Assembly (NCBI RefSeq): GCF_025154015.1
Contig: NZ_JAOAMV010000004.1
Location: 1-64,000 of the forward strand
DNA length: 64,000 nt
DNA from: Tsuneonella litorea
GTDB taxonomy: Bacteria; Pseudomonadota; Alphaproteobacteria; Sphingomonadales; Sphingomonadaceae
Reading direction: 5' to 3'
Below the pieces are notes generated by a model that saw nothing but the letters and a program-made list of their open reading frames with translations, did no database searches and was not told the origin of the DNA. Position numbers and translations under genes: made by a program. Below, one piece after another: positions 1 through 64,000 of this stretch (position 1 is its first letter; each line of letters starts with the position of its first letter).

Positions 1-184
1 GCGAGGAAAGCTGCTCGCCCCCGATCCGCGTCAGCCTGCCAGCAACGCAGAACCCGACTTCTTCAACAGAATAGGGGTGGAGAGCGGACATTCGGACAGG
101 AAGAGCTAATTTGCGTCTCTCTATCATTTTGTCGCCTAGCCGAACTCTCCTCTTCCCAGAAAATGGGGCGGGGCGGGCTGGCAG

Positions 185-1675
185 TCACGTCTGCGGGTGG
201 ATGAAGCGGGTTGGGAGTTCGGCCACCCACTTCTTGAGTTCATCCGTCTGAGCGAGGTCACCGGAATAGACGATAGCCGGTTCGTACGGCCCATATTCGC
301 CTGAGCCTATCGCGACCTTCTGGAGGGTTGAGAAGGTGCGAATGCCTGACGGGAGAAGCTCCTCGCGGACCTCCATGTACCGCGTGCTGACATCCGTTGC
401 TTCGCCGACATGGAGTGCACCAAGCCGCCGGAATATGTCGGTTGCGAGCAGGCACGAGCTGAAACACGCCCGGTCCGTGACCAGCACTATTTGCCCGGCC
501 ATCGCAGGATCCGGCAATTTCTCGCTCTCGGAATCGGTATCCGCTGTTTGCTGGCTGGCGCAATCTGGGAGCGCCGGCGCAAACGCTCGCTCCTCTGCGA
601 GGGCCGCTTCCATGTCTTCCACAAGTGCCGAAACATATGCGAAAGACTGCGGGTCGCCACCTTTGAGCCGATCGCGCCAGTCCTGCACGGCCATCAGGTT
701 TCCTTTAGAAACGCGCCAGAAAGCACCGCGACATGTCGCGACCGGCTGCGCTTGTCCGTTTGCCGCTCCTTCTCCCACCAACAGTTTAGCGATCGCCGAG
801 GCATGAGAGGAGTCCCCGCCGCCGTTCCCGCGCAAGTCGAGCACGACCATCGGCGCAGCTCGCAGCTCTTTCTGGAGCCTCTCGACTTCGTCCACCACTT
901 CAGCCGCGCTCGATTCCAGCGTTTGCAGGTGGATCCAGTAACCTCCTTCGAAGGGCTTCACTCCCATGCCGGCAGCGGGCCGCTTTCCTTCGGCGCGCTC
1001 GATGAACGGGAATATCTCGGGAACCGTGATCTGCCTCCATTCGAGCCTCGCTTCAACTCGTTCGCCGGCGATTGACTGGAAGACACAGCTTTCTGGCCTG
1101 CTCAGGAACGGGTTGCCGTCGCGGACCAGCAGCCACGCGGCGTTGGCCGCGAGCTGGGCCTCGATCTCGGGATTGCCCTTGAACGAGCCGATCCGCTGCT
1201 TGGCCCAACTTTCCGCCTCGATCCCGTCGCAGGAAGTTAGCCTATACCCCAAGAGCGCGGAGTCGTTCGTGCCGCGCTCCTGCGCGCCCACCACCCAGCT
1301 TCCCCCGCGCCGCGAGAGGATTATCCCCGCCCATGCCCGGTGCGGGTACTCGACAAGTGAATTTGACCAGATGTGACGATCCCGGAACTCCGCAGCTAGG
1401 CCGGACATCAGGGCGTTGTAGGCGGGATAGCTATCGACCTTAGGAAGTCGGCTCTCGACATTGGCTCGCGCATCTTCGAGCCGCGTCATGAAGACCGTGT
1501 CATTGAGCGAGGGTTCGGCACCGGGATGGTTGCGCTCAACCAACTCCAGCGCAGCTCGCGCGTCGCTTTCAGCGAGCAGACGCCACGGGTTTGCCGTCTC
1601 CTGCGCGAGCGTTTGCACAGCACAGCTTGCCGACGCGCAAGCCAGCACCCTGAAAATGAAACGCCTTAACAACAT
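185..1675 (-). CDS. S41-like (tail-specific) peptidase family protein, secreted
   Basis: Predicted exported 496-aa protein with a C-terminal tail-specific protease fold. A hydrophobic signal segment occupies about residues 5-24. The beta-strand motif LDLRGNGGG lies at 279-287 and the usual nucleophile loop appears as ACFSSC at 403-408. The lysine that normally follows in S41A enzymes (TFGKG) is not seen: the matching stretch reads GEATDVST, so either a tricorn-like catalytic arrangement applies or the protein is inactive. I chose the ATG at 1675 because GGGAGGG lies 7 bases upstream and the signal peptide starts there; an open frame continues upstream to 1789. It stands alone and looks less GC-rich than the his operon beyond it, so it may be accessory. 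Substrate unknown. Confidence 0.75.
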   Translation of the reverse strand: MLLRRFIFRVLACASASCAVQTLAQETANPWRLLAESDARAALELVERNHPGAEPSLNDTVFMTRLEDARANVESRLPKVDSYPAYNALMSGLAAEFRDRHIWSNSLVEYPHRAWAGIILSRRGGSWVVGAQERGTNDSALLGYRLTSCDGIEAESWAKQRIGSFKGNPEIEAQLAANAAWLLVRDGNPFLSRPESCVFQSIAGERVEARLEWRQITVPEIFPFIERAEGKRPAAGMGVKPFEGGYWIHLQTLESSAAEVVDEVERLQKELRAAPMVVLDLRGNGGGDSSHASAIAKLLVGEGAANGQAQPVATCRGAFWRVSKGNLMAVQDWRDRLKGGDPQSFAYVSALVEDMEAALAEERAFAPALPDCASQQTADTDSESEKLPDPAMAGQIVLVTDRACFSSCLLATDIFRRLGALHVGEATDVSTRYMEVREELLPSGIRTFSTLQKVAIGSGEYGPYEPAIVYSGDLAQTDELKKWVAELPTRFIHPQT

Positions 1676-1813
1676 GAGATCCCTCCCAGAGATCGGACGC
1701 AATAATTCGCCAATGAAGGCCATCTCTCGGCGAATCAATAAGGCAAATGTCCGCAAAGGGGTCGTCTGCCGATAGTCCGGTCTTGGCAATGCAGCGCGCC
1801 TGACCAGCCAATC

Positions 1814-2917
1814 TCACTCCAGCCACTCGATGTCCGCGCCGTGCGGGTGCGACCAGGCGAGCAGCGTCTCGTCATCGCCGCCGGGCCAGTAGCGGACCTT
1901 GAGCGCGTGGCGGTGGACGGTCCGGTCGGCCTCGACCGAAACCCACGCGAGCGCCTTGTCCTCGGTCGCCCGCTCGCCCGCCGCTTCCATTGCGGAGGTC
2001 ACGCGGGCCTGCTGATCCTTGGGCACGTATTGCCAGACGATCGAGTGCATCAGGACGCGCGTCGTGCCCTCTGCCTGCGGCTTCGCCAGTTCCGCCTCGA
2101 CGAAATCGGCCGCGTTCATCCGAACGATGTCGGGCGCCTGGTCCTTCGCGGCGGCGATCGCGGCCTCCATCCGGTCGAAGCGCACCGTGTGCTCGGGCCA
2201 GATATAGGCCTTTAGCCGCAGCGCCTGCGCCGGGTCGGTAAGGTCCACCGGGGCGACGTCGCAGCCCTTCAGGCTGGCGATCTCGATATCGACCTGTGGC
2301 GGCGGGGCGCCCTTCCACTCGGGCGCGAAGGTCATCACCGGGCGGTCGGCCCCCGCGCGCGTGCCGCCCAGATCGTAGGCACAGCGGTCCATCATCAGAT
2401 TGATTCCCGCCGACGAGCCGATTTCCAGGCATTCGAAGCGCGGGGGCAATCCCTTGTCTGCCAGCCACAGCATCGCCGCCATGAAGTTGACCGAGCGTCC
2501 GGCCTCGTTGGTCTGCGGCGGGCCGGCGAGCCACGCCATCAGCGGCGCCTCGTGCGCAGCGATCGCATCGCGGACGAGGCCCACGTCGTCGTGCGCCTCG
2601 CGGGTCGGGTTGGGATCGCGGTAGATCGCGCCAAGTTCGGGCTGCGCGCCCGAGAGCCACAGCGAGTGGATCCCGCCCGCGATGCGCAACGGCAGCGCGT
2701 CGGCGAGCGGGGCGCCCTGCCACTTGCGGATGCGGTCGAGCAGCGCGCCTGGTTCGTCGCTGTCGAGCAGTTCGGCGACCGCGGCGACGATCCGCGCGGT
2801 GATCGGTGCATTCGCCGCCCGGCAATAGGCGACCTGGTTCTCGAACGCGCGCGCCACGGCTCCCTCGCCGGTCAGGTCGATGTCGACCAGCTCGTACTTC
2901 GCCCTGCCGTCAGCCAT
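1814..2917 (-). CDS. DUF2332 family protein
   Basis: A 367-aa soluble protein recognised as DUF2332, an alphaproteobacterial and actinobacterial family of unknown function. Supporting features are the glycine-rich LEIGSSAGINLMMDR block in the middle, which resembles a nucleotide or SAM-binding loop, and the ending in WSHPHG. No signal peptide or membrane segment is present. The ATG at 2917 is preceded by AAGGTGGG. The open frame runs on upstream for hundreds of codons antisense to hisG, but that extension is low-complexity and Arg-rich and is rejected. It is divergent from hisG with 45 bp between the starts, so the two share a promoter region. The SAM-dependent role is inference from the GSSAG motif only. 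Confidence 0.8.
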   Translation of the reverse strand: MADGRAKYELVDIDLTGEGAVARAFENQVAYCRAANAPITARIVAAVAELLDSDEPGALLDRIRKWQGAPLADALPLRIAGGIHSLWLSGAQPELGAIYRDPNPTREAHDDVGLVRDAIAAHEAPLMAWLAGPPQTNEAGRSVNFMAAMLWLADKGLPPRFECLEIGSSAGINLMMDRCAYDLGGTRAGADRPVMTFAPEWKGAPPPQVDIEIASLKGCDVAPVDLTDPAQALRLKAYIWPEHTVRFDRMEAAIAAAKDQAPDIVRMNAADFVEAELAKPQAEGTTRVLMHSIVWQYVPKDQQARVTSAMEAAGERATEDKALAWVSVEADRTVHRHALKVRYWPGGDDETLLAWSHPHGADIEWLE

Positions 2918-2962
2918 CTTGCCCACCTTTCGCAAGTTGCCCTTTTTCCGCCCGCACCCTAA

Positions 2963-3628
2963 GTGCGCCGCGCCGTGCCAGAAACCTCCAGCCTTCCGCT
3001 CACCTTCGCCGTCCCCAAGGGTCGCATCCTCGACGAGGCGCTGCCGCTGATGGCGCGCGCGGGCGTCGTGCCCGAAGCCGGCTTTCACGACAAGGGCGAC
3101 CGGCGCCTCGCCTTCGCCTGCGAGGGCGCGGACTACCGCGTGATCCGGGTGCGCGCCTTCGACGTCGCCACCTTCGTCGCGCACGGCGCCGCGCAGGCCG
3201 GGATCGTCGGCGCGGACGTGATCGAGGAGTTCGACTACTCGGACCTCTATGCCCCGGTCGACCTCGGCATCGGGTACTGCCGCCTGTCGGTGGCCGAACC
3301 CGCCGCCGGCGCCGCCTCGATCGACGGCAGCACGCACGTGCGCGTGGCGACCAAGTATCCCAACCTCACCCGCCGTCACTTCGAGGCGAAAGGCGTGCAG
3401 GCCGAGTGCGTTAAGCTGAACGGGGCGATGGAAATCGCCCCCGAGCTGGGACTGGCAGGGCGGATCGTCGACCTCGTCTCGAGTGGGCAGACGCTGAAGG
3501 ACAACGGCCTGGTCGAGACGTCCACGATCATGGAAATCACCGCACGGCTGATCGTCAACCGCGCCGCGCTCAAGACCGATCCGCGCGTCGCCGCGCTGGT
3601 CGAGCGATTCCGGGAGATCGCGTCGTGA
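2963..3628 (+). CDS. hisG: ATP phosphoribosyltransferase, short form (HisG)
   Basis: Catalyses the first step of histidine synthesis, joining ATP and PRPP to give phosphoribosyl-ATP in the cytoplasm. The 221-aa length is that of the short HisG class, which lacks the C-terminal regulatory domain and normally works with HisZ; no hisZ is in this window. Key signs are FAVPKGR at 15-21, [10 protein letters not shown] near 80-89, and the PRPP-binding signature [10 protein letters not shown] at 170-179. The start is GTG at 2963; an in-frame GTG at 2975 is also possible. It opens the hisG-hisD-nusB-thiL run, overlapping hisD by GTGA. Confidence 0.95.
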
Positions 3629-4914
3629 AGCGCCTCCGCAGCTCCGATCCGGGCTTCGACATGGCGTTTCGCCGCATCGTCGACGACCGCCGCGAGAGCG
3701 ACGAGAACGTCGCCGGGGACGTCGCCGACATCCTCGCGCGGGTAAAGGCAAGGGGCGACGCGGCGCTCAGCGAATACACCCACCGGTTCGACGACCACCA
3801 ACTGACCGAAGACGCCGACTGGCGGATCGATCTGGCGGACTGCAAGGCGGCGTTCGACGGGCTCGACGGGGCCTTGCGCGACGCGCTGACCCTCGCTGCC
3901 GACCGCATCCGCGCCTATCACGAAAAGCAGCTCCCTGCCGACCGCGACGAAACCGACGCGAGCGGCGTGCGGCTCGGCGCGCGCTGGCGGCCGGTCGATG
4001 CCGCGGGCCTCTATGTGCCCGGCGGGCGCGCCGCCTACCCCTCCTCGCTGCTGATGAACGCGATTCCCGCCAAGGTCGCGGGCGTCGAGCGGCTCGCCGT
4101 CGTCACGCCCACCCCGGGCGGGAAGACCAACCCGCTGGTGCTCGCCGCCGCGCACGTCGCGGGCGTCGACGAGGTCTGGCGGATTGGCGGCGCGCAGGCG
4201 ATCGCCGCGCTCGCCTATGGCACGGAGCGCATCCGGCGGGTCGACGTCATCACCGGTCCCGGCAACGCCTGGGTCGCCGAGGCCAAGCGCCAGCTGTTCG
4301 GCGTGGTCGGCATCGACATGGTCGCCGGCCCGAGCGAGATTCTCGTCATCGCCGACCGGCACAACGATCCCGACTGGATCGCCGCCGACCTGCTCAGCCA
4401 GGCCGAGCACGATCCCGACGCGCAGTCGATCCTCATCACCGACGACGCCGACTTCGCCGAGCAGGTCGAGGACCGGGTGGACGTCCAGTGCGCGATGCTC
4501 AAGACGCACAAGGTCGCGCGGGCGAGCTGGGACGATCACGGGGTGATGATTGTGGTCGACAACCTCGAGCAGGCGATCCCGCTCGCCAACGCGCTCGCTG
4601 CCGAGCACGTCGAGCTTGCCGTCGCCGACCCGGAGCCGTTCGTCGAGGGCATCCGCCATGTCGGCAGCCTGTTCATCGGCCGCATGGCCCCCGAAGCGGT
4701 CGGCGATTACGTCGCCGGGCCGAACCACGTCCTTCCCACCGGCCGCCGCGCGCGGTTCTCGAGCGGGCTGTCGGTGCTCGACTTCATGAAGCGCACGAGC
4801 TTCATCGAGGTCGACGCCCCGGCGCTTGCGGCCATCGGGCCGGCCGCCGCCGCCCTCGCCCACGCCGAGGGCCTCGAGGCGCACGCCCGCTCGATCGAAC
4901 TGAGACTGAAATGA
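3625..4914 (+). CDS. hisD: histidinol dehydrogenase (HisD)
   Basis: Zinc- and NAD-dependent enzyme that oxidises histidinol to histidine in two steps, completing the pathway. The 429-aa length is normal. It carries the family stretches [45 protein letters not shown] and [10 protein letters not shown], the last holding the conserved Gln-His pair at the zinc site. The start is GTG at 3625, overlapping the hisG stop (GTGA), and its own stop overlaps the nusB ATG (ATGA). A long reverse-strand open frame over this gene is a coding shadow. Confidence 0.96.
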
Positions 4915-5375
4915 ACAACAATTCCCCCCACAATCCGCGATCGCAGGCCCGCTCGGCCGCCCGCCTCGCCGCCGTCCAGGCGCTCTACCAGCACCAGATG
5001 GAAGGCACCGGCGAAGCGCGGCTGCTCGACGAATTCCACCAGCACCGGCTGGGCATGACCGTCGACGAGGAGGAGTATGCCGATGCCGAGGTCGATTTCT
5101 TCGACGACCTGGTGAAGGGCGCCCTCGCCCGGACGGACGAGATCGACGAACTGGTCGCCGGCAAGCTCGCCGCCGGCTGGACGCTTGCCCGGCTCGACAA
5201 GACGATGCTCCAGATCCTTCGCGGCGGCACCTACGAACTGCTCGCCCGCGCCGACGTACCGGTCGCTGCCGCGATCAGCGAATGGGTCGACGTCGCCAAG
5301 GCGTTCTTCGACGACCGCGAGGCCAAGTTCGTCAACGGCGTCCTCGACGCGGTCGCCAGGGACGTGCGCGCCTGA
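4911..5375 (+). CDS. nusB: transcription antitermination factor NusB
   Basis: RNA-binding factor that with NusE (S10) binds boxA and supports rRNA antitermination. The 154-aa all-helical protein begins with a basic, polar N-terminus followed by the typical ARLAAVQALYQHQMEG helix. It has the family's LDKTMLQILRGGTYELL and the C-terminal KFVNGVLDAVAR. The ATG overlaps the hisD stop as ATGA and its stop overlaps the proposed CTG start of thiL, so it sits inside a translationally coupled run. A nusB-thiL pairing is common in proteobacteria. Confidence 0.95.
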   Translation: MNNNSPHNPRSQARSAARLAAVQALYQHQMEGTGEARLLDEFHQHRLGMTVDEEEYADAEVDFFDDLVKGALARTDEIDELVAGKLAAGWTLARLDKTMLQILRGGTYELLARADVPVAAAISEWVDVAKAFFDDREAKFVNGVLDAVARDVRA

Positions 5376-6250
5376 GCGGCGAGGCCGCCTTCATCGACGC
5401 CCTGCGCCGCATCGCGACGCACCCTGCCGCCCGCGGGCTGGCGGACGATGCCGCGGTCCTCGACATCGGGGGCGAAACGCTCGTCCTCACGCACGACGCC
5501 ATGGTCGAGGGCGTGCACTGGCTCCCGGGTCAGGACATGGCCGACGTCGCCTGGAAACTGGTCGCCGTGAACCTGTCCGACCTTGCCGCGAAGGGGGCCG
5601 AGCCCTTGGGCGTGCTCTTGGGCCATATGCTCGGCGGCGACGAGGCGCGGTTCCTCGAGGGCCTCGCGGATGTGCTCGGCGAATATGGGGTGCCGCTGCT
5701 GGGCGGCGATACCGTGGCAGGGGGGCCGCCGCTCGCGCTCGGCCTCACCGCGCTCGGCCGTGCGACCTTTCGCCCCGTGCCGGCTCGCAGCGGAGCGCGA
5801 CCGGGCGACGAGGTATGGCTTGCCGGCACGATCGGCGGAGCGATGACGGGGTTCGAGGCGCTGCGCGACGCGACCGGCGCCGATAGCGAGGCGTACCGCC
5901 GCCCGCGCCCCCTCCTCGCCGAAGGGCGCGCGCTCGCGCCGCGGGTAACCGCGATGCTCGACGTTTCCGACGGCCTCCTTCTCGACGCGGCCAGGATCGC
6001 GGAAGCGAGCGCAGTCACGGTCGACCTCGCACCGATGAATGTTCCCCTTGCCGCGCCGCAAGACCGGCGCGCCGATGCGCTGCGCTGGGGCGACGATTAC
6101 GCCCTTCTGTTCACCCTGCCCCCCGGGACGCCTCTGCCCGTTCCCGCGAGCCGGATCGGCAACGTCTTGCCGCGTGGCGCTGAGCCCCTGCTGCTCGACG
6201 GAACGGCGGTTCCGCCAGAACGCCCGCTCGGTTACCTGCACGGCCGCTGA
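5372..6250 (+). CDS. thiL: thiamine-monophosphate kinase (ThiL), probable CTG start
   Basis: ATP-dependent kinase converting thiamine phosphate to thiamine diphosphate. The 292-aa product shows the N-terminal [19 protein letters not shown], the Mg-binding [13 protein letters not shown], and the later [15 protein letters not shown], all typical of ThiL. The start is unusual. The homologous N-terminus ([15 protein letters not shown]) lines up with a CTG at 5372 that overlaps the nusB stop as CTGA; the nearest in-frame ATG (5282) lies deep inside nusB and there is no in-frame GTG or TTG between. This fits the stop/start coupling used throughout the operon. The family call is secure; the exact start is inferred. 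Confidence 0.88.
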
Positions 6251-6302
6251 CACCGCCGGCGAGCGACCGGGGGAATACCCGCGCGATGCAGCCGTTTCTC
6301 AC

Positions 6303-6330
6303 TTGCGCGCCCGAGTCGCGGCCTTATACC
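6303..6330 (+). promoter_or_regulatory. possible sigma70-type promoter for hppA
   Basis: In the 145-bp gap between thiL and hppA, TTGCGC (6303-6308) and TATACC (6325-6330) are spaced 16 bp apart, about 65 bases before the start codon. It is the best -35/-10 pair I see in the gap, but the -35 is weak. Confidence 0.3.
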
Positions 6331-6395
6331 TCGCGGCCTCTTACGCTGCCCGGGAGAGGCGGCGATCATCCACGTCAAGCAGGAGGGGACTTTCC

Positions 6396-8552
6396 GTGGA
6401 CTTTGTCTTGATATCCATAATACTCGGGTTGCTGGCCGTCGTGTACGGCTTCGTCACCAGCCGCCAGGTGCTCGGGGCGAGCGCCGGCAGCGACAAGATG
6501 CAGGAAATCGCCGCGGCCATCCAGGAAGGTGCGCAAGCCTATCTGAAGCGCCAGTACACCACGATCGCGATGGTCGGCGTCGTCGTCGCCGTTCTCGTCT
6601 TCGTGTTCCTCGGCGCCATTTCCGCCAGCGGGTTCGTGCTCGGCGCGATCCTCTCGGGCGTGGCCGGCTTCATCGGGATGAACATTTCGGTCCGCTCGAA
6701 CGTCCGCACCGCGCAGGCTGCCTCGACCGGACTGCAGCAGGGCCTGACGATGGCCTTCCGCGCGGGCGCGATCACCGGCATGCTGGTGGCGGGCCTTGCC
6801 CTCCTCGCGATCGCGGTGTTCTTCTGGGTGCTGACCAGTTCGATGGGCTATGCCGCGAATGACCGCATCGTGGTCGACGCGCTCGTCGCGCTGGCGTTCG
6901 GCGCCTCGCTGATCTCGATCTTCGCGCGGCTTGGCGGCGGCATCTTCACCAAGGCCGCCGACGTCGGCGCCGACCTCGTCGGCAAGGTCGAGGCAGGCAT
7001 TCCCGAAGACGATCCGCGCAACCCCGCAGTGATCGCCGACAACGTGGGCGACAACGTCGGCGACTGCGCCGGCATGGCCGCGGACCTGTTCGAGACCTAC
7101 GTCGTCACCGTGGGCGCCACCATGGTGCTCACCGCGCTGCTCATGAAGGGCCTTGGCGACCTGCTGATGCCGATGATGAGCCTGCCGCTGCTGATCGGCG
7201 GGGCGTGCATCCTGACCTCGATCATCGGCACCTATTTCGTCCGCCTCGGCGGAGGAAAGAACGTGATGGGCGCGATGTACAAGGGCTTCCTCGTCACCGC
7301 TGTCCTGTCGGTCCCGCTGATCTGGGTCGCCATCGATGCCGCCATCGGCATCGACACCGAGATCACCCGCAGCCTGGCGGATGTCAGCGCCGGGCAGCCG
7401 ATCGCCGAGGAAGGCCTGGCCGAACAGGTGGTCAGCTTCACCGGCTGGGACCTGTTCTGGTGTTCGCTGCTCGGCCTCGTCATCACCGGGCTGATCATCT
7501 GGATCACCGAATACTACACCGGTACAAACTATCGCCCGGTACGCTCGATCGCCAAGTCTTCGGAAACCGGCCACGGCACCAACGTGATCCAGGGCCTCGC
7601 CATCAGCATGGAAGCGACCGCGCTGCCGACGCTGGTGATCGTTGCGGGCATCGTGATCGCCTACCAGCTCGCTGGCCTGATCGGGATCGCCTATGCGGCG
7701 ACTGCGATGCTGGCGCTGGCCGGCATGGTCGTGGCGCTCGACGCCTATGGCCCGGTCACCGACAACGCCGGCGGCATCGCCGAGATGGCGGGCCTCGACG
7801 ACAGCGTGCGCGAGAAGACCGACCTGCTCGATGCGGTGGGTAACACCACCAAGGCGGTGACCAAGGGCTATGCGATCGGATCGGCCGGCCTTGCCGCGCT
7901 GGTGCTGTTCGCCGCCTACACCACCGACCTCGGCGAGTTCTTCCCGAACACCGACGTCGATTTCAGCCTCGAAAACCCGTACGTGATCGTCGGGCTGCTG
8001 CTCGGCGCGCTGCTGCCCTACCTGTTCGGCTCGATGGGCATGACCGCCGTCGGCCGCGCGGCAGGAGACGTGGTGATCGACGTGCGCGACCAGTTCGCGA
8101 ACAACCCGGGCATCATGACCCACGAGTCGAAGCCCAACTACGCGCGCACGGTCGACCTCGTCACCAAGGCCGCCATCAAGGAGATGATCATCCCCTCGAT
8201 GCTGCCGGTGCTGGCGCCGATCGTGGTCTACTTCGCGATCACCGCGATCGCCGGGCAGGCCAACGGCTTCGCGGCATTGGGCGCACTGCTCCTCGGCGTG
8301 ATCGTCGGCGGGCTGTTCGTCGCGCTGTCGATGACCGCCGGCGGCGGCGCGTGGGACAACGCGAAGAAGTACATCGAGGACGGCAACCACGGCGGCAAGG
8401 GCTCCGAAGCCCACAAGGCCGCGGTGACCGGCGATACCGTGGGCGATCCCTACAAGGACACCGCGGGGCCAGCCGTGAACCCGATGATCAAGATCACCAA
8501 CATCGTCGCGCTGCTTCTGCTCGCGGCGCTCGCGGCGGGCGGCGCGGGCTGA
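6396..8552 (+). CDS. hppA: membrane-bound proton-pumping inorganic pyrophosphatase (HppA)
   Basis: Integral membrane enzyme that couples hydrolysis of pyrophosphate to proton export, made of about 16 membrane helices. The 718-aa product carries the active-site motif DVGADLVGK near residue 189, followed by [19 protein letters not shown], and a C-terminal [18 protein letters not shown]. The cation-dependence position reads GNTTKA (about 482-487); a lysine there is known to mark K+-independent H+-pumping members. The GTG at 6396 was chosen because AGGAGGGG lies at 6381-6388 and the first membrane helix follows at once; the upstream extension of the open frame is out of character. It is monocistronic, with its own terminator downstream. 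Confidence 0.96.
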
Positions 8553-8585
8553 AGCACACACCGCTCCGTTAAGAAATACGCAGGA

Positions 8586-8620
8586 CCCCGCCTCGTTTCG
8601 ATACGGGGCGGGGTTTTGTT
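8586..8620 (+). terminator. rho-independent terminator of hppA
   Basis: An 11-bp stem pairs CCCCGCCTCGT (8586-8596) with ACGGGGCGGGG (8603-8613), with one G-T pair, around a 6-base loop. It is followed at once by TTTTGTTT. It lies 34 bases past the hppA stop codon, so hppA transcription ends here and the next gene needs its own promoter. Confidence 0.88.
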
Positions 8621-8655
8621 TGCCCGCGTTAAATCTTCCTCCAGCGCCCGCGGGT

Positions 8656-9801
8656 ATGGCGCCTGCGATGGAACACGCAGTCGGCCTGGCTACCTCGGGC
8701 GAAACGGATGCCGGTGCGCTCGCAGTACGCCCGTGGCGCGCGTTCGGTGACGATTCGGGGTGGGATGCGCTTGCCGACAGGGCGGCCGAGCCCAACCCGT
8801 TTGCCGAGCGCTGGTTCGTGCAGGCTGGACTGGAAGCCATCGGGCGCGGCGAGCAGCCACTGATCGCGGCCTTCGAATCGGGCGGCAAACTGGCCGGGCT
8901 CATTCCGCTCGCGCGCAGCCTGGCCTACGAAGGCTATCCCCTGCCTCACATCGCGAACTGGCGCCACGCGAATGCCTTTCTCGGCACGCCGCTGGTCGCC
9001 GCGGGGCACGAGCACGCGTTCTGGCGCGCCCTGCTCGGCTGGGCCGATGCGCACGCGGGCATCGCCCTCTTCCTCCATCTCGACCTGCTGCCCACCGGCG
9101 AGCCGCTGTTCGCGGCACTGCGCGACGTATGCCTGGTCGACGCGCGTCCCGCCGCGGTCGTCCACCGCCATGAGCGGGCGGCGCTCCAATCCGACCTTGC
9201 TCCGGAAGCCTATTTCGAAGCCGCGATGAGCGGCAAGAAGCGCAAGGAACTGCGCCGCCAGTTCGCTCGCCTGTCGGAACTCGGCGCGCTCTCCTTCGAG
9301 CGCCGCGACGACGCGGAAGGCATCGAGCCCTGGTGCGATACCTTCCTCGCGCTCGAACGGGCCGGCTGGAAGGGTGCAGAAGGCTCGGCGCTTGCCTGCA
9401 ATCCGGCCACGGACCGGTTCTTTCGGACCGTCCTGCGGCGTGCGGCGACCCACGGCCGGCTCGAACGGCTGGCGCTGACGCTCGACGGACGGCCCGTCGC
9501 CATGCTGGCGAACCTGATCGTCCCGCCGGGCGCCTTCAGCTTCAAGACTACTTACGACGAGGGTCTGGCCCGATTTTCGCCCGGCGTGCTGCTCCAGCGC
9601 GAGAACCTTGCCCTCCTCGCGCGCGACGACATCGCGTGGGCCGACAGCTGCGCTGCCCCCGACCACCCGATGATCGAACGAATCTGGCGCGAACGGCGCG
9701 AGATCGCCCGCGTCAGCATCGCGATCGGCGGGCCTGCCCGCCGGGCCGCCGCCGCTCTCCTCTTCCGCGCCGAAACCGGCGCACCGCTCGAAGGACTCTA
9801 G
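8656..9801 (+). CDS. GNAT-fold acyltransferase-like protein (BioF2/CelD-like)
   Basis: A 381-aa cytoplasmic protein resembling the Acetyltransf_6 (BioF2/CelD-like) branch of the GNAT superfamily, whose members act on polysaccharide or lipid precursors. The typical region is AMSGKKRKELRRQFARL followed by an LSFE strand, then the C-terminal GNAT core with NLIVPPGAFSFKTTYDE and FSPGVLLQRENL. The first open codon, TTG at 8620, lies in the hppA terminator tail, so ATG 8656 is preferred; ATG 8668 is possible. No strong ribosome-binding site is visible. The next gene starts 4 bases after its stop, so the two are probably co-transcribed. The substrate cannot be told from sequence. Confidence 0.75.
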   Translation: MAPAMEHAVGLATSGETDAGALAVRPWRAFGDDSGWDALADRAAEPNPFAERWFVQAGLEAIGRGEQPLIAAFESGGKLAGLIPLARSLAYEGYPLPHIANWRHANAFLGTPLVAAGHEHAFWRALLGWADAHAGIALFLHLDLLPTGEPLFAALRDVCLVDARPAAVVHRHERAALQSDLAPEAYFEAAMSGKKRKELRRQFARLSELGALSFERRDDAEGIEPWCDTFLALERAGWKGAEGSALACNPATDRFFRTVLRRAATHGRLERLALTLDGRPVAMLANLIVPPGAFSFKTTYDEGLARFSPGVLLQRENLALLARDDIAWADSCAAPDHPMIERIWRERREIARVSIAIGGPARRAAAALLFRAETGAPLEGL

Positions 9802-9805
9802 CCCC

Positions 9806-10678
9806 ATGGATGCCCGCACCGGCTTCACCGCGCTCGACACCGCCGTCTTCGGCCCCGCGGCGCGCTGCGCATTCGCCGCCGCCTATCCCGAGACACCGCG
9901 AGTGATCGAGCACCGGCTGCGCGACCACCCGCTGCTCGCGCTCGATTCCCTCGCTGCCCTTGCCGGGCGGCTTCCCGAAGCGTCGATCGAATACAATCGC
10001 GGAGACCTGCCGATCGGCGTCGACGGCAAGCCCGGCGGCACCGGGATCGGAATCGAGGACACGATCCTCCACATCGCCACGAGCAACAGCTGGGCCGTGC
10101 TCAAGAACATCGAACAGGACCCGGAATACGAGACACTGCTGCTAGCCCTGCTCGACGAATTGCGGCCGGTGATCGAGGCCAAGACGGGCCGGATGCTGCG
10201 ACCACAGGGCTTCGTGTTCATCTCGAGCCCCGACGCGGTGACGCCCTATCACTTCGACCCCGAGCACAACATCCTGCTCCAACTGGCAGGCAGCAAGGTC
10301 ATGACCCAGTTTCCCGCCGGCGACGAGCGCTATGCCCCCGATACCACGCACGAGAGCTACCATATGGGCGGCCCGCGCGAGTTGCGGTGGAGCGACGAGC
10401 TGGCGGAAGGCGGAAAGGCATTTGCGCTCGGTCCGGGCGAAGCGCTGACGGTGCCAGTGATGGCGCCGCACTTCGTGCGCAACGGGCCCGCAAGCTCGGT
10501 CTCGCTGTCGATCACCTGGCGCAGCGACTGGTCCTTCGCGGAGGCCGACGCGCGCTGCTGGAACGCGCTGCTGCGCAAGGCCGGCCTCGCGCCGCGCGCG
10601 CCCCGCCGCTGGCCGGCCGCGAACCGGGGCAAGGCCTATGCCTGGCGCGCATGGCGGCGGATTACCGGCACGAGTTGA
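9806..10678 (+). CDS. cupin-like (JmjC-type) domain protein
   Basis: A 290-aa soluble protein with features of the cupin-like/jumonji Fe(II) and 2-oxoglutarate family. The YHFDPEHNILLQLAGSK segment contains the H-x-D iron-ligand pattern, and a later MAPHFVRNG supplies the distal histidine. The C-terminus is Arg- and Trp-rich. It starts 4 bases after the acyltransferase-like gene, suggesting joint action on one compound, which is inference. I cannot name the substrate; hydroxylation of a protein or a small molecule is equally possible. Confidence 0.7.
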   Translation: MDARTGFTALDTAVFGPAARCAFAAAYPETPRVIEHRLRDHPLLALDSLAALAGRLPEASIEYNRGDLPIGVDGKPGGTGIGIEDTILHIATSNSWAVLKNIEQDPEYETLLLALLDELRPVIEAKTGRMLRPQGFVFISSPDAVTPYHFDPEHNILLQLAGSKVMTQFPAGDERYAPDTTHESYHMGGPRELRWSDELAEGGKAFALGPGEALTVPVMAPHFVRNGPASSVSLSITWRSDWSFAEADARCWNALLRKAGLAPRAPRRWPAANRGKAYAWRAWRRITGTS

Positions 10679-10712
10679 CGCGCGCGTAAGCCTGCCGCAA
10701 GGCGCGCTGACC

Positions 10713-11630
10713 ATGACCGACAAACCCACCGACGCAGCACTCGTCGCCGACCTCGTCGCCCTGCTCGATCCCGCGCCGCTGGGCGACGACCGCTTCGAGG
10801 GCGCCCGCAAGAAGGGCGGCGTCGGCCGCGTGTTCGGCGGCCAGGTCATCGCCCAGGCGCTGATCGCGGCCGAGCGAACGGTCGACGAGGACCGCGCGGC
10901 GCATTCGCTCCACGCCTATTTCCTGCGCGGCGGGAACGAGGAATATCCGATCACGCTCGACGTCGACCGCCAGCTCGACGGGGGCAGCTTTTCCAACCGC
11001 CGCGTCGTCGCCAGCCAGCCCAGGGGCGATGGCGATCCCGAAGGCGGGATGCAGCCGATCCTCAACCTCGCGGCAAGTTTTCAGAAGCACCAGCCGGGCC
11101 TCGAGCACGAGCGCGTAGTCCTGCCCGCGGTGCCGCCGCCGGAGGACCTGCGCTCCGACGAGGAACTGCGCGCGGAAATCGCGCCCACGCTGCCCGAACG
11201 GGTCCAGCGATTCTTCAACGAGCCGCGCCCGATCGAGATTCGCGCCGCCACGGGTCGTCACTGGCTGACCGAGGGGCCGCAGGAGCCGGTCCAGCACTCG
11301 TGGTTCCGCGCCCGCGCGCCCCTGCCCGACGACCCGCGAATCCACCGCGCGGTGCTCGCCTACCTCAGCGATATGCAGCTTCTGGGCACGAGCATCATGC
11401 CGCACGGCCTGTCGTGGATGCGGGGCGAGGTGAAGAGCGCCAGCCTCGACCATGCGATCTGGTTCCACGCACCGTTCCGGGCCGACGAATGGCTGCTCTA
11501 TTCGTGCGACAGCCCGTGGTCGGGCGGCAGCCGCGGGTTCAACCGGGGACAGATCTTCCAGGACGGGCGACTGGTCGCCAGCGTCGCGCAGGAAGGCATG
11601 ATTCGCCGGGTCGAGCCGCGCGCGCGATAG
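10713..11630 (+). CDS. tesB: acyl-CoA thioesterase II (TesB)
   Basis: Double hot-dog thioesterase that hydrolyses medium- and long-chain acyl-CoA to free fatty acid and CoA. The 305-aa product has the N-terminal GRVFGGQVIAQAL and HSLHAYFLRGG of the first hot-dog. The second contains the characteristic SLDHAIWFHAPFRADEWLLY and SRGFNRGQIFQDGRLVASVAQEG, cut here into its two ends for brevity. The ATG at 10713 was chosen by the family N-terminus; the upstream open extension overlaps the preceding gene. Confidence 0.93.
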   Translation: MTDKPTDAALVADLVALLDPAPLGDDRFEGARKKGGVGRVFGGQVIAQALIAAERTVDEDRAAHSLHAYFLRGGNEEYPITLDVDRQLDGGSFSNRRVVASQPRGDGDPEGGMQPILNLAASFQKHQPGLEHERVVLPAVPPPEDLRSDEELRAEIAPTLPERVQRFFNEPRPIEIRAATGRHWLTEGPQEPVQHSWFRARAPLPDDPRIHRAVLAYLSDMQLLGTSIMPHGLSWMRGEVKSASLDHAIWFHAPFRADEWLLYSCDSPWSGGSRGFNRGQIFQDGRLVASVAQEGMIRRVEPRAR

Positions 11631-11677
11631 AATTCGCGGCAAGCTAACCCGGTCTTAACCCCGTTGGACCACCCTTT

Positions 11678-11696
11678 CTCCGCAACCCCCGCGGAG
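11678..11696 (+). promoter_or_regulatory. hairpin covering the ribosome-binding site of the PilZ-XRE gene
   Basis: CTCCGC (11678-11683) pairs perfectly with GCGGAG (11691-11696) over a 7-base loop. The 3' arm contains the only Shine-Dalgarno-like GGAG before the TTG start at 11706, so the hairpin would hide it. Confidence 0.45.
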
Positions 11697-11705
11697 TAGA
11701 GCCAC

Positions 11706-12350
11706 TTGTCCATCGAAGCCCGTTTCGACACCGAAGATAGCACCGATCCGCGCGGCGCCGGCCGCCGCACGCTCCACCTCGGGGTCAGCGGCCGCTTCGC
11801 GTCGGGCAGCAAGGGCGCCGTCACCGTTCACAACATCTCCGCGACCGGCCTGCTCATCGAGACCGCGGCGGCGCTGGCGGAAGGCGAGACGATCGTCGTC
11901 GATCTGCCGGAGGCCGGCGAGCGCCATGCGCGGGTCGTGTGGGCCGACGCCCCGATGCACGGCTGCCGTTTCGACGACCCACTTACCCCCGCCGCGCTCA
12001 GCGCGGCGCAGTTGCGCGGTGCGGTCCGGGACGGGGATCGCGGAGACCGCACAGTCAGCGAGGATTTCGGTGTCCGCCTCCGCCGCCTGCGGACCGAACG
12101 CGGCCTGTCGCTTGCCGACATCGCCGATCGCCTCGGCGTCAGCAAGCCAACGGTCTGGGCATGGGAACACGGCAAGGCGCGCCCGGTCGAGCGCCGCCTG
12201 GCTGCCCTCGCCGAAGCCCTCGGGGTCACGACCGGCGGTCTCGAACCGGCGGCCTCCGGCCCTGTCGAGGCGGTCGAAGCCGGCCGGCGCCAGATCGCCG
12301 AGGCCTATGGCGTAGAACCGGCGCGGGTGCGCATCATGATAGAGCTTTAA
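11706..12350 (+). CDS. PilZ domain - XRE helix-turn-helix fusion protein, putative c-di-GMP-responsive regulator
   Basis: A 214-aa two-domain protein. Residues about 15-100 form a PilZ-like domain with both binding signatures: R16-x3-R20, and N43-x-S45-x2-G48 (NISATG) 23 residues later. Residues about 120-180 form an XRE/Cro-type helix-turn-helix: the LADIADRLGVSKPTVWAWEHG stretch holds the two helices (about 137-156). A last helix (VEAGRRQIAEAYGVEPARV) may aid dimerisation. PilZ domains bind c-di-GMP, so a ligand-controlled DNA-binding protein is the natural inference. The start is TTG at 11706, the family-like N-terminus, with its GGAG inside a hairpin. The next gene encodes a degenerate GGDEF protein. 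Target genes and ligand binding are untested. Confidence 0.8.
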   Translation: MSIEARFDTEDSTDPRGAGRRTLHLGVSGRFASGSKGAVTVHNISATGLLIETAAALAEGETIVVDLPEAGERHARVVWADAPMHGCRFDDPLTPAALSAAQLRGAVRDGDRGDRTVSEDFGVRLRRLRTERGLSLADIADRLGVSKPTVWAWEHGKARPVERRLAALAEALGVTTGGLEPAASGPVEAVEAGRRQIAEAYGVEPARVRIMIEL

Positions 12351-12397
12351 GTCAAGCGAACCCCAGAAAGAGCTTGCAAGTTTTCCACAATTCGAAA

Positions 12398-12473
12398 AAG
12401 AAAACGTGGTTAACAAATCGCGTTTTCTTCTGATTCTACAAATCGTTAGTTAAACATAACCGTCAAACTAACG
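12398..12473. promoter_or_regulatory. AT-rich block with two inverted repeats, candidate operator
   Basis: This 255-bp gap between the PilZ-XRE and GGDEF-like genes is strikingly AT-rich for the window. It holds AAGAAAACG (12398-12406) facing CGTTTTCTT (12421-12429), and CGTTAGTT (12444-12451) facing AACTAACG (12466-12473); both pairs have 14-base spacers. A third CGTTAGTTTA copy is at 12553-12562. The first repeat could instead end transcription of the upstream gene, since it finishes in TTTTCTT. The rest of the gap holds a weak TTGTTC/GATACT promoter-like pair before 12510. Confidence 0.5.
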
Positions 12474-12605
12474 CGATTGTTCAACGGAACCGAGGGTAGC
12501 GATACTCTTTTACGATGGTTGCGTTAGCGGGATCTGGCGCAACCGGGGGCAACGTTAGTTTACCGGGTCGGAGAATGCCGATTCGGGAAGGCGTCGAACG
12601 GGGGC

Positions 12606-13487
12606 GTGAACAGGATGTGGGGCGCAATTTCGCCGGGGGAAGCCTCGGCACTCTATCGGCTGGTAGCGCAAAGCCCGACCGATCTCGTGCTGAAGACCGA
12701 CAGGATGGGCCGCATCGTCCATGCGACCGCCGCAACGGGCGGCCTCGGCCTCGCCTTCGCCGGCGACCCGGTGGGACGGCATCTGCTCGAACTGCTCCAT
12801 CCCTCGTGCAGCGAGGCCGTGCTTGCCGAGCACGCCGCCGCAGTGCGCGGGCAGGACGGCAGTGGCTGGATCGAGGTTCTCGTCCTGGCGCAGGACGGAT
12901 CGCAGCGATGGATGGAGATGAAGCTCGGCGGCCTGCCCGAACGGTGCGGCGCGCTCGGCCTGCTGCGCTCGATCGACGAGCGCCGCGCGCTCGAGGACCG
13001 GCTGTTCGTCGCCGCGATGACCGACCCGCTCACCCGCCTGACCAACCGCGAGGCCTTCGTGCGGATGCTCGGCCACCTGGTCGAGAGCAATGCGTCGGGC
13101 CACGTCGCGCTGTTCGACCTCGACCACTTCCGCACGATCAACCTGCGCCACGGCCACAGCGGCGGGGACAAGGTGCTGGTGGCCTTCGCGCGCCTCCTGC
13201 GCAGCCTGCTGCGCGCCGACGACATCGTCAGCCGGGTCGGCGGCGGCACCTTCGGCGTCCTCCTGCCCGAGGTCGACGCGGCGACAGCCCACAGCGCCTG
13301 CGCCAGGGTGGTCGCGGCGATGGCCGAGCTCAACGAGGGAGCGGGACGCCACCGGTTGACCGCCAGCGCGGGCGTCGCGCGGTTTGCCGTCTCCGCCGAT
13401 TCGACGCTGCGCGAGGCGGAACTCGCGCTGCTTTCCGCGAAGTCGCGCGGCCGCAACCGGGTCGAGCGCGCGCGCCGCTGGCACTAG
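12606..13487 (+). CDS. PAS-GGDEF protein with degenerate active site (GGGTF), probable c-di-GMP receptor
   Basis: A 293-aa cytoplasmic protein. Residues about 12-125 form a PAS-like sensor and about 130-290 a GGDEF domain. Most of the GGDEF fold is intact (DPLTRLTNRE 140-149, FDLDHFRTIN from 170, HSGGDKVL), but the signature loop is GGGTF at 212-216 in place of GGDEF, losing the catalytic acidic residues. The inhibitory-site motif R203-x-x-D206, five residues ahead, is kept. By family knowledge this pattern suggests a c-di-GMP sensor rather than a cyclase. The start is GTG at 12606 (GGGGGC just before); ATG 12615 is possible. It converges on gatB with 6 bp between stops. Confidence 0.85.
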   Translation: MNRMWGAISPGEASALYRLVAQSPTDLVLKTDRMGRIVHATAATGGLGLAFAGDPVGRHLLELLHPSCSEAVLAEHAAAVRGQDGSGWIEVLVLAQDGSQRWMEMKLGGLPERCGALGLLRSIDERRALEDRLFVAAMTDPLTRLTNREAFVRMLGHLVESNASGHVALFDLDHFRTINLRHGHSGGDKVLVAFARLLRSLLRADDIVSRVGGGTFGVLLPEVDAATAHSACARVVAAMAELNEGAGRHRLTASAGVARFAVSADSTLREAELALLSAKSRGRNRVERARRWH

Positions 13488-13493
13488 GGCCGA

Positions 13494-14999
13494 TCAGCCG
13501 TCGAGCTTTTCCTTGAGCAGCTGGTTGACCACCGCGGGGTTGGCCTTGCCCTGCATCGCCTTCATCGTCTGGCCGACGAAGAACCCGAACAGCTTGTCCT
13601 TGCCGCCGCGGTATTCGGCAACCTTGTCGGCGTTGCCGGCGATGATCTGGTCGATCGCGGCCTCGATCGCGCCGGTATCGCTGACCTGCTTGAGGCCCTC
13701 GGCCTCGGCGATTTCCGCGGGTTCGCGGCCGGTCCTGAGGACGATCTCGAAGATTTCCTTCGCCTGTCCGCCCGAAATCTCGCCGGCAGCCTGCATCGCG
13801 AGGATTTCCGCCTGCGCGGCCGCTGTGGCGTTCGCCGGGTTCGCCTCGGCGCCAAGCGCGTTGATCACGCCAGGCGCGACCGACAGCGACCAGTTGGCGA
13901 CCTGTGTCGCGGCGTCCTTTTCGCTCTTGCCGAGCTTGGCCGCGGTTTCGGCGAGCAACTGCTCGAACCGCGCGTAGGTCTCGACCTCGGCGGTCAGTTC
14001 GCGCGCGTTGTATTCGGTGAGGCCCAGCGCCTCGACATAGCGGCGCCGTTTGGCGTCGGGCAGCTCGGGGAGCGAGGCGCGGCACTCGGCAAGGAAATCC
14101 GCGTCGAGTTCGAGCGGCAGCAGGTCGGGATCGGGAAAGTAGCGATAGTCGTGCGCGTCTTCCTTCGACCGCATCGAGCGCGTCGTGCCGGTGTTGGGAT
14201 CGAACAGCCGGGTTTCCTGCACCACGACGCCGCCGTCCTCGATCAGGTCGACCTGGCGGCGCGCCTCGTGCTCGATCGTCTGCATGACGAAGCGGACGGA
14301 GTTCACGTTCTTCGTCTCGGTCCGGGTGCCGAACGCCTCGCCCGGCCGGCGCACCGAGACGTTCACGTCGGCACGCATCGAACCTTCCTCCATGTTCCCG
14401 TCGCAGCTGCCGACGTAGCGCAGGATGGCGCGCAGCTTGCGGACATAGGCCCCGGCCTCGGCGGGTGAGCGCATGTCGGGTCGGCTGACGATCTCCATCA
14501 GCGCGACACCGCTGCGGTTGAGGTCGACGTAGGACATCGACGGGTGCTGGTCGTGCATCAGCTTGCCCGCGTCCTGTTCGACATGGATGCGCTCGATGCC
14601 GATGACCTTGTCGGCGGGAATCCCGGCCTTCTCGTCCGCCTCGATCGTGAGCGATCCCTCACCCACGATCGGGTGGTAGAGCTGGCTGATCTGATAGCCC
14701 TGCGGCAGGTCGGCGTAGAAGTAGTTCTTGCGGTCGAACCGGCTCCACGCGTTGATCTCGGCGTCGATCGCCATGCCGGTGCGCACGGCCTGGCGGATGC
14801 ATTCGCGATTGGGCACCGGCAGCATCCCCGGCATCGCTGCATCGACCAGGGAAACCTGGCTGTTGGGCTCCGCGCCGAATGCCGTCGCCGCCCCGCTGAA
14901 CAGCTTGGCGTTGGAGGTGACCTGCGCGTGGACCTCGAGGCCGATCACGACCTCCCATTCGCCAGTAGCGCCGTGGATGCGGTAGTTCGATGTCGTCAT
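13494..14999 (-). CDS. gatB: Asp-tRNA(Asn)/Glu-tRNA(Gln) amidotransferase subunit B (GatB)
   Basis: Kinase and tRNA-binding subunit of the GatCAB complex, which activates mischarged Glu-tRNA(Gln) or Asp-tRNA(Asn) so ammonia from GatA can amidate it. The 501-aa product has the N-terminal [10 protein letters not shown], the [20 protein letters not shown] block (first 20 residues), [16 protein letters not shown], and a C-terminal YqeY-like tail domain. It is separated from gatC-gatA by a methyltransferase gene, all on the same strand. The ATG at 14999 matches the family N-terminus. Confidence 0.96.
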
Positions 15000-15048
15000 G
15001 CCGGGCCCGATACCGGTTCAGGTGCCCGGTGAGAAGAGGCGAGTCGCG

Positions 15049-16026
15049 TCAGGCGGCCGGCCGCAGGACGAACCAGCCCTGGTCGCCGTCACCCACTGCG
15101 TTGAGCTCGGCGGCAAGCCGGTCGCAATCGGCGATTTCCGCGGCCGACAGGGGCGGTCGGTTGGCGGAACCGTCAGGCAGGTGCATGGGCACGTCGCGGG
15201 CATAGCCCAGGCTCCACGCTTGCGACCAGCCGAGCCCATCGCAGCCGGCCGACTGGGTGCTCAGTCCCGCGCGCTCGGCCAGCCCGCGAAACGCGCGCGG
15301 GGTGAACAGATAGAAGTGGCGCGGGGCGTCGATCTGCGACCAGTCGGCGCCGTAGCGGTCCCACACCGCGCGTTGCATCAGCGGGATGCGCACGAAAATC
15401 CGCCCACCGGGGGCAAGCATTTCGCGCGCGGTCGAAAGCATCGCCAGCGGGTCCGGAAAATGCTCCAGCGAGTGGTGCATGGTGATGAGATCGAAGCGCC
15501 CCGCGACGTCAGCGAGTTCGCCGCGCACGAGCGTGATGCCCTCGGCGTTGGTTCCGGCCTTGTCCGCCGGGAGGTAGGGGTCGACCCCGGTGAGCCGCGT
15601 GAACCCCAGTTCGCCGAGCCGGTCGAGCCGGGCACCTTCGCCGCACCCGACATCGAGTACCCGGGAATCGCGCCGCAACCCTGGAACTTGCGCGATCCAG
15701 GGTTCGGCTCCCCGCCGTATCCGGTCGATGATCGAGGTCCCGGCGGGATATCGCTCGGGCCGGCCGACCATGCCGGCGGCGGCGAGCCGGGTGAGCAGCC
15801 GCTTCCATGCCGGCGAACGTGTGCGGTTGTTGAACGAGTAATACGATCCGCCGCTGTAGAACCGTGCCATGTCATCGGGAAAGTCCGCGATCTGGAACGT
15901 CCCGCAATCGCCGCAGAAGAAATACGCGAAGCGTTCGCGCGTGCCGAACATCATCTCCCGCACGGCAACGGTTTCGCCAAGCCGAGGACCGCCGCAGATG
16001 CGGCAACGCCGCGAGTTGTGCGTCAT
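15049..16026 (-). CDS. class I SAM-dependent methyltransferase with N-terminal zinc ribbon
   Basis: A 325-aa protein with a putative zinc-binding head, C8-x2-C11 and C38-x2-C41, followed by a Rossmann methyltransferase whose SAM loop is VLDVGCGEGARLDRL. A later MHHSLEHFPDPLAML is typical of the Methyltransf_13/23 group. Relatives methylate sugars or small molecules, so the substrate is open. The ATG at 16026 was chosen so that the Cys pair lies near the N-terminus; the open frame extends 9 codons further. It sits between gatA and gatB on the same strand, 147 bp after gatA and 49 bp before gatB, an unusual insertion into the gat locus. Confidence 0.82.
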   Translation of the reverse strand: MTHNSRRCRICGGPRLGETVAVREMMFGTRERFAYFFCGDCGTFQIADFPDDMARFYSGGSYYSFNNRTRSPAWKRLLTRLAAAGMVGRPERYPAGTSIIDRIRRGAEPWIAQVPGLRRDSRVLDVGCGEGARLDRLGELGFTRLTGVDPYLPADKAGTNAEGITLVRGELADVAGRFDLITMHHSLEHFPDPLAMLSTAREMLAPGGRIFVRIPLMQRAVWDRYGADWSQIDAPRHFYLFTPRAFRGLAERAGLSTQSAGCDGLGWSQAWSLGYARDVPMHLPDGSANRPPLSAAEIADCDRLAAELNAVGDGDQGWFVLRPAA

Positions 16027-16173
16027 GCCCACTTGCCCGGACAGGTGCAGCACGCCGACACGGGATCACCTTGGAGCGCGGGCCGCGCTATATTGTGCAG
16101 GCCCACCGCCACGATCAGCTCGGGCGCCTATCGCAGCGGTGGAGAGCGGCCGCCCTCTTCGTCCCACGGATGA

Positions 16174-17658
16174 TCACCACCACCGCTTCGGCCTGGCGTC
16201 GAAGCCCGCGCGGCTCTCGATCGCGAGGCCGGCGTTGAGCACGCCCTGCTCGTCGAAGGCCCGGCCGATGATCTGGAGGCCCAGCGGCAGTCCGTCGGCG
16301 TTGAGGCCAGCGGGCACGCTCATCGCGGGCAGGCCGGCGAGGCTCGCGGGGACGGCGAAGACGTCGTTGAGGTACATCGCCAGCGGGTCGTCGACCTTGT
16401 CGCCGAGCGGGAAGCTGGCGGTCGGAGTCGTGGGGGCGAGGATCACGTCGCACTGCTCGAACGCGGCCTTGAAGTCGTTCGAAATCAGCGTGCGGACGCG
16501 CTGCGCCTGGTTGTAGTAGGCGTCGTAGAACCCCGCGGAGAGCACGTAGGTGCCGATCATGATCCGGCGCTTGACCTCGTCGCCGAAGCCGGCGGCGCGG
16601 GTCGCCGCGTACATCTCCTGCAGGTTCGCGCCCTGCGGCAGCTCGCGCAGGCCGTAGCGCACGCCGTCGTAGCGGGCGAGGTTGCTCGACGCCTCGGCCG
16701 GCGCGACGATGTAGTAGGCGGGCAGCGCATACTTGGTGTGCGGCAGGCTGACATCGACGATCTCGGCCCCGGCATCCCTCAGCCAGGCGATCCCGTCGTC
16801 CCAGCTCTTGAGGATCGCGGCGTCGGTGCCGTCCATCCGGTATTCGCGGGGGATGCCGACCTTCTTGCCGCGCAGGTCGGGATCGAGGCCCGCTTCCCAT
16901 TCGGGCACCGGCAGGTCGAGGCTGGTCGAATCCTTCGGGTCGAACCCCGCCATCGCTTCGAGCATGATCGCGCAGTCGGTCACGTCGCGCACCATCGGGC
17001 CGGCCTGGTCGAGGCTGCTGGCGAAGGCGACGATGCCCCAGCGGCTGCAGCGCCCGTAGGTCGGCTTGATGCCACTGATGCCGGTGAACGCGGCGGGCTG
17101 GCGGATCGAACCGCCGGTGTCGGTGCCGGTCGCCGCGGGGCACAGCCGCGCCGCGACCGCCGCCGAGCTGCCGCCCGACGAGCCGCCGGGGGCGAGGCCG
17201 GCGTTGCTGCCCTCCTTGCGCCACGGCGAGATCACGTTGCCGAAATAACTGGTTTCGTTCGACGACCCCATCGCGAACTGGTCGAGGTTGAGCTTGCCGA
17301 GCATCCCCGCGCCCGCGCGCCAGAGGTTGGCCGATACGGTGCTCTCGTATTCAGGCACGAAACCCTCGAGGATGTGGCTCGCCGCGGTTGTCTGCACGCC
17401 TTTCGTGGCGAACAGGTCCTTCATCCCGATGGGCACGCCCGCGAGCTTGCCGAGGGTGTCTCCCCTCGCCCGCGCAGCGTCGACCGCGTCGGCCGCCTCG
17501 AGCGCCTTTTCGGGCGTCGCCACGATGAAGGCGTTCAATGCGTCCTGCGCGGCCGCGACGTTGGCGTTGAAGCTTTCCGCCACCTCGCGCGCGGTGAAGT
17601 CGCCCGATGCGACCCCGTCGCGGATCGCCTTGACGCCGAGTTCTGTAAGATCGGTCAC
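16174..17658 (-). CDS. gatA: Asp-tRNA(Asn)/Glu-tRNA(Gln) amidotransferase subunit A (GatA)
   Basis: Glutaminase subunit of GatCAB, an amidase-signature hydrolase that releases ammonia from glutamine. The 494-aa product shows the catalytic Ser-cis-Ser-Lys arrangement: the lysine in [10 protein letters not shown], and the glycine/serine-rich [18 protein letters not shown], then [10 protein letters not shown] with the nucleophile Ser. The start is GTG at 17658, sharing one base with the gatC TAG stop, so gatC and gatA are coupled. Confidence 0.96.
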
Positions 17659-17960
17659 TATTCGATCACCTTGGGCACGCCGAAGAACCCGTGCTCGGCC
17701 GCGGGCGCATTCGCGAGCACCTTGTCGCGCACCCCGCCGCCGGTCAGCGGGTCGGCGTCGACCACGTCGTCGCGCAGGCGCTGGTGGTTTTCGATCACCG
17801 CGGTCATCGGCTCGACGCCGCTGGTGTCGACCTCGCCGAGCTGTTCGACCCAGGCGAGGATGTTGTTGAATTCGGGCACCAATCGGTCGAGGCTCGCGTC
17901 ATCCATCTGGATGCGCGCGAGGCTGGCGATCTTGGCCACTGTTTCGCGGTCTACGGACAT
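17658..17960 (-). CDS. gatC: Asp-tRNA(Asn)/Glu-tRNA(Gln) amidotransferase subunit C (GatC)
   Basis: Small subunit that wraps around GatA and GatB and stabilises the complex. The 100-aa protein has the typical N-terminal helix [15 protein letters not shown], the [20 protein letters not shown] core, and the PMTAV...LRDD tail pattern. It is the first gene of the minus-strand gat run; its stop overlaps the gatA start by one base. Confidence 0.95.
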
Positions 17961-18008
17961 GGCCGCGCCCTAGCCGCGAGGGCGCGGCGCTTCAAGCGGC
18001 GAGCGATG

Positions 18009-19685
18009 CTATTCGAACGGCTCGCCCACCGGGGCGCCGTCGACGTAGATCTGCCGCAGGGTCCGTTCGCGCACCTCTACCTTCGCGGAGGAAATGTCCC
18101 GGATCTGTGCGGGGGGAAGCGGCGGCGGCGGGGTCAGTTCCTTGCCCGACGGGTCCAGGGCGAGCCGGTGCACCCCGTCGCCCGCCACAAGGGCCACCTG
18201 GCGGGTGGCGCCGTCGCTCCCGAGGTCGAGCGCGACGCAGCCTCCGCGGCAGAACCACCGCTGCCGCCCGACCTGTTCGTTCACTTTCGCCCGCAGTTCG
18301 GGATCGTCGAACCGGAAGTCGACCTCGACCGGGGCGTCCGGATCGATGCGCGCGCGCGCGCGATGCTCCTCGATCAGCTTTGCGTCCCTGATCGCAAGCC
18401 GTGCCCGTTTCTCGATGGCCGGGTTGCTCGACTTCGCGAGCTTCGCCACTGCCTTGCGCCCCGCGGCGCCGAACCGCGTCTGCAGCGCGTCGAAATCGAA
18501 CTTGTCGACGGCAACCGCCCCGCTGTCGAGGCGGGCGAGCTGCTGGCGCGCGGCTATCGCGCCAAAGTCGAGGATCGGCAGCGCGAGCAGCAGCGCGACC
18601 CCGCTGATAAGGACCGCGAGGTGCAGATTCGCGCGGCGCAGGTTGCCCTGCCAGTCGCCTCTCCAGCCGCGCATGACGGCGACGAACCACGCGAGGCCAT
18701 AGGCCGTCGCCACCGCGATCGCGACGAGGCCCCACAGCCGCTCGGGACTTAGCCCGTGCTGCGCGATGCGGGTGCCCATCGAGATTGCGGCAAAGACCGT
18801 CAGCGGCAGGATCGACAGCGCAAGCGCCTGTCCCGCGACGCGCAGCACCCGGTTGCCCGACATCGCCGCATCACCTTCGCGCAGGATCGCGTTGGCGAGC
18901 ACCCAGGCGCCCGCCGCGCAGAGCAGCAGGATCGGCGTCGCGCGGCGGGTCGCCTCCCACAACACGTCGGGGCCGGACACGATCATGGCGACGAGAAACA
19001 CCGCCAGCCCCGCCGCGAGCGGAACGGCGAGGATCGACAGCACTACCATGACCACGTTCCTCAGCGTGCCGATGATCCCGATTTCGTTCCGCAGCGTCCC
19101 CAGCGCCGCGCCGAATGCCGCGCCGGAGAAGCTCCAGCCGAACCAGCCCTCCCGCAGCAGTTCTTCCAGGAAGTCGACCTTCAGGAGTTGAAACAGTTCG
19201 GACAGGAGCAATAGCAGGAGCCACGAGGCGCCGAGGAAAGCGAGGCTGCCCGCGCCGCAGATCGCATCGTTCCATACGTTGCGGTGCACCCGCTCGTAAG
19301 GCGTTGCCCAGCGGGTGCGGTGAAAATCACACTGGAACAGCGGCAGCGCGAGCCCGGTGGCGATGAGGCCCGCAAGAAAGCCGTACTCGGGATCGGCGAT
19401 CGCGTCGCCTGCCCCCACCGCGCGCCAGGCGAGGCCCGCCATGACCAGGCCGACGATGGCCGCGAATGCCAGCGGTTCCTTCCACCGGTCGCGTTCCACC
19501 GTGAACCCGAAGGCCACGGGCGCGAAGAAGAACAGGGCGCTCGCGGCCGCCTGCCAGCCGACTTTCGTGCCCGGTCCCTCGCCCCCGCCGACGAGGTCGA
19601 TCAGGAGTCCGGCGACGAGCCCGGTGGCGGCAAGCAGCCAGGGCAGTTGCGACCAGTCGCGGGATTGGGTGTCGGCTTCGGTCAT
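18009..19685 (-). CDS. DUF4153 family multi-pass membrane protein
   Basis: A 558-aa protein with about ten hydrophobic segments over residues 12-390, then a soluble, charged C-terminal domain of roughly 170 residues. The architecture and blocks such as HRNVWNDAI and TRRATPILLLCA match the DUF4153 family, whose function is unknown. The C-terminal part (ARIDPDAPVEVDFRFDD onward, with RWFCRGGC and PPPPLPPAQ) probably faces the periplasm, as inferred from the even number of segments. It is monocistronic, 48 bp beyond gatC on the same strand. Confidence 0.75.
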   Translation of the reverse strand: MTEADTQSRDWSQLPWLLAATGLVAGLLIDLVGGGEGPGTKVGWQAAASALFFFAPVAFGFTVERDRWKEPLAFAAIVGLVMAGLAWRAVGAGDAIADPEYGFLAGLIATGLALPLFQCDFHRTRWATPYERVHRNVWNDAICGAGSLAFLGASWLLLLLLSELFQLLKVDFLEELLREGWFGWSFSGAAFGAALGTLRNEIGIIGTLRNVVMVVLSILAVPLAAGLAVFLVAMIVSGPDVLWEATRRATPILLLCAAGAWVLANAILREGDAAMSGNRVLRVAGQALALSILPLTVFAAISMGTRIAQHGLSPERLWGLVAIAVATAYGLAWFVAVMRGWRGDWQGNLRRANLHLAVLISGVALLLALPILDFGAIAARQQLARLDSGAVAVDKFDFDALQTRFGAAGRKAVAKLAKSSNPAIEKRARLAIRDAKLIEEHRARARIDPDAPVEVDFRFDDPELRAKVNEQVGRQRWFCRGGCVALDLGSDGATRQVALVAGDGVHRLALDPSGKELTPPPPLPPAQIRDISSAKVEVRERTLRQIYVDGAPVGEPFE

Positions 19686-19772
19686 GCGCGCTCCTCGGTG
19701 TTACCGGAACGCGAGTACCCCAAGCGGGCCCTCAAGGCATGAGAAACGCGTGAGGCCTTGCTGAAAAGCGCG

Positions 19773-20333
19773 CTATTGCGGCGCGTCGGGCTGCTGGCCC
19801 GGCTGGCCCTGCTGCGCCTGCTGCATCATCTGCTGGAGCACCTGGAAACGGCGCTGCGCGTCTTCCTCGCTCATGAAATCGACCAGCTCGACCTCGAACA
19901 CGAGATCGGCGTTGGGCGGGATCGGCGCGCCCTGGGGCGGGCTGGCGCCATAGCCCTTGTCGGCCGGAATGTGCAGCACGTACTTGCCGCCCTTCTGCAT
20001 CTGCTGAAGGCCCTCGGCGAAACCGGGAACCACGCCCGAGACCTGCATCGGCATCCCATCGGGAATGATCCCGTTGGTCGGGAACGGCAATTCGCGCGAA
20101 CGGTCGAACTCGGTCCCGTCGGCAAGCTTGCCGACGTACTTGATAAAGACGACGTCGCTCGCGCCCGGGCTGGGTCCGGTGCCCTCGGTCAGGGTTTCGA
20201 CCTCGACGCCCGCGGGCACGCTGGCCCAGGCGATGCCGGCACCCAGCACGATCGCCGCGGCGACGCCGAGCCACAGCTTGGTCAGCGAGCCCTTCGCGAT
20301 CGGCTGAAGGGGGACACGGGTGATCTCGGTCAT
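19773..20333 (-). CDS. FKBP-type peptidyl-prolyl cis-trans isomerase, membrane-anchored
   Basis: Folding catalyst of the FKBP family, 186 aa. A single N-terminal hydrophobic segment (about 19-38) follows a short positive head and should anchor the enzyme in the inner membrane with the domain in the periplasm. The FKBP core shows VFIKYVGKLADGTEFDRS, VPGFAEGLQQMQKGGK, HIPADKGYG and FEVELVDF. The C-terminus is a Gln-rich tail. It lies downstream of rpsU on the same strand but behind a strong terminator, so it probably has its own promoter. Confidence 0.92.
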   Translation of the reverse strand: MTEITRVPLQPIAKGSLTKLWLGVAAAIVLGAGIAWASVPAGVEVETLTEGTGPSPGASDVVFIKYVGKLADGTEFDRSRELPFPTNGIIPDGMPMQVSGVVPGFAEGLQQMQKGGKYVLHIPADKGYGASPPQGAPIPPNADLVFEVELVDFMSEEDAQRRFQVLQQMMQQAQQGQPGQQPDAPQ

Positions 20334-20374
20334 GCGGCAGGTCCTGAATGAAGGGGCGCCGGATGACGCTCCGG

Positions 20375-20406
20375 AACGACAAGGGGCGCGGATTGCTCCG
20401 CGCCCC
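20375..20406 (-). terminator. rho-independent terminator of rpsU
   Basis: On the minus strand a perfect 10-bp stem (GGGGCGCGGA with TCCGCGCCCC, 20383-20406) is closed by a GCAA tetraloop. It is followed by TTGTCGTT, and it begins about 35 bases past the rpsU stop codon. It is one of the two clearest terminators in the window. Confidence 0.85.
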
Positions 20407-20440
20407 GATGCCTCAGTGCTGTGTCTGGTGCAAGTGGCGC

Positions 20441-20647
20441 TTACTTCGCGCCGTCGCGCTCCGCGCGCTTGCGCTCGAGCTTGCGGGCGCGGCGAACGGC
20501 GGCAGCCTTTTCGCGGGCGCGCTTCTCGCTCGGCTTCTCGTAGTGGCGACGCAGCTTCATTTCGCGATAGACGCCCTCGCGCTGCAGCTTCTTCTTGAGC
20601 GCGCGCAGGGCCTGGTCGACATTGTTATCGCGAACGATGATCTGCAT
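20441..20647 (-). CDS. rpsU: 30S ribosomal protein S21 (RpsU)
   Basis: Small basic ribosomal protein of 68 aa that helps the 30S subunit engage mRNA. It opens with [20 protein letters not shown] and continues with the [20 protein letters not shown] block typical of S21, then a Lys/Arg/Ala tail. The ATG at 20647 is fixed by this conserved N-terminus; the open frame extends 22 codons upstream without similarity. The 212-bp gap upstream, shared with the divergent crcB, contains an AT-rich run around 20720-20745 that probably holds the promoter. Confidence 0.97.
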
Positions 20648-20859
20648 AAAAAGTCCAACACCTCGAAATCGTTGAGACCAGAGCCCGCATCGTCTGGCGG
20701 GATATCGCCCCAAAGAGCAAAACTATACAAACATACGAAAAAAGCGGGGCTTCCGTTCCCGGCAGCCACCGAACCGGGGCGCCCTTAGCGCGACGCTTGC
20801 GATTCTGCAAGCACTGGCGAGGGTTTCGCGAGCCAACGCCTGCGGCTAAGGGCGGCCCG

Positions 20860-21276
20860 ATGGCTTTCCCCTCCCCCATACCTTCTCCGCTCGCCGCCAG
20901 CGCAATGGTCTTCGCCGGAGGCGGCGCCGGCGCCGTGCTGCGCTACCAGCTCGGCCGGACGATGACTCACTGGCTCGGCCCCAACGTGGTCACGGCGTTT
21001 CCCTGGGCGACGTTGGCGGCGAACGTCACGGGCAGCCTCGCGATGGGCTTGCTCGCCGGTTACCTCGCGCGGTTCGGCACCGGCGGCGAGCACTGGCGCC
21101 TGCTGATCGGGGTCGGCCTGCTGGGCGGCTTCACGACGTTTTCCGCATTCAGCCTCGAGCTGATGCTGCTGATCGAGCGGGGCCAGGCCGGCAGCGCCCT
21201 CTCCTATGCCGCGATCTCGGTGCTCGCGGGCCTTACCGGCCTTTACGTCGGCCTCATCGCGATGCGGTTGGCGTGA
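20860..21276 (+). CDS. crcB: fluoride efflux channel CrcB/FluC
   Basis: Small dual-topology membrane protein (138 aa) that dimerises into a fluoride-selective channel. Four hydrophobic helices are visible, with the GGGAGAVLRYQLG start, the WATLAANVTGSLAMGLL helix carrying the conserved Asn, and GLLGGFTTFSAFSLE with the Phe/Thr-Phe-Ser motif. ATG 20860 is preferred; ATG 20905 is an alternative closer to the family core. No fluoride riboswitch is convincing upstream. It starts a coupled run: its TGA shares a base with the next ATG. Confidence 0.93.
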   Translation: MAFPSPIPSPLAASAMVFAGGGAGAVLRYQLGRTMTHWLGPNVVTAFPWATLAANVTGSLAMGLLAGYLARFGTGGEHWRLLIGVGLLGGFTTFSAFSLELMLLIERGQAGSALSYAAISVLAGLTGLYVGLIAMRLA

Positions 21277-22403
21277 TGGCGGACGAGGTTCGCCAGTTCA
21301 CCGTTGCCGCCGACGACGACGGCGTGCGGCTCGACCGCTGGTTCAAGCGCAACCTGCCGCAGGTGGGGTTCGCCACGGTCAGCCGCTGGGCCCGCACGGG
21401 CCAGATCCGGGTCGACGGCAAGCGCGCCCGGCCCGAGGATCGACTCGCCACGGGGCAGGTCCTGCGGGTCCCGCCCGGCGGCGACCAGCCGCAGGCGGGA
21501 AAGGGGGCCAGGCCTGCGCCGAAACGCCGCGCGCTGTCCGCCGACGAGATCGCCGCCGCGCGCGCGATGGTGATCGAGGAAACCCCCGCGGCGATCGTGC
21601 TCAACAAGCCCCCCGGCCTCGCCACGCAGGGCGGAACCAAGACGACGCAGCACGTCGACGGCCTGCTCGATGCCTTCGTTGACGAGGGCGAGCCGCGCCC
21701 GCGGCTCGTCCACCGGCTCGACAAGGACACCTCGGGCGTGCTGCTGGTCGCGCGCACCCCGGGCAGCGCGGCGTTCTTTTCGAAGCGGTTCTCGGGTCGC
21801 AGCGCGAAGAAGGTCTACTGGGCGCTCGTCGCCGGCCGGCCCGAGGTATCGCACGGCCTGATCGAGGCGCCGCTCGCCAAGCAGCCGGGCACCGGCGGCG
21901 AGAAGATGCACGTCGACGAAGAGAACGGCCAGCCCGCGAAGACCCGCTACCGCGTGGTCGACCGCGCCGGGAACCGCGCCGCGTGGGTCGAATTGGAGCC
22001 GCTCACCGGGCGCACGCACCAGTTGCGCGCGCACATGGCGGCGATCGGCCACCCGATCGTGGGTGACGGCAAGTACGGCGGGCAGGACGCCTTCCTGACC
22101 GGCAGCATCAGCCGCAAGATGCACCTCCACGCGCGGCGGCTGATCATCGACAGCCCCAAGGGTGCAAAGATCGACGTCACCGCCGAGCTGCCCGAACACT
22201 TCGCCGCGACGATGGAGCAGCTCGGCTTCGACGTGAGCCTGAGCGACGCCTCACCCACCGAAGGCCCGCCCGAGCGCACCAAGGAGGAGAAAAAGCAGGC
22301 CGCGCGCCAGCACGCCAAGCAGGTGCGCAAGAGCAAGCCCACCCGCCGCGGCCGCGCCGGGGCCGGACCTGGCGCGAGGCCCCCGAAGAAGGGCAGGCGC
22401 TGA
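21276..22403 (+). CDS. RluC/RluD-family 23S rRNA pseudouridine synthase
   Basis: Converts specific uridines in large-subunit rRNA to pseudouridine. The 375-aa product has an N-terminal S4 RNA-binding domain (about 8-70), then the catalytic domain with HRLDKDTSGVLLVAR containing the catalytic Asp, and LTGRTHQLRAHMAAIGHPI. It is longer than usual: the last 50 residues are a Lys/Arg-rich tail (KEEKKQAARQHAKQVRKSK and beyond) that should bind RNA. The ATG at 21276 overlaps the crcB stop (TGATG); a GTG one codon earlier is possible. Site specificity is not readable from sequence. Confidence 0.92.
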   Translation: MADEVRQFTVAADDDGVRLDRWFKRNLPQVGFATVSRWARTGQIRVDGKRARPEDRLATGQVLRVPPGGDQPQAGKGARPAPKRRALSADEIAAARAMVIEETPAAIVLNKPPGLATQGGTKTTQHVDGLLDAFVDEGEPRPRLVHRLDKDTSGVLLVARTPGSAAFFSKRFSGRSAKKVYWALVAGRPEVSHGLIEAPLAKQPGTGGEKMHVDEENGQPAKTRYRVVDRAGNRAAWVELEPLTGRTHQLRAHMAAIGHPIVGDGKYGGQDAFLTGSISRKMHLHARRLIIDSPKGAKIDVTAELPEHFAATMEQLGFDVSLSDASPTEGPPERTKEEKKQAARQHAKQVRKSKPTRRGRAGAGPGARPPKKGRR

Positions 22404-23002
22404 TGCATCCCAATCCGCTGTTCCGCAGCGAGGATCGCGCGCTGCTGGAGGCGCTGGTCGACGAAGTCGGGTTCGGCATGGTCTTCGCCGCCACCCCGGA
22501 CGGACCGCGCGTGGCCCACGTGCCGCTCGTCCCGACCGGAGACGGGGCGATCCAGTTCCATCTCGCGCGCGGCAACGCGCTGACCAGGTGGCTGGGCGGG
22601 GAAACCGCGCTCGTCGTCGTCAACGGGCCCGACGCCTACGTCAGCCCGCGCTGGTACGCCGACCGCGCGACGGTGCCGACCTGGAACTATGTCGCGCTCG
22701 AGCTGGAAGGCCGCGTGCGGCGGATGGACGCCGACGGGCTCGAAGACCAGCTGCACGCGCTGATCGCGCGCAACGAGGGGCGGCTTGCCGGCGATCAGTG
22801 GTCGGCAAACGAAACCCCGCCCGACATGTGGCGCAAGCTGCTTGGCGGGATCGTCGGCTTCGAGATGGAGGTCCTCGCCTGGCGGCCGACGCTCAAGCTG
22901 TCGCAGAACAAGCCCGCCGCCGAGCGCGAATCGATCGCCGCCGGTCTCGACGCGGCCGGGTCCCCCGCCCTCGCCCAGCTCATGCGGACGCTCGGCGCGT
23001 GA
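22403..23002 (+). CDS. PaiB-type FMN-binding protein / negative regulator family
   Basis: A 199-aa protein of the FMN-binding split-barrel family that includes Bacillus PaiB. Supporting segments are the MHPNPLFR start, HVPLV, FHLARGNALTRWL, and YVSPRWYADRATVPTWNYV, which is the family hallmark. The end segment MLVLAW-type (here MEVLAWRPTLKLSQNK) also fits. Family members are annotated as transcriptional regulators on slim evidence; a redox or flavin role is equally possible. It overlaps the genes on both sides (TGATG upstream, GTGA downstream). Confidence 0.88.
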   Translation: MHPNPLFRSEDRALLEALVDEVGFGMVFAATPDGPRVAHVPLVPTGDGAIQFHLARGNALTRWLGGETALVVVNGPDAYVSPRWYADRATVPTWNYVALELEGRVRRMDADGLEDQLHALIARNEGRLAGDQWSANETPPDMWRKLLGGIVGFEMEVLAWRPTLKLSQNKPAAERESIAAGLDAAGSPALAQLMRTLGA

Positions 23003-23649
23003 GGCTTGCCGTGTTCGACTGCGACGGCACCCTCGTCGACGGGCAGGCGCCCGTGTGCGACGCGATGGAGGAGGCCTTCGCCGCGGCCGGACTCGCGGCG
23101 CCCGATCGCCACGCCGTCCGCCGGATCGTCGGTCTCAGCCTGCCGCAAGCGGTGCGCCGCCTCGCCCCCGACGCCCCGGCCGAGCGCCAGGCGGCGGCGG
23201 TCGAGGCCTACAAGCGCGCCTTTCGTGCCACGCGCGAGGCCGGGCGGCTGGAAGAGCCGCTGTTCGACGGGATCGAGGATCTCCTGCGCGGCCTGCACGC
23301 CGAAGGGTGGACGCTCGCGGTGGCGACCGGAAAATCCGACCGCGGCCTCGCCGCGTGCCTCGCGGGCCACGGCATCGCCGACCTGTTCGTGTCGCTCCAG
23401 ACCGCCGACAGGCACCCGTCCAAACCGCACCCCGCGATGCTCGAGGCCGCGCTGTTCGAGGCCGGGGCTTCGGCGGGCGAAGCGATGATGATCGGCGACA
23501 CCAGTTTCGACATGGCGATGGCGCGGGCCGCCGGGGTCCGGGCGATCGGCGTCTGCTGGGGCTACCACGCGGCCCGCGAACTGCACGAAGCCGGCGCCCA
23601 CGCGGTCGCCCGCCATGCGAGCGAACTGAAGGATATTCTCAATGGCTAG
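22999..23649 (+). CDS. HAD-superfamily phosphatase, phosphoglycolate-phosphatase-like
   Basis: Haloacid-dehalogenase hydrolase of 216 aa. Motif I is FDCDGTLVD at the N-terminus (nucleophile Asp), motif II ATGKSD, motif III lysine in SKPHPAML, and motif IV GDTSFDMAMA. A helical cap lies between motifs I and II, as in Gph-like enzymes, so a small phosphate ester is the likely substrate. The start is GTG at 22999, overlapping the previous stop (GTGA). It overlaps the next gene by 8 bp. Confidence 0.9.
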   Translation: MRLAVFDCDGTLVDGQAPVCDAMEEAFAAAGLAAPDRHAVRRIVGLSLPQAVRRLAPDAPAERQAAAVEAYKRAFRATREAGRLEEPLFDGIEDLLRGLHAEGWTLAVATGKSDRGLAACLAGHGIADLFVSLQTADRHPSKPHPAMLEAALFEAGASAGEAMMIGDTSFDMAMARAAGVRAIGVCWGYHAARELHEAGAHAVARHASELKDILNG

Positions 23650-23890
23650 CCGCCCCCCTGACGACCGGATGCGTGCCACCCCGCCGACCGACCGGGAGCG
23701 CGGGCGGTTTCTCGTGCTCAACGTCGTGCGCCTGAGCGGCGCCGCGCTCGTCCTCGTCGCGCTGCTCGTCCTCAACGGGGCGATCGGCCTGCCCGCCGTC
23801 GTCGGCTGGGTGTTCCTCGGCGTGGGCCTGCTCGACGTGTTCGTCGTCCCGCAGCTTCTCGCGCGCAAATGGCGGACGCCGCCCGAATGA
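23642..23890 (+). CDS. small two-helix membrane protein, unknown function
   Basis: An 82-aa protein with a charged N-terminus (about 1-23) followed by two hydrophobic helices, about 24-44 and 49-70, and a short basic end. I recognise no family. It is likely real because it is packed between a phosphatase and the ATP12 chaperone with overlaps on both sides (8 bp upstream, ATGA downstream). Its place suggests a helper of the chaperone or of membrane assembly, which is only inference. Confidence 0.65.
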   Translation: MASRPPDDRMRATPPTDRERGRFLVLNVVRLSGAALVLVALLVLNGAIGLPAVVGWVFLGVGLLDVFVVPQLLARKWRTPPE

Positions 23891-24612
23891 AACGGTTCTG
23901 GAAAATCGCTTCGGTCGACCAAAGCGAGGGAGGCTGGCGGGTCCTGCTCGACGGCCGCCCGATCCGCACACAGGCCGGCGGCGCGCCGCAGGTGGTGCCG
24001 ACACGCGCCGCGGCAGTCCTTCTCGCGCGGGAATGGGAAACACAGGGAGAGGACATCGTCCCGGAGGCTTTCGTGCTGCGCGACCTCGTCGATTACGCGA
24101 TCGACAGCGTGGCAGCGGCCCCTGGCGCGACGATCGACACCCTGCTGCGCTACGCCGAGACTGACACGCTGTGCTATCGCGCCGACCCGGACGAACCGCT
24201 GCACAAGCGGCAGTGGTCGGTCTGGGAGCCACTCGTCACCGCGTTCGAGGCGCGCGAAGGCGTCAAATTGGAACGGGTCAGCGGGATCGTCCACCGGCCC
24301 CAGCCGGACGAGACGCTGGCCGCGCTGCGCGCGCGCCTCGAACGGTTCGATCCCATCATGCTCGCGGCGCTCGAAGTGATGACCTCGCTGTCGGCCTCGC
24401 TCTGCGTGGGCCTGTCGGCGCTCGACCCGGCTGCCGACGCGCAGGCGCTGTGGGACGCGGCCGAGCTGGAGGAAGCCTGGCAGGTCGAGCTGTGGGGCAG
24501 CGACGACCTGGCGCAGCAGCGGCGCGACAAGCGCCGGGCCGACTTCCTGCGCGCGGCTGAGTTCGCCCGGTCGATCACGGAAGCTGATCGAAGCACAACA
24601 GCGTCCGCTTAG
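23887..24612 (+). CDS. ATP12-family F1F0-ATPase assembly chaperone
   Basis: A 241-aa relative of mitochondrial Atp12, which binds the F1 alpha subunit during ATP synthase assembly. It shows MKRFWKIASV at the start, then VLLDGRPIRTQ, LAREWETQG, the DTLCYRADPDEPL loop with RQWSVWEPL, and TSLSASLCVGLSALD. The ATG at 23887 overlaps the previous stop (ATGA); the longer upstream frame is unlikely. It ends the coupled run begun by crcB. In alphaproteobacteria the function is inferred from the mitochondrial homologue. Confidence 0.92.
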   Translation: MKRFWKIASVDQSEGGWRVLLDGRPIRTQAGGAPQVVPTRAAAVLLAREWETQGEDIVPEAFVLRDLVDYAIDSVAAAPGATIDTLLRYAETDTLCYRADPDEPLHKRQWSVWEPLVTAFEAREGVKLERVSGIVHRPQPDETLAALRARLERFDPIMLAALEVMTSLSASLCVGLSALDPAADAQALWDAAELEEAWQVELWGSDDLAQQRRDKRRADFLRAAEFARSITEADRSTTASA

Positions 24613-24754
24613 GTTTGGAATACGCTTCGAACGAATGCATGTCCTAAGCGCCGGTGAGCGTACGCCGGATTTGCAGGCGAAATCTTCCTACCCTCGAACA
24701 GGATTATTGTGGCAAACAAACCAGACTTGCTCTTGGTTCTCGGGAAACGGGTGA

Positions 24755-25381
24755 ATGGGCCTGAAAAACTGGGGTTTTCGCGGGCTCTGCCTTCTTCCGC
24801 TCGTCCCGGCGCTGCTTCTTCCAGGGCTTGGGGTTTTGGGGAGCTTGGCGGTCGTCGTCTTCACGCTTGTCTTCGTAGCCCAGGCACGAGCTCCGACGCT
24901 TTCCCTGAGCGGAGGCTACCCGGTTCGGGAGATTCTGCAGGGATTGGGTTTCGGGGTAATCGTGGCGCTCGCATCACACCTGCTGATCGAACCGATCGTC
25001 GAACAATGGACTGGGAAGACGATCGATCTAGGGGATCTGGGGGATATCGAAGGCAATCTGCCCAGCTTCCTTGTCCTTCTCGCCTTGGGCGTTCTTTTCG
25101 GCGGAATAATCGAGGAGCTGATATTCCGGGGCTTCGTAGTGGGCTGGGGATCGCGGGTATTCGGGGACGGTGCCGGCGTCTGGCTCGTCGCCTTGTCAGC
25201 CGGGGTGTTCGGATTGAGCCACCTGTACCAGAGCCTGCCGGGCGTCATAACGACCGGATTACTGGGACTGATATTCGGTTTGTTGTACCTTTGGAACAAG
25301 CGACGTTTGCTCGTGCCGATAGTGACTCACATGACCGTCAACACCTACAGTCTTACGCTCATGTATTTGGGCCTCTATTAG
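24755..25381 (+). CDS. CPBP-family intramembrane glutamic endopeptidase
   Basis: A 208-aa membrane protein of the CAAX-protease and bacteriocin-processing (CPBP/Abi) family. It has the catalytic EELIFRG (motif 1, E-E-x3-R), the FGLSHLYQ (motif 2, H), and HMTVNT (motif 3, H and N) set in hydrophobic helices, with about six helices in all. Family members process peptides, prenylated proteins or confer self-immunity; the role here is open. Codon use is unlike its neighbours: five ATA isoleucine codons in a short gene, plus many CTT and TTG. That suggests recent acquisition. It is monocistronic, 142 bp after the ATP12 gene, on the same strand. Confidence 0.85.
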   Translation: MGLKNWGFRGLCLLPLVPALLLPGLGVLGSLAVVVFTLVFVAQARAPTLSLSGGYPVREILQGLGFGVIVALASHLLIEPIVEQWTGKTIDLGDLGDIEGNLPSFLVLLALGVLFGGIIEELIFRGFVVGWGSRVFGDGAGVWLVALSAGVFGLSHLYQSLPGVITTGLLGLIFGLLYLWNKRRLLVPIVTHMTVNTYSLTLMYLGLY

Positions 25382-25601
25382 CGGGTGGAGTTAGCCCGCC
25401 AGAGACTGCGCTGGCCATCCGTCCACATTCCAGCCGCAACAAACCAAAGGCGGCCGATTGGCATCGCTTCCTAGAACACGGAGGTGATATTCATTCCGCT
25501 GATGTGCGCAAGAGGGCCGTCACGGGCCGATCTGGGTGCAAATCCGGACGCCCGAAATCGATTTCCCCCGAAAAAGGCGCCAGCGGACGGTCCGGACCGG
25601 T

Positions 25602-26213
25602 CTAACCGATCCAGTCGGCGACCTGGCCGGCGACTTCGTTCGCGGCCTGGTTGAGCGCGGTGCCGACCGGGGCCGCTTCCGGGGCCACGCCGGGGACGGT
25701 GGCCGAAAAGCGCCTGGTCATGACCTGCGTTCCATTGACGTCGCGCACCGCGTCGAAGGTGACCACCACGCTCGAGGTGCGCGCGTCGTAGCCGAAGTCG
25801 ATCAGCGTGCCGCGAAGCTGGTTCTTCGGCGTGAGTGCAGGATCGTCGTAGTCGATCACCAGGCGGCCGGTCTTCGCGCGGATCGTCTCGCCCAGCAGCT
25901 TGCGGAATAGACGCGTGGGCCGGTCGGCCCAGACCGCGTCCTTGAGATAGGCGATGCGGGTGTCGTCGATCTGGACGGGAACCCGGGTGACCGCGAGGCG
26001 CGCGGGCGCTTCGGGCTCGTTGACCTGGATCGCCTGCGCGATATCGCCGCTGATGGTGGTCCCGGCCGCGACGCTGGCGGTCGGGGTCAGCCCCAGCAGG
26101 TTTTCCGGCGCCTTGCCGCCCAGGCTGATGCAGCCGGCGAGCAGCAGGACGAGGGCCGAGGCCAGGGCGACGCGGGTGGTCTTCATCGGCGGTCTCATTT
26201 CGGTCTCAGTCAC
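25602..26213 (-). CDS. ABC-type transport auxiliary lipoprotein (PqiC-like)
   Basis: Outer-membrane-associated lipoprotein component of an Mla/MCE-type transporter, 203 aa. A lipobox-type signal, VALASALVLLLAGC, ends at Cys24. The body resembles the ABC-type auxiliary lipoprotein family (PqiC), with YLKDAVWADRPTRLFRKLL and FDAVRDVNGTQVM. The start is GTG at 26213 overlapping the mlaD-like stop (GTGA); ATG 26186 (MKTTR) gives a tidier signal peptide. It is the last gene of the four-gene transporter operon. The 220 bp beyond it toward the CPBP gene hold no gene I can support. Confidence 0.85.
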   Translation of the reverse strand: MTETEMRPPMKTTRVALASALVLLLAGCISLGGKAPENLLGLTPTASVAAGTTISGDIAQAIQVNEPEAPARLAVTRVPVQIDDTRIAYLKDAVWADRPTRLFRKLLGETIRAKTGRLVIDYDDPALTPKNQLRGTLIDFGYDARTSSVVVTFDAVRDVNGTQVMTRRFSATVPGVAPEAAPVGTALNQAANEVAGQVADWIG

Positions 26214-27175
26214 TTGGGTTTGTAATCGGGCAGCTTCTGGCCGCCGATCAGGCCGCCCGCGCCCTGGCTGCTGATCTTCTCGGTCACCTCGCGCAATGCC
26301 CGGCTCGTCTCGCGCAGGTCGCGGATGGTGGCCTCGGCGGCGGGCAGCGTGCTTTCGGACAGCTCCCGCGCGGCGGGCCGGGCGTCCTCGAGCGTGGCCG
26401 AGAGGGACTTGGCGGCGCTGTCGGCGGACTTGAGCGTCGTGCGCATCTGCGCGGCCAGGCTCTGCCCCTCGCTGTTGAGCAGGTTGTCGGCCGAACCCAT
26501 GACCTTCTCGAAGCTGTCGAGCGCCTGGCTCGCCTCGCCCAGCGTCACCTGCAGTTCGGTAAGCGTGCGCTGGACCTGCGGGGTCGCCTGGGCAAGGTCG
26601 GCAGTCATCCGGTTGGTATTCGCGAGGATCCCCTCGATCGAGGCCTGGTTCTTGTCCGACAGCATCTGGGTCAGGCGCTCGGTCAAGGTCGCCAGCCGCT
26701 CGAGCAGGAGCGGGGCGTTGGCAAGCAGTTCGCCGAGCCCGCCAGGCTTGGTCGGGATCACCGGTACGCCCTCGGGGCAGGCGGTCTTGCCGACGCCATC
26801 GCCCGCGCAGGTCAGCGGCGGCGCACCGCGGCGCGCGCCGTCGAGCATGATGGTCGAAACCCCGGTGAAGGACCCCTGGATGGTCGCCGTGGTGCCCACG
26901 AGGATCGGGGTGCCTTCATCCACCTTGACCCGCACCCGGACGAATTCGGGATCCTTGTCCCACAGCTGTATCTCGGTCACCTGGCCCGATGGAACGCCCG
27001 AGAAGCTGACTTCCGAACCCTTGGCAAGACCCGATACCGACTGCTTGAAGAAAATGTCGTATTCGTTCTGCGCGCCCTTGTTCAGCCCGGCCAGCCAGAC
27101 CACCGCCCCGGCAATGAGCGCGAGCAGGACAAGCGTGACCGCCCCCACCCAGACATGATTGGCCCTGGTTTCCAT
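26210..27175 (-). CDS. MlaD-family MCE-domain protein (substrate-binding subunit)
   Basis: Periplasmic, inner-membrane-anchored protein that carries lipid between membranes. The 321-aa product has one N-terminal helix (about 9-30), the MCE domain at about 38-115 (FFKQSVSGLAKGSEVSFSGV with the VTEIQL strand), and a long C-terminal coiled-coil-like helix region rich in Leu and Ser, about 150-300. MCE proteins form rings that guide phospholipid. It lies 9 bp after the ATPase and overlaps the lipoprotein by GTGA. Confidence 0.92.
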   Translation of the reverse strand: METRANHVWVGAVTLVLLALIAGAVVWLAGLNKGAQNEYDIFFKQSVSGLAKGSEVSFSGVPSGQVTEIQLWDKDPEFVRVRVKVDEGTPILVGTTATIQGSFTGVSTIMLDGARRGAPPLTCAGDGVGKTACPEGVPVIPTKPGGLGELLANAPLLLERLATLTERLTQMLSDKNQASIEGILANTNRMTADLAQATPQVQRTLTELQVTLGEASQALDSFEKVMGSADNLLNSEGQSLAAQMRTTLKSADSAAKSLSATLEDARPAARELSESTLPAAEATIRDLRETSRALREVTEKISSQGAGGLIGGQKLPDYKPK

Positions 27176-27184
27176 GCGCGTGCG

Positions 27185-28141
27185 CTATGCCTTCTTGTCG
27201 CCGGACTTGTCCAACGCTTTGATCGCGTTGAGTGCCACGGGCTTGTCCATGTGGCGCCGCAGCTCGTCGAGCGCCTGCGCGGTAAGCGCGGCCCGTCCGC
27301 GCGGCCCGTTGAAGTATTCCTGGATCCACGGGTGGTCGAGCTTCATCAGGTTGGGCACGGTGTCGACCGCGATCACCTTCCTGTCCGCGATGACCGCCAC
27401 CCGGTCGCAGATCTCGTGCAAAGTATCGAGATCGTGCGTGATCAGGAATACCGTCAGACCCAGCGTCGCCTGCAGTTCCTTGGTCAGGCTGTCGAAGGCG
27501 GCCGCTCCGATCGGGTCGAGCCCCGCGGTCGGCTCGTCGAGGAAGAGCAGCTCGGGATCGAGCGCGAGCGCGCGGGCGAGGCCGGCACGCTTCTTCATGC
27601 CGCCCGACAACTCGCTCGGATACTTGGCGACCGCGTCTTCGGGCAGGCCGGACAGCAGCACCTTGTAGCGGGCGATCTCGTGCATCAGTCCCGGTTCGAT
27701 GTCGGGGTAGAACTGCTTGAGCGGAATCTCGACGTTCTCGCCCACCGTCAGGGTGGAGAACAGCGCGCCGCCCTGGAACAGCACGCCCCAGCGGTTGCGC
27801 ACGCCGATGACCTCTTCGGGGTCCCCATCGGTGATCGACCGCCCGAAGACCTCGATGTGGCCCTCGTCGGGAGTCTGCAGGCCGATGATCGACCGCATGA
27901 GGACCGACTTGCCGGTTCCCGATCCACCGACCACGCCGAGGATCTCGCCGCGCCGGACCTTGAGTGACAGGCCCTCGTGAATCACGTGCTCGCCGAAGCT
28001 GTTCTTGAGGCCCTCGACGACGATCGGATACTGCCCCCGGAACCGCTCGTGCGGGCGGTTGACGTCGGCATTGCCGTACTCTTCGACCGCCGCGGCGACT
28101 TGCGGGTCGTCGATGACCGGATCCTCGCCCTCGGCCATCAT
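27185..28141 (-). CDS. Mla-type ABC transporter ATP-binding protein
   Basis: Cytoplasmic ATPase of the MlaFEDB-like complex, 318 aa. It shows Walker A GGSGTGKS, signature LSGGMKKR, Walker B LLFLDEPTAGLDP and switch THDLDTL, with a FQGGALFSTLTVGENV Q-loop typical of MlaF. About 40 extra N-terminal acidic residues precede the usual start, and about 50 residues extend past the switch. Start ATG 28141 overlaps the permease stop as ATGA; a second ATG follows at 28138. It works with the permease and MCE protein on either side. Confidence 0.93.
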   Translation of the reverse strand: MMAEGEDPVIDDPQVAAAVEEYGNADVNRPHERFRGQYPIVVEGLKNSFGEHVIHEGLSLKVRRGEILGVVGGSGTGKSVLMRSIIGLQTPDEGHIEVFGRSITDGDPEEVIGVRNRWGVLFQGGALFSTLTVGENVEIPLKQFYPDIEPGLMHEIARYKVLLSGLPEDAVAKYPSELSGGMKKRAGLARALALDPELLFLDEPTAGLDPIGAAAFDSLTKELQATLGLTVFLITHDLDTLHEICDRVAVIADRKVIAVDTVPNLMKLDHPWIQEYFNGPRGRAALTAQALDELRRHMDKPVALNAIKALDKSGDKKA

Positions 28142-29259
28142 GCCCATCCCACGTTGGTGAAGAAGACTGCGAAGAAGGCGTCGAGCACGATGACCGTGAA
28201 GATCGCGAACACGACCGCGTTGGTGGTCTTGAGGCCGACCTGCTCCGAATTGCCCTGCACCTTCATGCCCTGGTAGCACCCGGTCATCCCGACGATCAGC
28301 CCGAACACCGGCGCCTTCACCAGCCCTACCCACAGGTCGTAAATAGGCACCACGTCCTTGATCCGGCTGAGGAACGAGAAGAACGGGATGCCTAGCTGCA
28401 GGTCCCCGATGACCGCGCCGCCGATGATCGCCACCACCGCCGAATAGAACCCGAGCAGGATCATCATGAAGGTGACCGCGAGCACGCGCGGGATCACCAG
28501 CGCTTCCATCGGCGAGATGCCGATCGTCCGCATGGCGTCGACCTCCTCGGTGAGCTTCATCGTGCCGATCTGCGCGGCAAAGGCGCTGCCCGATCGGCCC
28601 GCGACCATGATCGCGGTCATCAGCACGCCGAGTTCGCGCAGGGTGATCCGGCCGACGAGGTTCACGGTCAATGTCTCGGCGCCGAACTGCGCGAGCTGGA
28701 CCGCCCCCTGCTGGGCGATGACGATGCCGATGAGGAAACTCATCAGCCCGATGATTCCGAGCGCCGACACCCCGACGAGTTCCATCTGGCGAACGAACGC
28801 CTTCACCCGGAACCGCCGGGGGTGGCGGATGAGCGTTCCCGCGGCGAGAATGAACTGCCCGACGAAAGCGACTGCGCCCGTCGTCCCCCGTTGCGCGGCG
28901 GCGACCCGCTGGCCCGTGGCCTCGAACACGCGCGTGAACAGCGGCAGGCGCTCGGCGGAGACCTCGCCCCCCTTGACCGTGCGATCGAGCGCGTCGATCA
29001 GGCGGGCCGCCCGGTCGCTGGCCCCCACGATCGCGCCGCCCGTGGAACGCTTGAGACCGAGCGCGACCCAGGCGCCGACGGTGTCGATCTCGCTGACTTG
29101 CGACAGGTCGATCTCGCCGAGCGGCTCGTCGATGGCGCGCAGGTCCTGGTCGACCGGGCCGATCGTCGAGATGAGGTATTCGCCGGACAGTACCAGGCGG
29201 CGCCGGCCTTCCTCGCCGCCCCCGCCGTCCTCGAACGCGTAGTGTGCCCCTTCGCTCAT
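28138..29259 (-). CDS. MlaE-family ABC transporter permease with N-terminal STAS domain
   Basis: Inner-membrane permease of the Mla-type phospholipid transporter, 373 aa. Residues about 20-110 form a STAS-like domain ([19 protein letters not shown]), the job done in E. coli by separate MlaB, so here the two are fused. From about 130 on it is the MlaE domain with [22 protein letters not shown] and [20 protein letters not shown]-type sequence, and five to six helices. It is the first gene of the minus-strand operon and divergent from valS, with 96 bp between starts. Confidence 0.93.
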
Positions 29260-29317
29260 GCCCCGTGCCTATGCGGTGAAAAGCGTCTGGCGACAAGCGG
29301 ATGCATCAACCGGTGTT

Positions 29318-29333
29318 GCACCTGCGAAGGTGC
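29318..29333 (+). promoter_or_regulatory. hairpin with GNRA-type loop in the valS leader
   Basis: GCACCT (29318-29323) pairs with AGGTGC (29328-29333) around a GCGA loop, 22 bases before the valS ATG. It could be a leader structure or simply a product of high GC; no terminator-like T run follows. Confidence 0.3.
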
Positions 29334-29355
29334 GCTGGCATGGCGCCTTCCCGAA

Positions 29356-32136
29356 ATGACCCAGGAACTCGACAAGACGTTCGACCCCGCAGCCATCGAA
29401 GCGCGCTGGTACGATCATTGGGAAACGAACGGGCTGTTCCGGCCCGAGCGGCCCGACGCCACGCCGTTCACGATCGTCAACCCGCCGCCGAACGTAACCG
29501 GGTCCTTGCACATCGGCCACGCGCTCGACAACACGCTGCAGGACGTCGTCGTGCGGTACGAGCGGATGCGGGGCAAGGACGCGCTTTGGGTCGTCGGCAC
29601 CGACCACGCCGGCATCGCCACGCAGATGGTCGTCGAACGCAACCTCGCGAGCCAGGGCGTGAAGCGCACCGATATGCCGCGCGAGGCGTTCGTCGACCAC
29701 GTGTGGGAGTGGAAGGGGCAGTCAGGCGGCACGATCACCCGCCAGCTCCGCCGCCTCGGCTGTTCGATGGACTGGAGCCGCGAGCAGTTCACGATGGACC
29801 CGCACTTCACCCGCGCCGTGGTGAAGGTGTTCGTCGACCTCTACGAACAGGGCCTGCTCTATCGCGACAAGCGGCTGGTGAACTGGGACCCCGCATTGAA
29901 GACCGCGATCTCCGACCTCGAGGTCGAGGCCCGCGAGGTGCAGGGCCACATGTGGCACTTCAAGTACCCGCTCGCAGGCGGCGAGACCTACACCTACGTC
30001 GAACGCGACGCGGAGGGGAACGTCACGCTCGAGGAGGAGCGCGACTACATCGCGATCGCCACCACCCGGCCCGAGACGATGCTGGGCGACGGCGCGGTGG
30101 CCATCCACCCGTCGGACGCGCGCTATGCGCCGATCGTGGGCAAGCTGTGCGAGATCCCGGTGGGCCCGAAGGAGCACCGCCGCCTGATCCCGATCATCAC
30201 CGACGACTATCCCGATCCCGCCTTCGGCTCGGGCGCGGTCAAGATCACCGGCGCGCACGACGAGAACGACTACGGCGTTGCGCAGCGGAACGGCATCCCG
30301 ATGTACCGGCTGATGGACGAGGTCGCCGCGATGCGCAGCGACGGCGCGCCTTACCCGCAAGCCGCGGCCCGCGCGCGCGAAATCGCGCAAGGGGCGCCGT
30401 TCGACGCCAAGGAAGTCGACACGCTCAACCTCGTGCCCGACGAATACCGCGGGCTCGACCGGTACGAGGCGCGCAAGCGCGTCGTCGCCGACATCGACGC
30501 CGAGGGCCTGATGATCGGCGTCGAGGACAAGGCGATCATGCAGCCGTTCGGCGACCGCGGCGGCGTGGTGATCGAGCCGATGCTGACCGACCAGTGGTAC
30601 GTCGACGCCAAAACGCTTGCGCAAGGCCCGATCGAGGCGGTGAAGGACGGCCGGATCGAGATCGTCCCCAAGACCTGGGAAAAGACCTTCTTCAACTGGA
30701 TGGAGAACATCCAGCCGTGGTGCGTCAGCCGCCAGCTGTGGTGGGGCCACCGGATCCCCGCGTGGTACGACGCGGCCGGCAAGGTCTACGTCGCCGAGAC
30801 CGAGGAAGCCGCGCAAGCGCAGGCCGGCGAAGGCGTGGCACTGACCCGCGACGAGGACGTGCTCGACACCTGGTTCTCCTCCGCGCTGTGGCCCTTCGCC
30901 ACGCTCGGTTGGCCCGAACGGACCAAGCTGCTCGAACGCCACTACCCCAACGACCTGCTGATTTCCGGCTTCGACATCCTGTTCTTCTGGGACGCGCGGA
31001 TGGCGATGCAGGGAATGCACTTCATGAAGGAAGTGCCGTGGAAGCGGCTCTATCTCCACGGGCTGGTGCGCGCAGGCGACGGGGCCAAGATGTCCAAGTC
31101 CAAGGGCAACGTGGTCGACCCGCTGATCCTGATCGACAAGTACGGCGCCGACGCGCTGCGCTTCTTCATGTGCGCGATGGAAAGCCAGGGCCGCGACGTG
31201 AAGATGGACGAGGGCCGGGTCGAGGGATACCGCAACTTCGCCACCAAGCTGTGGAACGCGACCCGCTTCTGCCAGTCCAACGGCATCGGCGCGAGCGAAA
31301 CGCTCCACGCGCCCGACGCCACCCACGCGGTCAACAAGTGGATCGTGGGCGAGGTCGTCGAGACGCTGGCGCAGATCGACAAGGCGATGGCCGACCTGCG
31401 CTTCGACGCCGCCGCCAACGCGATCTACCACTTTGCCTGGGACACGTTTTGCGACTGGTATCTCGAGCTCATCAAGGGCCAGATCGACCACGAGACCAGG
31501 GCCATCGCGGGCTGGGTGCTCGACCAGATCCTCGTCATGCTGCACCCGTTCATGCCGTTCATCACCGAGGAACTGTGGCACGCGCAGGCCAACTACCAGG
31601 GGGGTGACAGGCCCTACGAGCTGATCGTCGCCAAGTGGCCCGAGCCCAACGCGGCCGCCGACCCCGCGGCGAAGGCGGAAGTCGAGTGGCTGATCGACCT
31701 CACCCGCTCGCTGCGCACCGCCAAGAACGAGCTCGGCCTCGCGCAGGGCGCAAAGCTCGAGGCGTGGCTCGCGACCCCGTCGGACATCGCGAGCAAGGTC
31801 CTGTCGGGCAATCCCGCCGCGCTCGAGCGCGTGGCGCGGCTGACCGCGGTCCACACCTCCCCCGCCCCCGGAGGTGCGGCGATGCAGGTGGGCGCGGGCT
31901 CGGACGCGCTGGTGATCCCGCTCGAGGGACTGATCGACATCGAGGCCGAAAAGGCGCGGTTGACCAGGGCGCTCGCTGCATCCGAGAAGGAAGCGGGCGC
32001 GCTCGCCGGGCGGCTGTCGAACGCCGCCTTCGTCGAGCGCGCGAAGCCCGAGGCGGTCGCCAAGGCCCGCGCCGATCACGCGCATCACGCTGCCGAAGCC
32101 CAGCGGCTGCGGTCGGCGCTCGAAAGGCTCGGCTGA
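29356..32136 (+). CDS. valS: valyl-tRNA synthetase (ValS)
   Basis: Class I aminoacyl-tRNA synthetase that charges tRNA(Val) and edits mischarged threonine. The 926-aa product has the HIGH motif in [11 protein letters not shown] near residue 50, an editing domain in the middle ([13 protein letters not shown]), the KMSKS loop as [10 protein letters not shown] near 577, and a C-terminal coiled-coil arm ([20 protein letters not shown]). The ATG at 29356 fits the family start [11 protein letters not shown]; the open frame upstream is the antisense of the Mla permease. A 981-codon reverse frame over this gene is a shadow. The VOC gene starts 6 bp after its stop. Confidence 0.97.
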
Positions 32137-32142
32137 CCCCGC

Positions 32143-32502
32143 ATGAAACTCGACCACATGGTAATCATGGTGCACTCGCTCGAGGCGAGCCTGCCATGGT
32201 ACGAAGCTCTCCTGGGCCTGATCGGGTTCACCAAGACCCGCGACCACGTGTGGGGCAACGAGGACGGGGTCTACATCGACCTGATGGAGGCGCCCGACCG
32301 GGACGCGCGCTACGGGCGCCATTTTCCTGGCCTCAACCACCTCGGCTTCACCGCGCCCGACGAGGCCGCGCTCGACGCGGTGCGCGGCGGCATGGAGGCG
32401 GCAGGCTTCGAGGTTCCGGACAAGCAGCGGTTCGGCGACATGACCGCCACCTTCTTCCGCGACCCGGACGGGATGCGGGTCGAGGTGACCATCTACGGGT
32501 GA
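32143..32502 (+). CDS. VOC-superfamily (glyoxalase-like) protein
   Basis: A 119-aa metal-binding-fold protein of the vicinal oxygen chelate superfamily. The opening MKLDHMVIMVHSLEASLPWY, the middle GLNHLGFTAPDEAALD and the ending TFFRDPDGMRVEVTIYG carry the ligand-position His and Glu residues. It lies 6 bp after valS, so it is probably co-transcribed. The VOC superfamily covers isomerases, dioxygenases and resistance proteins, so the reaction is not assignable. Confidence 0.85.
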   Translation: MKLDHMVIMVHSLEASLPWYEALLGLIGFTKTRDHVWGNEDGVYIDLMEAPDRDARYGRHFPGLNHLGFTAPDEAALDAVRGGMEAAGFEVPDKQRFGDMTATFFRDPDGMRVEVTIYG

Positions 32503-32551
32503 GCCGCAGCGCCGCGTTTTCCACCCTGCGGGAATGTGGCAAGGCAGAGCG

Positions 32552-33286
32552 ATGAACCTGACTCTCGCCACCGACGATACGGGCGGCCCCGAAATCTTCG
32601 CCTCGCTGCAGGGCGAAGGGCCGTCGGCGGGCAAGCCTTGCGCGTTCATCCGCCTGTCGCGGTGCAACCTCGCCTGCGTGTGGTGCGATACCGCCTACAC
32701 CTGGCACTTTTCGGGAGACGAGCGGCCGCACCGTGACCGCCGCACCTTCGACCGCAAGGCGAACCAAGTCGCGCTGAGCCCGCTCGAAGCCGCGCGCGCG
32801 ATCGACCGGCTGGCGCCGCGCCGCCTCGTCGTCACCGGCGGCGAACCGCTGCTCCAGGCGGCCGCGCTGGGTGAAATGGCCTCGTTGCTGCCCGAGCACG
32901 CCATCGAGGTGGAGACCAACGGCACCATCGAGCCCGCGCCCCGCTTCGATGCCTTCGTCGACCAGTACACGGTCAGCCCCAAGCTCGCGCACAGCGGCAA
33001 CCCGGCCACGCTCGCGCTTCTCCCGGAACGGTTGGCCGCCTGGGCCGCCGAACCGCGCGCGGTGTTCAAGTTCGTGATCGCCGCGCCGGGCGACGTGACT
33101 CAGGTGCTCGCGCTCCAGGCCGGCTTCGGCATCGCGCCCGAACGCGTGTTCCTCATGCCGGAGGGCACGAGCAGCGCGGTCTTGCGCGAGCGCGAGCAGT
33201 GGCTCGCCCCGCTGTGCATCGAGCACGGGTTCCGCCTGTCCGACCGGCTGCACATCCACCTCTACGGCGACACGCGCGGCACGTGA
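32552..33286 (+). CDS. queE: 7-carboxy-7-deazaguanine synthase (QueE), radical SAM
   Basis: Radical SAM enzyme of queuosine and archaeosine-type biosynthesis that contracts 6-carboxytetrahydropterin to CDG. The 244-aa product has the Fe-S motif C-x3-C-x2-C as CNLACVWC, then the SPLEAARAI and VVTGGEPLLQ segments and VETNGT. ATG 32552 is chosen by the family start and an upstream AAGGCAGAG. It follows the VOC gene with a 49-bp gap. The other que genes are not in the window. Confidence 0.93.
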   Translation: MNLTLATDDTGGPEIFASLQGEGPSAGKPCAFIRLSRCNLACVWCDTAYTWHFSGDERPHRDRRTFDRKANQVALSPLEAARAIDRLAPRRLVVTGGEPLLQAAALGEMASLLPEHAIEVETNGTIEPAPRFDAFVDQYTVSPKLAHSGNPATLALLPERLAAWAAEPRAVFKFVIAAPGDVTQVLALQAGFGIAPERVFLMPEGTSSAVLREREQWLAPLCIEHGFRLSDRLHIHLYGDTRGT

Positions 33287-33339
33287 AAATGTGCTAGATC
33301 ATCACGAGCGGGCCGCCCATCGAGTGGGAGTGCACCGCC

Positions 33340-33639
33340 ATGCGCGACAGAGTCATCGCCGAGTTTCCCGTCAAGGCCGGCAAGCGCGCCGACATGGAGG
33401 CCGCCTTCCGCGCAGCGCTGCCCGACACCCGCGCGTTCGACGGCTGCCGCGATATCAAGGTGTTCCATGACGCCGAGCGCGATACCTTCGTGCTGATCGA
33501 GAAGTGGGACAGCTTCGACCACTACGACAGGTACATCGCCTGGCGCATGGAGACGGGCCTGGGCGAGATGCTCGACCCGCTGCTCGAAGGCGGCGCGGCG
33601 GCGCTGAAGATCAGCCGGCTGAAGGCGACCGACCTCTAG
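33340..33639 (+). CDS. antibiotic-biosynthesis-monooxygenase-like (ABM) protein
   Basis: A 99-aa protein with the small dimeric alpha/beta-barrel fold of ABM monooxygenases. It begins with VIAEFPVKAGKRADMEAAF, and it has FHDAERDTFVLIEKWDS with the usual Trp in the middle. Family members include quinol monooxygenase (YgiN-like), but many are uncharacterised. It follows queE by 53 bp and converges with the HerA-like gene, whose stop lies 25 bp beyond. Confidence 0.8.
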   Translation: MRDRVIAEFPVKAGKRADMEAAFRAALPDTRAFDGCRDIKVFHDAERDTFVLIEKWDSFDHYDRYIAWRMETGLGEMLDPLLEGGAAALKISRLKATDL

Positions 33640-33663
33640 CCGGTCGCCCGATCGCGCCGGGGA

Positions 33664-35337
33664 TTATTTCCCCTGGCTGCGCCAGCGCTGGACGATGCGG
33701 TGGACCCGCTCCTCCTCGCCGCCCGACTGGCGCCACAGGTCGACGAAGCTCGGGTCCTCGGACGCCGGGCGCTTCTGCTCCTCTAGGTTGTCGAATGACA
33801 CCCGGATCGGGATCGCGACGCCCTCGCCGCAGATGATGCACTCGCGATTGCGCAGCGCCGGGATCGAATCGAGGAAGCTGCGCGCGCCTTCGGGCATCGC
33901 GGCCTTCACGAACGCCTGGTCGCGGTCGTTGTTGAGGCGCATCGAGATGATCGTGCCGCACTGCGACAGCACGCCCTCGGCAAGGTCCGACGGTCGCTGC
34001 GTGATGAGGCCCAGGCTGATGCCGTACTTGCGCCCTTCCTTGGCGATGCGGCTGAGGATCTTGCCGACCGACGAGCCGTCGGCGTTCTTCTCGTTGGGGA
34101 CGTAGCGGTGCGCTTCCTCGCAGACGAGCAGGACGGGACGGGTCTTTTCCTCGCGCCCCCAGATCGCGAAGTCGAACACGAGGCGGCTCAGCACCGCGAC
34201 GACGGTGCTGGTGATGTCGGACGGCACCCCCGACACGTCGATGATCGCGATCGGCTTGCCGTTCGACGGCATCCGGAAGATCTTGCCGAGGAAATCGGCC
34301 ATCGTATCGCCGACGAGCATCCCGGAGAACATGAACTGGTAGCGGGGATCGCTCTTCAGTTCCTCCAGCTTGGTCTTGATCCGCTGGTAGGGCGCGGTGT
34401 TGGTTGCCTTGTCGAGCTTGCCCATCTCGTTCTGGATCTCGTTCGAGAGGTCCGAGAGGAGGTAGGGAACCGGCGAATCGACGGTCAGCTTGCCCATCTG
34501 CTCGGCCAGGCGGTTCTTCATCCGCGCCTTGAGCAGGCACTTGGCCAGAATGTCGGCATCGATCTGGCGGTCGTTGCCATTGGTGGTGAGCAGCACCTCG
34601 CAGTGCTCCTCGAAGTTCATCAGCCAGTACGGCATCTGGAGGTTGCTGACGTCGAGGATCAGGCCGGTGTTGCGGAACGCGGCCGAATATTCCCCGTGCG
34701 GATCGATCATCACGATGTGCCCGTCGGGCGCGGCATCGCAGATCCGGTGGAGGATCAGCGCGGCGCTGGTCGACTTGCCGGTACCGGTCGACCCCAGCAG
34801 CGCGAAGTGCTTGCCGAGCATGGCGTCGACGTAGAGCCCGGCGCGGATGTCCTTCGTCGGGTAGACGGTGCCGATCTGGATGTTCGAGCGGCCGTCGCTG
34901 GCGTAGATCTGCCTGAGGTCGGCGGTGGTCGCCGGATAGATCAGCGCGCCGGGGATCGGATAGCGCGTGACACCGCGGCGGAAGCTGTTGATGCGGCCGG
35001 TGAGCTTTTCCTCGTTGCCTTCGCCGAGGAAGTCGATGTTGGCGAGCACGCCCCCGCCGCGCCGGTCCTGCTTCTGATTGCGCACGCTGGCGAGCAGCCA
35101 CGAATTGCCGACACGGATCTTGACCTGGCTGCCGACCTGCCCGGCGAGCGCGACCGAAGGGTCCTCGTCCTCCATGCATTCCGTGAGCCGTTCGAGGTCG
35201 AGCGCGATCTGCGATCCGGAGCCTGCGATCTCGAGGATCACGCCGATCGGCTGGCTGGCGTTGTCGCCGACCGCGCCTTGCGGCGTCCCGCCGACGGGCT
35301 GTGCTCCCTCGAAACCCTGCTTGTCCATGTCGCCCAT
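33664..35337 (-). CDS. HerA-like FtsK/DUF87 ATPase
   Basis: Hexameric DNA-translocase-type ATPase, 557 aa. An N-terminal HAS-barrel-like beta domain (about 25-130) precedes a RecA-type core with Walker A STGTGKSTSA, Walker B RPVLLVCEEAHR, and the later ISLGLITQRPSDL sensor and CGTIISMRLNNDRDQ. HerA pairs with NurA nuclease in archaeal-type end resection and with other nucleases in defence, but no nuclease lies next door. ATG 35337 (MGDMDKQG) is chosen; ATG 35373 and 35328 are possible. It is monocistronic on the minus strand. Confidence 0.85.
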   Translation of the reverse strand: MGDMDKQGFEGAQPVGGTPQGAVGDNASQPIGVILEIAGSGSQIALDLERLTECMEDEDPSVALAGQVGSQVKIRVGNSWLLASVRNQKQDRRGGGVLANIDFLGEGNEEKLTGRINSFRRGVTRYPIPGALIYPATTADLRQIYASDGRSNIQIGTVYPTKDIRAGLYVDAMLGKHFALLGSTGTGKSTSAALILHRICDAAPDGHIVMIDPHGEYSAAFRNTGLILDVSNLQMPYWLMNFEEHCEVLLTTNGNDRQIDADILAKCLLKARMKNRLAEQMGKLTVDSPVPYLLSDLSNEIQNEMGKLDKATNTAPYQRIKTKLEELKSDPRYQFMFSGMLVGDTMADFLGKIFRMPSNGKPIAIIDVSGVPSDITSTVVAVLSRLVFDFAIWGREEKTRPVLLVCEEAHRYVPNEKNADGSSVGKILSRIAKEGRKYGISLGLITQRPSDLAEGVLSQCGTIISMRLNNDRDQAFVKAAMPEGARSFLDSIPALRNRECIICGEGVAIPIRVSFDNLEEQKRPASEDPSFVDLWRQSGGEEERVHRIVQRWRSQGK

Positions 35338-35419
35338 TGCGCGATGACCCCGATAGTGAACCCGCGCGGACATTGCCGGGGCGCGGTTAATATCGGGTCA
35401 ACGAAATCGCCCGGCGGAC

Positions 35420-36190
35420 CTAGACCAGCGCGAAGAGGCGTCCCGCGATCCACCCCATGCCGACTGACAGTCCGACCGCGAGCAGGCCATAGAGAAACGA
35501 TTGGGACAGCGCGAACAACTCGACGAAACGTTCGAATCCGACCTTCCTGACCTCGACCTCGGCGACCGCGGAGGACACCACGCGGCCGTCGGTCACGGCG
35601 AAGGTTTCGGCGGTGTAAGTGCCGGTGGTCACCCTCGAGGGCAGTTCGAAACGCGCCTGGTACAGCACGCCTTCGCTGATGGAGACCCCGTTCATGTCCT
35701 CCTTGTACAGGCCCTGCCGCTGCTTCAGGTCGACCAGCCCGGCAGAAAACCGCGCCTGCTCCGCAGGGTCGATCTCCCCGGTGGGCGAGAGCTGGATGAA
35801 GCGGGTTCCGAACTCGTAGATCGCCGCCGTCTTTTCATCGACGATCTCGGCGACCGGGCGCGAGGAGGCGACGGCGAAGTAGGAAGGCGCCGAGCGGAAA
35901 TCGGTGCTCGCCGCGTTGAGCCAAACGCCGCCGACCTTCGCCTTCTCGCGCAGGCGGATCGGCTCGGACGGTCCCTTCAGCACGACGACGACGTCGTATC
36001 CGCGCGCCGCGCGGGTACCCGCCGGATCGAGGATCGCGCCGAACAGGAGCAGTTCGGTCCCGGTGAAGCCCTGGCGCACCCTGACCTCGTGCTGGCTGAC
36101 CTCGGGCACGAGGATCGGATCGCGTTCGGCCCGGGCGCCCTGCAGCGGGACGATCGCGCACAGCGCCAGGAGGAGCAGCAGGCGCCTCAC
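35420..36190 (-). CDS. TIGR02186 family protein (Alph_Pro_TM), exported
   Basis: A 256-aa envelope protein with a signal peptide (about 1-22) and a C-terminal membrane helix (about 228-250). The middle is a beta-rich periplasmic domain, about 28-215 (VPEVSQHEVRVRQGFTGTEL and ARFELPSRVTTGTYTAETFAV). This matches TIGR02186, which is known to sit beside TauE/SafE exporters in alphaproteobacteria. The start is GTG at 36190, overlapping the exporter stop (GTGA), so the two are co-translated and likely act together. Confidence 0.88.
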   Translation of the reverse strand: MRRLLLLLALCAIVPLQGARAERDPILVPEVSQHEVRVRQGFTGTELLLFGAILDPAGTRAARGYDVVVVLKGPSEPIRLREKAKVGGVWLNAASTDFRSAPSYFAVASSRPVAEIVDEKTAAIYEFGTRFIQLSPTGEIDPAEQARFSAGLVDLKQRQGLYKEDMNGVSISEGVLYQARFELPSRVTTGTYTAETFAVTDGRVVSSAVAEVEVRKVGFERFVELFALSQSFLYGLLAVGLSVGMGWIAGRLFALV

Positions 36191-37101
36191 AGCGGGTTCA
36201 CCGTATAGATTTCGTCCGGCGTCACGCCCAGCCCGTAGAGCATCCGCAGCGCGACCAGCAGCACGATCGCCGCCAGCACAAGGCGCAGCATCTCGGGTTT
36301 GACCTTCTGCGCGAACTGGGTGCCGATCTGCGCGCCTGAAACCGATCCGAGCAGCAGGAGCGCGGCAAGAACGATGTCCACCGCCTTGGTGGTGAGCGCG
36401 TGCATCATCGTGGTGACCATCGTCACGAACAGGATGTTGAACAGGCTGGTGCCGACCACCACCCCGGCGCTCATCCCGAGGATGTAGAGCATCGCGGGGA
36501 CGAGGATGAACCCACCGCCCACGCCCATCAGCATCGTCAGGATACCGACTCCAACCCCGAGGATCAGCGGCGCCAGCGGCGAGATGTAGAGGCCGGAACG
36601 GTAGAACCGCCAGCGCAGCGGCAATGCCGCCACGAGCGGATGGTGGCGGCGCTTTGCGGCGGGCAACCGCTCGCCGGTCGTGCTTGCGCGGATCGCCGTC
36701 CAGGCCTCGCGCGCCATCAGCGTCCCGATCGTCCCGAGCATCACCACGTAGAGGATCGAGATCACCGTATCGATCTGCCCGATCGACTTGAAGAAGCGGA
36801 ACAGGAGCGCGCCGATCACGCTGCCGATGGCGCCTCCGACGACCGTGACCGCGCCGAGCTTGTAATCGACACCGCCACGACGGTTGTGGGCGAGGACGCC
36901 GGAAACGCTCGCGCCCGTCACCTGTGTCGAAGCCGAAGCGGCGGCGACGGTCGGGGGAATCCCGTAGAAGATCAGCAGCGGGGTGGTGAGAAACCCGCCC
37001 CCGACGCCGAACAGGCCCGACAAGACGCCGGTCAGTGCGCCAAGCGCGACAATGACCAGCCCGTTGACCGAAAGGTTCGCAATCGGGAGGTACACGTCCA
37101 T
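36187..37101 (-). CDS. TSUP-family (TauE/SafE) anion exporter
   Basis: Inner-membrane exporter of the sulfite/sulfonate-exporter (TSUP) family, 304 aa with about eight helices. It opens with the twin-glycine GLFGVGGGFLTTPLLIFYG, repeated in the second half as MLMGVGGGFILVPAMLYILG, the internal duplication typical of TSUP. Substrates of this family include sulfite and taurine derivatives; not readable here. It overlaps the TIGR02186 gene by 4 bp. Confidence 0.92.
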   Translation of the reverse strand: MDVYLPIANLSVNGLVIVALGALTGVLSGLFGVGGGFLTTPLLIFYGIPPTVAAASASTQVTGASVSGVLAHNRRGGVDYKLGAVTVVGGAIGSVIGALLFRFFKSIGQIDTVISILYVVMLGTIGTLMAREAWTAIRASTTGERLPAAKRRHHPLVAALPLRWRFYRSGLYISPLAPLILGVGVGILTMLMGVGGGFILVPAMLYILGMSAGVVVGTSLFNILFVTMVTTMMHALTTKAVDIVLAALLLLGSVSGAQIGTQFAQKVKPEMLRLVLAAIVLLVALRMLYGLGVTPDEIYTVNPL

Positions 37102-37149
37102 CGCCGTCCGCTTACGCGAGAGGCGCTGGCAGCGAAAGGCGTCCCCGCG

Positions 37150-38283
37150 CTAAAATCCGGTCGAAAGCGTGACCGCCGGCCCGTTGCTCGGCCGCGCCCC
37201 GCCCGCGATCCGCACGCGGTAATCGAGCGAGAGCCGCGCGGGCAGACCCGCTTCGCGCAGGTCGAGCGTCAAGCCTGGCCCGACGTCGAGCCGGGCGGCG
37301 TACTTCTGCGCTCCGCCCCAAGCCCCGAAGCCCAGCCGCAGGTCCCCGCCTGCGAGCGAGGCGAGTTCGCGATCGACCCGGACCTGCCCGTCGACAAAGC
37401 CGGTCGCCTCGCGCCCGCCGACAAACCCCGCCTGGGCATAGGCCTCTCCGCGAAGACCCAGCGCAAGCCGCGCGGGAGGGACTTCGGTGATCGCGGCTAC
37501 CGCTGGCCTGACCTCGGTCCATCCCTCGGTGCGGGTGAGGCGGGCCTCTCCCTGGAGACGGATCGGGACCCGCGCCAGCGGCCGCAGACCTACCCCGGCT
37601 GCGGCATCGGCTTGCGCCGGGCGCGAAGGCGCGTGGGTCGCCCGAAAGTACAGTTGCGGCCGCGTGGCTCCGCCGCCGAGATCGTAACGCAAGACGAATC
37701 CGCCCTGCGTGCCGCCGTAGGCTGGCGGGCGTGGCCCGCCCAAGGCCACGCGGGGCTGCCCGCTCCCGTTGCGCCAGGCGTACCAGCCGTCGAAGTGCCA
37801 CCGTTTTCGCCGGCGACCCGCTTCGGCTGAAAGGTTCGCAGGCGTCCCGTGCGCACCGCTCGGCTCGTGGCTGAGGCCGCCGCGGTCCCGGGCGGCACCG
37901 GCACCCTTGTCGTCGTCGGTCGCTGATGACGTCGCACCGAACCCGGAAGCCCCCGCGCCGAGCCCGGAAGGTGCTACGTCGCGGCCGCTCCGGGGATGCG
38001 AGCCGGCCTCGAGGGGAGCAGGTCGAGGCGCGCCGACACGGGCCGGCTGGTCCCCGGATGCGGCCGATCCGCCCGCGGTTCGCGCCGCGTCGTGGCGCGG
38101 AGGAACCAGACGCGCCGCCGGGCTCTCGGCCGGCAGTGCGACCGGAGAGGCCGGCTCAGAAGGCGGGGCGGCGAAAGGCTGCTGCCAGGTTGCCGCCCGC
38201 AGCCCGATCCAGCCCGCCGCGATCGCCGCCAGGACGACCAGGGGCTGCCCCCGGCGGCGAGAGAGGGCGGCGGCAGCGGTCAT
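37150..38283 (-). CDS. exported protein with NfrA C-terminal-like domain
   Basis: A 377-aa protein: one N-terminal hydrophobic segment (about 16-32), a long low-complexity Ala/Pro/Gly/Ser-rich linker (about 35-160), then a beta-rich C-terminal region (about 165-377) that ends in LSTGF, an outer-membrane-barrel-like C-terminus. The position directly after the NfrB-like gene and the C-terminal character suggest the C-terminal domain of NfrA (phage N4 adsorption protein A), which is about 990 residues in E. coli. Here the TPR half is missing. ATG 38283 overlaps the glycosyltransferase stop as ATGA. Confidence 0.65.
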   Translation of the reverse strand: MTAAAALSRRRGQPLVVLAAIAAGWIGLRAATWQQPFAAPPSEPASPVALPAESPAARLVPPRHDAARTAGGSAASGDQPARVGAPRPAPLEAGSHPRSGRDVAPSGLGAGASGFGATSSATDDDKGAGAARDRGGLSHEPSGAHGTPANLSAEAGRRRKRWHFDGWYAWRNGSGQPRVALGGPRPPAYGGTQGGFVLRYDLGGGATRPQLYFRATHAPSRPAQADAAAGVGLRPLARVPIRLQGEARLTRTEGWTEVRPAVAAITEVPPARLALGLRGEAYAQAGFVGGREATGFVDGQVRVDRELASLAGGDLRLGFGAWGGAQKYAARLDVGPGLTLDLREAGLPARLSLDYRVRIAGGARPSNGPAVTLSTGF

Positions 38284-39683
38284 GTGCGCGCGCCATGCCT
38301 TTCCCCCAGGGCAGGATGGACCATGTGACGGGTCTTGTCCCATCGCGGTGCGTCGCCGCGCAGCGTCCTGAGGTAGTCGACGAATGCCCGACGCCCCGCA
38401 AGAATAGTGATGGCGTTCGCCAGCGGGATGCGGATCACGGCCCGCACCCCTTCGACCCAGCCATACTCGCGCGCGGTAAAGGCAAACCGCCACGCACCGC
38501 GCCAGACGAAGCTCAGCGTGTTCGCGGCGATCAGGGCGGTGATGGCCGGCGTGACCGGCAACGACGGCGCGTACCCGGCGTAATGCGCGAGCCAGCCGAC
38601 CGAAGCGATGAGTATCAGGAAGTAGGCTACCGCGAGAACCAAAGCAGTCAGGGGTCCGCGGCGATCGCGCAGGCGCATCCAAAGGTCGGCTGGCTGGCTG
38701 CTCCAACCAAGGCGGTCCCAGGACTGCAGGGCGATGCCGTGGATCCAGCGGGTCTTCTGCCGTACCGCGCTGCCGATGTCGGCGGGAAAGCACGCCCGGG
38801 TCGCGACCAGCCGGCCGTCGGGATGGCGGAACCGCAGGAACTTCGAACGCCCGCCCAGCGCCGCCACGCCGAGGCCCAGTTCGTAGTCCTCGGTCAGGCA
38901 CTCCGCCGCGAACGGCCCGTCGCGCCCGCGGCGCGCAGCCAGTTCCAACAGGATACCGCGGGCAATCGCGCAACCGACCCCGGCGGTCGGGATCCCCGCC
39001 CCCAGCGCGTCTCGCACCACCATCGCCTTGCCGTGCGCCTCCGCGAACTCCTCGCAATAATGCGAGGCGACCCAGCGGGACTGGGGCAGCGGCTCGGGCA
39101 GGACCGGAATCTGGGCGAGGTCGACCGAGCCGATCGCCTGGTCGAGCAGGCCGAGAGCCGCGGGATCGACCATGTCTTCGGCATCGTGCATCACGACCAT
39201 GCGCGCACGACGGCCGGTGCGTTTCTCGTCCGCCTCGAGCGCCCGGTAGAGGCGATTGAGGCAATCGGCCTTGGTGCTGGGCCCGTCGCAGTCGTGGATG
39301 ACCAGCCGCAGGCGAGGATCATGGTCGGCCGCGGCAATCACCGCCTCTGCGGTCAGCGGGTCGTTGCGATAGGTCCCGACATACAGCCGCACGTCCGCGT
39401 GGGGCCAGGCGGCGAGCGCATGGCGGACGGTCGCTCCGATCACGCTGGCTTCGCGCCAGGCGGCAATGAAAACCGCCGCTTCGCCCGCGAGAGGCGATGG
39501 CGCGGTATCGGCGTCTGACAGGCGCATGGTGCGCGCCCGGCCCGAGGCCCGCTGCGCCAGCCAGATCAGGTCCACCGCGAACTCGTCGAGGGCTCCGATC
39601 AGAAAGAAAACGCCAGCGAAGAGCAGCAGTTCGTGCTCGACAAGCACGAGCCATTCGCCCGGCGTCCCGAATGTTACCGGCAA
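38280..39683 (-). CDS. NfrB-like family 2 glycosyltransferase, membrane-bound
   Basis: Inner-membrane glycosyltransferase, 467 aa, resembling bacteriophage N4 adsorption protein B. One helix lies near the N-terminus (about 17-42). The GT2 domain shows VVMHDAEDMVDP with the D-x-D-like acid pair, CLTEDYELGLG with the ED catalytic acids, and RQKTRWIHGIALQSW, the Q-x2-R-W of processive enzymes. Three or so helices follow from about 335. E. coli NfrB adds a C-terminal c-di-GMP-binding domain that is not seen here. The start is TTG at 39683 with GGGGG 7 bases ahead. It is the first gene of the pair. Confidence 0.85.
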   Translation of the reverse strand: MPVTFGTPGEWLVLVEHELLLFAGVFFLIGALDEFAVDLIWLAQRASGRARTMRLSDADTAPSPLAGEAAVFIAAWREASVIGATVRHALAAWPHADVRLYVGTYRNDPLTAEAVIAAADHDPRLRLVIHDCDGPSTKADCLNRLYRALEADEKRTGRRARMVVMHDAEDMVDPAALGLLDQAIGSVDLAQIPVLPEPLPQSRWVASHYCEEFAEAHGKAMVVRDALGAGIPTAGVGCAIARGILLELAARRGRDGPFAAECLTEDYELGLGVAALGGRSKFLRFRHPDGRLVATRACFPADIGSAVRQKTRWIHGIALQSWDRLGWSSQPADLWMRLRDRRGPLTALVLAVAYFLILIASVGWLAHYAGYAPSLPVTPAITALIAANTLSFVWRGAWRFAFTAREYGWVEGVRAVIRIPLANAITILAGRRAFVDYLRTLRGDAPRWDKTRHMVHPALGERHGART

Positions 39684-39748
39684 GTGCGACCCCCGAATTG
39701 CCTTGCGGGGCCGTTAACAATTCAAAAGAACGGATGCAACTGACAAAC

Positions 39749-39801
39749 CAGTCGATACCTACTATTATTGCACCGACATCTACTGCAACGCAGTCGATAC
39801 C
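39749..39801. repeat. 11-bp direct repeats 42 bp apart upstream of the NfrB-like gene
   Basis: CAGTCGATACC occurs at 39749-39759 and again at 39791-39801, exactly 42 bp apart (about four helical turns), in the 228-bp AT-richer gap between the NfrB-like and ydbL genes. The spacing would put both copies on one face of the helix, as for paired operator sites. No binding protein is known. Confidence 0.4.
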
Positions 39802-39911
39802 CTTCGTCGTTACAGAATCTTCGCCTTCCCCGACTTGAGGGCGCCGCTATCGCGCACTCTGCTGCCCCGGAAGCGTCCCCTCTTCCGATGGACGTCCCCC
39901 ACGGGCAACGA

Positions 39912-40298
39912 TCAGGCCGGGCAGCGGCTGTCGCGCATGGGCGGCGCACTGGTGCGGGTCTGCCAGCTTCCGTCGGGCGCCTGGTACTTTTCGCCCGGGA
40001 CCGTCCGGGCGATCGCAAGGCAGCCGGCAGTGAGTGCATATTCCTCGAGCGTGGCGTTGGCCGCGCGCGCCTTTTCGGCATAGACCGCGCGCCGCCTTAT
40101 GTTGATGTCATTGACGATCCGCTGAAGCTCTGAAGTGCTGGCCCCGACGATGCCGAGATAGCCGTCCATCTTCTCGCCCACGAGACCGGCGGAACGCGCG
40201 GCGTCGTAGGCGGGATCGCGCTGGGCCTGGGCCGGTACCGATACCAGCAGGCCGGCGGCGGCCATCGAGGCGGCAATGGTCGTGCGGATACTGTACAT
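39912..40298 (-). CDS. ydbL: YdbL family protein (DUF1318), periplasmic
   Basis: A 128-aa exported protein with a signal peptide (about 1-26, ending in PAQAQ) and a helical body, including IVNDINIRRRAVYAEKA and EEYALTAGCLAIA, that matches the DUF1318/YdbL family. In E. coli YdbL is a periplasmic factor that tunes the YdbH-YnbE intermembrane bridge. The ATG overlaps the ynbE stop by one base (TGATG). It is the last gene of the ydbH-ynbE-ydbL operon. Confidence 0.88.
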   Translation of the reverse strand: MYSIRTTIAASMAAAGLLVSVPAQAQRDPAYDAARSAGLVGEKMDGYLGIVGASTSELQRIVNDINIRRRAVYAEKARAANATLEEYALTAGCLAIARTVPGEKYQAPDGSWQTRTSAPPMRDSRCPA

Positions 40299-40555
40299 CA
40301 GAAGATATCCTCGTTTTGATCGATCGTGTTCTCCGCGTCAGCGGCCAACCGATAGATGACTTCCTGCCGGATGTTCACGTTGAGCTCGATCACGATCGGC
40401 TTGTCGGGCGCGGTCACCTGAACGCACCCGCCGAGCGCGAGCAGGCCCATCGCGGCCCCCGGCAGCGTCCCCGCCCATCGCAGCCCTCGCCTCGCCCACG
40501 TCATTGCGTGGGTTGTCGCAAGCCCCGCGGGCGGGGTCAATTCGGATCCGATCAT
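40298..40555 (-). CDS. ynbE: YnbE-like outer membrane lipoprotein
   Basis: Small lipoprotein, 85 aa from ATG 40555, which overlaps the ydbH stop as ATGA. ATG 40504 (MTWARRG) would give a more usual signal. The lipobox LLALGGC is followed by a short body, VTAPDKPIVIELNVNIRQEV, that resembles the beta-strand of E. coli YnbE (PITINMNVKIE). YnbE caps the periplasmic YdbH bridge at the outer membrane. Its place between ydbH and ydbL fixes the assignment. Confidence 0.85.
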   Translation of the reverse strand: MIGSELTPPAGLATTHAMTWARRGLRWAGTLPGAAMGLLALGGCVQVTAPDKPIVIELNVNIRQEVIYRLAADAENTIDQNEDIF

Positions 40556-43500
40556 AGCCTGTTCTCGCTTTCGGGGGTCTGAATGGGGGGTTGGTCGGGA
40601 ATAAGGTCCTGCGGCGCCACCTCGGGCTCGGGCGGCGCTACGGCGCGCTGCAACACCCGGCCGTCATCCGTGAGCAGGCCGAGCTCGCGCGGGTCGCGCA
40701 CCGATGCCGGGTCGTACATCGCCTTGATCGAGGTGATCAGCTGATAGAACGGAGCCCTGACGTTCACATTGAACCGGATGGGGAGGTTCTGCAGACGCCG
40801 GGTGATGAAATTGCGCTTTGCCCCGGCGCCCTGCTTGACCCCGTCGAACCGCACCCGGGTCACGATCTCGCCGGTCAGGTTGCCGTCCATCGCGATCGAC
40901 ATCTGCCGATAGTCGAGCGATTTCAGCGCGTCGAATGCGAAGTTCGCCATCGTGCCGAGGTTCTCGCGGCTGAGCGCCCCGACATAGGAGATGTTGCCTC
41001 CCGGCGGGCGGGCGACCAGCAGGCCGCCCTCGATGCGGCCGTTGCCGTTGCTGTCGAACACGATCGGGACGGTTCCGTCGAAAGTGCCGGTCGCGGCGAT
41101 GTTCGACAGCTCCATGCGCTGGACGAACTGCGCCGCCTCCAGACCCTCGATCTCGAAGACGTAGCGGCGTTCCTCGCTCGCACCGAACTTCAGGCTGGTC
41201 GACCGCAGCGTCAGCGTGCCTCCCATGAAGGGCCAGGTCGCCCCCTCGAGCGCGAGGATCTCTCCCCCGCGCATCGAGAATACGAGTTCGCCGTCCTCGA
41301 CGAGGATACCGGGATTGACCGAACCAATGCGCAGGCGCTGGTTCGGTGCGGTGGTGAGATTGAGCAGGTCGGTGAACTCGACCGTCCCGCTCGCGCCCGT
41401 CACCGGGCCGAACGCGGCGGCGAAATCGAGGTCATCGGTACTGAAGCGTCCGCTGCTCGTGACCCCGCGGTCGGTCCAGTCGATCCGCCCGCGGCCGCTG
41501 ACCGTGCCGCGCGCGTTGGCGATCACGCCCAGCGCAAGGCAGCTCAATGTGTCGGGTTGCAGTTGCCGGTCGAACAGCAGGTCGTTGACCGCCAGGTCTG
41601 CGTGGCCGGTGCCGCTCGCGAGATCGTGGACGATGGCGACATCGGTCACAGCCCGCCGCGACGCGGGCTCGCGCAAGGTGGCCTCGGCGCGGATGACGTT
41701 ATCCCGCAAGGTCAGGGTGCCGCCTTCGGCCTCCAGCGGGCGGAACCGCGGCGGAGCCTGCCGGTCGACCAACCGGAAAGCCGCGTTGTCGATCCGCAGC
41801 GTCCCGTCCGCGTAACGCCAGTCGCCCCCAGTGTTCTCGAGGTTCATCGGCACGGCGAACAGCCTGACGTCGGCATCCTCGAAGCGCCCGCCGATCTCCT
41901 TTCCGAAAGTCGCGGTGAGATTGGAGACGCGGAAGCTGCTTGCGGTATCGGCGGGGCCGAGGGCGACATCGACCGCGCGCGCGCTCATCGTGCCCGGATA
42001 GGCGATGCCGACAGGTCCGCTGCGCAGGCGGATCGGAGTGTCGGCAAGCCGGCCCGACAGGTCGAGCGAGGGCGCGCCCGCGGCGATGCGCAGCCCCTCC
42101 GGCCCGTACCGCACGATCGGCTGCCCCCGGCTGGGGCACAGCGTCAGACCGCGTCGGTCCAGCGCCAGCGAAGCCACCGCCAGCCGATCGAAGCGAACGT
42201 CAATGCAGCGATTCCAGAGCGCGAGGCGGTCAGCGGTCCAGTTCCCCTGAAGCGGCAGCGCAAGCCCGCGTGCGCTGCCACCGGGAAGCGGTCCGCTGGC
42301 CACCGCACGCCCTGAGAAACCCAGCGCGCCAGAGGGCGCCTGGGCCAGCACGAGCGCGGGAATCGCGAGCGAGCTGCCGCCGGCCGAATATTCGGCCATC
42401 CGCAGGCGCAGCACGGCCTCGCCGCCGGCTGCGCGCTCCATGCGGCCGACGATGCGCGGGAGCCCGCGGCCGCCGGTCGCGAGATTGCCCGCGATGCGCG
42501 GCAGGCGCCCGCCGGTGGCGTTCACCTCCACCCGGCTCAGCGCCAGCAACGTGGCCCCGCTGCCGCCGCGCAGCGACGCCCGGGGCACCTGCAGGCTGTA
42601 ACCCGCATCCGACCCGCGCGCGGACAGCGCCGCCTGCAGGCTGCTGGCGCGGCCTTCGCGCGCGAGCGCGGCGCGCACCTGGGAGAGCAGGGGCGCAAGC
42701 AGCGTGCCGTCGACCGAGCGCACGGCGCCGGCGAGCAGGCGATCGAGCCCATCGCCCATGCGCACGCCGTTGCCCTCGACGTCGCCCTGCGCTTCGAACG
42801 AGGAAAGGCCGGCCGTTCCGCGCAGGCTCCCCTTAGCGGTCAGGAGCGCGGCGCGGGCCTGCGGGTGGGCGAGCCCGCGGGCGGCGAGCGAATAGCGCGC
42901 CACCAGCGCGTCGTTGCGCCATGTTGCGCGCACGGCGCCATTGAGGCCGTTCGCGCTTGTCCCCCCGACCGCCAGCGCGCCAGTCGCGATGCGCCCGTCC
43001 CCCTCCACCCCGGCGAGATCGTCGTCGAGTGTCACGTCGAGCGCGATCGCGGCATCGGCGAGCCGAACACCGTTCGCGCATTCGAGCGAGGCCAGCCGCA
43101 ACGGCCCTTCGAGCGTCGGCTTGCCCGCAGAAGTCGACAAGGCGCCGTAGAGGGAGACGCTCCGCGCCGCGCAACCCGCCCCGTCCAGGGTGGGCGCCAC
43201 CGCAGCGAGAATGCCGGAGAAACCGTCGTCGAGCCGGCCGCTGCCTTGTGCCTTGACGCCGATCGGGCCGTAATCGCTTTCGACCAGCGCGCGCCCGTCG
43301 ACCAGCCGCAAGTCCATTTTCGGCAGCCCGGGCGGCTCTCCGGTATCGCGGAACAAGATCTTGTCGAGCGTCCCGAAACTCAGGGTCCCCCCACGCAAGG
43401 TCCCGTAGAGCCGCGGCTTCACGAGCGTCACGCGCCCCAGCGCCGGGGTTCCGAGGCGGTACCGGATCGCGACCTCGGCGCGCTCGATCGTCATGTCCGG

Positions 43501-43755
43501 TGCGCCAGGATCGCCGATCACGATATTGCTCAGGACCTGCCTGTCGGGCCCGATTCGCTCGATCTCGTATGTTGCCGGGATGTCGTAACGCCGAAGTTCG
43601 CCCTCGATGACGTTGCCGGCGATCCGCTCGCGGGAAAACCACAGCGCCGCCAGCGCCCCGAGAAACACGAGCGCGAGGCCCCCCAGCACGCGCGGCCAGC
43701 GGCGGGAGCGCCCGACCGAGGCTTCTGATTCAAGCTCGCTGTCGGCCTCGGCCAT
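40552..43755 (-). CDS. ydbH: YdbH-type AsmA-like intermembrane phospholipid transport protein
   Basis: Very large periplasmic protein, 1067 aa, with one N-terminal membrane helix (about 24-44) and beta-repeat character throughout, as for the TamB/YhdP/YdbH group that forms hydrophobic grooves spanning the periplasm. Diagnostic parts are the N-terminal YDIPATYEIERIGPDRQVL and the C-terminal MELSNIAATGTFDGTVPIVF, followed by an LSYIGAL-like strand. It is first in the ydbH-ynbE-ydbL operon, with ATGA overlap to ynbE. The function follows from the E. coli homologue. Confidence 0.9.
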   Translation of the reverse strand: MAEADSELESEASVGRSRRWPRVLGGLALVFLGALAALWFSRERIAGNVIEGELRRYDIPATYEIERIGPDRQVLSNIVIGDPGAPDMTIERAEVAIRYRLGTPALGRVTLVKPRLYGTLRGGTLSFGTLDKILFRDTGEPPGLPKMDLRLVDGRALVESDYGPIGVKAQGSGRLDDGFSGILAAVAPTLDGAGCAARSVSLYGALSTSAGKPTLEGPLRLASLECANGVRLADAAIALDVTLDDDLAGVEGDGRIATGALAVGGTSANGLNGAVRATWRNDALVARYSLAARGLAHPQARAALLTAKGSLRGTAGLSSFEAQGDVEGNGVRMGDGLDRLLAGAVRSVDGTLLAPLLSQVRAALAREGRASSLQAALSARGSDAGYSLQVPRASLRGGSGATLLALSRVEVNATGGRLPRIAGNLATGGRGLPRIVGRMERAAGGEAVLRLRMAEYSAGGSSLAIPALVLAQAPSGALGFSGRAVASGPLPGGSARGLALPLQGNWTADRLALWNRCIDVRFDRLAVASLALDRRGLTLCPSRGQPIVRYGPEGLRIAAGAPSLDLSGRLADTPIRLRSGPVGIAYPGTMSARAVDVALGPADTASSFRVSNLTATFGKEIGGRFEDADVRLFAVPMNLENTGGDWRYADGTLRIDNAAFRLVDRQAPPRFRPLEAEGGTLTLRDNVIRAEATLREPASRRAVTDVAIVHDLASGTGHADLAVNDLLFDRQLQPDTLSCLALGVIANARGTVSGRGRIDWTDRGVTSSGRFSTDDLDFAAAFGPVTGASGTVEFTDLLNLTTAPNQRLRIGSVNPGILVEDGELVFSMRGGEILALEGATWPFMGGTLTLRSTSLKFGASEERRYVFEIEGLEAAQFVQRMELSNIAATGTFDGTVPIVFDSNGNGRIEGGLLVARPPGGNISYVGALSRENLGTMANFAFDALKSLDYRQMSIAMDGNLTGEIVTRVRFDGVKQGAGAKRNFITRRLQNLPIRFNVNVRAPFYQLITSIKAMYDPASVRDPRELGLLTDDGRVLQRAVAPPEPEVAPQDLIPDQPPIQTPESENRL

Positions 43756-43810
43756 CGACCCCTACTTGCGTGTCCGCGCGCCCGAAGGCAATGCGCTGGC
43801 AGGTAACGCG

Positions 43811-44524
43811 ATGACGGGGGAAAGGTTGCCGCAAGCTGAAGGCAGACCGGCTGCTGAGGGCCACGCGGGGCATCGCGCGCGCCTGCGCCGGCGGCTGCTC
43901 ACCGGCGGGGCGGAGGCGCTGGCGGATTACGAGGTGCTCGAGTTCCTTCTTTTCGCCGCGAACCCTCGCGGCGACACCAAGCCGCTGGCAAAGGCGCTGC
44001 TCACCCGGTTCGGCACGCTCAGCGCGGTGCTCAACGCCGAGCCGGGCGCGCTGCAGCAGGTCAAGGGCATGGGCGAAGGCGGCGTGGCCGCGCTGAAGGC
44101 GGTCGCGCTCGCGGCCCGGCGGATGGCGCGCGGGCCAGTGCAGGACAAACCGGTGCTGGGCAGCTGGCAGGCGCTGCTCGACTACCTGACGATCGACATG
44201 GCGCACCTGACGGTGGAGCGCGTGCGGGTACTCTACCTCGATACCCGCAACCGGCTGATCATGGATCACCACGTCGGCGACGGGTCGATCGACGAGGCGG
44301 CGATCCACCCGCGCGAGGTCGTCCGCAAGGCGCTGGACGTGGGCGCGACCGCGATGATCCTCGTCCACAACCACCCGAGCGGCAATCCCGAGCCCAGCCG
44401 CGCCGACATCGAGATCACCCGCCGCATCGCCGAGGCCGGGCGGCTGCTCGGCATCGTCGTCCACGATCACGTGATCGTCGGCCGCCAGGGCCATGCCAGC
44501 CTGAAGGCGAAAGGGTTGATCTGA
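43811..44524 (+). CDS. radC: RadC family JAB/MPN-domain protein
   Basis: A 237-aa member of the RadC family (MPN+/JAMM fold). Residues about 85-110 show the helix-hairpin-helix VKGMGEGGVAALKAV, and the C-terminal domain carries the metal motif in ILVHNHPSGNPEPSRAD (H-x-H and D). The biochemical role is unsettled: no DNA-repair activity has been proven despite the name. ATG 43811 has AGG eight bases upstream. It is divergent from ydbH and followed by purB. Confidence 0.93.
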   Translation: MTGERLPQAEGRPAAEGHAGHRARLRRRLLTGGAEALADYEVLEFLLFAANPRGDTKPLAKALLTRFGTLSAVLNAEPGALQQVKGMGEGGVAALKAVALAARRMARGPVQDKPVLGSWQALLDYLTIDMAHLTVERVRVLYLDTRNRLIMDHHVGDGSIDEAAIHPREVVRKALDVGATAMILVHNHPSGNPEPSRADIEITRRIAEAGRLLGIVVHDHVIVGRQGHASLKAKGLI

Positions 44525-44571
44525 CCTTCGTCCGTCCCTAGCCGCTCGGCACGTTTCAACCGGAGTCGATG

Positions 44572-45885
<1,314 letters not shown>

Positions 45886-45957
45886 GCCCGCCCTTTCCAA
45901 CGCCACCCATCGCGGTTAAGCCCGCGGCAACGACCAGACAGGGGAGCCAAGAGCAAG

Positions 45958-46332
45958 ATGCAGATCGTCCGCACCATCGCCTGGTTTGCGTTGCTGGTGG
46001 TGTTGCTCACCTTCAGCTTCTTCAACTGGAAGCCGGTCGAGGTGCAGATCTGGGACAATCTCGTGCTCGAGACCAAGGTCCCCGCGCTGGTCGTCGTCTC
46101 GTTCCTGCTCGGCCTGGTACCGATGTGGCTGATCCACCGCGGCGTCAAATGGCGGCTCCAGCGCCGCATCGCGGGACTGGAAACCGCCGCGCGCAACGTG
46201 GCAATGACCCCCTCGTCTTCGGCGTCCGCCCCCAACGCCACGGTGCAGGCACCGCGCCCCGATCCCGAGCCGGGCGACGACGCGCTGGGTCGCGACGAAG
46301 GCACGTCCGCGCGCGGCCCGCGCCTGCCGTGA
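45958..46332 (+). CDS. LapA family membrane protein (DUF1049)
   Basis: A 124-aa inner-membrane protein with two N-terminal helices (about 5-22 and 42-60), the FFNWKPVEVQIWD loop between them, and a soluble tail rich in Pro, Ala and Ser. This matches the LapA/DUF1049 group, associated with lipopolysaccharide assembly in E. coli. GAGCCAAGAGCAAG precedes the ATG. Its stop overlaps the pyrF GTG (GTGA). Confidence 0.85.
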   Translation: MQIVRTIAWFALLVVLLTFSFFNWKPVEVQIWDNLVLETKVPALVVVSFLLGLVPMWLIHRGVKWRLQRRIAGLETAARNVAMTPSSSASAPNATVQAPRPDPEPGDDALGRDEGTSARGPRLP

Positions 46333-47003
46333 CCAACCCGGTTTTCGTCGCGCTCGACCTCCCCAGGCTCGAGGACGCCAAGGGCCTGGCCACGCGGGTC
46401 AAGAGCCACGTCGGCGGCTTCAAGCTCGGCCTCGAGTTCTTCTGCGCGCACGGCCACCACGGGGTGCACGAGATCGCACACGTGGGCCTGCCGATCTTTC
46501 TCGACCTCAAGTTCCACGACATTCCCAACACCGTGGCCGGGGCCATGCAGTCGATCCACGTCCTCGAACCGGCGATCGTCACCGTGCACGCGTCCGGCGG
46601 ACGCGCCATGATGGAAGATGCCAAGGCCGCTGCGAGCGAGCATTGCAAGGTGGTCGGGGTGACGATGCTCACCAGCCTCGACGAGCGGGATCTCGCGCGC
46701 ACCGGTGTCGCCGGATCGGCGCACGATCAGGTCATGCGGCTCGCCGAACTGGCCGAGACCGCCGGCCTCGACGGGATCGTCTGCTCGGGGCACGAAGTCG
46801 CCGCGGTCCGCAAGCAGTGGAAGTCCGGCTTCTTCGTGGTTCCCGGAATCCGCATGAAGGACAATTCAGTGGGCGACCAGAAGCGCGTGGTGACCCCGCG
46901 CGCGGCGCGCGACGACGGGGCGAGCGTGCTTGTCGTCGGCCGACCGGTCACCCGCGCGGAAGACCCGGTCCTTGCCGCCCGTGCGATCGAGGCGACGCTC
47001 TAG
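46329..47003 (+). CDS. pyrF: orotidine 5'-phosphate decarboxylase (PyrF)
   Basis: Last step of UMP synthesis, decarboxylating OMP. The 224-aa TIM-barrel enzyme opens with VFVALDLPRLEDA and has the catalytic Asp-Lys-x-x-Asp signature in FLDLKFHDIPNTV. The phosphate loop near the end is VVGRPVTRAEDP. The start is GTG at 46329, overlapping the lapA stop; it also begins the pyrF-trpF neighbourhood, with trpF 4 bp beyond. Confidence 0.96.
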   Translation: MTNPVFVALDLPRLEDAKGLATRVKSHVGGFKLGLEFFCAHGHHGVHEIAHVGLPIFLDLKFHDIPNTVAGAMQSIHVLEPAIVTVHASGGRAMMEDAKAAASEHCKVVGVTMLTSLDERDLARTGVAGSAHDQVMRLAELAETAGLDGIVCSGHEVAAVRKQWKSGFFVVPGIRMKDNSVGDQKRVVTPRAARDDGASVLVVGRPVTRAEDPVLAARAIEATL

Positions 47004-47007
47004 CGCC

Positions 47008-47643
47008 ATGACGCGAACGCTGGTGAAAGTTTGCGGGTGCAACACCCCCGAGGCGGTCGACGCGGCGGTCGACGCGGGCGCCGACTACATCGGGCTCGTG
47101 CATTTCGAACCCTCGCCGCGCCATGTCACGCTCGACGACGCGAAGCGCCTGCGAGCCCGCATCCCGCCCGAGACGAAAGTGGTCCTTCTGCTGGTCAATC
47201 AGCAGCCCGTCCCGACCGCGATGGCGGTCGACGCGATCAGGCCGGACGTCGTCCAGTTTCACGGCGGCGAGACCGCAGAATGGCTCGGGCTGCTCAAGCA
47301 GAACGTCACGCAAGCGCTGTGGAAGGCGATCGGGGTGCGCAGCGCGGATTCGCTCGACAGCGCGCTGCGCTTCAAGGGCGCGGTCGACCGGCTGCTCTAC
47401 GACGCCGCGCCGGGCGTGCTGCCCGGCGGCAACGGCGTGGCGATCGACTGGACCCTGCTGCGCGATTTTCGCCACCAGCTCCCCTGGGGACTCGCCGGGG
47501 GGCTGACGCCGGAAAACGTGGCCGAGGCGATCAGGGTGTCCGGCACCGAACTGGTCGACGCATCGAGCGGGCTGGAATCCTCGCCGGGGGTCAAGGACCC
47601 GGGAAGGATACGCGCGTTCGTCGAGGCCGCCCGCAACGCCTGA
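47008..47643 (+). CDS. trpF: phosphoribosylanthranilate isomerase (TrpF)
   Basis: TIM-barrel isomerase for the third step of tryptophan synthesis (PRA to CdRP). The 211-aa product has the opening VKVCGCNTPEAVDAAVDAGA (CG near the catalytic Cys), the FEPSPRHV loop, and the ending LAGGLTPENVAEAI and DASSGLESSPGVKDPGRI. It begins 4 bp after pyrF and 63 bp before trpB; trpD and trpC are not here. Confidence 0.96.
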   Translation: MTRTLVKVCGCNTPEAVDAAVDAGADYIGLVHFEPSPRHVTLDDAKRLRARIPPETKVVLLLVNQQPVPTAMAVDAIRPDVVQFHGGETAEWLGLLKQNVTQALWKAIGVRSADSLDSALRFKGAVDRLLYDAAPGVLPGGNGVAIDWTLLRDFRHQLPWGLAGGLTPENVAEAIRVSGTELVDASSGLESSPGVKDPGRIRAFVEAARNA

Positions 47644-47706
47644 GAAAGGCCGCCAGCAACTATTCCTGTCTCGACTTCCCGAAACTTGACCGGCAAGGGA
47701 CCGGCG

Positions 47707-48918
47707 ATGGAATCGACACCCAACTCATTCCGCAACCAGCCGGACGAACGCGGGCATTTCGGCGACTATGGCGGCCGCTACGTCGCCGAGACGCTGATGC
47801 CCCTGATCCTCGAGCTGGAAACCGCCTACCGCGCGGCCAAGGCCGATCCGGCGTTCCAGGCGCAGTTTGACGACCTGCTCGAACATTACGTCGGCCGCCC
47901 CAGCCCGCTCTATTTCGCGGAGCGGCTGACCGAGGCACTGGGCGGCGCGCAGGTCTGGTTCAAGCGTGACGAGCTCAATCACACCGGCGCCCACAAGATC
48001 AACAACTGCATCGGCCAGATCCTGCTCGCGATCCGCATGGGCAAGACGAAAATCATCGCCGAAACCGGTGCGGGCCAGCACGGGGTCGCCACGGCCACCG
48101 TCTGCGCGCGCTTCGGCTTGCCCTGCACGATCTTCATGGGTGCGACCGACGTTTCCCGCCAGCAGCCCAACGTGTTCCGGATGAAGCTTCTCGGAGCGGA
48201 GGTGATCCCGGTCACCAGCGGCGCGGCGACGCTGAAGGACGCGATGAACGAGGCGCTGCGCCACTGGGTCGCCAACGTCGAGGACACATTCTACATCATC
48301 GGCACCGCCGCCGGCCCGCACCCCTACCCCGAGCTCGTGCGCGACTTCCAGAGCGTGATCGGACGCGAGGCGCGCGAACAGATGCTCAGCCGAACGGGCC
48401 GCCTTCCCGACCTGCTCGTCGCCGCGATGGGGGGCGGCAGCAACGCGATCGGGCTGTTCCATCCGTTCCTCGACGACGCTGACGTGAAAATGCTCGGCGT
48501 CGAGGCGGCGGGCCGCGGCCTCGACAGGGAGCACGCCGCCAGCCTCGCCGGCGGCGCGCCGGGCGTGCTCCACGGCAACAAGACCTACCTGCTGCAGGAC
48601 GAGGACGGCCAGATCACCGAAGCGCACTCGATCAGCGCGGGCCTCGACTATCCCGGCATCGGCCCCGAACACGCGTGGCTCAAGGATATCGGCCGGGTCG
48701 AATATACCGCGGTGACAGACGACGAGGCATTGGACGCCTTCCAGCTCCTCTGCCGCACGGAAGGCATCATCCCCGCGCTCGAGCCGAGCCACGCCATCGC
48801 CGCCGTCGCCAAGCGCGCGAAGGAGATGGACCGCGACGCCGTCATCCTCGCAAACTTGTGTGGCCGCGGCGACAAGGACATTTTCACTGTGGCCGACGCG
48901 CTGGGAGTGGAGATGTGA
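47707..48918 (+). CDS. trpB: tryptophan synthase beta subunit (TrpB)
   Basis: PLP-dependent subunit that joins indole and serine to make tryptophan. The 403-aa product shows the PLP-lysine motif [11 protein letters not shown], the [16 protein letters not shown] loop and the GGGSNAIG phosphate-binding motif. ATG 47707 has AAGGGA seven bases upstream; an in-frame TTG at 47686 is open. Its stop overlaps the trpA GTG (GTGA), keeping subunits in step. Confidence 0.97.
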
Positions 48919-49706
48919 ACCGGCTTTCGGCCGCATTCGCCAAGGGTCGCCCGGCTTTCGTCGCGTTCATCACCGCGGGCGACGGCGACACCGCGGCCAA
49001 TCTCGACGCGCTGGTCGATGGCGGCGCGGACGTGATCGAGCTGGGGATGCCGTTCACCGACCCGATGGCCGACGGCCCGGCGATCCAGGCGGCGAACCTG
49101 CGCAGCCTTGGCGCGGGCACGACCACGCGCGACGTGCTCATGATTGCGAACGAATTCCGCGAGCGTCACCCCGACGTGCCGCTGGTGCTGATGGGCTACG
49201 CCAATCCGATGATCCGCCGCGGGCCCGAGTGGTTCGCCGCCGAGGCCAAGGGTTGCGGCATCGACGGGGTGATCTGCGTCGACATTCCGCCCGAGGAAGA
49301 CGACGCGCTCGGCCCTGCCTTGCGCGCCGAGGGGATCGACCTCATCCGCCTCGCCACGCCGACGACCGATGCCGCGCGGCTACCCGCCGTGCTGGAGGGA
49401 TCGAGCGGCTTCGTATACTACGTCTCGGTCGCTGGCATCACCGGGCTGCAACAGGCGGCGACCGATTCGATCGCCAGCGCCGTCGCCCGGCTGAAGGCTG
49501 CGACCGACCTGCCAATCGCGGTCGGCTTTGGCGTCCGCACGCCCGACCAGGCCGCCGCCATCGCCCGGGTCGCCGACGGGGTCGTCGTCGGCTCGGCGCT
49601 GGTCGAACTGTGCGACAGGCATGGCGCGCACGCCCCGGAACACATCCGCGCGTTGGCCGCTTCGATCAGCGAAGCCGTCCACGCCGCAAAGAGAGAACCC
49701 GCATGA
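48915..49706 (+). CDS. trpA: tryptophan synthase alpha subunit (TrpA)
   Basis: TIM-barrel subunit that cleaves indole-3-glycerol phosphate to indole, channelled to TrpB. The 263-aa product carries the catalytic Glu in [19 protein letters not shown] and the catalytic Asp in [10 protein letters not shown], with [13 protein letters not shown] near the end. The start is GTG at 48915 overlapping trpB; its stop overlaps the accD ATG (ATGA). Confidence 0.96.
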
Positions 49707-50551
49707 GCTGGCTGAGCCGCGTCCGCAACCGCCTTCCATTCGTCGCCAAGCGCGACACGCCCGACAACCTGTGGGTCAAGTGTCCGAGCTGCCAGGAGAT
49801 GCTTTTCGTCAAGGAGTACGGCGAAAACCTCCACGTCTGCCCGCGCTGCAACCACCACGGCCGCATCAACGGCGACAAGCGTCTTTCGCTGATTCTCGAT
49901 CCCGGCTTCGAGCTGCTCCCCCAGCCGACCGTCAAGGAAGACCCGCTCAAGTTCCGCGACACCGCGAAGTACACCGACCGCTTGAAAAAGGCGCGCGCGG
50001 CCAATGCGCATACCGACGCCTTCAGCGTCGGCTCTGGCACGATCGACGGGCACCCGGCGGTCGTTGGCGTCCAGGATTTCACCTTCATGGGTGGGTCTAT
50101 GGGCATGGCGGTGGGCACCGCGTTCTGCGCCGGGGCCGAACGGGCGCTCAGCCGGAAGTGCCCATACGTCGTGGTCACCGCCGCGGGCGGGGCGCGGATG
50201 CAGGAGGGCATACTCTCCCTCATGCAGATGCCCAAGGCAACCGTCATGACCCGCCGCCTCAAGGCCGCGGGCCTGCCCTACATCGTCGTCCTCACCGACC
50301 CCACGACCGGCGGCGTCACGGCGAGCTATGCCATGCTGGGTGACGTCCACATCGCCGAACCGGGCGCACTGATCGGCTTTGCCGGCCAGCGCGTGATCCA
50401 GGACACGATCCGCGAACAGCTGCCCGACGGCTTCCAGCGCGCCGAGTACCTGCACAGGCACGGCATGGTCGACATGGTTGTCGAACGGAAGGACCTGAAG
50501 GCCACGCTGGCGACGCTGATCGACTACCTCGCGCCGAAGAAGGCGGCCTAG
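49703..50551 (+). CDS. accD: acetyl-CoA carboxylase carboxyltransferase subunit beta (AccD)
   Basis: Beta subunit of the carboxyltransferase that makes malonyl-CoA for fatty-acid synthesis. The 282-aa product has the four-Cys zinc ribbon, CPSC near 27-30 and CPRC near 46-49, then the carboxylase core with [16 protein letters not shown] and [17 protein letters not shown]. It overlaps trpA by ATGA, the usual trpA-accD-folC alphaproteobacterial arrangement. Confidence 0.97.
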
Positions 50552-50561
50552 AGGCGGCGCC

Positions 50562-51854
50562 TTGAAGGACTTCGCGCGGTCGGACGATCCGGCGGTCCAG
50601 GCGCAGCTCGACCGGCTCGCGCGCCTGTCGCTGCCGCAGGGGCGCTTCGGCCTCGACACGATCCGCGCGCTGCTCGCCCGGCTCGGCGATCCGCAGAAAC
50701 GCCTGCCGCCGGTGTTCCACGTCGCCGGGACCAACGGCAAGGGATCGACCTGCGCCTACCTGCGCGCGATCCTCGAGACGGACGGCAAGCGCGTCCACAC
50801 CGCGACCAAGCCGCACCTCGTGCGCTACAACGAACGCATCCGCATCGCCGGCGCGCTGATCTCGGACGCCGAGCTGGCCGAACGGCTGCGGACGGTGCTC
50901 GACGCGGGCGAGGACCTCGGCCCCAGTTTCTTCGAGGTCACGACCGCCGCTACCTTGCTCGCCTTCGCGGAAAGCCCCGCCGACGCCTGCGTGATCGAGG
51001 TCGGCCTCGGCGGGCGATTCGATGCGACCAACGTGATCGAACGGCCCGCCGCGTGCGGCATCGCCAGCCTCGGGATCGATCACGAGGCGTTCCTGCTGGT
51101 CCCCGAAGAGGGCACGCCCGACGAACCAATCGCCCGCATCGCGTTCGAGAAAGCGGGCATCGTCCGCCCCGGCCGCCCGCTGGTGACGCAAGCCTATCCC
51201 GAAGGGGCCGCGTTGGAGATCGAGCGCGTGGCGATGGCAGCCGGCGCGCCGCTGCACGTCCGCGGGCAAGACTGGTCCGCCAGCGCGGGCGAGGCGATCG
51301 AGTACGCCGATCGCCATGGCAGGCTGACCCTGCCGATGCCGGCGCTCCCCGGTGCGCATCAGGCGGACAACGCCGCGCTCGCCGTCGCGATGCTGCGGCA
51401 CCAGGACTTCGTCTCCGTGAGCGCCGAGGCCATGGCGGAGGGCGTGCGCGGTGCGATCTGGCCCGCGCGGCTCCAGCGGCTTGCGGCGGGACCGCTCACC
51501 GCGCACGTGCCTGGCCGGGAGGTCTGGCTTGACGGAGGACACAACCCGGATGCCGGCGCGGCGATCGCCCGCCACTTCGGCGGCCGGCTTCACCTCGTCG
51601 TCGGGATGCTGGCGAACAAGAATCCCGAAGCGATCGTCGGCCCGCTCGAAACAAGGCTCGCATCGCTTTCGGTCGTTCCGGTGCCGGGCAGCGAAAGCCA
51701 CGGCCCACAGGCCTTCGGACATCGCGCCCGGCCGTTCGATGGCGTCGCCGAGGCACTGGCCGCGGTGCCGGCAGACGATCTCCCGATCCTGGTGGCAGGA
51801 TCCCTTTATCTCGCTGGCGAAGTCCTGCGCGCCAACGGGCAGATCCCCGACTGA
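50562..51854 (+). CDS. folC: bifunctional folylpolyglutamate / dihydrofolate synthase (FolC)
   Basis: Mur-ligase-family enzyme adding glutamate to folates. The 430-aa product has the P-loop in HVAGTNGKGSTCAYLR (family motif GTNGKGS), the TKPHLVRYNERIRI segment, and the C-terminal PGREVWLDGGHNPDAGAAI with the D-G-A-H-N-like motif. The start is TTG at 50562, 10 bp after accD; the family N-terminus (LKDFARSDDPAVQAQLDRL) agrees. It converges with a PilZ gene 2 bp away. Confidence 0.95.
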   Translation: MKDFARSDDPAVQAQLDRLARLSLPQGRFGLDTIRALLARLGDPQKRLPPVFHVAGTNGKGSTCAYLRAILETDGKRVHTATKPHLVRYNERIRIAGALISDAELAERLRTVLDAGEDLGPSFFEVTTAATLLAFAESPADACVIEVGLGGRFDATNVIERPAACGIASLGIDHEAFLLVPEEGTPDEPIARIAFEKAGIVRPGRPLVTQAYPEGAALEIERVAMAAGAPLHVRGQDWSASAGEAIEYADRHGRLTLPMPALPGAHQADNAALAVAMLRHQDFVSVSAEAMAEGVRGAIWPARLQRLAAGPLTAHVPGREVWLDGGHNPDAGAAIARHFGGRLHLVVGMLANKNPEAIVGPLETRLASLSVVPVPGSESHGPQAFGHRARPFDGVAEALAAVPADDLPILVAGSLYLAGEVLRANGQIPD

Positions 51855-51856
51855 CG

Positions 51857-52237
51857 TCAGTCGTCGCCGATTTCGCCGGAAACCCACGCCTTGGTGAACG
51901 AGGCGCCCATGGCCTCGTCCAGCACCACGGACGGCGCCCGGCGGCGCGTTTCGGCCAGGCACAGCGGCGCCAGCGGCTCATCGAAGGTCAGCCCCACCCG
52001 GTCGCCCTTCTGCCACGCCAGCTCGCCGAACATCTCGAAGTCGAGCCAGGTCAGCATCCCCTCACCCGCCTCGTCGGGCACGCTCAGGATAAGCTGCGCT
52101 CCGCCCTGCGACAGGTTGACCAGGCGCACCGATTGCCGCCCTGAAAGGGTGTCCAGCCGCGCGCTGATACCCACCTCGAGGCGGGCAAACTGGCGACTGC
52201 TCTCGTCGCCGGACTGATCCTCCGGTTCATCGGACAT
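51857..52237 (-). CDS. single-domain PilZ protein, putative c-di-GMP receptor
   Basis: A 126-aa cytoplasmic protein that is almost all PilZ domain. Both c-di-GMP signatures are present: R15-x3-R19 (RQFAR) and N41-x-S43-x2-G46 (NLSQGG), 22 residues apart. The final LAPLCLAETRRRAPSV helix closes the barrel. It is convergent with folC, the two stop codons being 2 bp apart, and has no operon partner. The output partner is unknown. Confidence 0.88.
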   Translation of the reverse strand: MSDEPEDQSGDESSRQFARLEVGISARLDTLSGRQSVRLVNLSQGGAQLILSVPDEAGEGMLTWLDFEMFGELAWQKGDRVGLTFDEPLAPLCLAETRRRAPSVVLDEAMGASFTKAWVSGEIGDD

Positions 52238-52309
52238 GGGCAGACCATGGCATACACGCGGTGCCGGTCCGATTAAGCGGTAACCCTAACAAGACCTGAA
52301 AGCGCCCGG

Positions 52310-53650
52310 TCAGACGGGTGGATCGCTGCGCGCGTCGCCCTCGCCGACCTCTCCCGCGGTGCCCATCGCGGCGTCCACCAGGCCCGTGCGCATCATCCAC
52401 CAGAACAGCACGATTCCCGGCAGCGCGATCACCGTGGTGAGAAGGTAGAAATCGACGTAACCGTACGTCTCGATCAGCCCGCCCGCGGTCGTGCCGGTCA
52501 GGAAACGGCCGACGATCGACGCGCCGGCGCTGATCAGCGCGTATTGCGCCGCGGTAAACCGCAAGTCGCACAGCGCCGAGAAGTAGGCGACCACCACGAC
52601 CCCGCCATAGCCGCTGGCGAAGTTCTCGAAACCGATCGCGGCAGCCATGCCGATGTTGCTATGCCCGGCGGCCGCGAGGGCGGCGAAGCTGAGATTGCTG
52701 ATCGCCATCAGTACCAGCGCGATCAGCACCGAACGCTTGAGGCCGAGCCTGGCGTAAAGGATTCCGCCCACGAACACCCCGATGATGAGCGCCCAGAAGC
52801 CCACCCCGATGTCGTAGATCGCGATCTCGTCGTTGGTGAAGCCGAGGTCGTCGAACAGCAGGCGGAACGTCAGGTTCGCCAGCGTGTCGCCGATCTTGTG
52901 GACGAGGATGAACAGCAGCACGAGCCACGCGCCCGTGCGCTGGAAGAACTCGACGAACGGCCCGGCGATCGATTGCCAGATCTCTGCCACACCGCGCCGC
53001 TCGATGACGACCTTGCGCCGCGGGGGCTCGCCGATGATCAGCGCGGTCAGCATCGCGGGCAGCGCGAACACCGCGCAGGCCATGTAGGCGACCGACCACC
53101 CGCCGCGCGCGGCGATCACCAGCGCCAGCGCGCCCGCCGCGGCGGCGCCGATCCGCCAGCCATACTGGCTCATCCCCGAGCCGGTGCCAAGCTGGTACGG
53201 CTTGAGCAGCTCGATGCGATAGGCGTCGATCACGATGTCGAAGCTTGCGCCCGCGATCCCCAGCAGCACCGCGCTGGTCGCGGTCCAGTAGATGTCGACC
53301 TTGGGCTCGGCGAGCGCGAGATTGACCACCGCAAGCATCACCAGCACGCCTATGACGAGCATCCACGACACGCGCTGGCCAAGCCGGCCGATCAGGGGCA
53401 GCCGCACCCCGTCGATGATCCATGCCCACAGGGGCTTCAGGTTGTAGACGAAGAACGCCAGGGTGAACGCGGTGATGGTCGATTTCTCGATGCCGTCCTG
53501 CGCCAGCCGCGTGGTCAGCGTTGCGGCCAGCAGGGCGAAGGGAAAACCCGACGAGACGCCGAGGAAGAACGCCGCCAGCGATTCCTTCTCGAGGTAGGGC
53601 CGGATCGATTCCCAGAGCGACCGGCGTTCCTCGACAACAGCTTCAGCCAT
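52310..53650 (-). CDS. AmpG-family muropeptide transporter (MFS)
   Basis: Inner-membrane permease of the AmpG branch of the major facilitator superfamily, 446 aa with about 12 helices. It imports GlcNAc-anhydroMurNAc muropeptides during cell-wall recycling. Signs are the opening SLAAFFLGVSSGFPFALLAA, the loop GASFDIVIDAYRIELL, and ENFASGYGGVVVVAYFSALC. It is divergent from the Rieske oxygenase with 73 bp between starts. No ampC/ampR is nearby. Confidence 0.9.
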   Translation of the reverse strand: MAEAVVEERRSLWESIRPYLEKESLAAFFLGVSSGFPFALLAATLTTRLAQDGIEKSTITAFTLAFFVYNLKPLWAWIIDGVRLPLIGRLGQRVSWMLVIGVLVMLAVVNLALAEPKVDIYWTATSAVLLGIAGASFDIVIDAYRIELLKPYQLGTGSGMSQYGWRIGAAAAGALALVIAARGGWSVAYMACAVFALPAMLTALIIGEPPRRKVVIERRGVAEIWQSIAGPFVEFFQRTGAWLVLLFILVHKIGDTLANLTFRLLFDDLGFTNDEIAIYDIGVGFWALIIGVFVGGILYARLGLKRSVLIALVLMAISNLSFAALAAAGHSNIGMAAAIGFENFASGYGGVVVVAYFSALCDLRFTAAQYALISAGASIVGRFLTGTTAGGLIETYGYVDFYLLTTVIALPGIVLFWWMMRTGLVDAAMGTAGEVGEGDARSDPPV

Positions 53651-53723
53651 GCCCTAGCGTCCTTTCCGTGCAACCCAATCCGTGCGACACTTACCGCAGC
53701 GAGAGGATTAGGAAAGCGTCGCC

Positions 53724-54881
53724 ATGAACGAGACCGCAACGCTCGGGGGAAAACGGCCCACCGGAGGCCAGCTTGCGCTGGCGAAGGCACTGGCGCGGGG
53801 CGAAACGCGGCCCGACAGCGGGGTCGGAAGCGTCCCGGCCGAAGTCTATACCGATCCCGGCCATTTCGCGCGCGAGAAGGCCGCGCTGTTCGACCGGCTG
53901 CCGCAGGTTCTCATGCCCAGCGCGCTTATTCCTGACCCCGGAATGGCGGTGCCGCACGACCTCACCGGCAGGCCGCTTCTCGTCACCCGCGACAAGGGGG
54001 GCCGGGTACACGTGTTCCTCAACGTCTGCCGGCACCGCGGCACCCGCCTCGTCGAAGGCAGCGATGCGGCGTGCACCGCGCGGCTGGTGTGCCCCTACCA
54101 TGCGTGGACCTACCGGCTTGACGGCGCGCTCCTCGCGCTGCCGCGGCCCGACAGCTTTCCCGGCCTCGACAAGGACGACTATCACCTGCGCGAGCTGCCC
54201 AGCCACGAGGCGGGCGGGCTGATCTGGTACAGCCCGCGCCAAGAGGGCGAATTCCCATTCGCGGACGCGATCGGGGAGGACATGGCGGCTTTCGGTGCGC
54301 CCGATCACCACCTGTTCCGCCGCAAGACCCACAGCGTCCGGGGCAACTGGAAGCTGATCATGGATGCCTTCCTCGAAAGTTACCACGTCACCAGGCTCCA
54401 TGCGAAGACGATCGGGCCGTTCTTCAAGGACGGGGTGACCAGCGGCGACATGATCGGGCCTCACGCGCGCAGCGCAGTGGGGCGGGTGGACGAGCTCGAC
54501 GGGATCGACCTCACCGATATGGCGGCGCTGCGGCGGCGGGTGACGTTCGCCTACCAGCTGCTGCCGGCAACGATCATCATTCCAAGCCCGGACTACATCA
54601 ACGTCATGGCGCTGTGGCCCCAGTCGGTGGATCACACGCTGGTCGAGGACTTCATGCTGATCCCGGAACCGCCCGCCACCGACAAGGCGCGCGATCACTG
54701 GGAGCGTTCGTGGGCCTTGCTCGACGGGGGCGTGTTCGCCAGCGAGGACTTCCGCGCGGCCGAGCTCGGGCAGCAGGGCCTCTCGACCGGGGCGGTCCCC
54801 GAACTGACTCTCGGCACCCTCGAAGGCGGGATCCGCCGTTTCCACGAGACCGTGAGCGAGGCGTTGCGCGCGGCGAACTGA
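53724..54881 (+). CDS. Rieske non-haem iron oxygenase, alpha subunit
   Basis: Terminal oxygenase of the ring-hydroxylating family, 385 aa. The Rieske [2Fe-2S] motif is C102-x-H104 and C123-x2-H126. The catalytic iron site follows with D214, E218, H221 and H226 in the NWKLIMDAFLESYHVTRLH segment. No reductase, ferredoxin or small subunit is adjacent, so electron partners must be elsewhere. Substrates in this family range from aromatics to quaternary amines and sterols; not readable here. An AGGATTAGGAAAG precedes the ATG. Confidence 0.9.
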   Translation: MNETATLGGKRPTGGQLALAKALARGETRPDSGVGSVPAEVYTDPGHFAREKAALFDRLPQVLMPSALIPDPGMAVPHDLTGRPLLVTRDKGGRVHVFLNVCRHRGTRLVEGSDAACTARLVCPYHAWTYRLDGALLALPRPDSFPGLDKDDYHLRELPSHEAGGLIWYSPRQEGEFPFADAIGEDMAAFGAPDHHLFRRKTHSVRGNWKLIMDAFLESYHVTRLHAKTIGPFFKDGVTSGDMIGPHARSAVGRVDELDGIDLTDMAALRRRVTFAYQLLPATIIIPSPDYINVMALWPQSVDHTLVEDFMLIPEPPATDKARDHWERSWALLDGGVFASEDFRAAELGQQGLSTGAVPELTLGTLEGGIRRFHETVSEALRAAN

Positions 54882-54898
54882 GCGCCTAGTTGCGCGCC

Positions 54899-55651
54899 AT
54901 GCCACCGACTGACAGACCGCAGGGCGAACGGATCGCCAAGCTGCTCGCGCGCGCGGGCGTCGCGTCGCGCCGCGAGGTCGAGCGGATGATCGCGGACGGC
55001 CGGGTGGCGATCGCGGGCAAGGTACTCGACACTCCGGCCACGATCATCCCGAACCTCAAGGGCGTGACGGTCGACGGAAAGCCGGTCGGCCAGGCCGACC
55101 AGGCGCGCGTGTTCGCGTTCCACAAGCCGTCCGGCCTGATCACCGCCGAGCGCGACCCGAAGGGCCGCCCGACGATCTACACCGCGCTGCGCAACGCGCT
55201 GCCGAAGAATGCCCCGCGGGTGATGCCGGTCGGCCGGCTCGACATGAACACCGAAGGGCTGCTGCTGCTGACCAACGACGGCGAACTGAAGCGCGCGCTC
55301 GAACTGCCGTCCTCCAATGTCCCGCGCACGTACCGTGCCCGCGCGTTCGGCGAGGTCAGCCAGGCACGGCTCGACGAGCTGATCGAGGGGGTGGAGATCG
55401 ACGGCATCCGCTATGGCCGGATAGAGGCCGACCTCGACGGCGGTAAGGGCCGCAACCAGTGGATCCTGCTCACGCTTACCGAGGGCAAGAACCGCGAGGT
55501 CCGCCGGGTGCTCGAACACCTCGGCCTTCAGGTGAGCCGGTTGCTGCGGGTGGGTTACGGCCCCTTCAACCTCGGCGACCTTCCGCGCGGAGCGGTGGTC
55601 GAGATCCCCCAGGCCCAGGTCGAGAGGCTCCGCAAGGGCCTGACGCGATGA
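54899..55651 (+). CDS. RsuA/RluB-family rRNA pseudouridine synthase
   Basis: A 250-aa enzyme with an N-terminal S4 domain (about 8-60, RIAKLLARAGVASRREVERM) and the RsuA/RluB catalytic motif GRLDMNTEGLLLLTNDGEL containing the catalytic Asp. It ends in a short basic tail. ATG 54899 is chosen; TTG 54890 is open. It follows the Rieske gene by 17 bp and overlaps rsmD as ATGA, so ribosome-modifying enzymes are grouped. The modified position (2605 or 516) cannot be told. Confidence 0.92.
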   Translation: MPPTDRPQGERIAKLLARAGVASRREVERMIADGRVAIAGKVLDTPATIIPNLKGVTVDGKPVGQADQARVFAFHKPSGLITAERDPKGRPTIYTALRNALPKNAPRVMPVGRLDMNTEGLLLLTNDGELKRALELPSSNVPRTYRARAFGEVSQARLDELIEGVEIDGIRYGRIEADLDGGKGRNQWILLTLTEGKNREVRRVLEHLGLQVSRLLRVGYGPFNLGDLPRGAVVEIPQAQVERLRKGLTR

Positions 55652-56193
55652 GGGTGATCGCCGGGGAATGGCGCGGCCGCAAGCTGGTCGCGCCCAAGGG
55701 CGATCTCACCCGCCCCACCGCCGACCGCACGCGCGAAACGCTGTTCAACATGCTCGCAAGCCGCATCGGCGACTTTACCGGGCTGTCGGTCGCCGACCTG
55801 TTCGCAGGATCGGGCGCACTGGGGATCGAGGCACTCTCGCGCGGTGCCGCATCGTGCCTGTTCGTCGAACAGGACCGGCCTGCTCTCGACGCGATCCGGG
55901 CCAACGTCGCGGCACTTGATGCGCACACGCGGACGACGGTCAGCGCCGGTTCGGTCATGGCGCTCGGCCCGGCCAAGGCGCCGCACGACCTGATCCTGCT
56001 CGATCCGCCCTACGGCACCGGCGCGGCGGGCGTCGCGCTCGACCGGTTGCTCCGGCTCGGCTGGATCGGGCCCGCCACCTGGATTGCGGTCGAAACCGGT
56101 GCCAGCGAACGAGTCGCGGTGCGCACCCTGGCCGTCGAAGCCGAACGCAAGGTCGGTAAGGCCCGGCTCTGGCTCTTGCGCCTCGCACAATAG
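55648..56193 (+). CDS. rsmD: 16S rRNA (guanine966-N2)-methyltransferase (RsmD)
   Basis: SAM-dependent enzyme that methylates G966 of 16S rRNA during 30S assembly. The 181-aa product has the opening MRVIAGEWRGRKL, the SAM loop ADLFAGSGALGIEALSRG and the catalytic DPPYGTG. It overlaps the RluB-type gene by ATGA. A hairpin follows between it and the convergent small secreted gene. Confidence 0.95.
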   Translation: MRVIAGEWRGRKLVAPKGDLTRPTADRTRETLFNMLASRIGDFTGLSVADLFAGSGALGIEALSRGAASCLFVEQDRPALDAIRANVAALDAHTRTTVSAGSVMALGPAKAPHDLILLDPPYGTGAAGVALDRLLRLGWIGPATWIAVETGASERVAVRTLAVEAERKVGKARLWLLRLAQ

Positions 56194-56196
56194 GAA

Positions 56197-56225
56197 GGGC
56201 GCTCCCCCGATGTGGGGAAGCGCCC
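56197..56225. terminator. bidirectional hairpin between rsmD and the convergent gene
   Basis: GGGCGCT (56197-56203) pairs with AGCGCCC (56219-56225), with an inner CCCC/GGGG stem around a GATGT loop. It lies between two convergent stop codons (56193 and 56257). T runs are short on both strands, so termination strength is uncertain. Confidence 0.55.
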
Positions 56226-56256
56226 CTGGTGTCGCCGTCCGGGCGGCGGTTGGCGG

Positions 56257-56841
56257 TTACATCTCGCTGGCAGGCTTGCCCGGCCAATGGGCCAGCGGCC
56301 GGGTGACTCCCGGACCCCGCTTGCCGGCTTCCCATGCGTTGATGCAGTTGTCCTGCTGGTTTGGCTTGCAGATCGGCACGTCGCCGGTCGGTGGCCCCGC
56401 ATCGCCCGGGGTCGTCTGTACGACTGCATTGCTCACGAAGCGCGGGCCAGCAGTGCTCGCGCTCGCCGCGGCGGTCGTGGCGGCCTGGGCCGTGGCAGAC
56501 GCCGCCGGCGCCGGGCCGCCGTTCATCTGCGCGACGATCGAGTTCCACGCGGCGACGCGCTGCTGCGGCGCCATGGCGTAGACCTTGGCCCGCTGGTCGT
56601 CGGTCAGCACCCACCAGCCGTCCTGCTGGGCCGGGCTAAGGGTCCAGAAATAGGTCTGATAGGTGTTCGGCCAGCCGGTATAGAGCGTCTGGCGTTCGGG
56701 GGGCCAGGCGTCATAGGCGGTCTGCTGCGCATCGGTCATCACGTAGACCTCGCCATCCGAGGTCACGGCCATGTCCTGCGCGCCGGCAGGGATTGCGAAA
56801 GCCAGCGCAGCGGCGCCGGCGAGGATGAGCTTGTTCATCAT
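56257..56841 (-). CDS. exported protein with repeated aromatic motifs, unknown function
   Basis: A 194-aa exported protein with a signal peptide (about 1-22, ending in PAGAQ). Residues about 30-110 hold several copies of a short aromatic pattern, T-x-x-Q-x-x-x-Y-x-x-W-P, seen as TDAQQTAYDAWPPERQ, LSPAQQDGWW and TDDQRAKVYAMAPQQR. An Ala/Ser/Thr-rich linker follows, then a short tail with two Cys (CKPNQQDNC). The ATG at 56841 (or 56838) has CGGAG upstream. I recognise no family. The 107 bp upstream, shared with uvrD, carry a perfect 16-bp palindrome. Confidence 0.75.
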   Translation of the reverse strand: MMNKLILAGAAALAFAIPAGAQDMAVTSDGEVYVMTDAQQTAYDAWPPERQTLYTGWPNTYQTYFWTLSPAQQDGWWVLTDDQRAKVYAMAPQQRVAAWNSIVAQMNGGPAPAASATAQAATTAAASASTAGPRFVSNAVVQTTPGDAGPPTGDVPICKPNQQDNCINAWEAGKRGPGVTRPLAHWPGKPASEM

Positions 56842-56880
56842 CGGTCTCCGAAGTTGCTTCGTCGGGCCAACTACGCGCAA

Positions 56881-56896
56881 GAACCGCCGGCGGTTC
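56881..56896. promoter_or_regulatory. 16-bp perfect palindrome between divergent genes
   Basis: GAACCGCCGGCGGTTC reads the same on both strands and lies between the exported-protein start (56841) and uvrD (56949). Its symmetric form and position suit an operator; nothing else supports that. Confidence 0.4.
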
Positions 56897-56924
56897 CGTC
56901 TGCGCCCTTGCGCTCGCGACCCTT

Positions 56925-56939
56925 GTTCCCTAGCTGTTC
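56925..56939 (+). promoter_or_regulatory. LexA-type SOS box (GTTC-N7-GTTC) of uvrD
   Basis: GTTC (56925-56928), seven bases, then GTTC (56936-56939). This matches the alphaproteobacterial LexA recognition sequence GTTC-N7-GTTC exactly and ends 9 bp before the uvrD ATG. The function of the gene fits SOS control. Confidence 0.6.
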
Positions 56940-56948
56940 ACGGTTTCC

Positions 56949-59252
56949 ATGACCGACGCCGTCGTTCCTTCCGGCTCCGCGAGCCAAGACATTCCCCCGT
57001 ATGCGCAAGGGCTTAACGCGCCCCAGCGCGAGGCCGTCCTGACCACCGAGGGACCTGTCCTCATGCTCGCGGGTGCGGGCACGGGGAAGACGGCCGCGCT
57101 CACCGCACGCCTCGCACACCTCGTCGCAACGCGTCGTGCCTGGCCGAGCGAGATCCTCTGCGTCACCTTCACCAACAAGGCAGCCCGCGAAATGCGCGAG
57201 CGCGTGGGACGGCACATCGGGCAGGCGGTCGAAGGGATGCCGTGGCTCGGCACATTCCACTCGATCGGCGCGAAGATGCTGCGCCGGCATGCAGAACTGG
57301 TCGGGCTGCAATCGAACTACACGATCATCGACACCGACGACCAGTTGCGGCTGCTCAAGGCGATGATCGTCGAGGCGGGGCTTGACGAAAAGCGCTGGCC
57401 GGCCCGCCAGCTCGCCGGGCTGATCGACCGCTGGAAGAACCGCGGCCTCAATCCGCAGGACCTCGATGCGGTCGAGAACGAGGCTTATGCCAACGGCAAG
57501 GGGCAGGCGTTTTACGCGCGCTACCAGGAGCGGCTGAAGGCGCTGAATGCCTGCGATTTCGGCGACCTGTTGCTGCATATGCTGAACGTCTTCCGGCAGC
57601 ACCGCGAGGTGCTCGAAAGCTACCAGCAACGCTTCAAGTACATCCTCGTCGACGAGTACCAGGACACCAACCAGGTCCAGTACCTGTGGCTCCGCCTGCT
57701 GGCGCAGGAGCGCAAGAACATCTGCGTGGTGGGCGACGACGACCAGTCGATCTATTCCTGGCGCGGGGCCGAAGTCGCCAACATCCTCAAGTTCGAGAAG
57801 GATTTCCCCGGCGCGGCGGTGATCAAGCTGGAGCAGAACTACCGCTCGACCCCGCATATCCTGGCGGCAGCATCGGGCCTCATCAACGCCAACAGCGAGC
57901 GGCTGGGCAAGACGCTGTGGACCGAGATACCGGCGGGCGAGAAGGTGCGCGTGATCGGGGTGTGGGACGGCCCGGAGGAAGCGCGCCGGATCGGCGAGGA
58001 GATCGAGCGGCTGGAACGCGAAGGCGCGGGCCTCGACCAGGTCGCGATCCTCGTGCGTGCGCAGTACCAGACCCGCGAGTTCGAGGATCGCTTCATCCAG
58101 ATCGGCCTCAACTACCGCATCATCGGCGGCTTCCGCTTCTACGAGCGGGCCGAGATCCGCGACGCGCTGGCCTACCTCAGGGTCATCGCCCAGCCGGCCG
58201 ACGACCTTGCGTTCGAGCGGATCTACAACCAGCCCAAGCGCGGGCTCGGCGCCAAGACGCTCGAGCAGATGCACCGCCACGCGCGCGCGACGGGGCTGCC
58301 GCTCGCCGCCGCGTCGCTGCAACTGGCCGATACCGACGAGCTGCCCGCGCGCGCGCGCGGGACGATCGCGGGCCTCATGGGCCAGTTCCTGCGCTGGCGT
58401 GAAATGGCGGAAACGACCGGGCCCGCCGAACTGCTGCGCGCGGTGCTCGATGAGAGCGGATACGAGGCAATGCTCCGGGCCGAAAAGAGCGCCGAGGCGG
58501 CAGGACGCCTCGAGAACCTCGGCGAACTTGCGCGCGCGATGGAAGACTACGACACCCTGCAGGACTTCCTCGAACACGTCGCGCTGGTGATGGACAACGA
58601 CCGCGCGGACGATGGCGAGAAGGTCACCATCATGACGATCCACGCGGCGAAGGGGCTGGAATTCGACCACCTGTTCCTGCCCGGCTGGGAGGAAGGCGTC
58701 TTTCCCAGCCAGCGCGCGCTCGACGAGGGGGGGCTGGCGAGTCTCGAGGAAGAACGCCGCCTGGCCTACGTCGCCATCACCCGCGCCCGGCGCCGGTGCA
58801 CGATCGTCCATGCCGCCAACCGGCGCATCTATGGCCAGTGGACGAGCAGCATCCCGAGCCGTTTCGTCGGCGAGCTGCCCGCCGATCACGTGGCCGAGGA
58901 AACCACGCTCACCGGCGGCGCGTCACTCTGGCGCGCGCAGATGAGCGAACACGACGATCCCTTCGCGCACGTCGCGCGGGTGCAGCCGTCGCGCACGCTG
59001 ACCCGCGGTCCCGGCTGGCAACGCGCAGTCGCCACGGGCTACGATTCGAGCCCCGCGCGAGTGAAGGAAAACACCCGCAGCGCCGCCAGCTTCGCCGCCA
59101 GGCCGCGCACCGACATCGCGGTCGGCCAGCGCGTGTTCCATGACAAGTTCGGATACGGCGAGGTCGTCGACCAGGAGGGCAACAAGCTCGAGATCGAGTT
59201 CGAGCAGGCGGGGCGAAAGCGCGTGATCGACAGCTTCGTGCGCGCCGCCTGA
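56949..59252 (+). CDS. uvrD: UvrD/PcrA-type superfamily 1 DNA helicase
   Basis: 3'-5' DNA helicase used in nucleotide-excision and mismatch repair and to clear replication blocks. The 767-aa product has Walker A AGAGTGKTAALTARL, motif II DEYQDTNQVQ, motif III GDDDQSIYSWRG, motif IV QNYRS, motif V TIHAAKGLEFDH and motif VI YVAITRARRR, in order. A C-terminal tudor-like tail, VGQRVFHDKFGYGEVVDQEG, is also present as in PcrA. An exact GTTC-N7-GTTC box precedes the start. It is divergent from the exported repeat protein. Confidence 0.96.
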   Translation: MTDAVVPSGSASQDIPPYAQGLNAPQREAVLTTEGPVLMLAGAGTGKTAALTARLAHLVATRRAWPSEILCVTFTNKAAREMRERVGRHIGQAVEGMPWLGTFHSIGAKMLRRHAELVGLQSNYTIIDTDDQLRLLKAMIVEAGLDEKRWPARQLAGLIDRWKNRGLNPQDLDAVENEAYANGKGQAFYARYQERLKALNACDFGDLLLHMLNVFRQHREVLESYQQRFKYILVDEYQDTNQVQYLWLRLLAQERKNICVVGDDDQSIYSWRGAEVANILKFEKDFPGAAVIKLEQNYRSTPHILAAASGLINANSERLGKTLWTEIPAGEKVRVIGVWDGPEEARRIGEEIERLEREGAGLDQVAILVRAQYQTREFEDRFIQIGLNYRIIGGFRFYERAEIRDALAYLRVIAQPADDLAFERIYNQPKRGLGAKTLEQMHRHARATGLPLAAASLQLADTDELPARARGTIAGLMGQFLRWREMAETTGPAELLRAVLDESGYEAMLRAEKSAEAAGRLENLGELARAMEDYDTLQDFLEHVALVMDNDRADDGEKVTIMTIHAAKGLEFDHLFLPGWEEGVFPSQRALDEGGLASLEEERRLAYVAITRARRRCTIVHAANRRIYGQWTSSIPSRFVGELPADHVAEETTLTGGASLWRAQMSEHDDPFAHVARVQPSRTLTRGPGWQRAVATGYDSSPARVKENTRSAASFAARPRTDIAVGQRVFHDKFGYGEVVDQEGNKLEIEFEQAGRKRVIDSFVRAA

Positions 59253-59406
59253 CCGCCGATCAGTCGTCGAGTCGGATGCCGCTGGGGGGAAGAGCGGCCG
59301 GGGAAGGGGAAACGGCGGCCGTCACCGTATCGATCGCGCGGATCGCTTCGCAGTTCGGTCGGGCCGGGCGCCGACGTTCGGTCCGGCAGGACGCGAACGA
59401 AGCAGG

Positions 59407-60180
59407 CTAGCCCGCCTTGCGGTAGAGCTCCGCGGCGACCGCCGCGGGAAAGAGCTGATGCAACCGGGGCGCGGTGACGTCGCCCCAGCCGATCGCACGC
59501 CGCTCGGCGATGTCGCCGCAGTCATCCGCCGGATCGGTGGCGGCCGTTTCTCCTAATGTCGTCATCATGCCGGCCGCGATGCCCATCGCGATCGCCCCAG
59601 CCGAAGTCGCGACTTCGAGCTTCTGCAGGACGGCGGCCCGATGGACTTCGATCGTACGGCTGCTCAGCCCCATCTCGATCGCGGTTTCCTTGCTCCTGGC
59701 ACCCCTGATGACCGATTCGAGCACGCGCCGTTCCTGCTTAGAAAGCCGCGCGACGCGCGTCCGGGCCAGCGCCGTTATCTCGTAGCGCTTGGCCAGCCTT
59801 GCCGCCTGCTCGATGACCCCGGCGATGCTGCGCCCGGCGATCGTCATGTCCTCGGGAAAGCAGAGGTAATCCACCGCCCCGGCCCTGAGCGCAGCGACGA
59901 TCCTGCGCGCCAGCGGCCCGCTGGCGGTGAACGCGACAACCGGGAGGAAGCAGCCGGCTTCCCGCATGTCCGCTAGCACCGCGGAAAGGTCGATTTGGTC
60001 GTCGTCACTGACCAGCACCGCGCCCTGTTTCGGATAAGCCGGACGATCGGCGGTCCCCCGCAGCTCGGCGACCGTCTCGTAGATCTCCGCGTGAATACCG
60101 TGAGCGCCGAGCGCGCGGGCAAGGCGCGCCCTGCGCGACGAGCTGCCATCGAGGAGATGGACGTGGTGCGACGAGGGCAT
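59407..60180 (-). CDS. FixJ/LuxR-type regulator with degenerate receiver domain
   Basis: A 257-aa regulator. Residues about 5-125 fit a receiver, but key residues are altered: HLLDG at the start in place of the usual acidic pair, VSDDDQ at the phospho-acceptor strand, and CFPED where the conserved Lys of KP is expected. The Thr strand VAFTASG is normal. The C-terminal LuxR helix-turn-helix is clear in KQERRVLESVIRGARSKETA and IEMGLSSRTIEVHRAAVLQK. So it is probably not controlled by phosphorylation. The ATG at 60180 is chosen; the open frame runs 23 codons upstream. The stop is TAG and the frame stays open for 48 more codons. Confidence 0.88.
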   Translation of the reverse strand: MPSSHHVHLLDGSSSRRARLARALGAHGIHAEIYETVAELRGTADRPAYPKQGAVLVSDDDQIDLSAVLADMREAGCFLPVVAFTASGPLARRIVAALRAGAVDYLCFPEDMTIAGRSIAGVIEQAARLAKRYEITALARTRVARLSKQERRVLESVIRGARSKETAIEMGLSSRTIEVHRAAVLQKLEVATSAGAIAMGIAAGMMTTLGETAATDPADDCGDIAERRAIGWGDVTAPRLHQLFPAAVAAELYRKAG

Positions 60181-60292
60181 GACTTCCGGTCCGAATCTGT
60201 AATGTGTGCGACCCGCGGCGGGTGTGCGCGACGGATCGGACCGGCACAAGTCAGCGAAGGGGAATACCTGCGCCTTGCGGAAGGTTAGCGTC

Positions 60293-61693
60293 TCAACCGA
60301 AACCCACGTCGAGGAACCCCGGCACCGGACCGTTCCATTCGCCCGGCTTTCCCGCCGGTTCCTCGCCCCGGTCGTCGCGCCGGGGACGCTGTTCCCTGAC
60401 GGCGCGAGCGGGACCCGGTGCGCGCTCGCGGCCGGGCGCGTCGCCCCCTTCCCCGCGTTCGCGGGATTGGCCGCGCTCGGGGCGTTTCCTCCGTGCGGGC
60501 TTCGGATCCGCGACCTCGTCCGCCTCTTCAGCAGGCTTGCGCGACGCCGGCTCGGGCGCCTTCAGTTCAATCCGCACGTCCTTCTTGCCGAACACGGGCA
60601 CCGGCGATCCGGTCAGCTTCTCGACGTTCTCGATCGCTTCGGCGTCGTCTTCCGCGACCAGCGTGAAGGCGCGGCCCTTGTTGCCCGCGCGGCCGGTGCG
60701 GCCGATGCGGTGCACGTAGTCGTCAGGGTGCCACGGCGTATCGAAGTTGAACACGTGGCTCACGCCCTTGATGTCCAGCCCGCGCGCGGCGACGTCGGAT
60801 GCGACGAGGATGTTGACCTCGCCCTTCTTGAACCGGTCGAGTTCCTTGAGGCGGCTCGCCTGGTCCATGTCGCCGTGAATCTCGCTCGACGCGAAGCCGT
60901 GGCGCTGCAGGCTCTTGTTCAGTTCGCGCACGGTCGTCTTGCGATTGGCGAAGATGATCGCCGTCTCGACCAGGTCATTATTCAGCAGCCAGCGCAGCGT
61001 GCTGCGTTTGTCGCGCGCCTTCACCGGCACCTTGAAGGCGGTGATGTTCTCATTGGTCGAAGCGCGCCGGCTGACCTCGATCCGCTTGGGATTATTGAGG
61101 AACTTCTTGGCGAGCTTTTCGATCGGCGGCGGCATCGTGGCCGAGAACAGCATCGTCTGGCGGGTCTCGGGCAGCTTGGAGCAGATGAACTCGATGTCGG
61201 GGATGAACCCCATGTCGAGCATCCGGTCGGCCTCGTCGATGACCAGCAGTTCGCAGCCCGTGAGCAGGATCTTGCCCCGCTCGAACAGGTCCATCAGCCG
61301 ACCGGGGGTCGCAATCAGGACATCGACCCCCTCGTTCAGCGCCTTGAGCTGGTCGCCCATCTGTACGCCGCCGATCAGCAGCGCCATCTTGAGGTCGTGA
61401 TTGGTCCCGTACTTTTCGAAGTTCTCGGCCACCTGCGCCGCGAGTTCGCGGGTCGGCTCGAGGATCAGCGAGCGCGGCATCAGAGCCCGGCGGCGGCCGT
61501 GGCTCATGATGTCGATCATCGGCAGCACGAAGCTTGCGGTCTTGCCGGTACCCGTCTGGGCGATGCCGATGATGTCCTTCATCATCAGGACCGGCGGGAT
61601 GGCCTGGGCCTGGATCGGCGTGGGCTCGGTATAGCCGGCCGATTCGACCGCCTTCAGCAATTCGGGAGAGAGGCCGAGATCGGCAAATGTCAT
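60293..61693 (-). CDS. DEAD-box ATP-dependent RNA helicase, RhlE-like
   Basis: RNA helicase of the DEAD-box family, 466 aa, acting on ribosome assembly or mRNA decay. All motifs are present: Q motif in PTPIQAQAIP, Walker A AQTGTGKT, PTRELAAQV, ATPGRLMD, DEAD in VIDEADRML, SAT, VASDVAARGLDI and HRIGRTGRA. The last 110 residues form an Arg/Glu/Pro-rich basic tail, as in RhlE. It is monocistronic on the minus strand; the 125-bp upstream gap carries two hairpins. Confidence 0.93.
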   Translation of the reverse strand: MTFADLGLSPELLKAVESAGYTEPTPIQAQAIPPVLMMKDIIGIAQTGTGKTASFVLPMIDIMSHGRRRALMPRSLILEPTRELAAQVAENFEKYGTNHDLKMALLIGGVQMGDQLKALNEGVDVLIATPGRLMDLFERGKILLTGCELLVIDEADRMLDMGFIPDIEFICSKLPETRQTMLFSATMPPPIEKLAKKFLNNPKRIEVSRRASTNENITAFKVPVKARDKRSTLRWLLNNDLVETAIIFANRKTTVRELNKSLQRHGFASSEIHGDMDQASRLKELDRFKKGEVNILVASDVAARGLDIKGVSHVFNFDTPWHPDDYVHRIGRTGRAGNKGRAFTLVAEDDAEAIENVEKLTGSPVPVFGKKDVRIELKAPEPASRKPAEEADEVADPKPARRKRPERGQSRERGEGGDAPGRERAPGPARAVREQRPRRDDRGEEPAGKPGEWNGPVPGFLDVGFG

Positions 61694-61742
61694 GCGGTTT
61701 ACGATTTCCGGATTAGGGGGCGACGGGCGCCCGAAGCGTACA

Positions 61743-61786
61743 CGGATAGAATATCCGCTGCGTTCCGCGCGCGCCCCTGCGCGGAA
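61743..61786. promoter_or_regulatory. two adjacent hairpins upstream of the DEAD-box helicase
   Basis: CGGATA (61743-61748) pairs with TATCCG (61752-61757) over a 3-base loop, and TTCCGCGC (61763-61770) with GCGCGGAA (61779-61786). They lie 50-93 bases upstream of the helicase ATG on its strand, or just past the exported-protein stop at 61819. No T run follows on the minus strand, so leader structure is more likely than terminator. Confidence 0.45.
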
Positions 61787-61818
61787 AAGGGCGCAAAGTC
61801 AAGATTCGCAGGCCGGGG

Positions 61819-62373
61819 TCAGTCGTCGGCCGCGACCAGCTGGCGCATCCGGCTGATCCCGCAGCTGGCCCCCGCGCGCGAGTGCAGCTTGTCACGATCG
61901 ACGCAGAGCAGTCCGTCGCCGGTCCGCTCGAGGTAGAACCCGGAATAGAAGTCGCGCGCGCTGCACGCCTTTTCCAGGCTCGCGCTGACGAGGCGCTGGT
62001 CACGCATGAACAGGAGCAGACGGCCACCCGTGTCAGGTTCCACCGCGGCGATCCCCGACACCGGCACGCACTTGCCCATCTTGCGCTCTGCGAACCGGGC
62101 CGGCTCGCTGGCATCGGGCGCGATGCGCGCAAGCATCGAGGGCCGCACGGCCGGATCGCGCGGGGCGATGCGGATCGTCACGCGCTGCTCGATCCGCACC
62201 TGGCGGACCGTTGCGCCGTCGACGAAGTCGAGCGTCGCGATGGGCTCGCGCGGTGCGACCTGCGGCTTGTCCGGTGGCGGCAGAAGCTGGTCACGCGGCC
62301 CGTCGTCGAGCCATCCGCCCACCGAAGGAACGAGCAGCGCCAAGGGGGCAAGAAGAGCAATGGGCAGGTTCAT
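61819..62373 (-). CDS. small exported protein, unknown function
   Basis: A 184-aa protein with a hydrophobic N-terminal segment (about 2-20) that looks like a signal peptide. A Pro-rich stretch (about 25-45) follows, then a beta-rich domain and a C-terminal part with Cys residues (CSARDFYSGFYLERTGDG and LLCVDRDKL, then CGISRMRQ). I recognise no family. ATG 62373 is chosen because the hydrophobic segment starts there; the frame is open far upstream over the neighbouring dehydrogenase. It is divergent from the FAD enzyme, with 114 bp between starts. Confidence 0.75.
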   Translation of the reverse strand: MNLPIALLAPLALLVPSVGGWLDDGPRDQLLPPPDKPQVAPREPIATLDFVDGATVRQVRIEQRVTIRIAPRDPAVRPSMLARIAPDASEPARFAERKMGKCVPVSGIAAVEPDTGGRLLLFMRDQRLVSASLEKACSARDFYSGFYLERTGDGLLCVDRDKLHSRAGASCGISRMRQLVAADD

Positions 62374-62487
62374 GGCCGAACAGTCGCAACGCCAATAGCG
62401 CACCGGCTTGAATAGCGGCTTAATCCGCGGGCGGAAGACCACAATCGCCTCTGGCATCGCTCGCCGCGGGCATGGCATAGGGAGGCG

Positions 62488-63939
62488 GTGACGACCGATC
62501 CCACCCAGTTCCTTGCCGAGGCCGGCGACCTGCTTGGTCCGCGGGGCCTGACCCGCGACGAAGAACTGATCGCCCCCTGGCTCACCGACTGGCGCGGGCG
62601 GTTCACCGGCCGGGCGCTGGCCTTGGCTTCCCCGGCCTCGACCGAGGAGGTCGCGGCGCTCGTCAGGCTTTGTGCGCGCCATGGCGTCCCGATCGTCCCG
62701 CAGGGCGGCAACAGCGGAATGTGCGGCGGCGCGACGCCGGACGCGGAGGGAACCGCCCTTCTCCTCTCGCTCCGCCGGATGGCCGCGATTCGCTCGCTCG
62801 ACGCCGAAGCGCGCCAGGTCGTGTGCGAGGCGGGCGTCGTCCTCCAGACGCTGCACGAGGCCGTCGTGGCCGAGGGCCTGCGCTTTCCCCTCACGCTTGG
62901 CGGAAAGGGGTCGGCAACGGTCGGAGGCCTGGTGTCGACCAACGCCGGCGGCACCCAGGTTCTGCGCCATGGGTCGATGCGCGCGCAGGTGCTCGGCCTC
63001 GAAGCCGTACTGGCCGACGGCAGCGTGTTCTCCGCGCTCACCCCGCTCAAGAAGGACAACCGCGGGTTCGACCTCAAGCAGTTGCTGATCGGCTCGGAAG
63101 GCACGCTCGGCATTGTGACCGCCGCCACGCTGCGCCTGCTTCCGGCGATCGCCGACCGGCGGGTCCTGTGGGCCGGAGTCGCATCGCTCGAAACGGCGCG
63201 CGAGCTGTTGCTACACGCCGAACGCCTGGCGGGAGACGCGCTCGAGGGATTCGAGGTCATCCCGCAGGAAACGCTGGAAAACGTCGTCGATCACCTGCCG
63301 GGTGCGCGCGCGCCGCTGACGGGCAAGCACGCGTGGCACGCGCTGATCGAGCTCGTCGCTGGCAAGGCCGGCGCGGACGGCCTCTTCGCTCTGGCGGAGG
63401 ACCTGCTCGCCAGCGGATTCGAGGCCGGGCTGGTCGAGGACGCCGCCATCGCGGCGAGCGAAGCGCAGGCCGAGGCGTTCTGGGCGTTGCGCGACGCGAT
63501 CGCCCCTGCCGAGCGCGCGCAGGGTCCCGCGGTCCAGCACGACATCTCGGTCGCTGTCGAGCGAATGCCGGCGTTCGTCGCCCACGCCGTGCCGCGGATC
63601 GAGGCGGACTGGCCGGGAACCCGCGCGGTCGCCTTCGGCCACCTGGGCGACGGGAACATCCACTTCCACGTCATCGCGCCCCCGGGCGTCGACCCGCTCG
63701 CGTGGCAGGAAGGCGACGGCAAGGCGATCAGCGACCAGGTCTATGCGCTGGTGACCGAATGGGACGGCTCGATCAGCGCCGAGCACGGGATCGGCCAGCT
63801 CAAGCGGGACGCGCTTGCCCGGCTGGGCGATCCGGTGGCACTGGCGATGATGCGCGGAGTGAAGCAGGCACTCGACCCGGCGGGCATTCTCAACCCGGGC
63901 AAGCTGGTGCCGCTTGCACCCCGCGACGCCAACCCCTAA
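62488..63939 (+). CDS. FAD-linked D-2-hydroxyacid / D-2-hydroxyglutarate dehydrogenase
   Basis: FAD-binding oxidoreductase of the VAO/PCMH type (GlcD/D2HGDH group), 483 aa. The N-terminal FAD domain carries VPQGGNSGMCGGATP, LTLGGKGSATVGGLVSTNAGG at its core (ends given here) and the GSEGTLGIVTAATLRLLP signature. The C-terminal domain has GHLGDGNIHFHV, with the His pair that binds the metal and carboxylate. A GGAGG at 62481-62485 precedes the GTG start. The final 61 bases of the window show nothing supportable. Substrate choice among D-lactate, glycolate and D-2-hydroxyglutarate is not decidable. Confidence 0.92.
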   Translation: MTTDPTQFLAEAGDLLGPRGLTRDEELIAPWLTDWRGRFTGRALALASPASTEEVAALVRLCARHGVPIVPQGGNSGMCGGATPDAEGTALLLSLRRMAAIRSLDAEARQVVCEAGVVLQTLHEAVVAEGLRFPLTLGGKGSATVGGLVSTNAGGTQVLRHGSMRAQVLGLEAVLADGSVFSALTPLKKDNRGFDLKQLLIGSEGTLGIVTAATLRLLPAIADRRVLWAGVASLETARELLLHAERLAGDALEGFEVIPQETLENVVDHLPGARAPLTGKHAWHALIELVAGKAGADGLFALAEDLLASGFEAGLVEDAAIAASEAQAEAFWALRDAIAPAERAQGPAVQHDISVAVERMPAFVAHAVPRIEADWPGTRAVAFGHLGDGNIHFHVIAPPGVDPLAWQEGDGKAISDQVYALVTEWDGSISAEHGIGQLKRDALARLGDPVALAMMRGVKQALDPAGILNPGKLVPLAPRDANP

Positions 63940-64000
63940 AGCGCGCGCTTCCATGCGCGGCGCCCAGGTTGCTGCGATTTCGACATTCAGCTCACCGGAG

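Follow-up and report, generated by a model that had tools for sequence, protein, structure and literature searches.

The window (i.e., the whole 64,000-nucleotide stretch of Tsuneonella litorea DNA that was analyzed) contains two neighboring genes on the forward strand, which encode a PilZ-XRE fusion protein and a PAS protein with a degenerate GGDEF domain. The fusion gene (positions 11706 to 12350) opens with a TTG codon at a start position shared by its relatives and encodes 214 aa; its architecture was derived from the open reading frame, Pfam profiles, an AlphaFold model, and structure comparison. The PilZ domain (residues 16 to 107; positions 11751 to 12026) was matched by PF07238 over residues 37 to 97 (E value, 3.7e-6; 27.7 bits against a cut-off of 22.5) and carries both membership motifs of the family, [RK]x3R as R16-x3-R20 and [DN]xSx2G as N43-x-S45-x2-G48, with R16 and R20 falling outside the Pfam-aligned part. 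The XRE domain (residues 121 to 181; positions 12066 to 12248; recognition helix SKPTVWAWE) is a Cro/C1-type helix-turn-helix (HTH) by profile as well as by fold, matching HTH_31 (PF13560; 2.9e-15; residues 120 to 175, above the cut-off) and HTH_3 (3.7e-13). It is followed by a C-terminal helix and a tail ending in VRIMIEL, which are conserved in alignments (residues 186 to 214; positions 12261 to 12347). The AlphaFold model of the fusion (mean pLDDT, 80.1; pTM, 0.47; pLDDT below 50 at residues 1 to 26) consists of a six-strand barrel plus helix and then a five-helix HTH. Foldseek matched this model to the Alg44 PilZ domain with c-di-GMP (E value, 5.4e-4; TM-score by query, 0.29; rmsd, 5.2), and VIA-align matched it to the PilZ region of BcsA (Z score, 10.2) and its HTH to the P22 C2 repressor (Z score, 12.7; 67 residues; rmsd, 1.3).

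The partner gene encodes 290 aa (positions 12615 to 13487), as judged from sequence and fold (the AlphaFold models were built from 41 and 37 alignment rows). Its start is most likely the ATG at 12615 rather than the GTG at 12606, since near relatives align from that methionine, which is nearly invariant. The protein comprises a PAS domain (PAS_4, PF08448, 4.2e-6; positions 12681 to 12986) and a GGDEF domain (PF00990, 2.6e-30; positions 13014 to 13460), in which GGGTF (13239 to 13253) stands in place of the active-cyclase signature GG[DE]EF. Its inhibitory-site (I-site) motif, RADD (13212 to 13223), is intact and in register. Upstream of the fusion gene lies what we take to be an acyl-CoA thioesterase-like gene, and downstream of the partner, on the other strand, there is presumably a gatB-like gene. 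A reading made from the sequence alone (the sequence-only reading) had described a PilZ signature joined to an XRE HTH, a PAS-GGDEF protein with a lost active site and a kept RADD, and AT-rich, palindromic DNA between their genes, all of which the profiles, the motifs, and the base composition reported below bear out.

Searching 296 genomes of the order for the fusion gave some match in 260, many of them to one domain only. Among the matches listed, those spanning both domains were picked by eye as fusions; at most 10 candidates were scored per genome, so weaker fusions may be missing. After removal of repeated loci for a single gene, recognized by their identical last 150 aa, and of matches with one domain only under the profile (L093 among them), 89 distinct fusions were examined. 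In 43 of them, a same-strand PAS-GGDEF gene follows; the other 46 lack it, and their flanks mostly extended about 5 kb per side and were shorter at contig ends (L050, L065, L090, and L092). The recognition-helix string S[KR]PT[VI]WAWE occurs in all 43 paired fusions and in none of the 46 unpaired ones, and a match to the partner profile begins 120 to 310 bp after every fusion with this helix (43/43), on the same strand, versus 0/46 of the others. Thus, the adjacency in related genomes that the sequence-only reading had proposed as a check holds for every fusion with this helix, across eight genera. The 43 pairs come from 40 of the 296 sampled genomes and from three named Tsuneonella loci. Sorted by genus code, the sampled genomes with a pair are 7/7 of g1 (the genus of the window), at least 21/23 of g3, at least 5/15 of g16, at least 2/3 of g15, 2/2 of g33, and 1/1 each of g41, g26, and g31. 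When the long reading frames around 40 pairs were clustered, only the fusion and partner clusters were common to all eight genera, and the pairs lie in at least two kinds of surroundings. The two-gene module is real.

On the tree of the fusions, the paired state changed twice (one to three times in bootstrap trees), compared with about 30 times in shuffles, and the tree did not settle on a single origin of the paired fusions. No fusion was matched outside the family of the window, either with the protein as query (2 of 385 class genomes matched) or with a profile, which hit 7 of 398 genomes of the phylum and 2 of 385 of the class, every one within the family, in searches that scored 7 to 8 candidates per genome and could therefore have missed distant fusions. 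Two of the seven phylum matches (G030 and G065) extend over little beyond the PilZ part. A loose pattern for the C-terminal tail fits 43/43 paired and 44/46 unpaired fusions. Reading frames of 130 to 133 aa in G240:C43, G215:C46, and G119:C1 keep the same XRE and C-terminal region (approximately residues 115 to 214) and have no PilZ domain, indicating that the tail travels with the XRE part. Two unpaired fusions, L049 (G080) and L053 (G240), adjoin a larger GGDEF reading frame on the opposite strand (741 and 799 aa, respectively), so an association with GGDEF proteins may extend beyond the module. Elsewhere, two PilZ-XRE fusion genes stand in tandem (L042; G267:C3), and several genomes of genus code g6 have two or more unpaired fusions each.

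The intergenic region (positions 12351 to 12614) is AT-rich and contains conserved candidate regulatory elements, as seen from base composition and repeat counts. The G+C content of positions 12351 to 12605 is 0.486, compared with 0.684 over the whole window, placing this interval at rank 81 among 63,746 segments of 255 bp, and in 43/43 pairs the intergenic G+C content is below that of its own locus. Inverted repeats are present, including CGTTAGTT/AACTAACG, and across relatives such repeats exceed those in dinucleotide shuffles. In 42 intergenic regions (L020, a near-copy of L106, was left out of the DNA motif counts), GTTAGT/ACTAAC occurs in 33 (4.5 expected from shuffles), GATTCG/CGAATC in 39 (6.6 expected), and TTAG-N18-CTAA in 19 (0.10 expected, and 4 for the next inverted spacing), although shuffles overstate significance and understate similarity by descent, because the sequences are related. 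The exact TTAG-N18-CTAA is absent from the other 23 regions. Aligned sites give a fuller dyad of approximately TTAGTC-nn-GTAA-nn-TTAC-nn-AACTAAC. The layout differs in Tsuneonella, where GTTA-N8-TAAC and GTTA-N20-TAAC are each found in 7/10 intergenic regions. In the window, motif searches located the dyad GTTAGT-N16-ACTAAC, a candidate operator, at 12445 to 12472, and further forward-strand GTTAG half-sites lie at 12523 to 12527 and at 12554 to 12558 (within CGTTAGTT). GTTAG and CTAAC together occur 10 times in the 64 kb, with 5 of these occurrences inside the module. Among the matches listed, the intergenic regions of relatives with genus code g3 have a strongly conserved block of TATGGTAAAC and TTGATTCGTTTTTTAGTC ahead of the dyad; this block may be a promoter that includes a GANTC methylation site.

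How rare a site is in the rest of a genome is unaffected by the kinship of the sequences. Among 39 other pair-bearing genomes, TTAGT-N16-ACTAA was matched exactly once in each of 12 genomes and never in the other 27, and all 12 sites lie between the fusion and partner genes. The reversed control pattern gave 46 matches in the 39 genomes, a rough yardstick only, because its word content differs; outside the module locus, the true dyad is rarer than this control. TTAG-like words may themselves be rare in these genomes, which would alone make the dyad rare. In the genome of the window, 12445 to 12472 is the sole dyad site at up to one mismatch. With up to two mismatches, the dyad was found in 7 of 12 genomes (including G113, a genome without a known pair), each time at the pair locus, and the control was matched in 2 of the 12. 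The dyad is absent from the 300-base flanks of all 46 unpaired fusions, where GTTAGT occurs upstream in one and downstream in two and where the recognition helices are different, as expected if the S[KR]PT[VI]WAWE XRE domain binds the dyad. Since its exact form is confined to a single position per genome and adjoins a gene that encodes a repressor-type HTH, the dyad is most simply read as the operator of the fusion itself. Of the earlier proposal that the fusion acts on the palindromes, their conservation and the restriction of the exact dyad to this locus in the genomes searched, with its absence from the 46 other loci, now stand; the sites themselves are candidates.

Other roles for this DNA were considered. 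No Rfam family matched at its gathering score within 11500 to 13600, and a simple scan of the same interval revealed no terminator-like or sigma-70-like site. A replication origin was rejected: TTATCCACA, which we take to be a DnaA-box word, occurs in only 3/42 intergenic regions (the window has TTTTCCACA), the G+C skew of the window exhibits no clear sustained switch at this region, and the position of the locus varies among single-contig genomes.

A second candidate element precedes the fusion gene. This direct repeat, TAAC-N7-TAAC (CTAACCCGGTCTTAACC; positions 11644 to 11660, forward strand), is a candidate operator or CtrA-like box; the repeat is found upstream in 10/10 Tsuneonella pairs and 15/32 other pairs (0.0 expected in shuffles), and the upstream and intergenic repeats have no one common layout. 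The CtrA box has the layout TTAA-N7-TTAAC, of which the repeat at 11644 is a version with one mismatch, and GANTC is the site of CcrM. The conserved sites might thus belong to another regulator (e.g., CtrA or a GcrA/CcrM-type cell-cycle system), with the fusion acting elsewhere or only on protein partners. This reading, which we consider doubtful, draws on the CtrA-like layout, on the presence of [CT]TAA-N7-TTAAC upstream of 23/42 pairs (and 4/46 unpaired fusions), on the enrichment of GGTTAA upstream of unpaired fusions (23/46 versus 2.8 expected), and on the prevalence of GATTCG/CGAATC in the intergenic regions. However, the full TTAA-N7-TTAAC box has no match in the genome of the window, and a global regulator should have many sites, whereas the exact dyad has none outside the locus in the 39 genomes. 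The shorter form CTAA-N7-TTAACC has six sites in the genome of the window (two for the control), which gave no clear regulon among the matches listed, leaving a CtrA identity of the upstream repeat putative. One of the six sites (G000:C27:111217-111233; L133) lies just before a GGDEF gene with an intact GGEEF.

The partner proteins have lost the intact signature of an active cyclase throughout the module. The glutamate at the fourth position of GG[DE]EF is found in 0/43 partners (one of them with an alignment gap), and the acidic residue at the third position is kept in 27/43. The equivalents of PleD D327 and N335 are kept in 18 and 21 of 43, respectively, and all three residues occur together in 5/43, in which weak catalysis may persist. 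The functions ascribed here to the third-position acid, D327, N335, and RxxD follow the consulted portion of a review (PMC7288161), and the importance of the fourth-position glutamate is taken solely from the GG[DE]EF motif. The entry segment TD-x-LT-x-L-x-NR is nearly invariant. The partner likely keeps the GGDEF fold and this segment for a role apart from synthesis. Of 19 PAS-GGDEF relatives that are part of no pair (with G156 apart), seven were examined and all seven keep GGEEF, which makes an active cyclase the probable ancestor of the partner. These same-family proteins (L137 to L143) resemble the partner over PAS and GGDEF (35 to 39% identity) but are approximately 600 aa long, with an N-terminal extension and an intact GGEEF. 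An initial assignment of such proteins to GGDEF-EAL, made from their length, was dropped; their PAS-GGDEF part is C-terminal. A closer PAS-GGDEF relative (L136; G156:C22; 46%) has GGETF, with no fusion in the 10.9 kb fetched around it, and may mark either a halfway point in the decay or the loss of a module. In G194 (L026/L111), an internal stop codon interrupts the partner gene and the fusion gene is open, which may reflect a decaying partner or an assembly error.

PopA is a degenerate GGDEF protein that acts as a receptor or scaffold, and the partner, which shares with such proteins a GGDEF fold without an intact active-site signature, could similarly use its I-site to act as a second receptor for c-di-GMP. 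The consulted portion of a 2025 review (PMC12564702) treats degenerate GGDEF receptors as an established class, and the RADD of the window is compatible with membership. Still, this explanation is unlikely for the module as a whole, where RxxD is intact in just 13/43 partners (5/10 in Tsuneonella) and where, unlike in the known receptors, a PilZ-XRE gene stands beside the partner gene in every pair examined. The earlier suggestion that the partner serves as a second c-di-GMP sensor therefore fails as a general property; since RADD is intact in the genome of the window, its partner may sense c-di-GMP in a lineage-specific manner.

The ligand residues of the PilZ domain have been kept. R20, N43, S45, and G48 are present in 43/43 paired fusions. 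The first Arg occupies its strict alignment column in 35/43, and a pattern allowing a shifted register fits 43/43 paired and 39/46 unpaired fusions. Reading of c-di-GMP by the PilZ domain is likely the selected function in the pair, and the fusion probably reads c-di-GMP. That the PilZ domain has instead lost c-di-GMP binding and only dimerizes the DNA-binding domain, leaving the PAS partner to drive the switch, is highly improbable: there are known PilZ-like domains that lack a c-di-GMP switch (from a title among the references of PMC12564702), and the strict-column count and the low model confidence at residues 1 to 26, which hold R16 and R20, would suit such a role, but the constancy of the ligand residues and the decay of the c-di-GMP sites of the partner argue against it. 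One Tsuneonella genome (G274) carries a second, very divergent PilZ-XRE-like gene (L085) whose PilZ ligand motif is not recognizable.

The domains, the linkage of the two genes, the loss of residues, and the fact that the sites are both conserved and rare are established directly, and from them we infer binding of c-di-GMP, DNA, or partner by the fusion. An operator of its own, taken together with the PilZ motif, points to a local c-di-GMP switch, and we hold with about equal belief and doubt that the fusion responds to c-di-GMP and regulates both its own gene and that of the pseudo-cyclase. The PilZ domain would bind c-di-GMP, as its conserved ligand residues and fold suggest. Binding would then alter how the XRE domain, probably as a dimer, is seated on GTTAG/CTAAC half-sites upstream of the fusion gene and between the genes. 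This would set the expression of the fusion and of the downstream PAS-pseudoGGDEF gene, which the position and rarity of the sites suggest as the main targets. The partner, probably once an active PAS-GGDEF cyclase that kept its fold as the intact active-site signature was lost, might finally return a PAS-sensed signal by binding either the fusion or active cyclases. This last, weakest step is a best guess and the least certain of the four. Against a local switch stand the regions and genomes that lack the exact dyad and the differing layouts of the repeats; moreover, it is unusual for a regulator to have essentially a single target region, and the candidate operator could belong to another protein. 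A wider regulon is possible, as weaker sites would escape the exact pattern. Overall, the linkage and operator ideas of the sequence-only reading have gained support alongside the conserved PilZ ligand residues, and its second-sensor idea does not generalize.

Several characterized systems resemble parts of this module. BldD of Streptomyces, a regulator of the XRE type, is like the fusion in being an HTH protein under c-di-GMP control. The fusion scores 20 bits against the BldD equivalog (NF050110, NCBIfam), for which the cut-off is 250. BldD differs in binding a c-di-GMP tetramer through its C-terminal domain, as described in the consulted portion of PMC7288161. MrkH of Klebsiella likewise uses PilZ as the c-di-GMP input to a DNA-binding protein but, in the portion consulted of the 2025 review (PMC12564702), combines it with a novel DNA-binding domain, whereas the DNA-binding part of the fusion is a canonical Cro/C1 HTH. 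A PilZ receptor is also known in a related bacterium, Erythrobacter (Qipengyuania) flavus; this protein, mPilZ-1753, has 123 aa and acts by contact with thiosulfate dehydrogenase, with no DNA-binding domain mentioned in the part of the report consulted (PMC10267684), and its length rules it out as a characterized version of the fusion. In keeping with the earlier remark that a PilZ-XRE fusion was not known to have been characterized, a search of the open-licence literature by title and abstract start found no description of one. The term "XRE" has a count of 0 in both reviews (PMC12564702 and PMC7288161), whose consulted portions mention no PilZ domain joined to a Cro/C1 HTH; likewise, "PilZ" is absent from the text of a survey of c-di-GMP enzymes in five orders, including Sphingomonadales (PMC9756655).

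A stronger form of the proposal, which we advance tentatively as a possibility short of an expectation, is a one-locus c-di-GMP circuit, in which its own two-gene locus would be the only high-affinity target of the fusion and the pseudo-cyclase would be both the main product under its control and its PAS-sensing partner. The combination of PilZ with a repressor-type Cro/C1 HTH, examined here in 89 distinct copies within a single bacterial family, makes a simple design that can be tested, and the pseudo-cyclase is a signaling enzyme whose catalytic residues have decayed but whose gene linkage has been kept. Because the conserved sites are rare, the relation between regulator and operator is directly testable, and these sites provide a candidate c-di-GMP reporter. 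If the one-locus circuit is true, these bacteria would combine c-di-GMP with a second signal without a regulon.
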